From positions 1 to 58,849 of the forward strand of contig CACKTW010000003.1 of assembly GCA_902603215.1 (NCBI GenBank): a DNA stretch of 58,849 nt. Direction: 5' to 3'. Every line of letters begins with the position of its first letter. The stretch's first letter is position 1. The position numbers and the translations under genes are program-made. Positions 1-58,849 of the stretch are shown here, one piece after another. The notes below the pieces were generated by a model. It saw nothing but the letters and a program-made list of their open reading frames with translations, did not search any database and was not told the DNA's origin. The stretch is from an uncultured Pelagibacteraceae bacterium. GTDB lineage: Bacteria > Pseudomonadota > Alphaproteobacteria > Pelagibacterales > Pelagibacteraceae.

Positions 1-89
1 AATGGCATTCGATGAATAGACCAACTAATGAATTTATTCCTTCTTTTACGAAAAAAATTTTTAAAAAAGTATCTATTCTGTATAAATGA
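1..89 (+). CDS. C-terminal tail of an upstream CDS truncated by the window edge (...WHSMNRPTNEFIPSFTKKIFKKVSILYK*)
   Basis: Open frame from position 3 to TGA at 87-89, overlapping the next ATG (ATGA at 86-89); family unknown. Confidence 0.45.
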   Translation, partial: WHSMNRPTNEFIPSFTKKIFKKVSILYK

Positions 90-1216
90 AAAAAAAAATA
101 GCTATTATCGGATCAGGGATAGCAGGACTTACTTTGGCAAGTCTTTTGCAAACCAATCCTAATTTTGAATTTGTTGTATATGAAAAAGAAGATATTTTAA
201 ATTTAGATGAGGGTTTTGGTGTTCAGTTATCAGTTAATAGTGTTTCTATTTTAAATAAATTTGGTTTTCATCAGCTAAATAAAAATGAAAAATATCATCC
301 TTCAAAATTAGATTTTTATTCAATAAATTATAACAAAATTTGCGATTTAGATTTAACCACATTTAATTCCGAAAGCGCCAAATATACAACTCTTAAAAGA
401 TCAACATTAGTTAAATTTTTAAAAGAAAAATTATTTTCCAATTCAATAATGTTTGGCAAAAAAATTAATAATATTAAACAAATAAACGGAAAAATTAATA
501 TTAGTTTTATTGATGGATCAAGCGATAAGATAGATTATTTAATTGTTTCAGATGGAGTGTTTTCTAGCACAAAATCAATAATAGAAAAAAAAGTTTTGAA
601 GCCAATTTATTCTGGAGCCACTGCTATTAGGGCACAGATCAAAATTACAGATATATCTAATATTAATAGTAATAACATCTCTTTGATTATGGGCTCTGAT
701 GCTCATTTAGCTTTATATCCAATAAATCAAAAAAAAGAATTTAACTTAGTTTGTATAATTAGAAAAAAATCAGAAGGCAACGATTCTATAAAAACGATCC
801 TCGAAAATACAATCTTAAAAGAAAATAAAAACTTGGTTAATTTATTTAAAGGAGATTTAAAATTGTGGCCTATTTATACATCTAACAAACCAATTAAATC
901 TATTTACAAAAACGTTTTATATATAGGAGATGCTTTTTATACTTTTCTACCAACCTTAGCTCAGGGAGCCTCTCAGGCAATTGAATCTGCTAATGAAATT
1001 TTTGAACTAATTAGCAATAATCATCTAGAAATACAAAGCGAATATTTTAAAAATAGAGTAGAAAGAACAAATCTAATTAATAAAAGATCAAAATTTAATT
1101 ATTTTGGATTTCATATTTCTAATCCGTTGTTAAAAATTTTAAGAAATAAATTATTAAAACGTCTTGTAAAAAACAAAAAATTTATTCAAAGTTATTTAGG
1201 TAAAATTTACAAATAA
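86..1216 (+). CDS. FAD-dependent monooxygenase (UbiH/salicylate hydroxylase-like)
   Basis: N-terminal GSGIAGLTLASLL dinucleotide fold; YIGDAFYTFLPTLAQGASQAIESA resembles the GD motif of FAD hydroxylases. Confidence 0.8.
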   Translation: MKKKIAIIGSGIAGLTLASLLQTNPNFEFVVYEKEDILNLDEGFGVQLSVNSVSILNKFGFHQLNKNEKYHPSKLDFYSINYNKICDLDLTTFNSESAKYTTLKRSTLVKFLKEKLFSNSIMFGKKINNIKQINGKINISFIDGSSDKIDYLIVSDGVFSSTKSIIEKKVLKPIYSGATAIRAQIKITDISNINSNNISLIMGSDAHLALYPINQKKEFNLVCIIRKKSEGNDSIKTILENTILKENKNLVNLFKGDLKLWPIYTSNKPIKSIYKNVLYIGDAFYTFLPTLAQGASQAIESANEIFELISNNHLEIQSEYFKNRVERTNLINKRSKFNYFGFHISNPLLKILRNKLLKRLVKNKKFIQSYLGKIYK

Positions 1217-1222
1217 AAAAAT

Positions 1223-2299
1223 TTACAGAGTTTTGGATAAGAATTTTTGTCTAAGATTGTCTATAGGTTTCATAGATCCATTAATATTGCAGTACCAATA
1301 AGTCCAACCATTACAGCTTTCAGCACCAAGAATTTTAGCTGCCACTTTATGTATAGAGCCCTCAGCAGACTTATGTTTGACGCTTCCATCTGCCATTATT
1401 TTTGCGTTAATCTTTTTTTTTTGGTCAAAAATATTCATACCTGGTTTTATAATTCCAAGTTCAACCAAAGATCCAAATGGTATTCTAGGTTTAGATCTAT
1501 TATTTTTTAATGTATCTAATAAATCATCTTCAATTGGTTTTGTTTTTTTCAATCTTTCTTCTGCGGCTTTAAAATAAGATTTTTCTTTTTCAATTCCATA
1601 ATAAATTCTTCCTAATTTTTTAGCAACTGTTGCGGTAGTTCCTGATCCTAGAAATGGATCTAAAACCATGTCTTCTTTATTTGAAGATGCTAACAAAATT
1701 CTGTGTAATAAAGCTTCAGGTTTTTGTGTAGAGTGAATTTTTTTTCCATTTTTTTTAAGTCTTTCACTACCATTGCAGATTGGAAGATTCCAATTTGATC
1801 TCATTTGGAGATCATCATTTAAACATTTAAGAGATTGATAATTAAAAGTGTATTTTGATTTTTGACTTTTTGAAGCCCAAATTAATGTTTCGTGAGCATT
1901 AGTAAATCGTGTTCCTCTAAAATTTGGCATAGGATTACTTTTGTTCCATATAACATCATTTAAAATCCAAAATCCCAAATCTTGTATAATAGTTCCTAAT
2001 CTAAATATATTATGGTAACTTCCTATTACCCATAGAGCACCGTTTTTTTTTAAAATTCTTCTACATTCTTTTAACCAGCAAATGGAAAACTCATCATACT
2101 TTTTAAAACTTTCAAATTGATCCCATTTATCATTTACAGCATTTACTTTTGATCTGTCTGGTCTAATTAATTTATTTTTTAATTGAAGATTGTACGGAGG
2201 ATCTGCAAAAACTAAATCAAAACTTTCACTAGGAATTTTTTTTAGTTCTTTTAAACTTTCACCGTTAATAATTTTATTTTTGAAATCAATTGTGCTCAT
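1223..2299 (-). CDS. ccrM: CcrM-type adenine-N6 DNA methyltransferase (GANTC)
   Basis: [17 protein letters not shown], CcrM-like C-terminal domain ([12 protein letters not shown]...[20 protein letters not shown]). Start moved to ATG at 2299 (MSTIDFKNK) because the track start at 2329 lies upstream of the predicted -10. Confidence 0.92.
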
Positions 2300-2314
2300 A
2301 AAATTTAAAAAATA

Positions 2315-2343
2315 ATTAGACTCCAACAAAGAGTCTGGGTCAA
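2315..2343 (-). promoter_or_regulatory. Predicted ccrM promoter: -35 TTGACC (2338-2343), 17-bp spacer, -10 TCTAAT (2315-2320), with GANTC sites inside
   Basis: Read on the minus strand: TTGACC-CAGACTCTTTGTTGGAG-TCTAAT; GANTC at 2319-2323 and 2331-2335, a third at 2363-2367. Confidence 0.65.
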
Positions 2344-2382
2344 CCTATGATTGAATTAAAATGAGTCTTTTTGTGTTAATGA

Positions 2383-2961
2383 TTAATTTTTAATCAATAT
2401 ATTGTGTATTGGTTTGTAGGTTTTTCTGTGATGAGGAGTTACACCAAATTTTTTAAGTGCCTCTAAATGTTTTTTAGTTCCATACCCAAAGTTTGTGTTC
2501 CATGAATATTTTTTAAATTTTTTTGATAACTTTTTTATATGCTTATCTCTTGCCACTTTGGCAATAATAGATGCGGCAGAAATTGAAGGTATGCTTTCGT
2601 CACCACGAACAACTGGTCTAATTTTTATTTTTTTTATGTTTGGCACTTGATTTCCATCAACTAATATCAAATTAGGTTTTTTGTCTAATTTATTAATGGC
2701 CCTTTTCATGGAAAGTAAAGTTGCTTGTAAAATATTTTTTTTTTCTATTTCTTTTACAGAAGCCTTAGCAATTGCAAATAAAGAATTTGCTTTTATATAA
2801 TTTGATATTTTTATTCTATTTTTAAAAGATATTTTTTTTGAATCTTTTATAAAGCTTGTATCAATATTGCTGTTTAAAACAACAGCTGCAGAAAAAACAG
2901 GGCCTATCCAGCTTCCTCTTCCAGATTCATCAACTCCTGCAATAATTTTTTTTTTCTTCAA
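2383..2961 (-). CDS. rnhB: Ribonuclease HII
   Basis: AGVDESGRGSWIGPV, ILVDGNQVP, SIIAKVARD, FGYGTKKHLEAL. Confidence 0.95.
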   Translation of the reverse strand: MKKKKIIAGVDESGRGSWIGPVFSAAVVLNSNIDTSFIKDSKKISFKNRIKISNYIKANSLFAIAKASVKEIEKKNILQATLLSMKRAINKLDKKPNLILVDGNQVPNIKKIKIRPVVRGDESIPSISAASIIAKVARDKHIKKLSKKFKKYSWNTNFGYGTKKHLEALKKFGVTPHHRKTYKPIHNILIKN

Positions 2962-2970
2962 AGATTTTAT

Positions 2971-3672
2971 TTAAATAATATTTAATTTATCAATTTTTTT
3001 TTTTAAAAGTTTAAGATCATTCCATGCAAATTTTTTTTGATCAGGTTTTCGAATTAAAAAAGCGGGGTGAAAAGTTGTAATTATATCTAAATTAGAGTTT
3101 CCTATACTTTTGTTAATCCACGAACCTCTTATTTTTGAAATAGAATTTTCTTTTCCTATAATTGCATTTAAAGCTGTAGCGCCTAATAAAACAAGAATCT
3201 TTGGGTTAATAATCTCAATATGTTTTTTAAGAAAAGGATAATATTTTTTAATTTCACCATCGGTTGGTTTTCTATTATTTGGAGGTCTAAAATTTACAAC
3301 ATTAGATATATAAACTACTGATCGATCAAGATTAATTGCTTTAAGCATTTTGTCCAATAGTTGTCCTGCGGCACCAACAAAAGGCACTCCTTTTATATCT
3401 TCTTGTGCGCCCGGACCTTCTCCAATCAGCATTATCTTGGAATCAGGATTTCCATCTCCAAAAACAACATTTTTACTTGAGGCTTTAAGATCGCAATTTT
3501 TAATTTCATTTATTTGTTTTTTGAGCTTTTCCAACTCTTCAGTTTTGTTGAATATTTGATTATTATTAGAATATCTGTTTATAGGCTTATTGCTAATTAA
3601 CAGATTTAAATTAGTTAAGCTGTAATATTCAATAACGGAAATTTTTTTTTGATTTATTTTTTTATTCATCAT
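2971..3672 (-). CDS. Uracil-DNA glycosylase, family 4-like
   Basis: GEGPGAQEDIKGVPFVGAAGQLLDKML, NVVNFRPPNNRKPT, TTFHPAFLIR. Confidence 0.88.
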   Translation of the reverse strand: MMNKKINQKKISVIEYYSLTNLNLLISNKPINRYSNNNQIFNKTEELEKLKKQINEIKNCDLKASSKNVVFGDGNPDSKIMLIGEGPGAQEDIKGVPFVGAAGQLLDKMLKAINLDRSVVYISNVVNFRPPNNRKPTDGEIKKYYPFLKKHIEIINPKILVLLGATALNAIIGKENSISKIRGSWINKSIGNSNLDIITTFHPAFLIRKPDQKKFAWNDLKLLKKKIDKLNII

Positions 3673-3687
3673 AGATTAAAACAATAT

Positions 3688-5409
3688 ATGAAATTAAGAA
3701 AAATAAACAGTTCATTAGCCATTTTTTTAATCTATTTTTTTGTCTTTTCTTTTTTTGATGTAAAACCTGCAAAACCTACGGTAGAAAACAATCTGTACAA
3801 CAAAGAAAATTTTTCTAATTATTTTTCAGGCACCGTATCATTTGACAATAATGACTTCGATATTTCAGTTAATAAATTAAAAAAAATAGAAAAACTAGGA
3901 AATATTCATAAACAATATATTAATGAATACATATTTGCATTAGTTAATAATCAAAAAATAAGTGAAGCATTTAAATTTTCAAAAAACATTCAGAAAGAAA
4001 AATCAGAATCATTATTTTACACAAATTTATTATTAGCGCTTAATTTTTTTAATAATCATAATTACGATAAATCAATGGAGTACTTGCAAAAAATAATCGA
4101 CAATCAAAATACACCAAATTTTCAACAGATAATTGTCAAAGGAATTTTTAATTACTTAAATGCATTCAATAATTTTTCAGAAAAAGATACTTTTTTTTTA
4201 GAATCTAGATTTACGGCTTTTAACAAAATAAATGAAGCTTTCTATAATTGTTATTTTGACAATCTGAACGTTGAAGAAGATTTCTTAAAATTAGTTAATT
4301 CTGAAGATATGGGTTATTCAAGGTATGATTTTTTTTATTTGAATTATTTAGTATCAAAAGACTTTAAAAAAAAAGCCTCAAATTTTTTGAATACAAGAAA
4401 AGAAAAGCATGAAAATAATCTATTGTTTAATCAAGGAGCTATATGGGTAAATAATAAAAATTATAAAAAGATTAAAAATATCTTTAATTGTAGAAAACCC
4501 AAACATCTTATAAGTGAGTATTTATACTTAATTGCTAATTTATATTCTTCTGAAGAAAAATTTAATTTATCAAATTTTTATTTAAATCTATCGATCTATT
4601 TTAATAAAAATTTTTCATCAAATAAATTCTTATTAGCAGAAAATCTTTTTAATCTTGGAGATTTTAAAAATTCAGAAAAAAATTATCGTTCTTTCGATTC
4701 CAAAGATGAAATCTTTTACTGGTATGCACAAAAAAGATTGTTTTGGATTTTAAAAAAAACAAAAAACGAAGAGAGGGCTTTAGATTTTATTGTAAATAAT
4801 TTTGATAAAATAAAAAATTTTGATGCACTGCATTTTTATGATTTAGCTAATTTTTATAAAAATCTTGAAAAATATTCAGAATCAATTCAATTTTATTCCA
4901 AGTCCTTAGAAATTCTTGAAAAGAAAGACGAACTATATGCTGAAATTTTATATCGCAGAGGAGGAAGTTACGAAAGATTGAAATTATATCAAGAATCAGA
5001 AAAAGACTTACTGGAATCTTTAAAGATAGTTGAAGATGACCCATATGTTTTAAATTACCTTGCGTATTCTTGGATTGAGAGAAACAAAAATATTAATAAA
5101 TCTATGAAAATGCTTGAGAAGGCTCACAGTTTAAAAGATGCAGATCCATATATAGCAGATTCTCTTGCTTGGGCTAATTTTTTGGTAGGCAAATATGATA
5201 AGGCTGAAAAGTTACAACAAAAAGCATTAAAATTAATGCCCAATGACCCAATAGTTAATGATCACTATGGAGATATTCTTTGGAAACAAAATAAAAAATT
5301 AGAAGCACGTTATTTTTGGAAATATGTTTTAAGTTTAGAAGATGCAGAAGAGGAAATGAAAAAAAAGATTAAAGAAAAATTAATTTTTGGCTTAAATAAA
5401 AAATCTTAA
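3688..5409 (+). CDS. TPR-repeat protein, probably exported (N-terminal hydrophobic segment)
   Basis: Hydrophobic N-terminus, C-terminal TPR-like repeats (LAYSWIERNKNINKSMKMLEKAHSLKDADPYIADSLAWANF). Start chosen at MKLRKINSS. Confidence 0.75.
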   Translation: MKLRKINSSLAIFLIYFFVFSFFDVKPAKPTVENNLYNKENFSNYFSGTVSFDNNDFDISVNKLKKIEKLGNIHKQYINEYIFALVNNQKISEAFKFSKNIQKEKSESLFYTNLLLALNFFNNHNYDKSMEYLQKIIDNQNTPNFQQIIVKGIFNYLNAFNNFSEKDTFFLESRFTAFNKINEAFYNCYFDNLNVEEDFLKLVNSEDMGYSRYDFFYLNYLVSKDFKKKASNFLNTRKEKHENNLLFNQGAIWVNNKNYKKIKNIFNCRKPKHLISEYLYLIANLYSSEEKFNLSNFYLNLSIYFNKNFSSNKFLLAENLFNLGDFKNSEKNYRSFDSKDEIFYWYAQKRLFWILKKTKNEERALDFIVNNFDKIKNFDALHFYDLANFYKNLEKYSESIQFYSKSLEILEKKDELYAEILYRRGGSYERLKLYQESEKDLLESLKIVEDDPYVLNYLAYSWIERNKNINKSMKMLEKAHSLKDADPYIADSLAWANFLVGKYDKAEKLQQKALKLMPNDPIVNDHYGDILWKQNKKLEARYFWKYVLSLEDAEEEMKKKIKEKLIFGLNKKS

Positions 5410-5412
5410 AGA

Positions 5413-6264
5413 ATGAAAATCACCAATCTTCATTCTTATGCAAAAATTAATTTATCATTAAGAATTATTAAAAAATTAAATAATGGTTTTCATAAAATTG
5501 AATCATTAGTCAGCTTTTCACAATTATCTGATACTATTTCAATCAAAGAAATTCAATCAAAAAAAGATAAAATTCAAATAAGAGGAAAATTTAAAAAAAA
5601 TATTAAAGTTAATCTAAATACTTTGACCAAAACGCTTAATGTTTTGAGAAAAAATAATTTTTTAAAAGATAAAAAATTTCAAATAATTCTAAAAAAAAAT
5701 ATTCCTACCCACGCTGGCCTAGGAGGAGGGTCAATGAATTCAGCAACTTTAATTAATTTTTTTATTAAAAAATTTAAAATACAAATAAATGCAAAAAAAC
5801 TTTTAAGTATTTGTAATCTTATAAGCTCAGATGTTATTTTGGGGATGGAAAGGAAAAATTCTATTTTTTGTGGAAACAAAACATATCCAAAAAGAAGTAA
5901 AAAAAGGCTAAATTTTTTTATTATTTTAGTTTTTCCTAATGTTAAATGTTCCACAAAAGTTATTTTTTCTAAAAATAAAAAATTTTCAAAAAGTTACAAA
6001 AAATTTAATCAATCTTTATTTTCAACCAATAACCTTTTAAGAGATAAAAATGATTTAGAATCAGTGGTTTTTAGGGTTTATCCAAAAATTAAAAGATTGA
6101 ATAATTTTTTAGGAAAACAAAAACACTGCGTTTTTTCAAGAATGACAGGATCAGGATCTGTTTGTGTTGGATATTTTAAAGGGTTGAGAGCAGCACAAAA
6201 GGCACTAATAAACATTAAAAAAAAACATCCAAAATATTGGTCAGTTTTATCAAAAACTATATAA
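5413..6264 (+). CDS. ispE: 4-diphosphocytidyl-2-C-methyl-D-erythritol kinase
   Basis: AKINLSLRIIKKLNNGFHKIESLV; GHMP motif PTHAGLGGGSMNSA; MTGSGSVCVG. Confidence 0.93.
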   Translation: MKITNLHSYAKINLSLRIIKKLNNGFHKIESLVSFSQLSDTISIKEIQSKKDKIQIRGKFKKNIKVNLNTLTKTLNVLRKNNFLKDKKFQIILKKNIPTHAGLGGGSMNSATLINFFIKKFKIQINAKKLLSICNLISSDVILGMERKNSIFCGNKTYPKRSKKRLNFFIILVFPNVKCSTKVIFSKNKKFSKSYKKFNQSLFSTNNLLRDKNDLESVVFRVYPKIKRLNNFLGKQKHCVFSRMTGSGSVCVGYFKGLRAAQKALINIKKKHPKYWSVLSKTI

Positions 6265-6296
6265 TGATTAATAATTGTGTTATACGAAATATATTT

Positions 6297-6370
6297 TGGG
6301 GCGTAGCCAAGCGGTAAGGCAGTGGTTTTTGGTACCACCATCCTAGGTTCGAATCCTAGCGCCCCAGCCA
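6297..6370 (+). tRNA. tRNA-Gln (anticodon UUG), CCA encoded
   Basis: Acceptor TGGGGCG/CGCCCCA, anticodon stem GTGGT-TTTTGGT-ACCAC, T-arm CTAGG-TTCGAAT-CCTAG, terminal GCCA. Confidence 0.95.
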
Positions 6371-6373
6371 ACT

Positions 6374-7642
6374 ATGCTGAATATAATAAACAAAACATTT
6401 TCAAATTTTAAAAGTAAAATATACTTTTTGAAAAGATTTGAAAATTATAAAGACCTTAAAAAAATTTTTTCACTTTTAGAAAGCAAACAAGATAACAAGA
6501 AAGTAATGTTAGTGGGAGGATGTGTAAGAAAGTTTTTAAACAACGAACCAATAAATGATATTGATGCTGCAACAAATCTAACACCCAAAGAAACTAAAGA
6601 AATTTTAGTTAAACATAATATTAAATTCATAGACACGGGTTTATCTCACGGCACAATTACAGTTATTACAAATAATACAAAAGTTGAATTAACCACTTTA
6701 AGAAAAGATGTAAAAACAGATGGGAGGCATGCAGATGTTAAATTTATTTCTGACTGGGAAACTGATGCATTAAGAAGAGATTTTACAATTAATGCAATTT
6801 ATTCTGATTTTAATGGCAAAATCTATGACCCGCTGAATGGTTCAAAAGATTTAAAGGAAGGAGTAGTAAAATTTATTGGTGATCCAAATTTAAGAATTAA
6901 TGAAGACTATTTAAGAATATTAAGATACCTGAGGTTTTTCACCCAATATAGTAGGCTTGATCATGATTATACCACTTTAAAAGCAATTAGAAAAAACTTA
7001 GATGGTTTAGCAAAAATCTCAAAAGAAAGAATGGTAGATGAATTTTTTAAAATATTATCTTTAAAAAATTTAGATAATTTATTTAATAACGAAGATTCTT
7101 GTTTAATTTTATCAGCAATATTTCCTCAATTGAAATATTATAGTAGATTAAAAAAACAGAATGTAATTTCGAAAACAATATTATCAAAAATTGACAGTGT
7201 TTTAATTCTTTCAATAATGCTGATCGATAATTCTGATAGTACTGAATTTTTTTTATATAAATTTAAACTTTCTAATAAAATTAAAGATAGAATTCATTCT
7301 TTATATAAAAATTATAAAAAAATTACACTAAAAGAATTATTAAATGAAAAACAACTAATTAAATTTTCTTATTTTTACAGCACCCAAGAAATCATTGATT
7401 TACTAATTTTATTTATATTCGTAGAAAAAAAAATTGATTTTAATATAGTTGAGAAAAAAATAAAATTTTTAGAAAGTGCCCAACCACCTGTTTTCCCAAT
7501 CGAAGCTGATTTTTTGAAATCAGAATTTGGTTTTTCTCAGGGTAGGGAGCTAGGAGATGCCTTAAAAAAACTTGAAAAATATTGGATTGATAATAATTTT
7601 AATATTGAAAAAAAACAGATCAGAAATATTCTTAATTTATAA
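6374..7642 (+). CDS. cca: CCA tRNA nucleotidyltransferase / poly(A) polymerase family
   Basis: LVGGCVRKFLNNEPINDIDAATNLTPKE, DALRRDFTINAIYSD, DPLNGSKDL, RFFTQYSRLDHD. Confidence 0.93.
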   Translation: MLNIINKTFSNFKSKIYFLKRFENYKDLKKIFSLLESKQDNKKVMLVGGCVRKFLNNEPINDIDAATNLTPKETKEILVKHNIKFIDTGLSHGTITVITNNTKVELTTLRKDVKTDGRHADVKFISDWETDALRRDFTINAIYSDFNGKIYDPLNGSKDLKEGVVKFIGDPNLRINEDYLRILRYLRFFTQYSRLDHDYTTLKAIRKNLDGLAKISKERMVDEFFKILSLKNLDNLFNNEDSCLILSAIFPQLKYYSRLKKQNVISKTILSKIDSVLILSIMLIDNSDSTEFFLYKFKLSNKIKDRIHSLYKNYKKITLKELLNEKQLIKFSYFYSTQEIIDLLILFIFVEKKIDFNIVEKKIKFLESAQPPVFPIEADFLKSEFGFSQGRELGDALKKLEKYWIDNNFNIEKKQIRNILNL

Positions 7643-7643
7643 A

Positions 7644-8120
7644 TTAAATATAATCTACATCCTTAATTTGAAATTTTTTTTTACCATTTGGCGTTGAAAT
7701 TTCAACGTTTTCACCTTTTGATTTTCCAATCAATCCTTTTCCAAGAGGAGATCTAAAATAAATTAAATTTTCTTTAACATTTGCTTCATCTTTACCAACA
7801 ATTTTAAATATATTTATTTTCTTGGTTTCAATATTTAACAGATGAATTGTGGAGCCAAAAATAACTTTTCCATTATTATTAAGCTTAGTTACGTCAATGA
7901 CATTTGCTCTTGCTATTAGATCATTTATTTCTTGTATCCTTCCTTCTGCTAAAGATTGTTGTTCCTTAGCCGCATGATATTCAGCATTTTCTTTTAAATC
8001 ACCATGTGACCGAGCTTCTGCAATTGTTTTTATTATTTCATGTCTCTTAGTGTTTTTTAAATAATCTAATTCTTTTTTAATTTTTTCTAATCCATTTAAA
8101 GTTAAAGGTTCTTTTTCCAT
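7644..8120 (-). CDS. greA: Transcription elongation factor GreA
   Basis: PLTLNGLEKIKKELDYLKNTKRHEIIKTIAEARSHGDLKENAEYHAAKEQQS. Confidence 0.96.
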   Translation of the reverse strand: MEKEPLTLNGLEKIKKELDYLKNTKRHEIIKTIAEARSHGDLKENAEYHAAKEQQSLAEGRIQEINDLIARANVIDVTKLNNNGKVIFGSTIHLLNIETKKINIFKIVGKDEANVKENLIYFRSPLGKGLIGKSKGENVEISTPNGKKKFQIKDVDYI

Positions 8121-8123
8121 ATC

Positions 8124-8933
8124 TTATTTCCATTTTGCTGTTGGAGGCATAGACATTAGTATCGCTTCTGTATTGCCCCCGCTGTTTAAACCAAATTTTG
8201 TACCACGATCATATAATAAATTAAATTCAACGTATCTTCCTCTTTTTTCAAGTTGTAATTCTTTTTCTTTTTTTGTCCATTTTTTAAACATTTTTCTTTT
8301 TATAATTGTTTTCATAAGGTGTACAAAAATATTTCCAACATCTTGAACAAATGCAAAATCTTTTTCCCAATTATCCATTTTATAATCAAAAAATATTCCT
8401 CCTATACCACGAGACTCTTTTCTATGTGGTAAATAGAAATATTCATCACACCATTTTTTATATTTTGGATAATATTTTTTATTATGAAGGTTGGACATTT
8501 TTTTTAATTCATTATGAAAATATTTTTTCTCTTTATGATCAGAAAGACAAGGCGTTACATCCATTCCGCCACCAAACCAATTTTTTTGAGTGCAAATAAA
8601 TCTAGTATTAAAGTGCATTGCAGGAACTTTAGGGTTTTTTGGATGAAGTACTACCGAAACACCTGAAGACCAAAAATTTAGATTATTTTTTGTTCCAGGA
8701 ATTTTTTGTCCAAATTCTTTTGGAAATTTACCTATTACATTTGAAAAAGCAACGCCACCTTTTTCAATTACTTTTCCATTTATAGTTCTAAACTCACCGT
8801 GTTTCCACTTGTTTCCTTTAAACTTTATATTAGAATTGTATTCTTTTTCTAAGTTTTCAATTTCAAGACAAATAATATTTTGCAATAAAGAAAACCAATA
8901 TTTTGTAAGTTTTTTTTTGATTTCTAAATTCAT
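8124..8933 (-). CDS. hemF: Oxygen-dependent coproporphyrinogen III oxidase
   Basis: GGGMDVTPCLSD, YLPHRKESRGIGGIFFDY, FNLLYDRGTKFGLNSGGNTEAILMSMPPTAKW. Confidence 0.96.
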   Translation of the reverse strand: MNLEIKKKLTKYWFSLLQNIICLEIENLEKEYNSNIKFKGNKWKHGEFRTINGKVIEKGGVAFSNVIGKFPKEFGQKIPGTKNNLNFWSSGVSVVLHPKNPKVPAMHFNTRFICTQKNWFGGGMDVTPCLSDHKEKKYFHNELKKMSNLHNKKYYPKYKKWCDEYFYLPHRKESRGIGGIFFDYKMDNWEKDFAFVQDVGNIFVHLMKTIIKRKMFKKWTKKEKELQLEKRGRYVEFNLLYDRGTKFGLNSGGNTEAILMSMPPTAKWK

Positions 8934-8939
8934 TTGTAT

Positions 8940-9389
8940 TTATAAAAGTGAATTTTGTCTTAAAGCTTCTGATAAAGCAATAGATACGCTTGTTACAATA
9001 TTAAGTGATCTAGTATTTTTTTGTATAGGTATTACTAATCTTTCATTTGCGACTTGATGTACAATTTGTGGAACACCTAAGCTTTCTCGGCCAAATAATA
9101 TTGTATCAGTAGGTTTAAAATTAAAATTGAAGTATTTTTTTTTTGCCTTGGTTGTCATTAAAATGATTCTTTTTGTATTTTTTTGATTTTTAAAATCATC
9201 AAAGCTTGTAAAAGATTTGATTTTACATTTGTTTTTATAATCCATAGCGATTCTTTTAAAATTTTTGTTATCTAAAAAAAACCCACAAGGTCCAATTATT
9301 TGCAATTCACAACCAAAACAAGCACATAGGCGAATTATTGCAGCAGTATTTTGAGGAATATCAGGTTGAAACAGTGCAACTTTTATCAT
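8940..9389 (-). CDS. trmL: tRNA (cytidine(34)-2'-O)-methyltransferase (SPOUT)
   Basis: MIKVALFQPDIPQNTAAIIRLCACFG...LFGRESLGVPQIVH...RSLNIVTSVSIALSEALRQ; start moved to ATG at 9389. Confidence 0.92.
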   Translation of the reverse strand: MIKVALFQPDIPQNTAAIIRLCACFGCELQIIGPCGFFLDNKNFKRIAMDYKNKCKIKSFTSFDDFKNQKNTKRIILMTTKAKKKYFNFNFKPTDTILFGRESLGVPQIVHQVANERLVIPIQKNTRSLNIVTSVSIALSEALRQNSLL

Positions 9390-9502
9390 ATTAGAGCTTT
9401 TTGATAGCATATGTGTCATTCTTAAACAGTGCAAAAATACGTTTTTTTGTTTAAAAATTATATTATATAAAGATAAAGGTTGTAAAATAATTAAATTCTA
9501 AA

Positions 9503-10108
9503 ATGAACGCTTCATACTTGCTCTTAACAACCATAATCATTCTTCTTGTTGCTTTTTTGTATTTATCCTGGATTTTTGTTTCAAATGAAATTGAAAATAA
9601 AGATAAAAGTAAAACAAATAGAAGAGATTTTTTATATACGGCCTCATATACTTTAGGCGCTGTTGGTGTAGCTGCTGCTGCTTGGCCTTTGATTCATCAA
9701 ATGAATCCCGACGCTTCAGTAAAAGCCCTTTCCACCACAGAGGTTGATATAAGCACTATTGAGCTAGGAAAAAGTATAACAGTTTTATGGAGAGGAAAAC
9801 CTGTTTTTATTAGAAGAAGAACACAGGAAGAAATTGTTGAAGCACAAAATATTAAACTATCAGATTTAAAAGATCCTCAAGATGATAAGGATAGGGTTAA
9901 AAAACCAGAATGGCTTGTTATGTTAGGCGTTTGTACGCACCTTGGATGTGTTCCACTTGGAAACAAAGGAGATTATAAAGGTTGGTTTTGTCCTTGTCAT
10001 GGATCTCATTATGATACTTCAGGAAGAATTAGAAAAGGTCCGGCACCCACTAATCTTGAAATACCAAAATACGAGTTTATAGATAATAATACTATCAAAA
10101 TTGGATAG
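9503..10108 (+). CDS. petA: Ubiquinol-cytochrome c reductase Rieske iron-sulfur subunit, with N-terminal extension
   Basis: [39 protein letters not shown] and CPCHGSHYD Rieske motifs. Confidence 0.96.
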
Positions 10109-10114
10109 AGATAC

Positions 10115-11338
10115 ATGAGTGAAGAGAAATATATACCAAAATCAAAAATTGCTCAGTGGTTTGATAGTAGGCTACCTCTATTATCCATGGCTCATCATTT
10201 AAGAGAGTACCCAACTCCCAAAAATTTAAATTATTGGTGGACATTTGGAGGAATACTTACTTTTTGTTTAATTACCCAAATAATCACAGGTGTTGTTTTG
10301 GCAATGCATTATGTTGCTCATGCAGATCTTGCTTTTGAAAGTATTGAGCACATTATGAGAAATGTAAATTATGGGTGGTTGTTGAGATATGTTCATGCAA
10401 ACGGTGCATCAATGTTTTTTCTAGCTGTTTATATTCATATTTTTAGAGCATTGTTTTATGGGTCTTATAAAGCTCCAAGAGAAATGATTTGGATAATAGG
10501 AATGATTATTTACATATTAATGATGGCAACAGCGTTTATGGGATATGTTTTGCCATGGGGACAAATGAGTTTTTGGGGTGCTACAGTTATAACAAATTTA
10601 TTTAGCGCCATACCTTTAGTTGGAGAGGGAATTGTTACTTGGCTTTGGGGAGGGTTTGCTGTTGATAATCCTACTCTCACAAGGTTTTTTAGTTTACATT
10701 ATTTCTTACCATTTTTAATTGTTGGGCTAGTAGTTTTACATATTTGGGCTTTACACATACCTGGTAACAATAATCCTATTGGAATAGATATAAAACAACG
10801 TTCAAAGGATACAGTTCCATTTAGCCCTTACATAGCTGTTAAAGATCTATATGCTTTATTAATTTTTCTAATTATTTTTGCAGGAATAGTATTTTTTGTT
10901 CCTAATATTTTAGGTCACACGGATAATTATATTAAAGCAAATCCAATGGTTACGCCTTCACATATTGTTCCAGAATGGTATTTACTTCCTTTTTATGCAA
11001 TCTTGAGAGCTGTACCAAGTAAATTAGGAGGGGTTATCGCGATGTTCGGCTCTTTGTTTATTTTAATTATCTTACCATGGTTAGACACCTCTAAAGTGAG
11101 ATCAGCAGTATTCAGACCTTTGTATAAAATATTTTTTTGGATTTTGGTCGCAGATGTTTTGGCCTTAGGTTATTTAGGAGCAATGGTTCCAGAAGGTTGG
11201 TATTTATTTTTTGGAAGATTAGCAACAATTTACTATTTTGTTCATTTTTTATTAATTATGCCAATATTGGGTTTTAAGGAAAAAACCTTACCTTTGCCGA
11301 CAAGCATTTCAGAACCAGTCTTAGATGGGAAGAATTAA
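10115..11338 (+). CDS. petB: Cytochrome b
   Basis: [56 protein letters not shown]. Confidence 0.97.
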
Positions 11339-12123
11339 TGAAAAATAATTACAATTTTTTTTTAGTTGCTGTCTCCTTTATTTTTTTTTCAGCATTAAAT
11401 TTACAAGCATCTGAAAAAGAAATTTCTCTTTTAAAAACTAATTGGAGTTTTAAAGGCATCTTTGGTAAATTTGATAGAGGGGAATTAAGACGAGGTTATC
11501 AAGTTTACAACGAAGTTTGCTCTAGTTGTCACTCTATTTCAGAATTAAGCTATAGAAATTTATCTGAAAAAGGAGGCCCAGAATTTTCAGTTGAAGTAAC
11601 AAAAAATATCGCTGCGAGTTTTGAAGTTATTGATGGACCAAACAGTGATGGAGACATGTTTACTAGACCAGGAAGACTTTCAGACAAGTTTGTTAAACCT
11701 TATGAAAACATTGAGGCTTCAAAAGCTGCTAATGGCGGAGCATATCCACCTGATATGTCGGTTCTTGCAAAAGCAAGAAAGGGAGGTGCAGCATATATAT
11801 ATTCTTTACTCCAAGGATATGTAGATGCACCCGAAGGATATGATTTAGATGATGGCGTTTATTACAACAAATATATGCCTGGAAATCAAATTAAAATGTC
11901 AAATGTTCTTTCAGACGATCTAGTAGAATACAATGATGGAACGAAGGCAACAGTAGAACAAATGTCTAAAGATGTTTCAAGTTTTCTGACATGGGCTGCG
12001 GAACCAAGCTTAGAAGCAAGACATAAAATGGGCTTTAGAGTTATATTATATTTAATTATTTTGGCTACGCTGGTTTATTTTAGTATGAATAGATTGTGGT
12101 CACGTATTGAATCTAAAAAGTAA
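11338..12123 (+). CDS. petC: Cytochrome c1
   Basis: GYQVYNEVCSSCHS haem site, FLTWAAEPSLEARHKMGFRVILYLI C-terminal anchor. Confidence 0.96.
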   Translation: MKNNYNFFLVAVSFIFFSALNLQASEKEISLLKTNWSFKGIFGKFDRGELRRGYQVYNEVCSSCHSISELSYRNLSEKGGPEFSVEVTKNIAASFEVIDGPNSDGDMFTRPGRLSDKFVKPYENIEASKAANGGAYPPDMSVLAKARKGGAAYIYSLLQGYVDAPEGYDLDDGVYYNKYMPGNQIKMSNVLSDDLVEYNDGTKATVEQMSKDVSSFLTWAAEPSLEARHKMGFRVILYLIILATLVYFSMNRLWSRIESKK

Positions 12124-13173
12124 TATATCTCCATCTTTAACAATATAATTTTTTCCTTCCAATCTTAGCTTTCCAGCACTTTTAGATTCATTGTAACCAT
12201 TGCATGAAATGAAGTCATCATAAGAAATTGTTTCAGCACGAATAAATCCTTTTTCAAAATCAGAATGGATTACGCCAGCAGCCTTTACTGCTGAAGTATT
12301 TTTAGGAACAGTCCATGCCCTTGATTCTTGTATTCCAGATGTGAAAAAAGTTTCTAATTTTAAAATTTTATAACCTTTTTGAATTAAAAGATCTAGACCA
12401 GTTTTTTTTATACCAGAATTTTCCATAAAAAATTTTTTTTCTTTTTCATCTAAATCAACTATTTGATTTTCTATTTCCGCACAGATTGTAATTATGTTTT
12501 CTTCTCCATATTTTTTTAAACAAGAATCAATGTACTTATTGCTGTCAACAAGCGATTTTTCATCAGTATTACAAACATAAATTTTTGGTTTAAGTGAAAG
12601 TAAACCACTTTCATTTAATGTATTTCTATCATAATTTTTTATTATATTTGATAAATCTCCATCTTTTTCCATGCATTTTAAAACATTTCTTAAAAGAATT
12701 TCTTCACTTTCTTTAAGGCTCTTCTTTTTGTTTTTTTCCAACCTTTTATTAATTGATTCCATATCAGCTAAAATCATTTCTGTTTCTACAATTTCAATGT
12801 CTCTGAGAGGATTAATATCATTATTTACATTTTGTATTTTGCTAGATTCAAAACATCTTGCTAGATGAATTATTGCATCAACTTCTCTTATATGGGATAA
12901 AAATTTATTTCCTAAACCTTCTCCTTTTGATGCACCTTTTACCAAACCTGCAATATCAACAAAAGAAATATTGGTGTTAATTTTTTTTTTTGATTTTGAA
13001 ATTTTAGATATTCTGTCTAACCTCTCATCTGGAACAAAAACATTTCCTATATTTGGGTCTATTGTACAAAATGGAAAATTAGCAGCTTGAGCTTTATTGG
13101 ATTGAGTAAGCGCATTAAATAAAGTTGATTTTCCAACATTGGGAAGACCAACAATGCCACACTTAAAACTCAT
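12100..13173 (-). CDS. ychF: Redox-regulated ATPase/GTPase YchF
   Basis: GIVGLPNVGKSTLFNALT, DIAGLVKGASKGEGLGNKFL, DGDILLFRFNT C-terminus. Confidence 0.97.
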   Translation of the reverse strand: MSFKCGIVGLPNVGKSTLFNALTQSNKAQAANFPFCTIDPNIGNVFVPDERLDRISKISKSKKKINTNISFVDIAGLVKGASKGEGLGNKFLSHIREVDAIIHLARCFESSKIQNVNNDINPLRDIEIVETEMILADMESINKRLEKNKKKSLKESEEILLRNVLKCMEKDGDLSNIIKNYDRNTLNESGLLSLKPKIYVCNTDEKSLVDSNKYIDSCLKKYGEENIITICAEIENQIVDLDEKEKKFFMENSGIKKTGLDLLIQKGYKILKLETFFTSGIQESRAWTVPKNTSAVKAAGVIHSDFEKGFIRAETISYDDFISCNGYNESKSAGKLRLEGKNYIVKDGDILLFRFNT

Positions 13174-13176
13174 TTA

Positions 13177-13737
13177 TTAAGAATTATTTACTTTACTTGA
13201 GAAGAGATCTAATTTTTTATCTACTAAAATTGTAAATGAACTTGTGATATTAGTAATTAAATTATTCAAAGCAGTTTTTTCATCATCGTTGAAATTATCA
13301 AGCACATGATCTGAGGCAGCATCATTGTTTTGTGGTCTGCCAATTCCAATTCTTACTCTTGAGTAATCTTTTCCTATAAATTTATCAATTGATGCAATTC
13401 CGTTGTGTCCAGCACTGCTTCCTCCAAATTTTGCTTTAATTTTTCCAAAATTGATATCCAGGTCATCATGAAACACGATCACATTTTTTGGGTCAATTTT
13501 AAAATATTCTATTAGTTCTCTTATGCAAGTTCCTGAATTATTCATAAAAGTTAAAGGTTTAATAGCGTAAACTTTTTTATCACCAATTTTTCCAGTTGTA
13601 AGCAAACCTTTAAATTTTGGTTTTTGTTTTGATAGGCTAAATTTTTGATTTATAGCATCGATTACTTTAAAACCAATATTGTGTCTATTATCCTCGTTGT
13701 TGGGACTAGGGTTGCCTAAACCTACTAAAAGTAGCAT
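13177..13737 (-). CDS. pth: Peptidyl-tRNA hydrolase
   Basis: LLVGLGNPSPNNEDNRHNIGF, PLTFMNNSG, FHDDLDINFGKIKAKFGGSSAGHNGI. Confidence 0.97.
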   Translation of the reverse strand: MLLLVGLGNPSPNNEDNRHNIGFKVIDAINQKFSLSKQKPKFKGLLTTGKIGDKKVYAIKPLTFMNNSGTCIRELIEYFKIDPKNVIVFHDDLDINFGKIKAKFGGSSAGHNGIASIDKFIGKDYSRVRIGIGRPQNNDAASDHVLDNFNDDEKTALNNLITNITSSFTILVDKKLDLFSSKVNNS

Positions 13738-13760
13738 TATTTTATTTTATTCTTTCTCTT

Positions 13761-14555
13761 TTATTTTTTAGCTTTGGTATCTTTTTTTCCATCTTCTTTT
13801 TTGGATGGTTCTTTTTTGTTTTCAGATGCTTTTGCTCCTTGAGCTTGAGAAGATTTATCTTTTGATTCTTCTCCAGGTTTAGCGGCGCCTTCTTTAGTAG
13901 CACCTTCTGCAGTAGTAGCGCCTTCAACACCTTCAGCACCTTCAACACCTTCAGCATCTTCAGCACCTTCTTCAGCTGGTTTTTCAGGCTCAACTACTAT
14001 TGTAGGTGAAGCAACAGTTGCAATTACAAAATCTCTACCTTTGATTGTTGGTTCAACATTTTCAGGTAAGGTAATTGAAGAAATTTTTATACTTGTCCCA
14101 ATTTCAGAATTATCTAGATCAACAGTGATTTCATTGGGAATGTTTTCTGTAGGACAGTTTAATTCTACTTTTCTTCTAACTATATTTAAAACCCCTCCTT
14201 TTTTTAAACCAGGAGATTTATCAGCGTTAATGAAATTAACAGGTATTTCTAAAATAATTTTTTTACCTTTTACTATTCTTAAAAAATCAATATGTGTTGG
14301 CTCATCCGATAATGGATGAAAAGATATATCTCTTGGTATTACTTTTTCTTCTTTGCCGTCTATATTTAAATTCAATAAGCTAGATAAAAAATTTTCTGAA
14401 TTAATCAAATTTTTTATTGAATCTTTTTTTAAAGAAATTTTTTGATTTTTTTCCGTTCCCCCATATAGAATAGCAGGAATAAAACCTTCTTTTCTTAGTT
14501 TGTTAACCGCTCCCTTGCTTTCAGTCTCTCTCTTTTTTGCAATTAATGACGCCAT
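13761..14555 (-). CDS. rplY: 50S ribosomal protein L25/general stress protein Ctc, with long low-complexity C-terminal tail
   Basis: KRETESKGAVNKLRKEGFIPAILYGG; DFLRI; VEPTIKGRDFVIATVASP. Confidence 0.94.
   Translation of the reverse strand: MASLIAKKRETESKGAVNKLRKEGFIPAILYGGTEKNQKISLKKDSIKNLINSENFLSSLLNLNIDGKEEKVIPRDISFHPLSDEPTHIDFLRIVKGKKIILEIPVNFINADKSPGLKKGGVLNIVRRKVELNCPTENIPNEITVDLDNSEIGTSIKISSITLPENVEPTIKGRDFVIATVASPTIVVEPEKPAEEGAEDAEGVEGAEGVEGATTAEGATKEGAAKPGEESKDKSSQAQGAKASENKKEPSKKEDGKKDTKAKK
13915..13980 (-). repeat. In-frame imperfect tandem repeat in the rplY tail (AEDAEGVEGAEGVEGA)
   Basis: + strand reads ...ccttcaacaccttcagcaccttcaacaccttcagcatcttcagcacc... Confidence 0.7.
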
Positions 14556-14613
14556 AAAAATTTTTAATTCAGAGAAAGTCTTTTAACTTATGAATGATAA
14601 TAAAACAAGTAAA

Positions 14614-15546
14614 TTATTTAAACAAACTGGAGACTGAAGTTGAATTTGAAATACGTTTAATTGCTTCGGACATTAAAGTTGATATGGACAAAACCTCAAT
14701 TTTTGAGGTATTTTTTATTTTTTGTGAGTTATCAATACTGTCTGTGACGATAAGTTTTTTAATTGAAGAATTTTTAATTTTATCTACTGCACTTCCACTT
14801 AAAACAGCATGAGTAATATAAACATAAACTTCTTTGGCGCCTTTATTTTTAAGTGCTTTTGCCGCATTCACTATTGTTCCACCAGAGTCAATAATATCAT
14901 CGGTTATGATACAAGATTTATTTTCTACATCACCAATAATATTCATGACCTCAGATTTACCTGGAGCAGGTCTTCTTTTATCGATAATTGCTAAGCCTGC
15001 ATTTAATCTTTTACCTAATGCTCTTGCTCTTTCCACTCCACCAATATCAGGTGATACGCAAATAATATTTTTTAAATTTATATTTTTTTTAATATGTCTT
15101 GCAAAAATTGGTGTTGTAAAAAGATTATCAACAGGGATATCAAAAAAACCTTGTATTTGACCAGCATGAAGATCTACAGTAACAACTCTGTGCGCTCCTG
15201 CATTCATGATTAGATTTGATACTAATTTTGCAGAAATGGAAGTTCTGGGAACTACCTTTCTGTCTTGTCTTGCGTAGCCAAAATAAGGTATCACCGCAGT
15301 GATATTTTTAGCAGACGATCTCTTTAGTGCATCAATACAAATTAATAATTCCATGAGATTATCATTTGCTGGATGAGATATAGATTGTATTACAAATATG
15401 CTGTTTCCTCTTATATTTTCATTAATCTCAATATAAATTTCACCATCAGCAAAATTCTTAATCGTAGTATTTACTAACTTTAATTTTAGATTTTTAGCTA
15501 TATTATTACTGAGTTTAATGTTGCTTGTGCAAGAAAGGACTTTCAT
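14614..15546 (-). CDS. prs: Ribose-phosphate pyrophosphokinase
   Basis: FADGEIYIEINENIRG, YFGYARQDRKVVPRTSISAKLV, IITDDIIDSGGTIVNAA. Confidence 0.97.
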   Translation of the reverse strand: MKVLSCTSNIKLSNNIAKNLKLKLVNTTIKNFADGEIYIEINENIRGNSIFVIQSISHPANDNLMELLICIDALKRSSAKNITAVIPYFGYARQDRKVVPRTSISAKLVSNLIMNAGAHRVVTVDLHAGQIQGFFDIPVDNLFTTPIFARHIKKNINLKNIICVSPDIGGVERARALGKRLNAGLAIIDKRRPAPGKSEVMNIIGDVENKSCIITDDIIDSGGTIVNAAKALKNKGAKEVYVYITHAVLSGSAVDKIKNSSIKKLIVTDSIDNSQKIKNTSKIEVLSISTLMSEAIKRISNSTSVSSLFK

Positions 15547-15603
15547 GTTTATTTTTACTTATACATTTTTAAAAGAACTTTTCAAACATTTTATAATAAC
15601 AGA

Positions 15604-16362
15604 TTAAGTCATCATTATGACAGAAATGCATCTACCATAGTCTTTTTCATTATTTTTTTTTGATCTTCTATAACTAAAAAAATTGTTTTTATCTGAAAAA
15701 GTATCTTTTTTTATATGATCAATGTTTTTAATATTTAATCTTTTTAGCTTAAAATCAATAAAAGCTCTCAGATCAAATAAGTATTTTTTTTTATTTTTCA
15801 TTTTTTTAAAAAATTTTGAGTTTATTCTTTTTTTTGTAAAAATTTTGAAAAATTCTTCACCAACTTCATAATTTTTTTGTGCCAAACAAGGACCAATAGA
15901 TACAATAATATCTTTTTTGACAGATCCTAAAAAAATAAATTTTTTAATCATTTTTTCAATTATTCCTTTTATGACACCTTTCCATCCAGCATGGATTGCA
16001 GCAATTATATTTTTTTTTGGATCACACAAAAGAACTGGCACACAATCAGCGGTCAAAATTCCTAGAGCCAAATAAGTTTTTTTAGTTATTAGGGCATCAG
16101 CGGACTTTTTTTTTAATAGTTTATGATCTTTAATATGGATTATTCTATTGCTATGTATTTGTTTATTGAGAATTAAGCCGTTAAAATTACAACCAATATT
16201 TTTTTTAACAATTTCTAAATTTTTTTTTACATCATTTTTTTTATCATTTGAGCCGATCCCACAATTAAGACTTTTATAAATGCCTTTTGATACACCGCCC
16301 TTCTTTGTAAAGAAACAATGTTTGATAAATGATATTTGTTTAAGATTTCTTGAATAGAGCAT
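15604..16362 (-). CDS. pgeF: Laccase-domain purine nucleosidase PgeF/YfiH family
   Basis: GGVSKGIYKSLNCGIGSND, TADCVPVLLCDPKKNIIAAIHAGWKG, GPCLAQKNYEVG. Confidence 0.92.
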   Translation of the reverse strand: MLYSRNLKQISFIKHCFFTKKGGVSKGIYKSLNCGIGSNDKKNDVKKNLEIVKKNIGCNFNGLILNKQIHSNRIIHIKDHKLLKKKSADALITKKTYLALGILTADCVPVLLCDPKKNIIAAIHAGWKGVIKGIIEKMIKKFIFLGSVKKDIIVSIGPCLAQKNYEVGEEFFKIFTKKRINSKFFKKMKNKKKYLFDLRAFIDFKLKRLNIKNIDHIKKDTFSDKNNFFSYRRSKKNNEKDYGRCISVIMMT

Positions 16363-17427
16363 TTACTTAAAACCCAAGCTAAAATTTAAACCTTTTTTTT
16401 TAAAAAATAAAACTTTAAACAAATCTCCCATTTCTTTTTCATCAATTAATCTTTTCAATCTGTAAAATAAATCAGCCTTTTCCTTAAAAGTCATATTTTT
16501 TGAAATTATATTTGCTCTTTCAACTATTCCCATTTTTTTTAAAAAAGTTCCTTGTTTGACAACACCTTCTAGCTGGAGTCCATTTTGTTTTAAGAAAAAA
16601 GAAAAAAAATCAAAATCTATTAAATGAGTTATATCTGAATTTCCTAAATCTTTAAGAACATTAGAATATTTATGTTTTTTGACTGATTGCAAAGTATCCG
16701 TTGCGTTATTTTTGCAATACCCATAATCAAAAAAAATAATGCCCCCATTAAATTTCTTTATTTTTTTTGAAATTATTTCTAGCAATTTTATTGCATCAAT
16801 AGGGAATTCAATAAAATTTTTATTTTTAAAAAAATTCTTATAGATTTTTTTATTTAAAATTTTAGATTTATTTCTTTTATCAGAAAAGATAATTTTTTTA
16901 TTATCTATATTTTCCACGTATCTTTCGTATAACAAATTATTTTTCTTTATAAACTGTTTAATTGGCAAAGCGTCAAAAAACTCATTAGACAAAAAAATAA
17001 TTGGACCACTTTTAATTTCCTCTAAACTTTTAATCCATTTTACTTTTTTTGATTTTAATTTTTGTTTTTGTTCCTTTTTTAATTTTTTACTTTTTTCAAG
17101 AAGGATTAATTCAAAAGATTCATTAAATTCTTTGAAATTTGAAAACACATTGATCAGACTTAAACTTAATTTTCCATTTCCCGGACCCATTTCTACGATT
17201 TTAATTTTTTTTGGAAATCCTAATTTTTCCCAAAAGGCAACACACCATATTCCAATTATTTCACCAAAAAGTTTAGAAACCATTGGTGAAGTAATAAAAT
17301 CACCTTTTATTCCAAAGGGATTTTTTTTTGAATAATATCCATATTTTTTATTATATAAAATTTTTTCTAAAAAAATATTTAATGGTAAAGTTTTTTTATT
17401 TTTAAAAATTTTTGAAACAATATTCAT
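16363..17427 (-). CDS. MidA/NDUFAF7-family SAM-dependent methyltransferase
   Basis: GDFITSPMVSKLFGEIIGIW, KIVEMGPGNGKLSLSL, SNEFFDALPIKQF, FFDYGY. Confidence 0.93.
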   Translation of the reverse strand: MNIVSKIFKNKKTLPLNIFLEKILYNKKYGYYSKKNPFGIKGDFITSPMVSKLFGEIIGIWCVAFWEKLGFPKKIKIVEMGPGNGKLSLSLINVFSNFKEFNESFELILLEKSKKLKKEQKQKLKSKKVKWIKSLEEIKSGPIIFLSNEFFDALPIKQFIKKNNLLYERYVENIDNKKIIFSDKRNKSKILNKKIYKNFFKNKNFIEFPIDAIKLLEIISKKIKKFNGGIIFFDYGYCKNNATDTLQSVKKHKYSNVLKDLGNSDITHLIDFDFFSFFLKQNGLQLEGVVKQGTFLKKMGIVERANIISKNMTFKEKADLFYRLKRLIDEKEMGDLFKVLFFKKKGLNFSLGFK

Positions 17428-18212
17428 TTTATTCTTAAATAAATCAGAATTGAAAAAAATATCGTAAAGACACTTAAAATTTGACCCATAGAAAATGAAT
17501 AAAATATATATCCCAATTGGTAATCTGGTTCTCTATAAAATTCTATAATGATTCTGAATATTGAATATAGAAAGACAAATAATATTGAAGTTGCGCCAGG
17601 AACAAATATTAGTTTCTTTTTAAAAGCTAAAAAATTCAAAATTATAAAAAGAACTAAACCTTCCATTAAAGCTTCGTATATTTGCGACGGATGTCTTGTT
17701 AAACTATCAATTTTTGGAAATACAACGCCCCATGACAGTTCTGTTTTTTTTCCATAAAGCTCACCATTTATAAAATTTGACATTCTACCTAAAAATAAAC
17801 CTATGGGAGTAACACAGGATATGATATCAAAATAAATTAATTTTCGAATTTTTTTTTTATTACAGAATAAAATTGTTGAAATTATTATTCCAACCAAAGC
17901 TCCATGGAAAGACATTCCTCCTTCCCATATGTAAAAAATTTCTCTGAGGTTATTTAAATAATATTCTACATTATATAAAAGAACATAGCCGACTCTCCCA
18001 CCAATAATTATTCCAATTATTAGATATGGAATCAAATCATCAAAATCGTCAATTTTTAAATAGTTAAAATTATTATAAATTCTTAATTTTGAAATTATCT
18101 TTCTTCCATAAAACCAACCAATCAAAATTCCGAATATATATGCTAACGAATACCATCTAATTTGTAAGAAATTCAAATCAATAGCTACGGGGTCAAAATT
18201 ATGAATTAACAT
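17424..18212 (-). CDS. lgt: Prolipoprotein diacylglyceryl transferase
   Basis: IRWYSLAYIFGILIGW, GGRVGYVLLYN, GGMSFHGALVGI, RHPSQIYEALMEG. Confidence 0.96.
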   Translation of the reverse strand: MLIHNFDPVAIDLNFLQIRWYSLAYIFGILIGWFYGRKIISKLRIYNNFNYLKIDDFDDLIPYLIIGIIIGGRVGYVLLYNVEYYLNNLREIFYIWEGGMSFHGALVGIIISTILFCNKKKIRKLIYFDIISCVTPIGLFLGRMSNFINGELYGKKTELSWGVVFPKIDSLTRHPSQIYEALMEGLVLFIILNFLAFKKKLIFVPGATSILFVFLYSIFRIIIEFYREPDYQLGYIFYSFSMGQILSVFTIFFSILIYLRIK

Positions 18213-18270
18213 AAAATAATTTTAAAAATTAAAATTTTGTAATAAACTATATTAAAATAAACATATAGAT

Positions 18271-18522
18271 ATGTCTAAATCAAAACTGATAATCGATAAT
18301 TTAGCTAAATTAATAGAAGAAGGATTAATTACAACAAAGGATGTAAGTAATGAAGTTAAAAATTCATTAAATTTAAAAAGGGACGAAATTTTGAGTAAAT
18401 TAAACTTTGTAACAAAGGATGAATTTGAGGTTCAAAAAGCAAGATTAGATAAAATTCAAAAAGAGCTTGAATTTTTGAAAAAAAATAAAGAAAAAAAAAT
18501 TAAGAAGGCAAAGAGATTTTAA
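18271..18522 (+). CDS. UbiK/YqiC-type accessory protein (BMFP domain)
   Basis: Short coiled-coil protein: FVTKDEFEVQKARLDKIQKELEFLKK. Confidence 0.75.
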   Translation: MSKSKLIIDNLAKLIEEGLITTKDVSNEVKNSLNLKRDEILSKLNFVTKDEFEVQKARLDKIQKELEFLKKNKEKKIKKAKRF

Positions 18523-19816
18523 CCCTCAGACCTTTTTGCGGACTTGTTTCCAAAGAAATATCTCCACCATGAGACTTTATAATATCCGAAGCAATAGACA
18601 AGCCAAGACCAACTCCAGTTTTGTTTTGGCTTCTACTTTTATCTATTCTATAGAAAGGTTTTATTACATTTTTCTTTTCTTTTTCTGAAATCCCTGGGCC
18701 ATCATCATCAATGAAAATCAAAATATTATTCATGCTATTTTTTAATGAAATTTCTGCTTTGTTCCCATAACTCAATGCATTATTTACTAAATTAGTTAAA
18801 CATCTTTTTAGTGAATTAAATCTACCTTTATAAGTAATTTCATTTTCAATTGATAATTTAATTTTATCAGAATCATATTTTGAAACAATGTCAGCCAAAA
18901 GTTGATCTAATTGGAATACATCTGTTTTTTCATTTATCTGAGAACTTGAAAATTCTAAATATTCATTTAGCATTTTTTCCATTTCATCTAAATCATCAGA
19001 CATTTTCTTTGAAATATTTTTATTTTCAAGAAATGCCAATTGTAATTTCAATCTAGTGAGTGGTGTCCTTAAATCATGACTAATCCCAGACAACATTTCA
19101 GATCTTTGATTTAGATGTTTTGTTATTCTTTTTCTCATGCGGTCAAATTCGTAAGCAGCCTGTCTAATTTCCAAAGCTCCAGACGGTCTGAATTCTTTAA
19201 TATTTTCACCTTTTCCAAATTGTTCTGCTGCTTTTGCCAAATTTACAATTGGCCTAGTTTGATTTTTTAGAAAAATAATTGCAATTAAAATTAGTAAAAT
19301 TGCTGGCAAGGTTATCCACAAACCAAATATCCTTGCTGAAGAAGGAGAGATTCTTTCTTTAGGAAAAAAGATTTGTAGCACTCCATCTTGAAATTCAATT
19401 CTTAAGTCAATTATTTCTTTATATCTGGTAGCATCAAACCAATAATTATTAAACTGAGATTTTAATTCTCTTCTTAGAGTTCTATCCATTGGGCTAAACC
19501 ATCTTTCACTTTTATAATTAGGCAATCTTTCGGATTTTAAAAATTTAATTGTAAAATCAAAATTTTGATTATACAGCTTGGTTACTAATTTTTTATTATC
19601 TTCATTTCCTTCTTTATAAACATCTATAATCGTTGATATCTCGCTAACCAATGATCTTGTCATACCTTTATTTGTTTTAATCCAAAGACTATCAAAAAAA
19701 ACGATTGTAATTATTAGTTGTATTAAAATAATTGGCGTCGCAACAATTAATAAAGATCTATAAAAGAGTCTTTTAGGAAGAATCTTTTTTAAAAAACTAT
19801 TCAATCCATAAAACAT
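18500..19816 (-). CDS. EnvZ-type sensor histidine kinase (HAMP, HisKA, HATPase)
   Basis: SGISHDLRTPLTRLKLQL H-box, NLVNNALSYG, DDDGPGISEKEK, GVGLGLSIA; start moved to MFYGLNSFLKK at 19816. Confidence 0.92.
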   Translation of the reverse strand: MFYGLNSFLKKILPKRLFYRSLLIVATPIILIQLIITIVFFDSLWIKTNKGMTRSLVSEISTIIDVYKEGNEDNKKLVTKLYNQNFDFTIKFLKSERLPNYKSERWFSPMDRTLRRELKSQFNNYWFDATRYKEIIDLRIEFQDGVLQIFFPKERISPSSARIFGLWITLPAILLILIAIIFLKNQTRPIVNLAKAAEQFGKGENIKEFRPSGALEIRQAAYEFDRMRKRITKHLNQRSEMLSGISHDLRTPLTRLKLQLAFLENKNISKKMSDDLDEMEKMLNEYLEFSSSQINEKTDVFQLDQLLADIVSKYDSDKIKLSIENEITYKGRFNSLKRCLTNLVNNALSYGNKAEISLKNSMNNILIFIDDDGPGISEKEKKNVIKPFYRIDKSRSQNKTGVGLGLSIASDIIKSHGGDISLETSPQKGLRVKISLPS

Positions 19817-20474
19817 ATCCTGAGCCCCTAATAGTTTGTAAATATTTTGGTTTTTTTGTTTCAATTTCAATTTTGTGTCTTAAACGAGTTATAACAACAT
19901 CAACAGATCTTAGTTTATCGATTTTTATTAATTTACCGATTTCTTCTCTCGCAAACACTTTTCCAGGAGATTGTATCATTTTTTTTAATATCATTTTTTC
20001 AGTGTTGTTTATCTTGAAGTTTTTGCCATCCCTTTCAATAATTGATTTATTTAAGTCTAATTTTGTTTTTCCAAAAAATATTGTATCAAATTTTTGAATT
20101 TCCAAAGTCTTATTAAGAATATTTTTGATTCTTAAAAGCAATTCTTTTGGCTCAAAAGGCTTTCCCAAGTAATCATCAGCGCCCAATTCTAATCCTTCAA
20201 TTTTTTCTTCAGTTTTGCCTTTTGCTGTTAATAAGATTATTGGTATCAAGTTATTTTTTTTTAATTCAGTTGTTAATTCTAAGCCACTTTTTTTAGGCAT
20301 CATTATATCTAAAATTATCAAATCAAATTTTATTAAATTAATTTTATCTTTAGCCTCAAAAGCATCTTTTGCGGTTGATACTAGATATTTGTTTTCTTCC
20401 AAATATTGTTTAACAAGCTCTCTAATTCTATTGTCATCATCAACAACAAGTATATGTGCTAAATATTTATCCAT
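19797..20474 (-). CDS. petR: OmpR-family response regulator (PetR-like)
   Basis: HILVVDDDNRIREL, LIILDIMMPKKSGLEL, LLTAKG, ADDYLGKPFEPKELLLRI, TIRGSGYVLW. Confidence 0.9.
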   Translation of the reverse strand: MDKYLAHILVVDDDNRIRELVKQYLEENKYLVSTAKDAFEAKDKINLIKFDLIILDIMMPKKSGLELTTELKKNNLIPIILLTAKGKTEEKIEGLELGADDYLGKPFEPKELLLRIKNILNKTLEIQKFDTIFFGKTKLDLNKSIIERDGKNFKINNTEKMILKKMIQSPGKVFAREEIGKLIKIDKLRSVDVVITRLRHKIEIETKKPKYLQTIRGSGYVLWIE

Positions 20475-20904
20475 TTACAATTTTTTCTAATATTTCTTTA
20501 AAATTTATAACTGCTTGAGAATCTGAACTTTTTAAAGCTTGATATATTCTTTTTTTTTGTTTTGCAAAAATTTCATCAGCTATTTTTTTACCATTTTTAC
20601 TAAGAAATAAATGTTTATTTCTCGAATCAATCTCTCCTTTTTTTGCAATTACAAAATTTTTTTTCGATAAATCTTTCAAAACTCTATTTAAGCTTTGTTT
20701 GGTAACTTTTAGCTTTCTTAATAGACCAGAAACAGTTATTCCCTCATATTTATCAATTAAATGAATCGTTTTATGGTGTGCTATCCCAAAGGAATATTTG
20801 GCAATTATTTTTTTTGGATCTGCAAAAGTTTCTCTATATGCAAAAAATAATTTTTCTATAAAATCTTTAATTTGTTCGTCTTTTAAGTATAAAACATCTT
20901 TCAT
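20467..20904 (-). CDS. petP: MarR-family transcriptional regulator, PetP-like
   Basis: LFFAYRETFADPKKIIAKYSFGIAHHKTIHLI...LLRKLKVTKQSLNRVLKDL; coupled to petR; start moved to MKDVLYLKDEQ at 20904. Confidence 0.82.
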   Translation of the reverse strand: MKDVLYLKDEQIKDFIEKLFFAYRETFADPKKIIAKYSFGIAHHKTIHLIDKYEGITVSGLLRKLKVTKQSLNRVLKDLSKKNFVIAKKGEIDSRNKHLFLSKNGKKIADEIFAKQKKRIYQALKSSDSQAVINFKEILEKIVNG

Positions 20905-20926
20905 TTTATTATATTGGTAAGTTATA

Positions 20927-20955
20927 TTGACATAATATATTAAGATAGTTATTTT
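20927..20955 (+). promoter_or_regulatory. Predicted ilvE promoter: TTGACA (20927-20932), 17 bp, TATTTT (20950-20955)
   Basis: Consensus -35 and 4/6 -10, about 40 bp upstream of the ilvE ATG; inverted repeat TATATT-gacat-AATATA overlaps the -35. Confidence 0.5.
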
Positions 20956-20995
20956 TCTAAATAAAAATAATTCTCTATTTTGAATATTATTAAAC

Positions 20996-21883
20996 ATGGA
21001 ATTAGTACCCTACGATAAAAGAAATGGTAAAATTTGGTTTAACAATGAATTTGTTGAATGGACAAATGCAAAAGTTCATGTTTTAAATCATGGCTTGCAT
21101 TATGCAAGTTGTGTTTTTGAAGGTGAAAGGGTTTATGATGGTCAAATTTTTAAACTCGAAGAACATACTGATAGACTTTTTCATTCAGCAAAAAGAATGG
21201 GTTTTGAGATACCATATTCTAAAGAACAAATAAATAAAGTTTGTAAGGAAATAATTACAATACAAAAAGTTCAAAATGGATATGTAAGACCACTTGCTTG
21301 GAGAGGAAGTGAGATGATGGCAATATCTGCTCAAAAAAATAAAATTCATGTTGCAATTGCTACTTGGGAATGGGGCTCATATTTTGATCCAAAATTAAAA
21401 TTAAAAGGAATTAAATTAAATATTTCAAAATGGTATAGGCCATCTCCAAAGTCTGTACCATGGGATACAAAGGCAGCTGGCTTATATATGATTTGTACGC
21501 TTTCAAAACATGAAGCTGAAAGTAAAGGATATACAGATTCTTTAATGCTTGATCATGAAGGAAATATTGCAGAAGCAACCGGAGCTAATATTTTTTTTAA
21601 AAATGACAAGAATGAATTACATACTCCTACGCCGGATTCTTTTTTAGATGGAATAACAAGAAGATGTGTAATTGGTATTGCAAAATCAAAAGGAATAAAA
21701 ATAGTAGAAAGAAAAATTAAGCCTGAAGAAATGTCAAATTTTATAGGTTGTTTTTTAACAGGAACAGCCGCCGAGATTACTCCCGTATCTCAAATTGATA
21801 AATATCAATTTAAAGTATGCAGCACAATCAAAGAATTATCAGAGAGCTATCAAAATTTGGTAAGAAAAAAATCAGCCGCTTAA
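20996..21883 (+). CDS. ilvE: Branched-chain amino acid aminotransferase
   Basis: IWFNNEFVEWTNAKVHVLNHGLHYASCVFEGERVY, EATGANIFF, LDGITRRCVI, FLTGTAAEITPV. Confidence 0.96.
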   Translation: MELVPYDKRNGKIWFNNEFVEWTNAKVHVLNHGLHYASCVFEGERVYDGQIFKLEEHTDRLFHSAKRMGFEIPYSKEQINKVCKEIITIQKVQNGYVRPLAWRGSEMMAISAQKNKIHVAIATWEWGSYFDPKLKLKGIKLNISKWYRPSPKSVPWDTKAAGLYMICTLSKHEAESKGYTDSLMLDHEGNIAEATGANIFFKNDKNELHTPTPDSFLDGITRRCVIGIAKSKGIKIVERKIKPEEMSNFIGCFLTGTAAEITPVSQIDKYQFKVCSTIKELSESYQNLVRKKSAA

Positions 21884-22464
21884 TTTTTTTCATCTTCTGA
21901 GATAGCGTGATCTATTCCTTTTCTCAGATAATCATATCCCGTGTATATTGTTAAAAATGCAGATAACCAAAGGAGGATAATCCCAATAGTTTGAGCATTG
22001 TAATCTTGAAAATTGATTAGTGTATTTCCAGTCTCTCTAGTAAGCAAAATAGATATTGAAAACATTTGAATAAAAGTTTTTACTTTTGCAAGACTCGAAA
22101 CGGGCATTTTTATTTTAATTTTAGCTAAAAATTCTCTCAAACCCGATATTAGAATTTCTCTTGTTAATATGATAACTGCAGCAATAACTTCAAAATTTTT
22201 AATTGTTCCATCTGCTACCAAAAGTATTAAAGCTGAACAAACTAGAATTTTATCTGCAATCGGATCTAATAATTCTCCAAGCTTAGATTCTTCTTTGAAT
22301 AATCTGGCTAATAAACCATCTAAAAAATCACTAAAACTTGCTATTACAAATAATATAAAAGGTATTAAATCTCCATAAAGACCAGGAAGAAAAAAAGAAA
22401 AGACAAAAATTGGAACTATAATTATTCTTCCGATAGTCAATATGTTTGGTATTTTAAATTTCAT
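21880..22464 (-). CDS. pgsA: CDP-diacylglycerol-glycerol-3-phosphate 3-phosphatidyltransferase
   Basis: NILTIGRIIIVP; SDFLDGLLARLFKEESKLGELLDPIADKI CDP-alcohol phosphotransferase motif. Confidence 0.96.
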   Translation of the reverse strand: MKFKIPNILTIGRIIIVPIFVFSFFLPGLYGDLIPFILFVIASFSDFLDGLLARLFKEESKLGELLDPIADKILVCSALILLVADGTIKNFEVIAAVIILTREILISGLREFLAKIKIKMPVSSLAKVKTFIQMFSISILLTRETGNTLINFQDYNAQTIGIILLWLSAFLTIYTGYDYLRKGIDHAISEDEKN

Positions 22465-22467
22465 AAA

Positions 22468-24303
22468 TTATTCGTGGAAAAAATTATATATTTTTTTTGC
22501 AACTTTTTCTTCAATTCCTTCCACTGACTTGATTTCATCTAAACTTGCAGATTCAACTAATTTAGCAGAACCAAAATAGTTTAATAAAGCTCTTTTTCTG
22601 ATAGATCCTATACCTTTGATTTGATCTAACAATGATTTTTTTAAACCTTTTTTTCTTTTATCTCTATGAGCACTAATTGCAAATCTATGTGCCTCATCTC
22701 TTAGTCTCTGAAGCAAAAATAAAACAGGATCATTCCGTGTAAATTTAAAAGCTTGTTTTTTATGAAAAAATGTTTCATTTCCACTATTCCTAAATTTTCC
22801 TTTCGCAATAGCAATAATTGGCAAATCATATAATCCAAATTCATCAAGGATATTTCTAGCAATATTATATTGACCTTTGCCACCGTCAATTATTACAAGA
22901 TCTGGAATAGATAATGAGCCAACAGTTTCTTTAACTGCTTTACTAAATCTTCTAATTAAGACCTCTTTCATCATTCCATAGTCATCATTTTCTATTCCTT
23001 CGGTCTTTATATTAAATTTTCTATATCTTTTTTTAATAAAACCTTCATGCCCATAAGAAATTAAAGCACCAATGCTATCCGAGCCAGAAATATGACTATT
23101 GTCATAAACTTCAACTAAATTGATATCATTTTTTAAAGAAAATTTATTACAAACACTTTCAAAAAGATTTTTATTATTGCTTGTTTCATAAATTTTTCTA
23201 GTTAGCGCTTCTTTTGCATTTTTTTCAGCAAGAGCAACAATTTTTGCTTTATTGCCTTTTTTTACGACTTGAATAGATATTGATTTTTCCTCTTTTAGTT
23301 CCAAAGTTTTTTCAATTAACTTTTGATCTTTGATTTCTGAGTTGATAACTATTAATTTTGGTATATTTTTATTTTCATAAAATTGCATGATAAAAGAAGA
23401 TAGTATTTCCTTAATATTTTGGTCGGGGTCATGTTTGGGAAAAAAAGATTGATTTCCCCAGTTTTGTTTAGATCTAAAAAAAAATATCTGAATGCAAGCC
23501 TTGCCCGATTCTTTATGTATGGCAATTACGTCCGCATCTACAAGATTAGTTTCATTAACTTTTTGAGATGATCGAATGCTATTTAATGCTCGAATACGAT
23601 CTCTAAAAATTGATGCTTTTTCAAAATTAAGATTTTTGCTTGCTCTTTCCATTTCTTTAGATAAGTTTTTTTGAATTTCTCTAGACTTTCCCGCAATGAA
23701 ATTTACGGCATCATCCACCAATTTTTTGTAATCTTTTTTTTCTATTTTGCCCACACAAGGAGCTGAACATCTTTTAATTTGATATAAGATGCATGGCCTT
23801 TTTCTATTTTTAAAAATTGTATCATCGCAAACTCTTAATAGAAAAATTTTTTGTAATATTTTGATTGTCCAGTTTGCGGATCCAGCGGACGCAAATGGAC
23901 CAAAATAATAACCTTTTTTTGTTTTCTTTCCTCTATGTTTTGTTACTTGCGGCCAATCTTCATTTTTACTTATAAATATAAATGGAAAAGATTTATCATC
24001 TCTTAATAGAATATTAAATTTTGGTCTATATTTTTTAATAAGATTTGCTTCAAGCAAAAGTGCTTCGCTTTCGTTAGAAGTTGTTACGATTTCAAGATTT
24101 CTTGTTTGCGAAAGCATTCTTTCAGTTCTTATTATTAAATTTTTTTCAGAAATATAATTTTTCAGTCTACTTGGTAGATTTTTTGCTTTGCCGATATATA
24201 AAATTTCATTTTTTTCATTTAACATTTTATATATGCCTGGACTTTTTGTAATAAAAGGTAGTTTTTTTTTTATTATTTGTTTGCCTTTTTCGGAACTAAA
24301 CAT
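22468..24303 (-). CDS. uvrC: Excinuclease ABC subunit C
   Basis: [69 protein letters not shown]. Confidence 0.97.
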
Positions 24304-24718
24304 TTTCTCTTTTTTTTGTGATTTCTATTCCAACCGAACTTGTTTCTTTCAAGATATCTAATTTTTCTATTCTAAGCATTATCTTCAAAATTCTACGGTC
24401 TTTAAATAGTTCATCAAATGTAGCTTCAGCTAAAGATTCCAAAAAATTGAAATGTTTTTTTCGAATTAAATTTGAAATAATTGCAACAACTTTTTTATAA
24501 TTTACTATTGATTTAATATCGTTGTCATTTTTAGGTTTTTGGTTTCTAAAATTTATTATTAAGTTAAATCTAACACGTTGTTTATTTATTTTTTCGGAAC
24601 TGTAATAGCCTAATTTAAAATTTAAAATTAAATCTCTGATAATAATTTTATTTTCATATGAAAAATATAATTTTTTTTTCTTTACTAATTTGATAATGTT
24701 GTTTTTGTTTTTTTTCAT
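24296..24718 (-). CDS. folB: Dihydroneopterin aldolase-family protein
   Basis: [33 protein letters not shown]...[11 protein letters not shown]...VGIEITKKR; start moved to ATG 24718, ATGA overlap with the SDR gene. Confidence 0.78.
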
Positions 24719-25470
24719 TCTTTGCCTTTTAGTATATCTGGTGTCTGCCAATTCAAACTTTGACCACTATCAACAGCCATTATTTGACCAGTAATTGAAC
24801 TATTTTTAATAAAAAAGTCAACAGCATTACATATTTCATTTATATCTACTTGTTTTTTTAAAGGTGTTGCTAAATATTGTTTTCTAAAGTGTTTTTCAGA
24901 CTGTCTTTTATTTTTTAAAGTAGGTCCAGGAGCTATACCATTTACTCTTATATTTGGAGCAAGGCTCATAGCACTTGTTTTAGTTAGCGTATAAAGACCT
25001 GTCTTACTTATTGTATATGAGAAGAAGTGTGGAGTTAGTTTAAATACTCTCTGATCAATAATGTTAATTATATTGTTATTTTTTCCTTTTATATTTTTAG
25101 CAAATTCTTTTGATAAAAGGGCTGGTGCTCTTAAATTTGTTCTTAAATGTTTACCCCAACTATCTGTTGTGAAATTTTCAAGCTTATCATTTTCAAATAA
25201 TGAAGCGTTATTAATTAAGCAATCAAAGCATTTTAATTTAAATTTTGCAAATTTTATTACTTTATTTACATCTTGTTCTTTACTTAAGTCACCTTTTACC
25301 AAGTATACTTTTGTTTTATTTTTAGATAATTTTTTTTTTAATTTTTCGGCTTTTGACTTAGATTTATTAAAATGAATTACAATTTCTTTTCCTGGACCTG
25401 ATAATTTTTCTGCAATTGCAGAACCAATTCTTGTAGCTCCTCCGGTAATAATTATTTTATTTGCTTCCAT
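24715..25470 (-). CDS. Short-chain dehydrogenase, pteridine reductase (FolM/PTR1)-like
   Basis: [67 protein letters not shown]. Confidence 0.8.
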
Positions 25471-27623
25471 TTCTTTTTCCCTTTTTGAGCTCTCGTTCCA
25501 GGCATACCCATAGTGGATCTTCCCTTAGGATAAAGCTTGTTATTAAGACTATACTGTTTTGCTTTAGGATTTAAATCAATTTCTAATTCAGTGTTTTCTA
25601 ATTTTCTTATTTCATCTCTAATTTTTGCCGCTTCCTCAAATTCTAAATTGGCAGCAGAATCCTTCATTTTTTTCTTTAATATTTTTAAGTGTTTTTTAAG
25701 ATTTCCTCCAATGTTTGATCCAGTACCAACTTTCACATAATCTTTTTCATAAACAGATTCCAAAATATCACTAATTTCCTTTTGAACTGTTTTGGCGCTT
25801 ATCTTATTTTTTTTATTATATTCTAACTGTTTTTTTCTACGCCTATTAGTTTCTGAAATAGATTTTTCAATGCTTTTTGTTTTTTTATCAGCATACAAAA
25901 TTACTTTACCTTCTATATTTCTAGCAGCTCTACCTATTGTTTGAATTAAAGATGTTTCTGATCTCAAAAAACCTTCTTTATCAGCATCTAATATTGCAAC
26001 CAAAGAACATTCCGGAATATCCAATCCTTCTCTTAGTAGATTTATACCAACCAAAACATCAAAAACACCCATTCTTAAATCTCTCATTATTTCAATTCTT
26101 TCTAGAGTATTAATATCAGAATGCAGGTATCTAACTTTAATACCATTTTCATGAAGGTATTCTGTTAAATCTTCGGACATTTTTTTTGTAAGAGTGGTAA
26201 CCAAAACTCTAAAATTTTTTTCTACAATTTTTCTACATTCATGCATTAAATCATCTACTTGATTTTTAGCTGGCCTTACTTCAACTTCAGGATCTATTAA
26301 ACCAGTTGGCCTAATAACTTGATCAACATACTTTCCATTTACTTGTTTTAATTCCCACGGCCCCGGAGTTGCCGACACAAAGACAGTTTGAGTTCTCATC
26401 ATGTCCCACTCTTCAAATTTTAATGGACGATTATCCATACAAGAGGGTAGTCTAAAACCATATTCTGCCAATGTGCTTTTTCTTGATCTATCACCTTTGT
26501 ACATTCCATTTAATTGAGGTACAGTTACGTGACTTTCATCAACAAATATTAATGTGTTATCTGGAAAATATTCAAACAAAGTAGGAGGAGGTTCTCCTGG
26601 GTTACGCCCAGATAAAAATCTAGAATAGTTTTCAATTCCAGCACAAGTTCCTGTTGCTTCTATCATTTCCAAATCAAATTTTGTTCTTTCCTCAAGCCTT
26701 TGTGCTTCTAATAATTTATTTTCATTTTTGTGTTTAACTAAAGTCTTTTTTAATTCTTCTTTAATTTTTATTATTGCTTGTTCTATAGTTGGTCTAGGTG
26801 TTATGTAGTGGCTGTTCGCATAGATCTTTATTAAATTGAAATCCTTTGTTTTATCTCCAGTCAAAGGATCAAACTCTTCAATTTTTTCTAATTTGTTTCC
26901 AAATAAAATTAACCTCCAAGCTCTATCTTCCAAGTGGGATGGAAATATTTCTAAACTTTCTCCTCTTACTCTGAAAGTTCCCCTGTAGAAGTTTTGATCA
27001 TTTCTTTTATATTGCAAATTAACAAACATTTTTATCAACTCTTCTCTATTATAATTTTTGTTTTTTTCTAGAGTTACTGTCATTTTGCTATAAGCCTCAA
27101 CTGATCCAAGGCCATAGATACAAGAAACGCTGGCAACTATAATTACATCATCTCTTTCTAACAAAGATCGTGTTGCAGAGTGTCTCATTCTATCGATTTG
27201 TTCATTAATAGAAGCTTCTTTTTCTATATATGTATTTGTTTTTGGAACGTAAGCTTCAGGAGTATAATAGTCATAGTAAGATACAAAATATTCAACAGCA
27301 TTTTCAGGAAAGAAAGATTTCATTTCTCCATAAAGCTGCGCTGCCAACGTTTTGTTTGGAGCTAAAATTAAAGCAGGTCTATTACATTCTTCTATAACTT
27401 TTGCCATTGTAAAAGTTTTTCCAGAACCAGTAACTCCTAATAGAACTTGATTATTTTCACCTTTTTTTGCTTTTTTAACCAATTCTTTAATTGCACCGGG
27501 CTGATCACCCGCAGGTTTAAAGTTGCTTACAACTTTTAGTTTTTTTCCACCTTCAAGTTTTTTGCTAAAAAGTGAACTTGAACCTTGAATTTCTGTAATT
27601 TTATCTTGGTAAGTATTTTGCAT
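25452..27623 (-). CDS. uvrB: Excinuclease ABC subunit B
   Basis: [45 protein letters not shown]; start moved to MQNTYQDK at 27623. Confidence 0.97.
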
Positions 27624-27652
27624 TTCTGTTATTAAATATTTAATAAATATAG

Positions 27653-28858
<1,206 letters not shown>

Positions 28859-28859
28859 T

Positions 28860-29804
28860 TTAGTGTGATAAAAACTTTTCAGCTTCCAAGGCGGCAATAC
28901 ATCCCATACCAGCCGCAGTCACTGCTTGTCTAAATATTTTATCTTTAACATCACCAGCAGCATATACGCCCGGTATATTTGTAACAGTAGAATCCGGTTT
29001 GGTTATAAGATACCCTTCTTTATCCATATTTAACTGTCCTTTAAATAGAGATGTTGCTGGATCATGACCTATTGCTATAAAAAGTCCATCAATTTTTAAT
29101 TCGCTTGTTTTATTTGTCTTTACATTTTTTATTTTTATTCCTTTAACATTTTTTGGATTTTTTTCACCAAACACATCTTCAACAATTGTATCCCAAACAA
29201 TTTCAATTTTTTTATTATTCATTAATCTTGATTGTAAAAGTTTTTCTGCCCTCAACTTATCTCTTCGGTGTATTAAAGTAACTTTTGATGCAAATTTAGT
29301 TAAAAACATTGCTTCTTCGACAGCAGCATTTCCACCACCAACAACCGCAACTTCTTTTCCTTTAAAGAAGAAACCATCACATGTTGCACATGCCGATACC
29401 CCAAATCCTTTAAATTCTTGTTCTGATTTTATATTAAGCCATCTAGCTTGAGCTCCAGTAGAAATGATTAAACTATCAGCAGTATAAACTTGTCCCCCAT
29501 CTCCTATAGCCTTAAAAGGTTTTTCATTTAATTTTACTTCCTTAATATGATCTTCAATTACTTCTGTGCCAACAGTTGTTGCTTGTTTTTTCATTTGCTC
29601 CATTAACCATGGTCCTTGTATTACATCTGCGAAACCAGGATAATTTTCAACATCAGTTGTTGTAGATAGTTGGCCACCTGGCTCTACTCCATTTATAAGG
29701 ATTGGTTTTAGCATTGCTCTTGCAGCATAAACTGCAGCAGTATAACCAGCGGGACCAGATCCTAAAATTAACACTTTTGTGTGTTTTGTTGGATTTTGAC
29801 TCAT
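28860..29804 (-). CDS. trxB: Thioredoxin reductase
   Basis: LILGSGPAGYTAAVYAARA, VSACATCDGFFFKGKEVAVVGGGNAAVEEA, GVYAAGDVKDK. Confidence 0.97.
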   Translation of the reverse strand: MSQNPTKHTKVLILGSGPAGYTAAVYAARAMLKPILINGVEPGGQLSTTTDVENYPGFADVIQGPWLMEQMKKQATTVGTEVIEDHIKEVKLNEKPFKAIGDGGQVYTADSLIISTGAQARWLNIKSEQEFKGFGVSACATCDGFFFKGKEVAVVGGGNAAVEEAMFLTKFASKVTLIHRRDKLRAEKLLQSRLMNNKKIEIVWDTIVEDVFGEKNPKNVKGIKIKNVKTNKTSELKIDGLFIAIGHDPATSLFKGQLNMDKEGYLITKPDSTVTNIPGVYAAGDVKDKIFRQAVTAAGMGCIAALEAEKFLSH

Positions 29805-29825
29805 ATCAAAGTTATATAGTTATAA

Positions 29826-30764
29826 ATGTCTAAAATAAAAGGTGTTTTATTAACAGAAGGAATGCATGGAATGATAAGTCAAGTTGAAGGATTGGCAAAA
29901 GCTCTTGATTTAAATTTTATTCATCAAAAAGTTGAATTAAATCATTTTTGGCGTTTTTTACCTCCAAAGATTACCCCAATAAAGCAATTCATTTTAAAGG
30001 AAAAAATTGAATCCAATGCAAAAGTAGTAATTTCTTGTGGGAGAAAAAGCGTTATTCCATCTATAATTTTAAAGAAAAAATATAAGGAAAAAATTTTCAC
30101 GATTCATATACAAGAGCCAAAAGTTGGTTTAAATAATTTTGATTTAATTATTGTTCCGGAGCACGATAATTTGAGAGGAGAAAATGTGATTAGCTCAAAA
30201 GGTGCAATTCATTACATTACCAAAGCAGAAATTGAAAAATCAAAGCCTTACCTAACTAACAAAATTACAAGTAACAAAATAGTCACATTAATATTGGGAG
30301 GCCCAAACAAATATTATGATTTTAGCGTTGAAGAGTTAACGAAAGTATTTAATGAAATAAAATCAAAATTTATATCTCTTGAATACAAGGTAGTTGTAGT
30401 GCCTTCAATGAGAACCCCAAAAACAATTATTGATCTAGCAGTCAAAGAATTCGTTGGCCATGGATATGTTGTTCAAAATATAGATAGAAACGCATACTTA
30501 TCCTCGCTTGGACTTGCAAAAAATATAATTGTAACCTGTGATTCAACCTCAATGATCTCTGAGGCGGCAACATCTGGAAAACCTATTTTTATTGCCCATA
30601 TGAAAACCAAAAAGAATAACTATAGATTTAAAAAATTTTTTCAATTATTTAGAGAGATGGGAATTACTAGAAATTTAGGAGAAAAAATTGAAGATTGGAA
30701 TTATAATTATTTTAATGAAGCTGAACGAATAGCGAAAATTGTGAAAGAAAAATGGAATATTTAA
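29826..30764 (+). CDS. ELM1-like family protein (mitochondrial fission ELM1 domain, putative nucleotide-sugar-binding/glycosyltransferase-like)
   Basis: VLLTEGMHGMISQVEGLAKAL, LNNFDLIIVPEHD, TLILGGPNKYYDFS, VTCDSTSMISEAATSGKPIFI. Confidence 0.8.
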   Translation: MSKIKGVLLTEGMHGMISQVEGLAKALDLNFIHQKVELNHFWRFLPPKITPIKQFILKEKIESNAKVVISCGRKSVIPSIILKKKYKEKIFTIHIQEPKVGLNNFDLIIVPEHDNLRGENVISSKGAIHYITKAEIEKSKPYLTNKITSNKIVTLILGGPNKYYDFSVEELTKVFNEIKSKFISLEYKVVVVPSMRTPKTIIDLAVKEFVGHGYVVQNIDRNAYLSSLGLAKNIIVTCDSTSMISEAATSGKPIFIAHMKTKKNNYRFKKFFQLFREMGITRNLGEKIEDWNYNYFNEAERIAKIVKEKWNI

Positions 30765-31414
30765 ATTCTTTGAAGAAAAGGTCAAAACATTTTACCTCTC
30801 CCTTTGAGCATTGGGAAATGAATGAACCCTTGAGCAAGGAATCAATAAAAGAGATTTGTGACACTGAAATTGCAGATATAAGCAAAATGAATATTAATTA
30901 TGATGGAACAAGAGCTATTGATGGTGGTGAAGGAAAATTTAGAGAGGGTATAGCAAGCGGAGGCAAAGCTATAAAATTCAGATGTTTTATTGACGCAAAT
31001 AATTCAAGAGATTTTCCTAGTTTATCCAATTTAATTGATGAGCTTAGATTAAAAGATACTTACGAATATATTGGTGAATTAATTAAAAAAGATTTATCCA
31101 ATTCATATATTAGAGTTGAGGTTATATGTGATCGCAAAGGGTTTTGGTTAAAACCACATTGTGACATTAAAGAAAAATTAATGTCATCATTGCTATTTGT
31201 TAATCCTTTTAATGAGTCAGAAAATCTAGGAACTGATTTTTATGATGAAAAATTGAAAATAGCAAAGACAGTTCCGTATAAAAATAATTATGGTTATCTT
31301 TTTACCACTGGACCAAAAGCTTGGCATGGAATGGAAAAAAAGGAAATTAAAAAAGAAAGAAGATCTCTCCTAATAAATTATGTTACTTTTAAAACTGATT
31401 GGAAAGTAAAATAA
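30752..31414 (+). CDS. Putative 2-oxoglutarate/Fe(II)-dependent oxygenase-like protein
   Basis: Possible HxD...H...R set: KPHCDIKEK ... TGPKAWHGM ... ERRSLLINYVTF; start overlaps the ELM1-like gene by 13 nt. Confidence 0.6.
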   Translation: MEYLNSLKKRSKHFTSPFEHWEMNEPLSKESIKEICDTEIADISKMNINYDGTRAIDGGEGKFREGIASGGKAIKFRCFIDANNSRDFPSLSNLIDELRLKDTYEYIGELIKKDLSNSYIRVEVICDRKGFWLKPHCDIKEKLMSSLLFVNPFNESENLGTDFYDEKLKIAKTVPYKNNYGYLFTTGPKAWHGMEKKEIKKERRSLLINYVTFKTDWKVK

Positions 31415-31440
31415 CCTTTAATAAAAAGTTTTAATATTAT

Positions 31441-34400
31441 TTATTTAATGTCTTGGAGAGAAGTGACGGTAATTTTTTTTAATTTCAAAGATTTAATAGC
31501 CTCTAAACATGCATAAGCTGTTGACATATTTGTGCAGTAGGGAACCTTGTTTATTAATGTTGCTCTTCTTAAAGCAATTGCGTCTTGAACACGATATTCA
31601 CTTCTTCCACCTCCGGTATTAATTACTAAAGCAATTTTTTTTGAATTTAACACATCAACTATGTGTGGCGAACCTCCGCTAACTTTATTTATTTTTTTAC
31701 ATTTTAAGCCACTTCTTTTGATTGCATTTGCCGTACCTTCTGTGCCACAAAGTGTAAAATTTAATTTTACAAGTTGTTTTGCTAAATCTACTCCTTCATT
31801 TTTATGATTGTCTTTTAGAGAAATGAAAGCCAAGCCTTTAGTTGGCAAAGAATTTTCAGAAGCAATTTGACTTTTAGCGTATGCAAGACCGAAATCTTTA
31901 TCTAATCCCATTACTTCTCCCGTAGATTTCATTTCAGGTCCTAACAAAACATCAACATTTGGAAATTTATTAAATGGAAAAACAGCCTCTTTAACTGCAT
32001 ACATATTTTTATTTTTGTTTTTTAAATTAAATTTAGATAATTTTTCACCTGCCATTATTCTTGAGGCAATTTTAGCCAAAGGGATTCCTTTAGCTTTAGA
32101 AACAAAAGGGACGGTCCTGCTAGCTCTTGGATTGACCTCAATAATAAAAATTTCATCATTTTTAATTGCAAATTGAACATTCATAAAACCTTTGACTTTT
32201 AGAGCCAAAGCTAATTTTTTTGTTTGATTATTAATTTCTTTAATTAATTCTTTCTTAATAGCAATAGGAGGAAGGCAGCATGCTGAATCACCAGAATGTA
32301 TGCCGGCTTCCTCAATATGTTGCATGATACCTGCAACAAAAACTTTTTTGCCATCTGAAATAGCATCTACATCAACTTCCATTGCATTATTTATAAATTT
32401 ATCAATTAAAATTGGATTATTTTCTCCAGCTTTAAAAGCTTCTTGAACAAAATCTTTTAGCTGATTTTTTTCATAAACTATTTCCATCGCTCTACCACCC
32501 AATACATATGATGGTCGGACTAATAATGGTAATTCAATCTTCGAAGCAATTTTAATTGCCTCGTCATATGTTTTTGCAATTCCACTATCTGCTTGTTTTA
32601 ATTTTAATTTAATTAAAAGTTTTCTGAATCTTTCTCTATCTTCAGCTAAATCAATAGAAGAATATTGAGTTCCTATTATTGGGAATGAATTTTCATTGAG
32701 AAATTTTGCTAGTTTAATTGGAGTTTGGCCTCCAAATTGAGCTATTATTCCAACTAAATTTCCATTTGATTTTTCTTTTAGTATGATGTTGTGAACATAC
32801 TCTTCTATTAATGGCTCGAAGTATAATCTATCACTTGTGTCATAATCAGTAGAGACAGTTTCAGGGTTACAATTTATCATTATTGTCTCAAAACCAGATT
32901 CTTTCAAAGAGTAACTTGCTTGACAACAGCAGTAATCAAATTCAATTCCTTGACCTATTCTGTTTGGCCCTCCACCTAAAATAATAATTTTTTTCTTTGA
33001 AGATGGATTAGCTTCACATTCAGTATTTATTGAAAAGTTTCTTTGATATGTGGAATACATGTAAGGAGTGAACGATTTGAATTCAGCCGCACAAGTATCA
33101 ACTTTTTTATAAACAGGAAAAACTTTAAGAGCCACTCTCTTTGATCTCACAAGTTTTTCACTCATATTAGAAAGTTTAGCAATTTTTTTATCTGAAAATC
33201 CTATAGATTTTAATTTATTAAATTCATTGAATTTTTTTGGTATTCCTTTTTTTTTTATCTCGTTTTCCGAATCTACAATTTCTTTTATTTGCTCCAAAAA
33301 CCATGGATCAATTCCAGACAATTTATATATTTTTCTTAAATCTATTTTTTTTCTTATCGCCTCAGCAACCAAAAGCAATTTATTTGGAATATTTATTTTT
33401 AATTTTTTCTCAATTTTTTTTTTATTTAAATTAAAAATTCTATCTAATCCTGATAAACCAATTTCTAAAGATACAAGTGCTTTTTGCAAAGACTCTTTAA
33501 AATTTCTGCCAATAGCCATTGCTTCCCCTACAGATTTCATTGATGTACCTAAAATAGCTGGTGATTGAGAAAATTTTTCAAAAGTAAATCTTGGTACTTT
33601 AGTTACAACATAATCAATAGTTGGCTCAAATGAAGCAGGAGTTGTCTTTGTTATTTCATTTTTTAATTCATCAAGAGTGTATCCAATTGCTAATTTTGCT
33701 GCAATTTTTGCAATAGGAAATCCCGTTGCCTTTGATGCTAACGCTGATGACCTTGAAACTCTTGGATTCATTTCAATTATAACCATTCTTCCATTCTTGG
33801 GGTTAATTGCGAATTGAACATTTGATCCTCCAGTTTCAACGCCAATTTTTCTTAAGCATGCAATAGATGCATTTCTCATAACTTGGTATTCTTTATCTGT
33901 AAGTGTTAAAGCTGGCGCAACAGTAATCGAGTCTCCAGTATGAATACCCATTGGATCAACATTTTCTATTGAGCAAACAATTATACAGTTATCTTTTTTA
34001 TCTCTAACAACCTCCATTTCAAATTCTTTCCATTTCTCCAAACATTCTTCAACAAGAACTTGATTTACGGGAGAGGCATGCAAGCCTTCTTTAATAATTT
34101 TAAAAAATTCTTTTTTTGATCTTGCAATACCTCCGCCTAACCCACCTAAAGTAAAAGACGGCCTTATAATTGCCGGCAAACCAATTTTTTTAAAACATTT
34201 TTGAGCTTGTTTAATATTGTTCACTATCTTAGATCTTGGAAGGTCTAGCCCAATATCACTCATATTTTTTCTAAACTTTTTTCTATCTTCAGCGTTAGAG
34301 ATGGCTTTTGCATTTGCGCCAATTAGTTCAATCTTATATTTTTTTAACAATCCTACTTTTTCTGCTTTGATTGCTAAATTTAATGCTGTTTGTCCTCCCA

Positions 34401-34668
34401 TTGTTGGTAAAATTGCATTAGGGTTTTCTTTTTTTAAAATTTTTTCCAAGATATCAATTGTAATTGGTTCAATGTATGTCTTATCCGCAACACCAGGATC
34501 TGTCATTATAGTTGCTGGATTAGAATTAATTAAAACAACTTTGTAACCCTCATCTTTTAATGCCTTGCATGCCTGTGTTCCAGAGTAATCAAATTCACAT
34601 GCTTGACCAATTATTATTGGACCAGCACCAACGACTAAAATTTTTTTAATATCTTTTCTTTTTGGCAT
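31441..34668 (-). CDS. carB: Carbamoyl-phosphate synthase large subunit
   Basis: [70 protein letters not shown]. Confidence 0.98.
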
Positions 34669-35839
34669 TTTTTTTTATTTCTTTAATAAATTGATTAAAT
34701 AAATAATGACTGTCTTGTGGCCCTGGATTTGATTCGGGGTGATACTGAACTGAAGATATTGGTTTGTTTTTTAATTTAATCCCTTCAACACAATCATCAA
34801 ATAGGGACTTATGAGTAATCTCAACATTTTTTGGTAAACTTTTTTTAATTATTTCAAAGCCGTGATTTTGACTGGTTATTTCAACTTTATTATTGATTAA
34901 ATTTTTGACAGGATGATTTGCTCCCCTATGGCCCAATTTCATTTTTTTTGTTTTTGCTTTTAGTGCCAAAGCTAACAATTGATGTCCAAGACATATACCA
35001 AATATAGGAATGTTGGCTTTTATCAGTTTTTGAATAATCTTTATAGCGTATTTACCAGTTGCAGCAGGATCGCCAGGACCATTTGATAAAAAAATACCAT
35101 CAGGTTTTGTTTTCAAAATTTCTTCAGCGCTCATTTTGCAAGGAACCACAATTACATCACATGCGAAGTTAGAAAAGTATCGTAAAATATTTTTTTTAAT
35201 TCCATAATCAATTGCGACTATCTTTAAATTTTTCCTTTTATTTTTCACATAACCTTTTTCTTTGCTCCAGGTTTTAAAACCTTTCCAAATATATTTTTTT
35301 GGAGTAGTAACAATTTTTGCTAGATCTAGTCCATTGAGACCAGACCATTTCGAGGATGAATTAATTAATTTTCTTAAATTAAACCTACCAGTTTTATTAT
35401 TGGATATGGTTCCTTTGGGAGCACCTTTATCTCTAATAAAATTGGTTAAGCTTCTTGTATCTAAGCCAGTTAATCCAACAATCTTATATTTTTTAAGCCA
35501 TGCGTCTAAATCTTTTAACGATCTATAGTTTGATGGGTTAGTGATTTCAGAATTAAAAATTACACCTTTTGTCCAAATTTTATCTGACTCATGATCCTCA
35601 TTGTTCGTTCCAACATTTCCAATGTGAGGAAATGTAAAATTTATAATTTGTCCTGCATAAGATGGATCAGATATAATTTCCTGATAACCTGTTAAAGATG
35701 TGTTAAAGCAAATCTCACCTGTTGCCGTTCCTTCAAACCCTATACCAATTCCTCTAAAAACTTTCTTATTTTCAAGAACTAAAACGCCTGGGGTAAATTT
35801 TGAATTTTTTATTGAGTTTACTTTTTGTTTTTTGGTCAA
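34646..35839 (-). CDS. carA: Carbamoyl-phosphate synthase small subunit (TTG start)
   Basis: [65 protein letters not shown]; in-frame TAA immediately upstream of TTG 35839-35837. Confidence 0.97.
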
Positions 35840-35976
35840 TTACAACTCATGAGTTAAAGGTTATTACAATAAAACATGATTTTGCGCAACATAAGAAATT
35901 GAATTAAATACGTAAATAAACCTAATTTTTGTTTTGAAGAATTAATTTATTTAAGTAGATTAGGTTTGTAAAAAGC

Positions 35977-36435
35977 ATGTCTCTAAGAACTGAAATTGAA
36001 AACAAGTTACAAAATGCACTCAAAGAGAGAGATAAAGTTAAAATATCAACCCTAAGGCTTGTTATAGCCGCTATAAAAGATCGAGATATTGCGGTCAGAA
36101 CAAATGATAATAAAAGCGGAATTCAGGATGATGATATCAAACAACTTTTGAAGAAAATGATTAAACAAAGAAACGAATCAATTGAGATATATAAAAAAAA
36201 TAACAGAAATGATCTTTTGGAAACTGAATTAAAAGAAACAGAGGTAATAAGGTCGTTTTTGCCAAAACAACTAACTGATGATGAAGTTTTAAAAATTTGC
36301 AAGGATACAATTAAATCTGTTGGTGCTGCTAGCACCAAAGACATTGGGAAAGTAATGGGATCATTAAAGAAAAAATATTCTGATACCATTGATTTTGCAA
36401 AAGCAGGCTCGGCCATTAAAGATTTGTTAAAATGA
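35977..36435 (+). CDS. GatB/YqeY domain protein
   Basis: KERDKVKISTLRLVIAAIKDRDIA, DDDIKQLLKKMIKQRNESIEIYKKNNR, GKVMGSLKKKYSDTIDFAKAG. Confidence 0.94.
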   Translation: MSLRTEIENKLQNALKERDKVKISTLRLVIAAIKDRDIAVRTNDNKSGIQDDDIKQLLKKMIKQRNESIEIYKKNNRNDLLETELKETEVIRSFLPKQLTDDEVLKICKDTIKSVGAASTKDIGKVMGSLKKKYSDTIDFAKAGSAIKDLLK

Positions 36436-36444
36436 TAGAAGTTA

Positions 36445-38238
36445 ATGAAATATCCTAAAGAATATATTGAAGAAATCAAAACAAGATTAAAAGTTTCAAC
36501 AGTTGTTGGTCGCTCAATTAATTTAAAAAAAAGAGGAAAAGAATTTGTTGGATTATCTCCTTTTAAAAATGAAAAAACACCATCTTTTACAGTAAACGAT
36601 CAAAAAGGATTTTATCACTGTTTTAGCTCAGGAGAGCATGGAAATATATTTGACTTTTTAATGAAAACACAAAACTTTAAATTTGGTGAAGCGGTTAGAA
36701 AATTAGCATCAGAAGCTGGAATGCCAATTTATAAATTTACAAAATTTGATGAAGAAAAAGATAAAAAATGGAAAATTTACTCAAAAATTTTAGAAAGTTA
36801 TAAACTTTATTACAATAAAGAGTTAAAGAATCAAAATAATAAAGAATTAACTTCTTACTTAAACAAAAGAGGCTTGTCAGAAAAACAAATTGAAGATTTT
36901 AAAATTGGTTTTGTTCCAAACAATCCAAATTTTTTTGGTTTATTAAGAAAAGAATATAGTGAAGACGAGATTATGCTTTCCGGACTTTTTTATTTGGATG
37001 AAAAGAATAACAAATATGTTGAAAGATTTAGAGATAGAATACTTTTTCCAATAAATGGATTGAGTGGATCCACAATAGCTTTTGGCGGAAGAGCAATTTC
37101 AGAAAAAAAATTAGCTAAATATATAAATTCTCCTGAAACTTTGTTTTTTAAGAAAGGAAATTTTTTATTTAATTTAGATAAAGCTAGACAGTTATCTTTT
37201 TCAAAAGACGAGATGTTTCTTGTTGAAGGATATATGGATGTAATAAGTTTAAATAAATTTGGAATCAAAAATGTTGTTGCTAATCTTGGTACAGCTTTGA
37301 CAGAAAATCAAATTCAATCAATTTGGCGATTTTATAGTCATGTTATTATATGTTTTGATGGTGACACAGGAGGCGTTGGTGCTGCCGTTCGTGCCGCAGA
37401 AAGATTAATTAGTTTAACAAAACCAAATCAAAACATTTCATTTCTTTTTTTGCCTAATAATGATGATCCTGACACTTTTATTCACAAAAATGGTAAAGAA
37501 GGTTTTATTTCTTATTCAGAAAAAAAGATTTCCATATATGATTTTATTTGGAATTATCACTTCAAAAATACTAGAACAAATGAACCACAATCTGTTGCCG
37601 AATTAGAAAAGAATCTAAAAAACTTATCAAATAAAATTTTAGATGAAACTACCAAAAAATATACATTGGAATTTTTTTTAAAAAAACTTTCATTTTTAAC
37701 TCCATTTTCAAATGAAAAAAGAAATTACTTTAAAAAACAGAGTGGGGCACAACATCAGCCATTAGATTTAACAAAAAAAATATTTTTAAAGAAAAAAAAT
37801 TATGAAACATTTGAAATTAAAGAATTTTCAATATTTCATTTAATTATAAATCATCTTCATATATTTCAAAAAAAAATAGAACTATTATCCGAACTAAACC
37901 TATATTCTCAAACAAGTAAGGATTTTTTAAATGCGTTAATTGAAAAAATTTCTTCAAAAGAAATTTTTGATAATGAAAGTTTTAAGGAAAAATTTAAAGG
38001 AACAAAATATATAGAATTCATAAATAATATTAATCAAATGTCAGCCGTAAAATATATAATTAAAAAAACACAAGATGAAAATCAAATATTGTCATTATAT
38101 GACGAAATGGCAAATGATTTAAGCAAATTTGAAATTAGTAATAAAATAAAAATTCTGGAAAACAAATTAATAAAAGATATGAACGATAAAACCTATAAAG
38201 AGTTAATTGATCTTAAAAAATTAGCTAATAATAGCTAA
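36445..38238 (+). CDS. dnaG: DNA primase
   Basis: GLSPFKNEKTPSFTVNDQKGFYHCFSSGEHGNIFDFLMKTQNF, FGGRAISE, LVEGYMDVISLNKFG, CFDGDTGG. Confidence 0.97.
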   Translation: MKYPKEYIEEIKTRLKVSTVVGRSINLKKRGKEFVGLSPFKNEKTPSFTVNDQKGFYHCFSSGEHGNIFDFLMKTQNFKFGEAVRKLASEAGMPIYKFTKFDEEKDKKWKIYSKILESYKLYYNKELKNQNNKELTSYLNKRGLSEKQIEDFKIGFVPNNPNFFGLLRKEYSEDEIMLSGLFYLDEKNNKYVERFRDRILFPINGLSGSTIAFGGRAISEKKLAKYINSPETLFFKKGNFLFNLDKARQLSFSKDEMFLVEGYMDVISLNKFGIKNVVANLGTALTENQIQSIWRFYSHVIICFDGDTGGVGAAVRAAERLISLTKPNQNISFLFLPNNDDPDTFIHKNGKEGFISYSEKKISIYDFIWNYHFKNTRTNEPQSVAELEKNLKNLSNKILDETTKKYTLEFFLKKLSFLTPFSNEKRNYFKKQSGAQHQPLDLTKKIFLKKKNYETFEIKEFSIFHLIINHLHIFQKKIELLSELNLYSQTSKDFLNALIEKISSKEIFDNESFKEKFKGTKYIEFINNINQMSAVKYIIKKTQDENQILSLYDEMANDLSKFEISNKIKILENKLIKDMNDKTYKELIDLKKLANNS

Positions 38239-38297
38239 AATAATAATAGATTTTTTTGATTTAATGGCTATATATCTCTAGGGGCATCATAAAGATT

Positions 38298-40175
38298 GTG
38301 GAAAAAATAATTACAAAATCATTTGCTAGATTGATGGGCAGAGGTATTCATCGTGGTTTTATAACCAACGATGAACTAATTAAATCTCTTGGAAAAAGAA
38401 ACTCAACTCCACAAAATTTAGAGCAAGCATTTTTACATATCCTAGATAGCAAAATTTCTTTGGTAGCAAATAAATCAGATTATAAAAGTTTAAAGAAAAG
38501 AGACAACTCTTCATCAGAAGAAAGTAAAACTGGAGATAAGAGTGATGATCCTATTAGAATGTATCTAAGAGAGATGGGAGGAGTAGAACTCTTATCAAGA
38601 GAAGGGGAAATTGCAATAGCGAAACGTATAGAAGCTGGAAAAAATGTGATGCTTAACGCATTATCAGAAAGTCCTATAACAGGAAGAAAAATTTTTGAGT
38701 GGGATCAAAAACTTCAAAAAGACGAAATTTTAGTTAGAGAAATTATTGATATAGATACAAACTATGATGATGAAAAGTTAGAAGCACAAGATAATAAACA
38801 AGATAATAAAAAAGAAACAAAAAAAGATAAAAAAACCATCAACAAAAATGAAGAAAAAGAAAATAATCAAAATGCATCAGAAGAAACTAATAATAATGAG
38901 GACGATGAATTTAATGTTTCCTTAGCTGCGATGGAGACCGAAATTAAACCTAAGGTGTTAAAAACAATTAGCAATTTATCTAAAAATTATAATAAATTAT
39001 TAAACTATCAAAAGGAAAAATTAGATTTTGTAATAAATTCAAAAAAATTTTCCCCCATTAAAGAAAAAAGTTCAAAAAGAATAATTAAAGACATTGTTGA
39101 AAGAATCAAAAGTTTGCAGTTAGCGCCATTCGTGCTCGACGAACTTGTTGAAATGCACTATGCTGAAAGTAAAAAGATTTTATCGCTTGAAGGAATCCTT
39201 TTGAGGTTAGCTCAAGAAAATAATATTCCAAGACAAGAATTTGTTAAGTTTTACCTTGGAAATGAAATTAATCCAAACTTAATTAATTTTTTAAATGATA
39301 ATAAAGTTTGGAAAAATTTTTTTCAGAAAAATAAAAAAGAATTTTCTAACATTAGAGAGAGATTGACCGAGTTAAGTCAAAGATTGGGTATAGTTGTTGG
39401 AGATTACAAAGCATTAGTAGGTAGAATTCAAAAGGGTGAAAAAGAATCTAGGTTAGCAAAGAAAGAAATGGTAGAAGCAAATTTAAGGTTGGTTATATCT
39501 ATTGCTAAGAAATACACTAATAGAGGTTTGCAATTTTTAGATCTAATTCAAGAAGGAAATATAGGTTTGATGAAGGCGGTAGACAAGTTTGAATATAGAA
39601 GAGGCTATAAATTTTCCACTTATGCCACTTGGTGGATAAGACAAGCCATAACTCGTTCAATAGCAGATCAGGCAAGAACTATAAGAATACCAGTTCACAT
39701 GATTGAAACAATTAATAAAATTGTTAGAACTCAAAGATTAATTTTAAGCGAACATGGAAGAGAGGCAACTCCCGAAGAACTTGCTCAAAAATTAAGAATG
39801 CCACTTGATAAAGTAAGAAAGGTTCTAAAAATATCAAAAGAACCAGTATCATTAGAAAAAAAAGTTGGGGATGAAGAAGATAGTAGTCTTGGAGATTTCA
39901 TCGAAGACCAAAGCGCTTTGAAACCTTTAGATCAGGCAATTAAATCAAACTTGAGTGCAGCAACAACTAAAATTTTAGCAACTTTAACACCAAGAGAAGA
40001 AAGAGTTTTAAGGATGAGATTTGGAGTTGGAATGAATACAGATCATACATTGGAAGAAGTTGGTTTGCAATTTTCAGTTACAAGAGAAAGAATAAGACAA
40101 ATAGAAGCTAAAGCCTTGAGAAAATTGAAACATCCGAGCAGATCAAAGCAATTAAAAAGCTTTCTTGATAATTAG
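38298..40175 (+). CDS. rpoD: RNA polymerase sigma factor RpoD (GTG start), with Lys/Asn/Glu-rich insertion
   Basis: [79 protein letters not shown]. Confidence 0.98.
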
Positions 40176-40197
40176 TTTTTTGGTAAAAAAAAACAAA

Positions 40198-40274
40198 GGG
40201 CCTGTAGCTCAGCTGGTTAGAGCAGTACACTCATAATGTATTGGTCCCAGGTTCGAATCCTGGCGGGCCCACCA
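40198..40274 (+). tRNA. tRNA with CAU anticodon, probably tRNA-Ile2 (lysidine-modified), CCA encoded
   Basis: GGGCCTG/CGGGCCC acceptor, loop CTCATAA, T-arm CCAGG-TTCGAAT-CCTGG, ACCA end. Ile2 rather than Met is inferred from the acceptor sequence. Confidence 0.9.
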
Positions 40275-40874
40275 TCAGCTGTTAATGAACTCTTCTAGTT
40301 TTTTGAATAAGGCGTTGATATCTCCATCATTACCTTCAATGATTGAAGCAAATTCCTCTTTCTGAGTTCTTGCCAAGCTTAATCCTTCAATAATTAAATC
40401 TCTTATTAAGGGTTTTTCAGGATTTTTTGTATAAACTCTCCAGTCAACTTTGACTTCTGGTTTTTTACTGGTTGCTTCTAAAAGGCTAAAAACAATTGTA
40501 TATTTGTCGTTTTTCTTTTCTGTAGAAATTACATTTATTTTGGGATCCGAGTATTCTGTTAATCGAGAAACAAAAGTTTTTAAAAAATATTTTTGAAATA
40601 AATCTGCATATTTCTTTTTTTGTTCGTCATTTAATTGTTTTCTATATGATCCAAGCGTGTACATTCCTATCCCTTTAATATCGACAGTTTTAACAGCTAG
40701 TTTGGCTAAATTTTCTGATTTGTATTCTTTTGAGTTTGTTGCTTTTAAAATAACTTGTGCTTCATTGACAATATTTTCAATAAATAACCTTGGTTCTTGA
40801 GCCTTTAGATTCAAAGTTCCGATTAAAAAGAATATAAAAATTAGATTAATAAAAAAAATAAATTTTTTTTTCAT
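40275..40874 (-). CDS. mlaC: MlaC/Ttg2D-type phospholipid-binding protein
   Basis: Signal peptide; LGSYRKQLNDEQKKKYADLFQKYFLKTFVSRLTEY; VDWRVYTKNPEKPLIRDLIIEGLSLARTQKEEFASII. Confidence 0.9.
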   Translation of the reverse strand: MKKKFIFFINLIFIFFLIGTLNLKAQEPRLFIENIVNEAQVILKATNSKEYKSENLAKLAVKTVDIKGIGMYTLGSYRKQLNDEQKKKYADLFQKYFLKTFVSRLTEYSDPKINVISTEKKNDKYTIVFSLLEATSKKPEVKVDWRVYTKNPEKPLIRDLIIEGLSLARTQKEEFASIIEGNDGDINALFKKLEEFINS

Positions 40875-40887
40875 ATTTTTTATTTTT

Positions 40888-41652
40888 TTATTGGTTGTCT
40901 ATATCATCCCAATCACTATCGTCTTGCGTTTCAGTAATTGTTTTAGAGTTGTTTATTTGATTTTTTCTATTTTGAAGATAAAGACTTTTCAAAGAGGCGT
41001 ATAAATCCATTGAGTTTTTTTCTAAATTATCAAAAGATTCAATATTTTTTGCCCTAAAATCTATGCCTTTTGCTCCAATTGTATAATAATAATCGCTATC
41101 TTTAAAATGTTTCGTGTCGTTTCCAGTTGTTACATTGTACCAAGGATCTCCACCAATTGTTGTTGCAGCAAAACCCACCGCATCCCTAACTGTTGTTGGT
41201 CCAATAATTGGCATTACAAAATAACACCCACTTGGAACTCCCCACGTGGCGAGCGTTTGACCATAATCTTCTTTTTCATAATTTAATCCCATTGCAGAAG
41301 CAGGATCAAATATTCCAAAAATTCCAACCGTTGTATTGATTATAAATCTTGCCGTTGTAACACCCGCTGCTTTAAAATCTCCTTGCAGAATATTGTTAGG
41401 AATCGTCATGACATGACTTAAATTTGAAACAACATTTCCAGTTCCTTGTCTTATCGGGTTTGGAAGAATTCTATAAACCTTTGCAATTGGTTTAAAGGCA
41501 ACCTTGTCTAAGCCTTGATTAAAACTAAATATCGCACGACTTAGACCTTCAAAACATTCGCTCGTTGTATTAGTATTACTTTTAGTATCTGCCAAAACTT
41601 GGCCGCTAGACATTAAAGTGCATAATACGGTTATCCAAATAAGCTTTCTCAT
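40888..41652 (-). CDS. mlaA: MlaA/VacJ family lipoprotein-like protein
   Basis: SRAIFSFNQGLDKVAFKPIAKVYRILPNPIRQGTGNVVSNL, YEKEDYGQTLATWGVPSGCYFVMPIIGPTTVRDAVG. Confidence 0.93.
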   Translation of the reverse strand: MRKLIWITVLCTLMSSGQVLADTKSNTNTTSECFEGLSRAIFSFNQGLDKVAFKPIAKVYRILPNPIRQGTGNVVSNLSHVMTIPNNILQGDFKAAGVTTARFIINTTVGIFGIFDPASAMGLNYEKEDYGQTLATWGVPSGCYFVMPIIGPTTVRDAVGFAATTIGGDPWYNVTTGNDTKHFKDSDYYYTIGAKGIDFRAKNIESFDNLEKNSMDLYASLKSLYLQNRKNQINNSKTITETQDDSDWDDIDNQ

Positions 41653-41760
41653 ATCAATTTCCTAATTGTTAGCCTTTTGTATATAGATAAATATATCAAT
41701 ATCAATATACAAATGTGTTATAAAATCCTAATATTTAGGCTAAAAAAAGACTGAAAAATA

Positions 41761-42498
41761 ATGATTTTTGAAAAATTTTCAATAAATTTTGATAAAAAAA
41801 AGAGGTCAAAAAATCAGATAAAATTCTTAATTTTCCATTATACAGGAATGCAATCAGAGATAGAATCTTTGAAAAGACTATGTAACCCAAAATCCAAAGT
41901 AAGTTGCCATTATTTTATAGGTTTCAGTGGAAAAATTACCAGACTGGTTCCTGATGAATTTTCAGCATGGCATGCGGGAAAGTCTAATTGGAAAAATATT
42001 AATTTGTTAAATAGATATTCAATTGGGATAGAATTAGCTAATCCAGGTCATCAGTTTGGTTACAGGAAATTTAAGAAATCACAAATAAATTCTTTAAAAA
42101 AAATTTCAAAGCTATTAATTAAAAAATACAAAATATCAAAAACTAATATAGTGGGACATTCAGATGTTGCTCCACTAAGAAAGAAGGATCCCGGTGAAAA
42201 ATTTCCTTGGAAAAGTTTAGCTTCGTCTAATGTGGGTTTATGGCATAAATTGAAGGATAGAGAATTAAAAAAAAGAAGAAAAAATAAAATAAATAACAGG
42301 GAAAAAAAATTTTTTTTTAAATATATTAGAAAAATAGGCTACAAAATTAACTATAATGTAAAAAAAACAGTATATCAAAAAAGAGTTACGCAAGCTTTTC
42401 AAAGACGATTTAGACCAGAAAGTATATCGGGAATTATTGATCAAGAGTGCCTATTAATTGCAAAAAACCTAGCTTTTTTGATCAAAAATAAAACTTGA
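41761..42498 (+). CDS. N-acetylmuramoyl-L-alanine amidase (Amidase_2/AmpD-AmiD family)
   Basis: LIFHYTGMQSEIESLKRL, VSCHYFIGFSGKITRLVPDEFSAWHAGKSNW, SIGIELANPGH, VGHSDVAPLRKKDPGEKFPW. Confidence 0.93.
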   Translation: MIFEKFSINFDKKKRSKNQIKFLIFHYTGMQSEIESLKRLCNPKSKVSCHYFIGFSGKITRLVPDEFSAWHAGKSNWKNINLLNRYSIGIELANPGHQFGYRKFKKSQINSLKKISKLLIKKYKISKTNIVGHSDVAPLRKKDPGEKFPWKSLASSNVGLWHKLKDRELKKRRKNKINNREKKFFFKYIRKIGYKINYNVKKTVYQKRVTQAFQRRFRPESISGIIDQECLLIAKNLAFLIKNKT

Positions 42499-42528
42499 AT
42501 AATCTTTGTTTTATAATAGTTTGATTTT

Positions 42529-42889
42529 GCTAGATAAATGACTTGTCGCTTTTTTGCTTGCAAAAAAGAGGAAAGTCCGGGCTCTATAAAGACACGGTGC
42601 CAGATAACTTCTGGCGGGGGCGACCCCAGGGACAGTGCCACAGAAAATAAACCGCCTGATCAAGGCAAGGGTGAAAAGGTGTGGTAAGAGCACACCGGTT
42701 TTTTGGTAACAAAAAACGCATGGAAAACCCCACCGGGAGCAAGACCAAATAGAGATGACAACGTTTCTTTTGAAACAAAAAACAGTCTTTAGTTAGTCAT
42801 CAGGGTTGGTTGCTTGAGCTAAGAGGTGACTTTTAGCCTAGAGAAATGACATGTTTTAATGACAAAACCCGGCTTACAGTTTATCTAGC
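42529..42889 (+). ncRNA. rnpB: RNase P RNA, class A
   Basis: GAGGAAAGTCCGGGCT, CAGGGACAGTGCCACAGAAAATAA, GGGTGAAAAGGTGTGGTAAGAGCACACC, CCACCGGGAGCAAGACCAAATAG; termini pair perfectly as P1 (GCTAGATAAA/TTTATCTAGC). Confidence 0.96.
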
Positions 42890-43091
42890 TTTTAATTTAT
42901 AAAAAGTTATTCACAGTAAATTTTTAACTTTCCTTGGATGTTCTGGCTTTGATTCATCAAAGATTCGCTTCTGTTCTTTTTTTTCAACCTAAAACATAAG
43001 CATCTCAAGCTCTATTTTTGCTCCTCATAACTTGAGTATGTAATTTTGAAATTTACCTGATTATAGCTAAATTTAAGCTATTTTTAGGGTA

Positions 43092-43120
43092 TTGACGTAT
43101 AAGTTGAAAACCCATATATT
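43092..43120 (+). promoter_or_regulatory. Predicted mraZ-ftsZ promoter: TTGACG (43092-43097), 17 bp, TATATT (43115-43120)
   Basis: Direct reading; near-consensus sigma70 boxes about 90 bp upstream of the mraZ ATG. Confidence 0.7.
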
Positions 43121-43134
43121 CCCATATATTCCCA
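43110..43134 (-). promoter_or_regulatory. Predicted MraZ operator: three TGGGN boxes at 10-bp period (TGGGA-ATATA-TGGGA-ATATA-TGGGT on the minus strand)
   Basis: + strand accccatatattcccatatattcccaaatggg region; matches the TGGGN/5-nt-spacer pattern described for E. coli MraZ. Confidence 0.75.
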
Positions 43135-43207
43135 AATGGGATTATGTAAGAAAATAAAATGATGAAATTTAAAGGTTTTTTTAGATTTATTTTTGAATTG
43201 AATATTT

Positions 43208-43672
43208 ATGTTTTTATCAACGCACGAAAACAGACTAGACAAGAAAGGACGGGTATCTGTGCCTGCTAGTTTCAGATCATATTTGTCAAGCTTAGGTTAT
43301 AGTGGAATTATTTGTTATCCTTCTTTTAACAATTCTTCATTAGAGGCTTGCGCACAAAATAGAATAGAAAAATTATCTGACACTATTGATGCTCTTAATC
43401 CTTTTGATGAAAAAAGAGATATCTTTGCAACATCAGTTTTGGCTGAAAGCACAAATCTGAATTTTGATAGCGAAGGCAGAATTTCCATTCCTGAAAAACT
43501 TTTAAAACATGCAAAAATAAAATCAAAAATGCTTTTTGTTGGGCAGGGTAAAATTTTTCAAATTTGGGAACCAAGTTCTTATGAAAAATTTAGAATTCAA
43601 GCTAGAAAAAAAGCAAACTTGAATAGAGCAAGTCTTAAATGGGAAAATCAATTTAATAAGGAGGGGAAATGA
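43208..43672 (+). CDS. mraZ: Transcriptional regulator MraZ
   Basis: [59 protein letters not shown] (two SpoVT/AbrB-like halves). Confidence 0.95.
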
Positions 43673-45174
43673 CAATAAATGTAGGAGCGCCAGAGTTAAG
43701 AGAATTAAAACCAAGAATATTAGTTTTGGGAGTTGGTGGAGCAGGCGGAAACGCAATTAATGGAATGATTGAGGCAGGATTACAAGGTGTTGAGTTTGTT
43801 GCTGTTAACACCGATGCACAAGATTTAAGAGTGAATAAGGCCAAAGGGAAGATACAGTTAGGAATGAATTTAACAGGAGGATTAGGAGCTGGTGCGAGAT
43901 TAGATGTAGGTCAGGCAGCCGCAAATGAATCTTTGAACGATATAATAAATTTAATTCAAGGTGCCAATATGTGTTTTATTACAGCAGGAATGGGGGGCGG
44001 AACCGGAACAGGCGCAGCGCATATAATAGCTAAAGCAGCAAAGGAATTAAATATTTTAACAGTTGGTGTTATAACATTACCTTTTTTATATGAGGGCCCA
44101 AGCAGAATGCAAAGAGCCCATGTAGGTCTTGAAGAACTTAAAAAACATGTAGACACAATGATTGTAATTCCAAATCAAAATTTATTTAAAATAGCAAATG
44201 AAAAAACAACATTTGAGGAATCTTTTCATTTGTCAAACAATGTACTTCAACATGGAGTTCAGAGTGTAACTGATTTAATGGTTAGACCTGGTCTTATCAA
44301 TTTAGATTTTGCTGACGTTGAAAGTGTTATGAGCGGAATGGGTAAAGCAATGATGGGAACAGGCCAAGCAGAAGGAGAAGGTAGAGCAAAAAAAGCTACC
44401 GAATTAGCTTTAAACAATCCTTTAATAGACGAATATTCTTTAAGAGGTGCAAAAGGTCTTTTAGTAAATATAACTGGAGGAAAAGATCTAACGCTTTTTG
44501 AAGTTGATGAAGCAGTTAATGCTATTAGAGCAGAAGTTGATCCACAAGCGGAATTAATAATTGGAGCTATTACAGACAGCGCTTTAGAAGGAAAAATGAG
44601 AGTGTCTGTTGTTGCAACATCATTGGATGGGCAAGAAGCTATCAGACGACCAGTGGTAAGCATGATTCACAGAATTCATAGTAGAAATCCTGGCTACTCA
44701 GGATCTTCAACTAATGATGCTTCATTATCTCAACAAACTTCTTTAAATAACGGAGCGAATTATACTCAAGGAGCAACAGCACTTAAGTTAGATAACGAAA
44801 CAACATTAAATCTAACTCAAGAAAAAGAAGTAACTGTTGATCAAAGAGAAACCAACAGGGTTTCCTCAGAAAATCTTGATAATATTTCTTCAGAAAACCT
44901 TGGCTATATGGAAAATAATCAAGAAAACAATAGTGAAGAAAACTTGGAACACATAGAAATAGAAAAAATAGAAAAAATAGAAAACGATCTTCTAAATAAC
45001 GAAGATGAGTTTACGCCACAGTTATTTACTGATGATGGTGAGGCAAACCCTTTAGGCGAAAATTCAGAATCAAAAGTTGAAAGTGAAACCGAGGAATTGA
45101 TACCACAATCAGAAGAAGAAGAAGAAGAAGAAGATTACGAAATTCCAGCTTTTTTAAGAAAACAAAAAAATTAA
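43669..45174 (+). CDS. ftsZ: Cell division protein FtsZ
   Basis: [59 protein letters not shown]-terminal peptide [11 protein letters not shown]. Confidence 0.98.
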
Positions 45175-45198
45175 TGAATGATAAAATAGATATTTATA

Positions 45199-46218
45199 AT
45201 GAATGCCACCATGTCATTGGAAAAAGTAAATCATTTTCCAGTGATGCTAGATCAAATTCTAAGCATTATAACCCCTCAACATGGTGGCACATTTATTGAC
45301 TGCACATTTGGCTCAGGCGGATATTCAAAAGAGATATTAAAACATCCAAAATCTAGCGTTATCGCATTTGATAGAGATAAAAATGTTAAACCTTTTGCAT
45401 CAGAAATCGAAAAAATTTATGGAGAAAAATTTCAATTTTTCAATCAGCCTTTTAGCAATATTTCATCTAAAGTAAAAAAAACAAAAAATCTAAAAGCCAT
45501 AATTTTTGATCTTGGTTTTTCACTTATGCAGATTAAGGATTTAGAAAGAGGATTTTCTTTTGATTCTAGAGGGAGCCTGGATATGAGAATGGGTTTTAAT
45601 AAATATAGTGCAAATGATGTTATTAATTCTTTGGGTCAACATGAAATTGGAAAGATTTTAAAATATCTTGGAGAAGAAAAGGATCATAAAAAAATTGCTT
45701 TTCAAGTAGTTAAAGCAAGAGAAAAAAAATTATTAAACACAGAAGATTTGGTTTATATAATTAAAAAAATAAAAAAGAATCCACAAAAATTCAAAAAAAA
45801 TGTAGCAACAAAATCTTTTCAGGCCATAAGAATTTTTGTTAATAAAGAAATTAATGAATTAGTAAAAGGACTAATAGAAGCTACAAAAATTTTAAATCCA
45901 GGAAATATTTTAGCGGTTGTGACATTCCACTCATTAGAAGACAAAATAGTTAAATTTTTTTTTAAAAATTATTCTGAGATTAAGAAAAATCCTTCAAGAT
46001 ATCTTCCAAAGATAGAACAAAAGGATAAACGTTTATTTGATTTTACAAATAAAAAACCAATTTTGCCTTCGGATGAAGAAATTGAAAAGAATCCAGCTTC
46101 AAGATCAGCAAAATTGAGATACGCAATTAGAAATGAAAAAGATTTTTTTTATCCAAACGATCTAATTAAAAAATTTGAAAATTATTTAAATCTAGAAAAT
46201 ATGGAATTCAATTTATGA
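45199..46218 (+). CDS. rsmH: 16S rRNA (cytosine1402-N4)-methyltransferase
   Basis: HFPVMLDQILSIITPQHGGTFIDCTFGSGGYSKEIL, RGFSFDSRGSLDMRM, TFHSLEDKIVKFFF. Confidence 0.97.
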   Translation: MNATMSLEKVNHFPVMLDQILSIITPQHGGTFIDCTFGSGGYSKEILKHPKSSVIAFDRDKNVKPFASEIEKIYGEKFQFFNQPFSNISSKVKKTKNLKAIIFDLGFSLMQIKDLERGFSFDSRGSLDMRMGFNKYSANDVINSLGQHEIGKILKYLGEEKDHKKIAFQVVKAREKKLLNTEDLVYIIKKIKKNPQKFKKNVATKSFQAIRIFVNKEINELVKGLIEATKILNPGNILAVVTFHSLEDKIVKFFFKNYSEIKKNPSRYLPKIEQKDKRLFDFTNKKPILPSDEEIEKNPASRSAKLRYAIRNEKDFFYPNDLIKKFENYLNLENMEFNL

Positions 46219-46532
46219 ATAAATTTTATTTATTTATCATATTAATTTGTGGACTATTTTTTACCTCTTTAATTAAAAATAAAACTAGAGAAGTAGAAAA
46301 AAAAATTAGAATTATTGATAGAGAAATAAATTATTTAGATTTGAAATTGTCAGAAGCTTCCATTGAGTTTGAATATCTTTCAAGTCCAGAGCAAATAGTA
46401 AATATGACTCAAGATTATTTAGGAGATAATTTTTCATTTTATAAAAATGATCAAATTAATATTCTAAATTCCAAGGATTTATTTGAAGATAGAGAGTTTA
46501 ATAAGATTACTAAGAATATTGAAAAAAATTGA
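46215..46532 (+). CDS. ftsL: Putative FtsL-like division protein
   Basis: Single N-terminal TM plus coiled coil, position between rsmH and ftsI. Confidence 0.65.
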   Translation: MNKFYLFIILICGLFFTSLIKNKTREVEKKIRIIDREINYLDLKLSEASIEFEYLSSPEQIVNMTQDYLGDNFSFYKNDQINILNSKDLFEDREFNKITKNIEKN

Positions 46533-46533
46533 T

Positions 46534-48249
46534 ATGATAAAAAAAAACAAAAAAATAACGAAAAATCAAAAAAGTTTTTATTTTGAAGACTATGAAATTA
46601 AAAATTATAATACTAAATCAAAAAATCTTAATTTTTCCATTAAAAGACTTTCTTTAGTTTTTTTCATTTTTTTGTTTTTTGCAACAATTTATAGTTTTAA
46701 AATTGTTTATTTAAGTTTAATAAAAGAAGAAAATTATTTTTTAAACAAATATTCGGGTGAGAAAGTTGTAAAAAGACAAGATATATTAGACAGGAACAAT
46801 GTAATTCTTGCAAAAAATACAGAAGCTTATAACGTTGCCGTTAGACCTGATTTGGTTAAAGATAAAAAAAAACTTTTAATTAATTTAACGATTAATTTTC
46901 CAGAGCTTAATATCCCTGAAATAAAAGAAAATTTAGAAAAAGGAAAATTTTTTTATTTAAAAAAGAAAATCAGTCCCTTAGAAAGAGAAAAATTTTGGAA
47001 TCTAGGAGAAAAATCAATTGATTTATCAGAAGTTTATGAAACTAGAATATACCCCCAAAAATCTCTTTTCAGTCATGTTTTAGGTCAAACAAATGATAAA
47101 GGCGAAGGTATTTCTGGTTTAGAAAAATCTTTCAACCAAATATTAAAAGATTCTAATAATTCTTTGGTTCTTTCACTAGATTCTAATTTGCAATTTTTAA
47201 TTAGAGAAGAACTGATGGAATCAAACAAAATATTTAAAACAGTGGGTAGTGCAGCATTGCTAATGAATGTTAATAATGGAGAAATTTTATCACTAGTTTC
47301 ATTGCCTGATTCTGATTTAAACAAAAGGATAAATTTGGATGACCCAAAATATTTAAACAAAGTAACAATGGGCGTATATGAATTGGGATCTGTTTTTAAA
47401 ACATTTGCTTTAGTAGCGGGTCTAGAAAAAAAAGTAATCGAATATGATACAAAATTTAGAGATTTGAAAAACCAAATAAGGTGTGGAAAATATATAATAA
47501 AAGAACATGACAAATTGCCAAAAGATTTAACTTCAGAACAAATCTTAATTGTATCATCAAATATTGGCGCTATTAGAATAGCCCAAAAAGTAGGTCTTGA
47601 AAGTTATAAAAATTTTCTTCATTCAATCGAACTATTTAATAAGATTGATTTTGAATTAGATGAAGTCGGAACTCCATTAAAATTTAATTGGGGAAAATGC
47701 AAACTTGCCACTTCATCATATGGTCATGGGATTACAACAACGCTTTTACAGCTAGCGAAAGCATATGCAATTATAGGAAACGGGGGTTTTAAAATAAATC
47801 CAACAATTATAAAAGACAAAAATTCTTTAAATGAAAAAAATGAGAAAATAATTTCTTCCAATACAAGTGATATTATTAATCAAATTTTGAGGAAAGTAGT
47901 TTCCGAAGATGCAGGTACAGCAAATTTTGCTAATATTTCTGGTTATGATATTGGTGGAAAGACAGGAACCGCATACAAATCAATCAATGGTGTTTATGAC
48001 CGGAATAAGAAAAGAAATACATTTGTTTCTCTGTTTCCAATGGTTAAACCCAAGTATTTGCTTTTGGTTATGCTCGACGAACCTAAGCCAGCACCAAATT
48101 ATGTTTATTCTAATCCAAACGGAACAAAACATACAGGGGAATGGCGAAGCACATCTGGCTGGAATACGGTTGAGGTAGCTGGCAAAATTATAAGAAAAAT
48201 TGGTCCAATTTTAGCCATAAATACTTTGCAAGTTGCAAGTAACTTTTAG
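46534..48249 (+). CDS. ftsI: Peptidoglycan D,D-transpeptidase FtsI (PBP3)
   Basis: SxxK in ELGSVFKTFALVAGL, SSN in IVSSNIGAIRIA, KTG in GGKTGTAYK; start moved to MIKKNKKITK. Confidence 0.94.
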   Translation: MIKKNKKITKNQKSFYFEDYEIKNYNTKSKNLNFSIKRLSLVFFIFLFFATIYSFKIVYLSLIKEENYFLNKYSGEKVVKRQDILDRNNVILAKNTEAYNVAVRPDLVKDKKKLLINLTINFPELNIPEIKENLEKGKFFYLKKKISPLEREKFWNLGEKSIDLSEVYETRIYPQKSLFSHVLGQTNDKGEGISGLEKSFNQILKDSNNSLVLSLDSNLQFLIREELMESNKIFKTVGSAALLMNVNNGEILSLVSLPDSDLNKRINLDDPKYLNKVTMGVYELGSVFKTFALVAGLEKKVIEYDTKFRDLKNQIRCGKYIIKEHDKLPKDLTSEQILIVSSNIGAIRIAQKVGLESYKNFLHSIELFNKIDFELDEVGTPLKFNWGKCKLATSSYGHGITTTLLQLAKAYAIIGNGGFKINPTIIKDKNSLNEKNEKIISSNTSDIINQILRKVVSEDAGTANFANISGYDIGGKTGTAYKSINGVYDRNKKRNTFVSLFPMVKPKYLLLVMLDEPKPAPNYVYSNPNGTKHTGEWRSTSGWNTVEVAGKIIRKIGPILAINTLQVASNF

Positions 48250-51075
48250 ATGTATTTAGGAAATCTTTTTAAATTTTCAAATAAAAAATATCAAAAAATT
48301 TTTTTTAAAAATATTAGTTTTGATAGCAGAAATGCAAAAAAGAATGACATATTTTTTTCAATAAAAGGTAGTAAAACCTCTGGTAATAATTTTATCAATG
48401 ATGTCGTTAAAAAAAGAGTATCAGCAATTTTTTCTGAAAAAAAAATAAACTTAAAAAATTCAAATATTCCCATCATTAGAGTTAAAAACACAAGATCTAA
48501 GTTAGCAGAAGCTAGTTCTTATTTTTATAAAAAAAAACCATCATGCATAGTTGCAGTAACCGGCACAAATGGAAAAACATCAGTTGCAAATTTTTTTTTT
48601 CAATTATTTAAATTAAACAATATAAAAGTAGCTTCGATAGGCACATTAGGAATAGAAACAAATTCAAAAATTAAAAAAACACAATTAACTACTTCTGATC
48701 CTTTGACTTTAAATAAAACTCTTTCAGAGCTCAAAAAAAAAAAAATTGATAAAGTTATTTTAGAAGCATCTAGCCATGGATTAGACCAAAAAAGACTTGA
48801 TTATATTAGATTTAAGGGAGCTATTTTTACTAATTTTAGCCGAGATCACCTAGATTATCATAAAAGTAGCAAGAAATATTTAAATTCAAAACTATATTTA
48901 TTTAAAAATTTACTTACAAAAAATAGTTTTTGTTTGACAGATGAATCAAATTCTTTTTTTAAAAGGTTAAAAAAAATTGTTTTAAATAAAAAAGTTAATC
49001 TTTTTACAATTGGAAATAAAAATAGCAGTTTAAAACTGCTTAGCATTAAATCGATAAACGATCTTCAGGAAGTAAGATTTTTATATAAAAAAAAGATATA
49101 TAAATTTTTGACTTCATTAGTTGCTGAATTTCAAATTAAAAATTTACTTCTTGCGATTTTAGCAGCGGAAAAATGTGGGCTTAGTCTAAATAAATCTCTT
49201 CAAAAAACAGCATTTATTAAAACACCAAAAGGTAGACTTGAATGTATAAAAAAACTTAAAAATCATTCAAAAATATTTACTGATTTTGCCCATACTCCCG
49301 ATGCATTAGATCATGTTTTAAAAAATCTAAAATCTTATGGAAAAAATATTTCTATCGTCTTTGGATGCGGAGGAGATCGAGACAAAGGAAAAAGATCTAA
49401 AATGGGATATATTGCTAGCAAATATTGTAATAAAATTTATGTTACAGATGACAACCCAAGACACGAGAATCCAAAAATAATTAGGAAAGAAATAATAAAA
49501 GGAATTAAAAAAAAATTTCAAGAAATTTCAAGTAGAAAGTTAGCAATCCAAAAAGGAATTAAAGAACTAAATTATAATGAAATTTTATTAGTTGCAGGAA
49601 AGGGGCATGAACAGTATCAAGATTTTGGTTCTAAAAAATTTGCTTTTTCTGATGAAGTTGAAATAAAAAAGTTTCTCAAAAAATTTAAAATAAATGTCCA
49701 AAGTTCTTGGTGTTCAAGTATAAATTCTTTAGTTTTTAAAAAAGATAAAAAATTTAATTTTGATACTGTCTCAATCAACTCAAAAGAAAAAGCCAAAAAA
49801 TCAATTTTTTTTGCTATAAAAGGAAAATTTAAAGACGGTCATAATTTTGTTCCAGAAGCTATATCTAATGGCGCTGTTAAAAATGTTGTTCAGAAAAAAA
49901 TCAATAAAGTAAGTCCAAAAAAACTAATCTATGTAAAGGATACTTTCAAAACATTAAATAATTTTGCTAAAATTGTAAGAGAAAAAACTGAATCAAAAAT
50001 AATTGGAATTACTGGAAGTTCTGGAAAAACCACATTAAAAAATATGACAAGTTTTGTTCTGCAAAAGTTTGGAAGCACTGCTTTTTCTAAAAACTCATAT
50101 AATAATCATTATGGATTGCCATTAAGTTTATCAAATCTAAAATTTTATAATTTATATGGTGTTTTTGAACTAGGCATGAGTAAGAAGGGTGAAATTGAAA
50201 AACTTTCAAAAATATTAAAACCAAATTTAGGAATTATAACAAATATTTCACAAGCACATTCAGAAAATTTTAAAAATTTGGAAGGAATTGCAAAAGCAAA
50301 ATCTGAAATTATTAACAATATTATGCCAAATGGTTTTTTAATACTAAACAGAGATGATCAGTTTTTTAATCTTATATCTAAAAAAGCAGAAGAAAAAAAA
50401 ATAAACATCAAATCTTTTGGCCTGAATAAAAAAGCTGACCTTTGCTTAAAATCAATTAAAAAAATAAAAAAACATTACTTAATTAGGATATTATATAATA
50501 AAAGAAGATATTCATTTATAGTTAGTCAAAATGATTCTGCCTATATTCAAAATATTTTATGTTCATGCTTAATATTGTTTACTTTGAATCTAAATATATC
50601 AGGTAAAAGAAACTTATTTTATGATTTTAAAATTCCAGAAGGCAGAGGAGATTTTAGCAAAGCTTCAATTTTTGGTAAAAGATTTTATTTAATAGATGAA
50701 AGTTATAATGCAAATCCAAATTCTATGAAACTAGCAATTTTTAGATTCAACAGGATAAGAAAGAAAAATAGAAGAAAAATAATTTTTTTAGGAGATATGC
50801 TTGAATTAGGAAAAAAAACAAATTTTTTCCATAAAAATTTAGCCAAATATATAAATAACAGCAACATCGATAAGACTTTTGTGATTGGTAAACACATTAG
50901 GAACACATATAAATTATTAAAAGAAGAGAAAAAAGGAAGAATTTTAAAAAATATTTCTGATATGAAAAATATTTTTTACCACTATATTAATAATAATGAT
51001 TTAATTATGATTAAAGGCTCAAATGCTACTGGGTTAAATAAATTTGTTAGAAAAATAAGAAAAAATGCTTTTTAA
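48250..51075 (+). CDS. murE-murF: Fused MurE-MurF (UDP-MurNAc-tripeptide synthetase / UDP-MurNAc-pentapeptide ligase)
   Basis: Two Mur ligase P-loops in one frame: VAVTGTNGKTSVANFFF and IGITGSSGKTTLKNM; DAP-type motif DDNPRHENP. Confidence 0.94.
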   Translation: MYLGNLFKFSNKKYQKIFFKNISFDSRNAKKNDIFFSIKGSKTSGNNFINDVVKKRVSAIFSEKKINLKNSNIPIIRVKNTRSKLAEASSYFYKKKPSCIVAVTGTNGKTSVANFFFQLFKLNNIKVASIGTLGIETNSKIKKTQLTTSDPLTLNKTLSELKKKKIDKVILEASSHGLDQKRLDYIRFKGAIFTNFSRDHLDYHKSSKKYLNSKLYLFKNLLTKNSFCLTDESNSFFKRLKKIVLNKKVNLFTIGNKNSSLKLLSIKSINDLQEVRFLYKKKIYKFLTSLVAEFQIKNLLLAILAAEKCGLSLNKSLQKTAFIKTPKGRLECIKKLKNHSKIFTDFAHTPDALDHVLKNLKSYGKNISIVFGCGGDRDKGKRSKMGYIASKYCNKIYVTDDNPRHENPKIIRKEIIKGIKKKFQEISSRKLAIQKGIKELNYNEILLVAGKGHEQYQDFGSKKFAFSDEVEIKKFLKKFKINVQSSWCSSINSLVFKKDKKFNFDTVSINSKEKAKKSIFFAIKGKFKDGHNFVPEAISNGAVKNVVQKKINKVSPKKLIYVKDTFKTLNNFAKIVREKTESKIIGITGSSGKTTLKNMTSFVLQKFGSTAFSKNSYNNHYGLPLSLSNLKFYNLYGVFELGMSKKGEIEKLSKILKPNLGIITNISQAHSENFKNLEGIAKAKSEIINNIMPNGFLILNRDDQFFNLISKKAEEKKINIKSFGLNKKADLCLKSIKKIKKHYLIRILYNKRRYSFIVSQNDSAYIQNILCSCLILFTLNLNISGKRNLFYDFKIPEGRGDFSKASIFGKRFYLIDESYNANPNSMKLAIFRFNRIRKKNRRKIIFLGDMLELGKKTNFFHKNLAKYINNSNIDKTFVIGKHIRNTYKLLKEEKKGRILKNISDMKNIFYHYINNNDLIMIKGSNATGLNKFVRKIRKNAF

Positions 51076-52150
51076 TTTATTAATTAGTTTAGTTGAAGAT
51101 TATTCTTTTTTAAATGTGTTTAGATATTTAACATTTAGAACTGGATTGTCTCTAGTTACCTCAATGTCTATCGTTTTGATTATTGGGGGTCCATTTATTA
51201 AATATTTTTCAAAAAAAAATATTTCAGATCCAATTAGAGATGATGGACCGGCTGAGCATATAATCAAAAAAGTTGGAACTCCAACAATGGGGGGTTTGTT
51301 AATTCTTATTGGTATTTTATCAAGTACTTTACTTTGGTCAGATTTAAATAATATTTTTATTTGGTTTTTAATTATTGTCTCAAGTAGTTTTGGTATTTTA
51401 GGTGCCATAGATGATTTTTTAAAAATAAAAAGCGAAAATTCTTCCGGAATGTCACCAAGTAAAAAATTTTTATTACAAATAATTTTGGCTTTAATAGCAA
51501 TACTTTTTTTAAATCAATTTTCTTCCCACGAACATTTAGAAAATTTATATTTTCCTTTTTTTAAAAATTTGATTTTAAATTTAGGAATCTTTTTTATTCC
51601 ATTTTATATATTTATAATTGTTGGCTCTTCTAATGCTGTAAATTTGACAGATGGATTAGATGGGCTGGCAACTGTTCCTGTAATATTAGTTGCAACATCT
51701 TTCGCTTTTATTTGTTATGTTGCTGGCAATATTATTTTTTCTGACTATTTGCAAATACCATATATTAAAAACCTGGGTGAAATTTCAATATTTTGTGGTT
51801 CAATTGTTGGAGCTTGCCTTGGTTTTTTGTGGTTCAACGCTCCTCCTGCAAAAATTTTTATGGGTGATACGGGTTCTTTATCATTAGGTAGTTCTTTGGG
51901 AGCTATAGGAATTTTATCTAAACACGAAATAGTTCTTGGAATTATAGGAGGCCTGTTTGTTTTAGAGACAGCATCAGTTATTATTCAAGTAATTTCTTTT
52001 AAATTAACAGGCAAGAGAGTTTTTAGAATGGCACCAATCCATCATCATTTTGAGAAAAAAGGTTGGGCCGAATCTACTGTTGTTATTAGATTTTGGATTA
52101 TTTCAATAATTTTAGCTTTGATTGGATTAGCAACTCTTAAATTAAGATAA
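51065..52150 (+). CDS. mraY: Phospho-N-acetylmuramoyl-pentapeptide transferase
   Basis: KVGTPTMGGLLIL, NLTDGLDGLATVP, FMGDTGSLSLGSSLGAIGIL, MAPIHHHFEKKGWAE. Confidence 0.98.
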   Translation: MLFNLLISLVEDYSFLNVFRYLTFRTGLSLVTSMSIVLIIGGPFIKYFSKKNISDPIRDDGPAEHIIKKVGTPTMGGLLILIGILSSTLLWSDLNNIFIWFLIIVSSSFGILGAIDDFLKIKSENSSGMSPSKKFLLQIILALIAILFLNQFSSHEHLENLYFPFFKNLILNLGIFFIPFYIFIIVGSSNAVNLTDGLDGLATVPVILVATSFAFICYVAGNIIFSDYLQIPYIKNLGEISIFCGSIVGACLGFLWFNAPPAKIFMGDTGSLSLGSSLGAIGILSKHEIVLGIIGGLFVLETASVIIQVISFKLTGKRVFRMAPIHHHFEKKGWAESTVVIRFWIISIILALIGLATLKLR

Positions 52151-53484
52151 TGCTAAATTTAAATTCAAAATTTTCTAATAAGAAATTTTTTATTTATGGT
52201 CTTGGCAAAAGTGGTTTGGCTACATTCGATTTTTTAAGAAAGATAAATACAAAAATTATCTGTTGGGATGATGATAGTTTTCAAAAAAATAGAGTAAATA
52301 AAAGGTTTTATTTAAAAGATTTAAAAGAATTAAAAAAATTTGACTTTGATTACATTGTAATTAGTCCAGGAATAAACGTAAAAGACTGTTTGTTAAAAAA
52401 TTTTTTAAACAAAAATAAAAATAAAATAATTACAGATTTAGATATTTTTTATCATTTTAATAATAAAAATGAAATTATTTCAATTACCGGCACAAACGGC
52501 AAATCAACAACATGCAAATTGCTTGAAGAAGTATTTAAAAATGCTGGATTTAATGTAGAACTTGTTGGAAATATAGGAAGACCATTTTTATCTCTTAAAA
52601 AATTTAATAAAAAAACTTTATTTATAATAGAGCTTTCTTCTTATCAGCTTGAATATACGAAGTATTTTAGATCAAATCATTCAGCTATTTTAAATATATT
52701 TCCAGATCATTTAGATAGACATGATAATTTTAAAAAATATATAAATGCAAAGTTAAAAATTTTTAAATTTCAATTTCCGAAAGATTGTGCCTATCTAAAT
52801 TCAAAAAATAAAATTACAAAAAAAATTTTAAAAAATTTTAAAAATTTAAAATTTAAATCAAAAGCTAATCAAGTTAATCAAAATAGATTAAATAGAATTC
52901 TCAAAAAGATTAAAAACCCATATTTGTTATCCAAAAATAATCTTGAAAACATGTCTTTCACAATAGAAATTGCTAACAAATATAAAATTAAAAAATCAAT
53001 AATTTTAAAATCTTTAAATTATTTCAAAGGCTTGAATCATAGACAAGAACAGGTTTTTGAAAGTAAAAATTTAAAATGTATTAACGATTCAAAAGCCACT
53101 TCATTCAGCGCAACTTTACAATCTTTGAAAACATATAAAAACATTTTTTGGATAGTGGGTGGTCTTCCAAAAAAAGATGATCAATTTTTTTTGAAAAATG
53201 TTAAAAAAAATCTAATTAAGACATACATAGTAGGAAAAAAAATAATTTTTTTTAAAAAAAAGTTAAAAAATCAAACAAAATTTGAAATTTCAAAAGATTT
53301 AAAAAATGCAATATTGGGAATTAAAAAAGATTTAAAATTTGCAAAAAAAAATACTAAAGAAAAGTTTACAATTCTATTAAGCCCAGCAGCTGCTTCATTT
53401 GATCAATTTAAAAACTTTGAAGAAAGAGGAGATAGATTTAAAAAAGTGGTTAAACTTTATAAAAAAGCTCTTATTAATGTTTGA
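52150..53484 (+). CDS. murD: UDP-N-acetylmuramoylalanine-D-glutamate ligase
   Basis: GLGKSGLATFDFL, ISITGTNGKSTTCKLL, ELSSYQLE, NHRQEQV, INDSKATSFSATLQSL. Confidence 0.96.
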   Translation: MLNLNSKFSNKKFFIYGLGKSGLATFDFLRKINTKIICWDDDSFQKNRVNKRFYLKDLKELKKFDFDYIVISPGINVKDCLLKNFLNKNKNKIITDLDIFYHFNNKNEIISITGTNGKSTTCKLLEEVFKNAGFNVELVGNIGRPFLSLKKFNKKTLFIIELSSYQLEYTKYFRSNHSAILNIFPDHLDRHDNFKKYINAKLKIFKFQFPKDCAYLNSKNKITKKILKNFKNLKFKSKANQVNQNRLNRILKKIKNPYLLSKNNLENMSFTIEIANKYKIKKSIILKSLNYFKGLNHRQEQVFESKNLKCINDSKATSFSATLQSLKTYKNIFWIVGGLPKKDDQFFLKNVKKNLIKTYIVGKKIIFFKKKLKNQTKFEISKDLKNAILGIKKDLKFAKKNTKEKFTILLSPAAASFDQFKNFEERGDRFKKVVKLYKKALINV

Positions 53485-54619
53485 TTTTTCTAGAGAAAAT
53501 AAAAGCCTTGTAGCCAGTTGGTTTAGGAATATTGATAAAACAATATTATTCTTAATACTCCTATTATTTTTATTGGGAATATTTTTTTCTTTTTCTTCTA
53601 CTTCTTCCGTAGTGGGTGATAAATTAAATAAAGAAAGTTATTTTTTTTTGAAAAAACATACAATTTTTGTTTTTCTTGGTTTTTTAATAATATTTTTTAT
53701 ATCCTTATCAGAACAAAAATTTATTAAAAAATATTTTCCTTTGCTTTTTATCTTTTCTTTTTTGTTTTTATTACTTATTCCATTTATAGGTACTGAAATC
53801 AAAGGTTCAAAAAGATGGCTTGATTTATTTTTTTTACCAAGATTTCAGCCAATTGAACTTGTGAAACCTTTTTTTATAATTATTTGTGCAAAGATTATTT
53901 CTTTAGAAACAGAATATAATATTTATAAAAAATATTTTTTATCTTTTATAATATTATCTTCCATATTATTTTTATTAGTTTTGCAACCAGATTTAGGACA
54001 ATCAGTTTTGCTTTTTTCTTCTTGGCTAATTATGATTTACGTATCAGGATTTAATTTAGTTTTTTTGATTATTTTTTTGATTATTTGTTTATTTTGTCTT
54101 TTTTTTATAATTTTTTTATTTCCTTATAAATTTGGATATATTGTTTTAAGATTAAAATCTTTTATAGATCCTGCTCAAGGCGATAACTATCAATCTGAAA
54201 AAGCTTTAGAAGCAATCATAAGTGGGGGATTTACCGGCAGAGGTTTGGGTGAAGGAATTTTGAAAGATTTGGTTCCCGAAGCACACACCGACTATATTAT
54301 TGCCGTAATTTCAGAAGAGTATGGAGCATTATTAGTATTACTTTTAATTATAATGTTTTTATTATTATCTTATAAAGTGCTTTACAAATTACAAAACGAA
54401 AGAGATGAATATATCAAACTCGTTTTGGTTGGATTGGTATCTTTATTATTGATTCAAACTTTTATTCACGTTGGTGTAAATATAAGACTTTTTCCAACTA
54501 CAGGCATGACCCTTCCTTTTTTGAGTTATGGAGGATCTTCAATAATAGGTATCTCAATTATTTCAGGACTAATTTTAAATTTTACAAAACACAAACCTAA
54601 TCTAAATAATAATTTATGA
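53477..54619 (+). CDS. ftsW: Lipid II polymerase / flippase-like SEDS protein FtsW
   Basis: SKRWLDLFFLPRFQPIELVKP, GGFTGRGLGEGILKDLVPEAHTDYIIAVISEEYG, TGMTLPFLSYGGSSIIG; start moved to MFDFSRENK. Confidence 0.96.
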   Translation: MFDFSRENKSLVASWFRNIDKTILFLILLLFLLGIFFSFSSTSSVVGDKLNKESYFFLKKHTIFVFLGFLIIFFISLSEQKFIKKYFPLLFIFSFLFLLLIPFIGTEIKGSKRWLDLFFLPRFQPIELVKPFFIIICAKIISLETEYNIYKKYFLSFIILSSILFLLVLQPDLGQSVLLFSSWLIMIYVSGFNLVFLIIFLIICLFCLFFIIFLFPYKFGYIVLRLKSFIDPAQGDNYQSEKALEAIISGGFTGRGLGEGILKDLVPEAHTDYIIAVISEEYGALLVLLLIIMFLLLSYKVLYKLQNERDEYIKLVLVGLVSLLLIQTFIHVGVNIRLFPTTGMTLPFLSYGGSSIIGISIISGLILNFTKHKPNLNNNL

Positions 54620-55707
54620 AAAAAAAAATTGTTTTTTGTGCCGGAGGCACTGGAGGACATATTATTCCAGCATTGAGTTTGCTTAATTATTTTCAAAAAA
54701 ATGAATTTAATGTTTTTTTTATTACAGATAAAAGAGGCAGTAGATTTTTGGATAAAAATTTTAATTTTTTTAAAATACTAAACGTAAGTTCACCATTTGA
54801 GAAAGGTTTAAAAAAAAAGTTTTTTTCTATTATTAAATTAATATTTTCTTTTATAATTTCATTTCAAATTTTATTTAAAGAAAAACCAGATATTATTTTT
54901 GGTTTAGGTGGATATTTATCTTTTCCATTTTGTTTAGCAGCAAAAATGGTTGGAATTAAAGTTTTGATTTATGAACAAAATCTTGTTCTTGGCAAAACTA
55001 ATAAAATTCTATTAATATTATGTGAAAAAATTTTTTTAAACTCAAATAATATTATAAATTTTAATGAAAAATATAAAAAAAAATCTGTTGTTATTGGAAA
55101 TTTAGTAAGAGAAGAAATAAAAAAATATTATTCTAACGAAAAAAAAAAATTAAGTGATACCAAAACAATAATTATTTTAGGTGGTAGCCAAGGCGCTTTT
55201 ATTTTTGCAGATATAATACCAAAAGCAATTTATGCACTGAAAAAAAAAAATTATAAAATAAAGATAATACATCAGGCAATGTCGGAACATGTTGAAAAAT
55301 TGGAAAATTTTTATAATCAACATGATATTGATAATCATGTTTTTAGTTTTAATAAAAACATTTTAGAATTCATGTCGAAATCTGATTTAGCTATTTCAAG
55401 ATGTGGAGCTTCAACTCTTGGAGAGCTTGCATATTTAAAAATCCCTTTTATTGCAATACCGTATCCTTATGCGACAGACAATCATCAATATGAAAATGCA
55501 CTTTTTTATGAAAAAGAAGGTTTTTGTAATTTATTAAAACAAAAAGATTTAAATTTAGAAAGTCTTAATGATTTGTTAATCAAAATGCTTAATAATGATT
55601 CAAATTTTGAAAAAAATAATATTTTTAAAAATCAAAGTGATCAAGTTTTACCTAGTATAAAAAAAGAAATAGAAAAAATATTTAATGAAAATTCAAATAG
55701 CAAGTAA
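54616..55707 (+). CDS. murG: UDP-GlcNAc-undecaprenol-pyrophosphate-MurNAc-pentapeptide GlcNAc transferase
   Basis: FCAGGTGGHIIPALSL, GLGGYLSFPFCLAAK, ILGGSQGA, SRCGASTLGELA. Confidence 0.97.
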   Translation: MKKKIVFCAGGTGGHIIPALSLLNYFQKNEFNVFFITDKRGSRFLDKNFNFFKILNVSSPFEKGLKKKFFSIIKLIFSFIISFQILFKEKPDIIFGLGGYLSFPFCLAAKMVGIKVLIYEQNLVLGKTNKILLILCEKIFLNSNNIINFNEKYKKKSVVIGNLVREEIKKYYSNEKKKLSDTKTIIILGGSQGAFIFADIIPKAIYALKKKNYKIKIIHQAMSEHVEKLENFYNQHDIDNHVFSFNKNILEFMSKSDLAISRCGASTLGELAYLKIPFIAIPYPYATDNHQYENALFYEKEGFCNLLKQKDLNLESLNDLLIKMLNNDSNFEKNNIFKNQSDQVLPSIKKEIEKIFNENSNSK

Positions 55708-57079
55708 CGAAACTATTCATTTTATTGGAATTGGCGGAATAGGCATGAGTGGCTTAGCTCAAATTATGTATAACATGGGTTTTAAAATTCAAGGTAGTGA
55801 TAAAACTAAAAATAAAAGCATCGATAGATTAAAAAAATCTGGTATAAAAATTTATCTAGGACACAAAAAAAAAAATATTTATAAAGCAACATGTGTTGTA
55901 ATTTCTTCTGCAATCAAAAAAAATAATTTAGAATATTTAATTTCTAAAAAAAAAAAATTACCAATATTTAAGCGTGGCGAAATGTTAGCCCATATTGTTT
56001 CTTTAAAAAAAAATATTGTAGTTTCAGGAGCACATGGAAAAACTACAACCACTTCATTGATTTCAAATATTTTAATTGCAGCTAAAATAGACCCAACAGT
56101 CATTAATGGTGGAGTAATAAATCTTATAAATAATACCGCAAAACTTGGAAAAGGTGATTGGAGCGTTTTAGAATCAGACGAATCTGATGGAAGTTTTTTA
56201 AAGATTTCACCAACTTATTCGGTTGTTACGAATATTGATAAAGAGCATTTAGATTATTATAAAAGCTTTGATGTTTTGCAAAAATCCTTTCTTAAATTTG
56301 TAGAAAAAACACCATCTTTTGGAAAATCTATTATTTGTTTAGATGATTTTTACAATAAGATTTTAATCAAAAATTTGAAAACAAAAAATTATTTAACATA
56401 TGGGTTTAATAAAAAATCAAACTTTCATATTTGTAGAGTTCAAAGATCAACTTATGGATCAAAATTTGATTTAAAAATTAATTTAATTTCAAATAAATTA
56501 AAATATATTAGCAATCTAAGAACACCTCTACTAGGAGATCATAATATAAAAAATTGTACAGCAGCTGTTGCTGTTGCATTAAGTTTAGGAATTAACATTG
56601 ATATTATTAAAAAAAGTCTAAAAAATTTTAAAGGAGTACAAAGAAGATTTAACAGGATATTTAGATTTAATGGCAATGATTTTTATGATGATTATGCTCA
56701 CCATCCAACGGAAATAAATGCTCTTTTAGAAGGGGTTAAAAACGTTTATCAAAAAAGAAAAATAATATCTGTTTTTCAGCCTCATAGATTTTCTCGAGTT
56801 AAGCTATTAAAAAAAGAATTTTCAAACGCATTTAAGAAAAGCGATGTGGTAGTTTTATGCCCCGTATATCCGGCTGGTGAAAAAAAAGATTCATCCTTCA
56901 ATTCTGATTCTTTTGGAAAATTGATTGCTAAAAATTCAAAAACTTTAGTTATAATGATAAATTCAGAAAAAGATTTATTAAAATATTTTAAAAAGAATTT
57001 ATATGATAACGAGCTAGTTATATGTATGGGCGCCGGAAGTATCTCAGAATGGATTAGAAATATATCAAAGAGAATATGA
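55685..57079 (+). CDS. murC: UDP-N-acetylmuramate-L-alanine ligase
   Basis: IHFIGIGGIGMSGLAQIM, VSGAHGKTTTTSLI, ESDESDGSFLKISP, YDDYAHHPTEINALL. Confidence 0.97.
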   Translation: MKIQIASNETIHFIGIGGIGMSGLAQIMYNMGFKIQGSDKTKNKSIDRLKKSGIKIYLGHKKKNIYKATCVVISSAIKKNNLEYLISKKKKLPIFKRGEMLAHIVSLKKNIVVSGAHGKTTTTSLISNILIAAKIDPTVINGGVINLINNTAKLGKGDWSVLESDESDGSFLKISPTYSVVTNIDKEHLDYYKSFDVLQKSFLKFVEKTPSFGKSIICLDDFYNKILIKNLKTKNYLTYGFNKKSNFHICRVQRSTYGSKFDLKINLISNKLKYISNLRTPLLGDHNIKNCTAAVAVALSLGINIDIIKKSLKNFKGVQRRFNRIFRFNGNDFYDDYAHHPTEINALLEGVKNVYQKRKIISVFQPHRFSRVKLLKKEFSNAFKKSDVVVLCPVYPAGEKKDSSFNSDSFGKLIAKNSKTLVIMINSEKDLLKYFKKNLYDNELVICMGAGSISEWIRNISKRI

Positions 57080-57996
57080 CAGTAGAAGAAAAAATAGAAA
57101 AAATTTCAAAAAAAATCTCTAGCAAGATTCTATTTGATTATAATCTAAAAAAATTAAACTGGTTTAATTTAGGAGGTTCGGCAAAAGTTTTTTTTAAACC
57201 TGACAATTTAAATGATCTTGTTTTATTTTTAAAAGAATTTTCAAGTAATTTGCCCATTAAAGTTATTGGAGCCGGATCAAATATACTTGTAAGAGATGGT
57301 GGATTTAATGGTGTCATTATTAAGCTAGGGAAGAATTTTTCTCACCTATCTAAGCTTGATAATGGAACTATTGTTTCAGGGGCGTCTGTTTTAGATAAAA
57401 AATTATCTGATTTTGCATTAGAAAATTCAATTGGAGGATTTGAATTTTTTTCTTGCATTCCAGGATCTGTTGGAGGAGCTATAAGAATGAATTCAGGATG
57501 TTATCAATTTGATGTATCCAAATGTTTGATTTCAATTCAATCAATAGATTATAAGGGTAATGTTAAACTCCTAATGTCAAAAGATATTAAATTTCATTAT
57601 AGAGGATCAAATTTACCAGATGATCTAATTTTTTTAAGCGCCACATTCAGAGGTATGCAAAATGATAAAATAACCATTCAGAAAAAAATAGAAAATTTTA
57701 TTGAATCAAAGAAAAAGTCTCAACCTTCCCAAATAAAAACTTGTGGCAGTACATTTAAAAATCCACTTGAACAAACTACAAAAAAAGTATGGGAATTGAT
57801 AAAAGAATCTGATTGCAATAAAATGAAAGTAGGAGGAGCATATATTTCAGATAAACATTTTAATTTTTTTGTTAACGATGGCACGGCCACTTCGTTGGAT
57901 ATGGAGCTTTTAATTGAAAAGGTTAAAGAAAAAGTTATCAAAAAAACTGGGATTAAATTAGATTTAGAACTCCAAATCATTGGAGAAAAAAATTGA
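57076..57996 (+). CDS. murB: UDP-N-acetylenolpyruvoylglucosamine reductase
   Basis: NWFNLGGSAKVFFKP, VIGAGSNILVRDGGFNGVIIKLG, GSVGGAIRMNSGCY, GSTFKNP. Confidence 0.96.
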   Translation: MTVEEKIEKISKKISSKILFDYNLKKLNWFNLGGSAKVFFKPDNLNDLVLFLKEFSSNLPIKVIGAGSNILVRDGGFNGVIIKLGKNFSHLSKLDNGTIVSGASVLDKKLSDFALENSIGGFEFFSCIPGSVGGAIRMNSGCYQFDVSKCLISIQSIDYKGNVKLLMSKDIKFHYRGSNLPDDLIFLSATFRGMQNDKITIQKKIENFIESKKKSQPSQIKTCGSTFKNPLEQTTKKVWELIKESDCNKMKVGGAYISDKHFNFFVNDGTATSLDMELLIEKVKEKVIKKTGIKLDLELQIIGEKN

Positions 57997-58849
57997 AAAA
58001 TAAAATTTTAGTTTTAATGGGAGGTTTGTCTGGTGAGAGAGAGATTAGTATTTTAACAGGAAAAGCTTGCATCAAAGCTTTGAAAAACAAAAAATATAAA
58101 GTTGTTAGTTTGGATCCCAAAGGTAATTTTATTACAGAGCTTAGAAAGATTAAACCCAATATAGTGTTTAATGCATTGCACGGTCGATTTGGAGAAGACG
58201 GTTTTGTTCAGAGCATTTTAGAACTCGAAAAAATAAAATATACTCATTCAGGAGTTTTTGCATCAAGTGTTGCGATTGATAAACATATATCAAAACAAAT
58301 TTTTATTAAAAAAAAAATTAATACACCAAAATATTTTATTTATGATTATAGAAAAAAAACAAATATTAGTATTTTTCTTAAAAAGAAAAATCTTAAATTT
58401 CCAATTGTTATTAAACCCATAAATGAAGGCTCAAGTCTTGGAGTATATATATGTTCCAAAAAAAACTTAAAAAAGAATTTAAATAAACTTAAAAATTATG
58501 ATCAAATATTAGTTGAAGAATATATTCCAGGAAGAGAAATCCAGGTTGCCGTAGCGAATGAAAAACCTTTGGGAGCAATTGAGCTTAGACCTAAAAGAAA
58601 ATTTTATGATTATTTTGCAAAATATTCAAAAAAAGCTAAAACGTTACATATAATGCCAGCTCCAATAGGTTCAAAAAAATATAATGAAGTCTTAAGTTTG
58701 GCAGTTAAGGCTCACAAAGCTCTTAAATGCAAAGGAATTACAAGATCCGATTTTAGATATTACAAAAAGAAATTTTATTTATTAGAAGTTAATACACAGC
58801 CAGGCATGACCCAATTATCATTGGTGCCAGAAATAGCTGCTTATAATGG
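57993..58849 (+). CDS. ddl: D-alanine-D-alanine ligase, truncated by the window edge (probable TTG start)
   Basis: Frame from 57993: LKNKILVLMGGLSGEREISILTGKA...NALHGRFGEDGFVQS...PIVIKPINEGSSLGVYI...VEEYIPGREIQVAV; open to the window end, so absent from the ORF track. Confidence 0.92.
   Translation, partial: MKNKILVLMGGLSGEREISILTGKACIKALKNKKYKVVSLDPKGNFITELRKIKPNIVFNALHGRFGEDGFVQSILELEKIKYTHSGVFASSVAIDKHISKQIFIKKKINTPKYFIYDYRKKTNISIFLKKKNLKFPIVIKPINEGSSLGVYICSKKNLKKNLNKLKNYDQILVEEYIPGREIQVAVANEKPLGAIELRPKRKFYDYFAKYSKKAKTLHIMPAPIGSKKYNEVLSLAVKAHKALKCKGITRSDFRYYKKKFYLLEVNTQPGMTQLSLVPEIAAYN

Follow-up and report, generated by a model that had tools for sequence, protein, structure and literature searches.

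A conserved GANTC-bearing candidate promoter of ccrM in Pelagibacteraceae coincides with the Rfam bablM motif

The ccrM locus and its upstream gap

The window analyzed here is a stretch of 58,849 nt from an uncultured Pelagibacteraceae bacterium (contig CACKTW010000003.1). In it, the co-directional genes rnhB and ccrM are separated by 83 bp, counted from rnhB to the ccrM ATG, and this gap contains the candidate promoter described below (Table 1). The upstream ORF was named rnhB for its GVDESGRG motif and because the bablM motif has been reported between rnhB and a methylase gene (PMC2704228). The ccrM product matches two Pfam domains (PF01555, 1e-66; PF18755, 3e-15), and its closest solved structure is Caulobacter CcrM (6pbd, 1.5e-136, nearly full length). 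With the NCBIfam CcrM model NF050803 it scores 572 bits, below the cut-off of 830 for Caulobacter-type CcrM. A ccrM match was found in 142 of 148 SAR11-family genomes.

An earlier sequence-only reading of the window had placed the ccrM start at the ATG at 2299 and had called the ORF-track start at 2329 wrong. Homologues agree with this, as they begin at or within a few codons of that ATG, and their start codons lie at a distance from the promoter similar to that in the window. The TTG at 2329, which opens the mechanically called ORF, falls within the promoter spacer. The very short leader proposed by the same reading is backed by conservation as well, and the stretch 2280-2309 has a folding energy of 0 kcal/mol.

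Table 1. Features at the rnhB-ccrM junction of the window. Offsets of GANTC sites are given relative to TTGAC; g numbers denote genera.
Feature	Position	Strand	Remarks
ccrM, 358 aa	1223..2299	minus	N6_N4_Mtase and C-terminal RAMA domain; ATG 2299-2297
Predicted 5' leader, ~9 nt	2300..2308	minus	putative start site ~7 nt after the -10, placed from promoter position
Rfam RF01784 "bablM sRNA" match	2301..2367	minus	46.2 bits, gathering score 38, model 1-70
-10 TCTAAT	2315..2320	minus	17 bp from TTGACC; TCTA invariant in 36 distinct sequences
GANTC, +20, overlaps -10	2319..2323	minus	38/38 g4 and 9/9 g3 loci
GANTC, +8, in spacer	2331..2335	minus	offset 8-9 in 36/38 g4 loci
-35 TTGACC	2338..2343	minus	TTGAC 5' of ccrM in every SAR11-family locus compared and in most class-wide loci
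Dyad TTCAATCATAGGTTGAC (TTCAA-N7-TTGA)	2339..2355	minus	overlaps -35; candidate operator
GANTC, -24, upstream	2363..2367	minus	offset -24 in 23/38 g4 and 19/40 g5 loci
rnhB (RNase HII)	2383..2961	minus	5' of ccrM, co-directional; ORF

Three GANTC sites within 49 bp and a minus-strand promoter TTGACC-17-TCTAAT had been proposed 5' of ccrM, and all of these are present at exactly the positions claimed, with the spacer running from 2337 to 2321. One GANTC lies in the spacer, another straddles the boundary of spacer and -10, with three bases in the spacer and two in TCTAAT, and the third lies ~20 bp upstream of the -35. In the 42 loci of the window's type (genera g1, g4, g7 and g12) hexamers of the sigma70 type are separated by exactly 17 bp without exception, and this spacing stays fixed even as the GANTC in the spacer shifts from offset 8 to 9 or back. 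The -10 carries C, not A, at -11, which is why a promoter scan does not list it; its register is uncertain for the same reason, the alternative being TAATTA (2318-2313) with a spacer of 19 bp.

GANTC is depleted in the window as a whole (121 observed vs 151 expected). A cluster of three in 49 bp anywhere in the window has a P of ~0.36 under uniform placement of the 121 sites and occurs in 78 of 200 dinucleotide shuffles; given that P value, within-window clustering was dropped as proof of significance. For the specific 83-bp gap before ccrM, 0.17 sites are expected and three are present (P ~0.0007). It is the conservation across relatives that marks the sites as non-random.

Conservation of the layout in the SAR11 family and the class

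The GANTC sites are indeed conserved in relatives: in 138 SAR11-family loci, which are related sequences and not independent events, GANTC starts cluster at fixed offsets from TTGAC, namely -24, +8/+9/+10 and +20, in g5 also +25. GANTC thus occupies conserved positions in the core promoter, as would be expected of a promoter methylated by CcrM. Among genera with the sites, the density 5' of ccrM is 2.3-3.0 per 100 nt in those that are well sampled and 0.9-4.0 overall, vs 0.17 in flanking DNA. Among 80 named Pelagibacter-type records, the promoter is found in 79, the -10 GANTC in 77, the spacer GANTC in 76 and the -24 site in 62. All four bases occur as the N of the -24 site in these records; in the spacer site N is A, C or G, with GA and TC constant. 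The paired GANTC array is the sole or nearly sole copy in most SAR11 genomes searched.

Two genera depart from this pattern. All eight loci of g10 and most of g13 have a ccrM promoter without GANTC (L122-L126, L132-L134, L137 and L353-L356; the g13 locus L124 retains one site), in which TTGAC and a related -10 are kept, and both genera still encode CcrM and GcrA. Methylation control would therefore be dispensable in some relatives, and we regard g10 and g13, from their promoter sequences, as a natural loss of the methylation input at ccrM. One genome bin (G028) holds two ccrM loci (L095 and L086) on two contigs, with g3-like and g4-like promoter types; it is probably a mixed bin.

The promoter pattern TTGAC...GANTCTA does not define a regulon: besides ccrM, only the hits at L220 and L221 closely precede a long ORF, and most other hits precede none. 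At these two loci, which belong to genus g2, a conserved promoter-like site TTGAC...GAGTCTA lies 5' of an ORF of ~308 aa (beginning MSFTSRDTAKAAEIYND), possibly a second GANTC-controlled gene.

Outside SAR11, the arrangement TTGAC-N1-6-GANTC-N3-8-GANTC precedes ccrM in 21 of 56 alphaproteobacterial families (0.01 expected from shuffles; one genome was taken per family, which limits non-independence there) and in 15 of 17 sister-family loci (0.005 expected). Class-wide, GANTC offsets peak at -15, +8 to +10 and +19. A site at offset 19 or 20 is present in 22 other alphaproteobacterial families, and offsets 8-10 dominate in the spacer. In these families a CANNNT -10 hexamer lies 17 bp from the -35 and begins with the final C of GANTC; position -11 is A in 19 of the 22 and position -7 is T in 20. 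The -10 GANTC sits one base apart in the two groups (+20 in SAR11 vs +19 class-wide). Families with the paired layout include large GC-rich genomes. The idea that the compact promoter is a product of a streamlined genome is not supported by these data; its occurrence outside SAR11 rather indicates an old class-wide ccrM promoter layout.

The dyad, by comparison, was followed within SAR11, where TTCWA-N7-TTGA is present at ccrM in every genus examined. Only 8 SAR11-family loci lack its strict form TTCWAYNNNNRGTTGA within 100 nt 5' of ccrM, and 540 kb of flanking DNA contain no copy of it. Seven of these 8 loci belong to g6, where a degenerate version is seen at +27/28, and a looser pattern recovers nearly every ccrM locus. 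Elsewhere in the genomes the dyad shows no repetition beyond chance, and a regulon marked by it across the genome was rejected, because both the loose and the strict pattern gave hit numbers about equal to those of reversed controls. Relative to the -35 the dyad takes three positions: -12, over the -35 (g1, g4, g12 and two of three g7 loci); +11, over the -10 (g2, g5, g11); and +27/28, at the putative start site (g3, g6, g8, g9, g10, g13). All three lie in the core promoter, which would suit a repressor site more easily than an activator site and suggests a site for a ccrM-specific repressor. CtrA was discarded as the dyad-binding factor, as no CtrA was found (see below).

The bablM motif and the terminator-like hairpin

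The stretch that matches RF01784 was described as bablM by Meyer et al. in 2009, between rnhB and a DNA methylase. Its authors described a first stem without variation and a second one in which the pair next to the loop often does not form, and they placed bablM among their weakly supported motifs (PMC2704228). Three GANTC sites, TTGACC, GAGTCTAAT and the ATG are all part of the RF01784 consensus. The dyad (TCAAT/GTTGA) makes up stem 1, and stem 2 is one GA(N)TC paired with another, the two N remaining unpaired; because GANTC is palindromic, any two such sites pair in this manner. Among relatives that share the window's promoter type, stem 1 is invariant and the GANTC pairs show hardly any change. 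At the N-N position of stem 2, A opposes G, unpaired, in 20 of 20 sequences of one register, and the remaining variable stem pairs are bases flanking the GANTC sites. No measure of covariation for the bablM pairs exceeds that of shuffled alignments (70 of 500 shuffles reach it).

A structured RNA at this place, either a two-hairpin leader or a small RNA controlling ccrM, is accordingly hard to reconcile with the comparative data. The match to a curated Rfam family at 46.2 bits speaks for it, as does the folding of the window copy into both hairpins at -11.9 kcal/mol; the energy z-score is only -1.64, however, and the invariant stem 1, the make-up of stem 2 from two GANTC palindromes and a covariation no better than in shuffles speak against it. 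Moreover, genera in which the same DNA parts are reordered show no such structure and no Rfam match, and the predicted start site near the 3' end would leave nearly the whole bablM stretch untranscribed. We consider a structured RNA improbable, and the leader version was discarded on covariation and register. Still less probable is an intrinsic terminator of rnhB, or an attenuator of ccrM, formed by the hairpin AGACTCTTTGTTGGAGTCT and an AT-rich tract. A terminator scan does give one minus-strand site here vs 0.3 expected, yet the stem of most relatives is interrupted at the N (A opposite G), the tail reads AATTN with no U run, and the arrangement is missing in other genera although the promoter parts persist; the terminator was rejected on this conservation pattern. 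The same stretch that is annotated as an sRNA in Rfam is explained here by promoter DNA, that is, by the dyad and the GANTC palindromes, and we reinterpret 2301-2367, from its sequence and that of its relatives, as promoter/operator DNA that would be mislabelled as RNA.

Methylation, GcrA and control of ccrM

A gene for GcrA (PF07750) was found in each of 17 genera and in 56 of 61 relatives, the genome of the window included, where it lies outside the window (G000:C1:75697-76128, 75.5 bits). In this genome and in genus g12 the protein scores 75-80 bits vs ~112-140 in nearly all other relatives with full-length matches, and appears from its sequence to be a diverged GcrA. At SAR11 gcrA loci with an identified start (all but 8 of 30), the 110 nt 5' of the gene contain no GANTC, and GANTC autoregulation of gcrA in SAR11 was rejected on this ground.

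CtrA was not detected in the closed g4 genome G025: the scan, which covered this genome, found four Trans_reg_C (OmpR-type) proteins, the best scoring 143.6 vs a cut-off of 350 (NCBIfam). The genome of the window is ~70% complete, and its two Trans_reg_C proteins lie outside that scan; one of them is an OmpR/CenR-like response regulator at 19809-20024 on the minus strand (225-aa frame). An earlier survey likewise did not find ctrA in Pelagibacter (PMC2877005). Inspection of the rnhB-ccrM gap revealed no CtrA box (TTAA-N7-TTAA), and among the class-wide loci only L297 has one.

The Caulobacter ccrM promoter carries its GANTC sites in the leader, unlike the SAR11 promoter with GANTC in the spacer and at the -10. 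Both drive ccrM and bear GANTC sites, and transcription of the Caulobacter gene is thought to respond to methylation; feedback of this kind has been shown for other alphaproteobacterial promoters and has been judged most probable at Caulobacter ccrM (PMC3973325). The Caulobacter promoter is activated by CtrA (PMC3667746), whereas here neither a CtrA box nor CtrA was found. Closer in layout are the GcrA-dependent promoters of Caulobacter ctrA (P1) and mipZ, with GANTC between or at the -35 and -10 in a genome that encodes GcrA (PMC3667746); the SAR11 promoter differs in its target, which is ccrM itself, in its paired array and in the extra dyad, and its GcrA dependence is putative. GcrA prefers and binds methylated GANTC and protects the -35 to -10 region of ctrA P1 (PMC3667746), and a GANTC between -35 and -10 is associated with a distinct activation time in Caulobacter (PMC4287350). 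In Pelagibacter, GANTC is methylated: 99.86% in a culture of strain NP1, with an ori-ter gradient (PMC9516812). A study that scored extended GANTC motifs in 13 species predicted ccrM to belong to the core targets of GcrA in many orders, and found few likely GcrA targets in P. ubique (PMC7987155). It shares with our data the gene, the GANTC-bearing promoter and the spread over several orders; the fixed -35/GANTC/GANTC/-10 geometry, the SAR11 dyad and the link to bablM were not found in the text consulted.

We interpret 2301-2367 as a sigma70-type promoter/operator of ccrM that acts as double-stranded DNA, depends on methylation by CcrM, probably has GcrA as its reader and contains a SAR11 repressor site; we put the probability of this reading at roughly 0.7. 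RNA polymerase would start ~9 nt before the ATG. Replication of the locus would convert the CcrM sites from the fully methylated to the hemimethylated state until CcrM re-methylates them, and ccrM transcription would depend on the methylation state of its own promoter sites. GcrA bound to sigma70 is the most likely reader of the mark, because it is encoded in every genus tested and CtrA was not found. A loop that closes through repression of the fully methylated promoter is slightly favoured. The TTCAA-N7-TTGA dyad of the SAR11 family would in addition be bound by a dedicated protein, probably a repressor. Against this reading stand the C at -11, the promoters of g10 and most of g13 that do without GANTC, the one-base difference in offset between SAR11 and the class, and the few GcrA targets predicted in P. 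ubique.

Methylation might instead act directly on binding of sigma70/RNA polymerase, or through competition with the dyad-binding protein, and leave GcrA uninvolved. One GANTC overlaps -10 bases read by sigma, and methylation represses the Agrobacterium gcrA promoter even in engineered E. coli (PMC11514494); yet GcrA is present in every genus tested, and the spacer and -10 positions are those typical of GcrA-dependent promoters (PMC3667746, PMC4287350), so that we find this rather unlikely. That the GANTC sites are incidental, conserved only through overlap with -10 and spacer sequence needed for other reasons, would agree with their absence from g10 and most g13 promoters. It would hardly account for an N that varies at the preferred offsets (-24 in SAR11 or -15 in the class, +8 to +10, and +19/+20), nor for the recurrence of these offsets in families of very different GC content, and has little probability in our view.

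A tentative extension of the favoured promoter/operator reading, to which we give appreciably less credence than to that reading itself, is a two-input switch without CtrA. One input would be the pair of CcrM sites, read by GcrA and reporting passage of the replication fork. The other would be a repressor dedicated to ccrM, possibly CcrM itself or a small regulator, on a dyad that may have moved between three registers (-12, +11 and +27/28 from the -35) in SAR11 evolution; bablM would then not exist as an RNA.

Our analysis would correct an entry in an RNA database that dates back to a 2009 study, and it provides a concrete, testable promoter with defined sites, of a paired-GANTC type that is widespread at ccrM in the class. 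SAR11 bacteria, which possess few regulators, rank among the ocean's most abundant cells, and the locus bears on how they couple DNA methylation to the cell cycle without CtrA.
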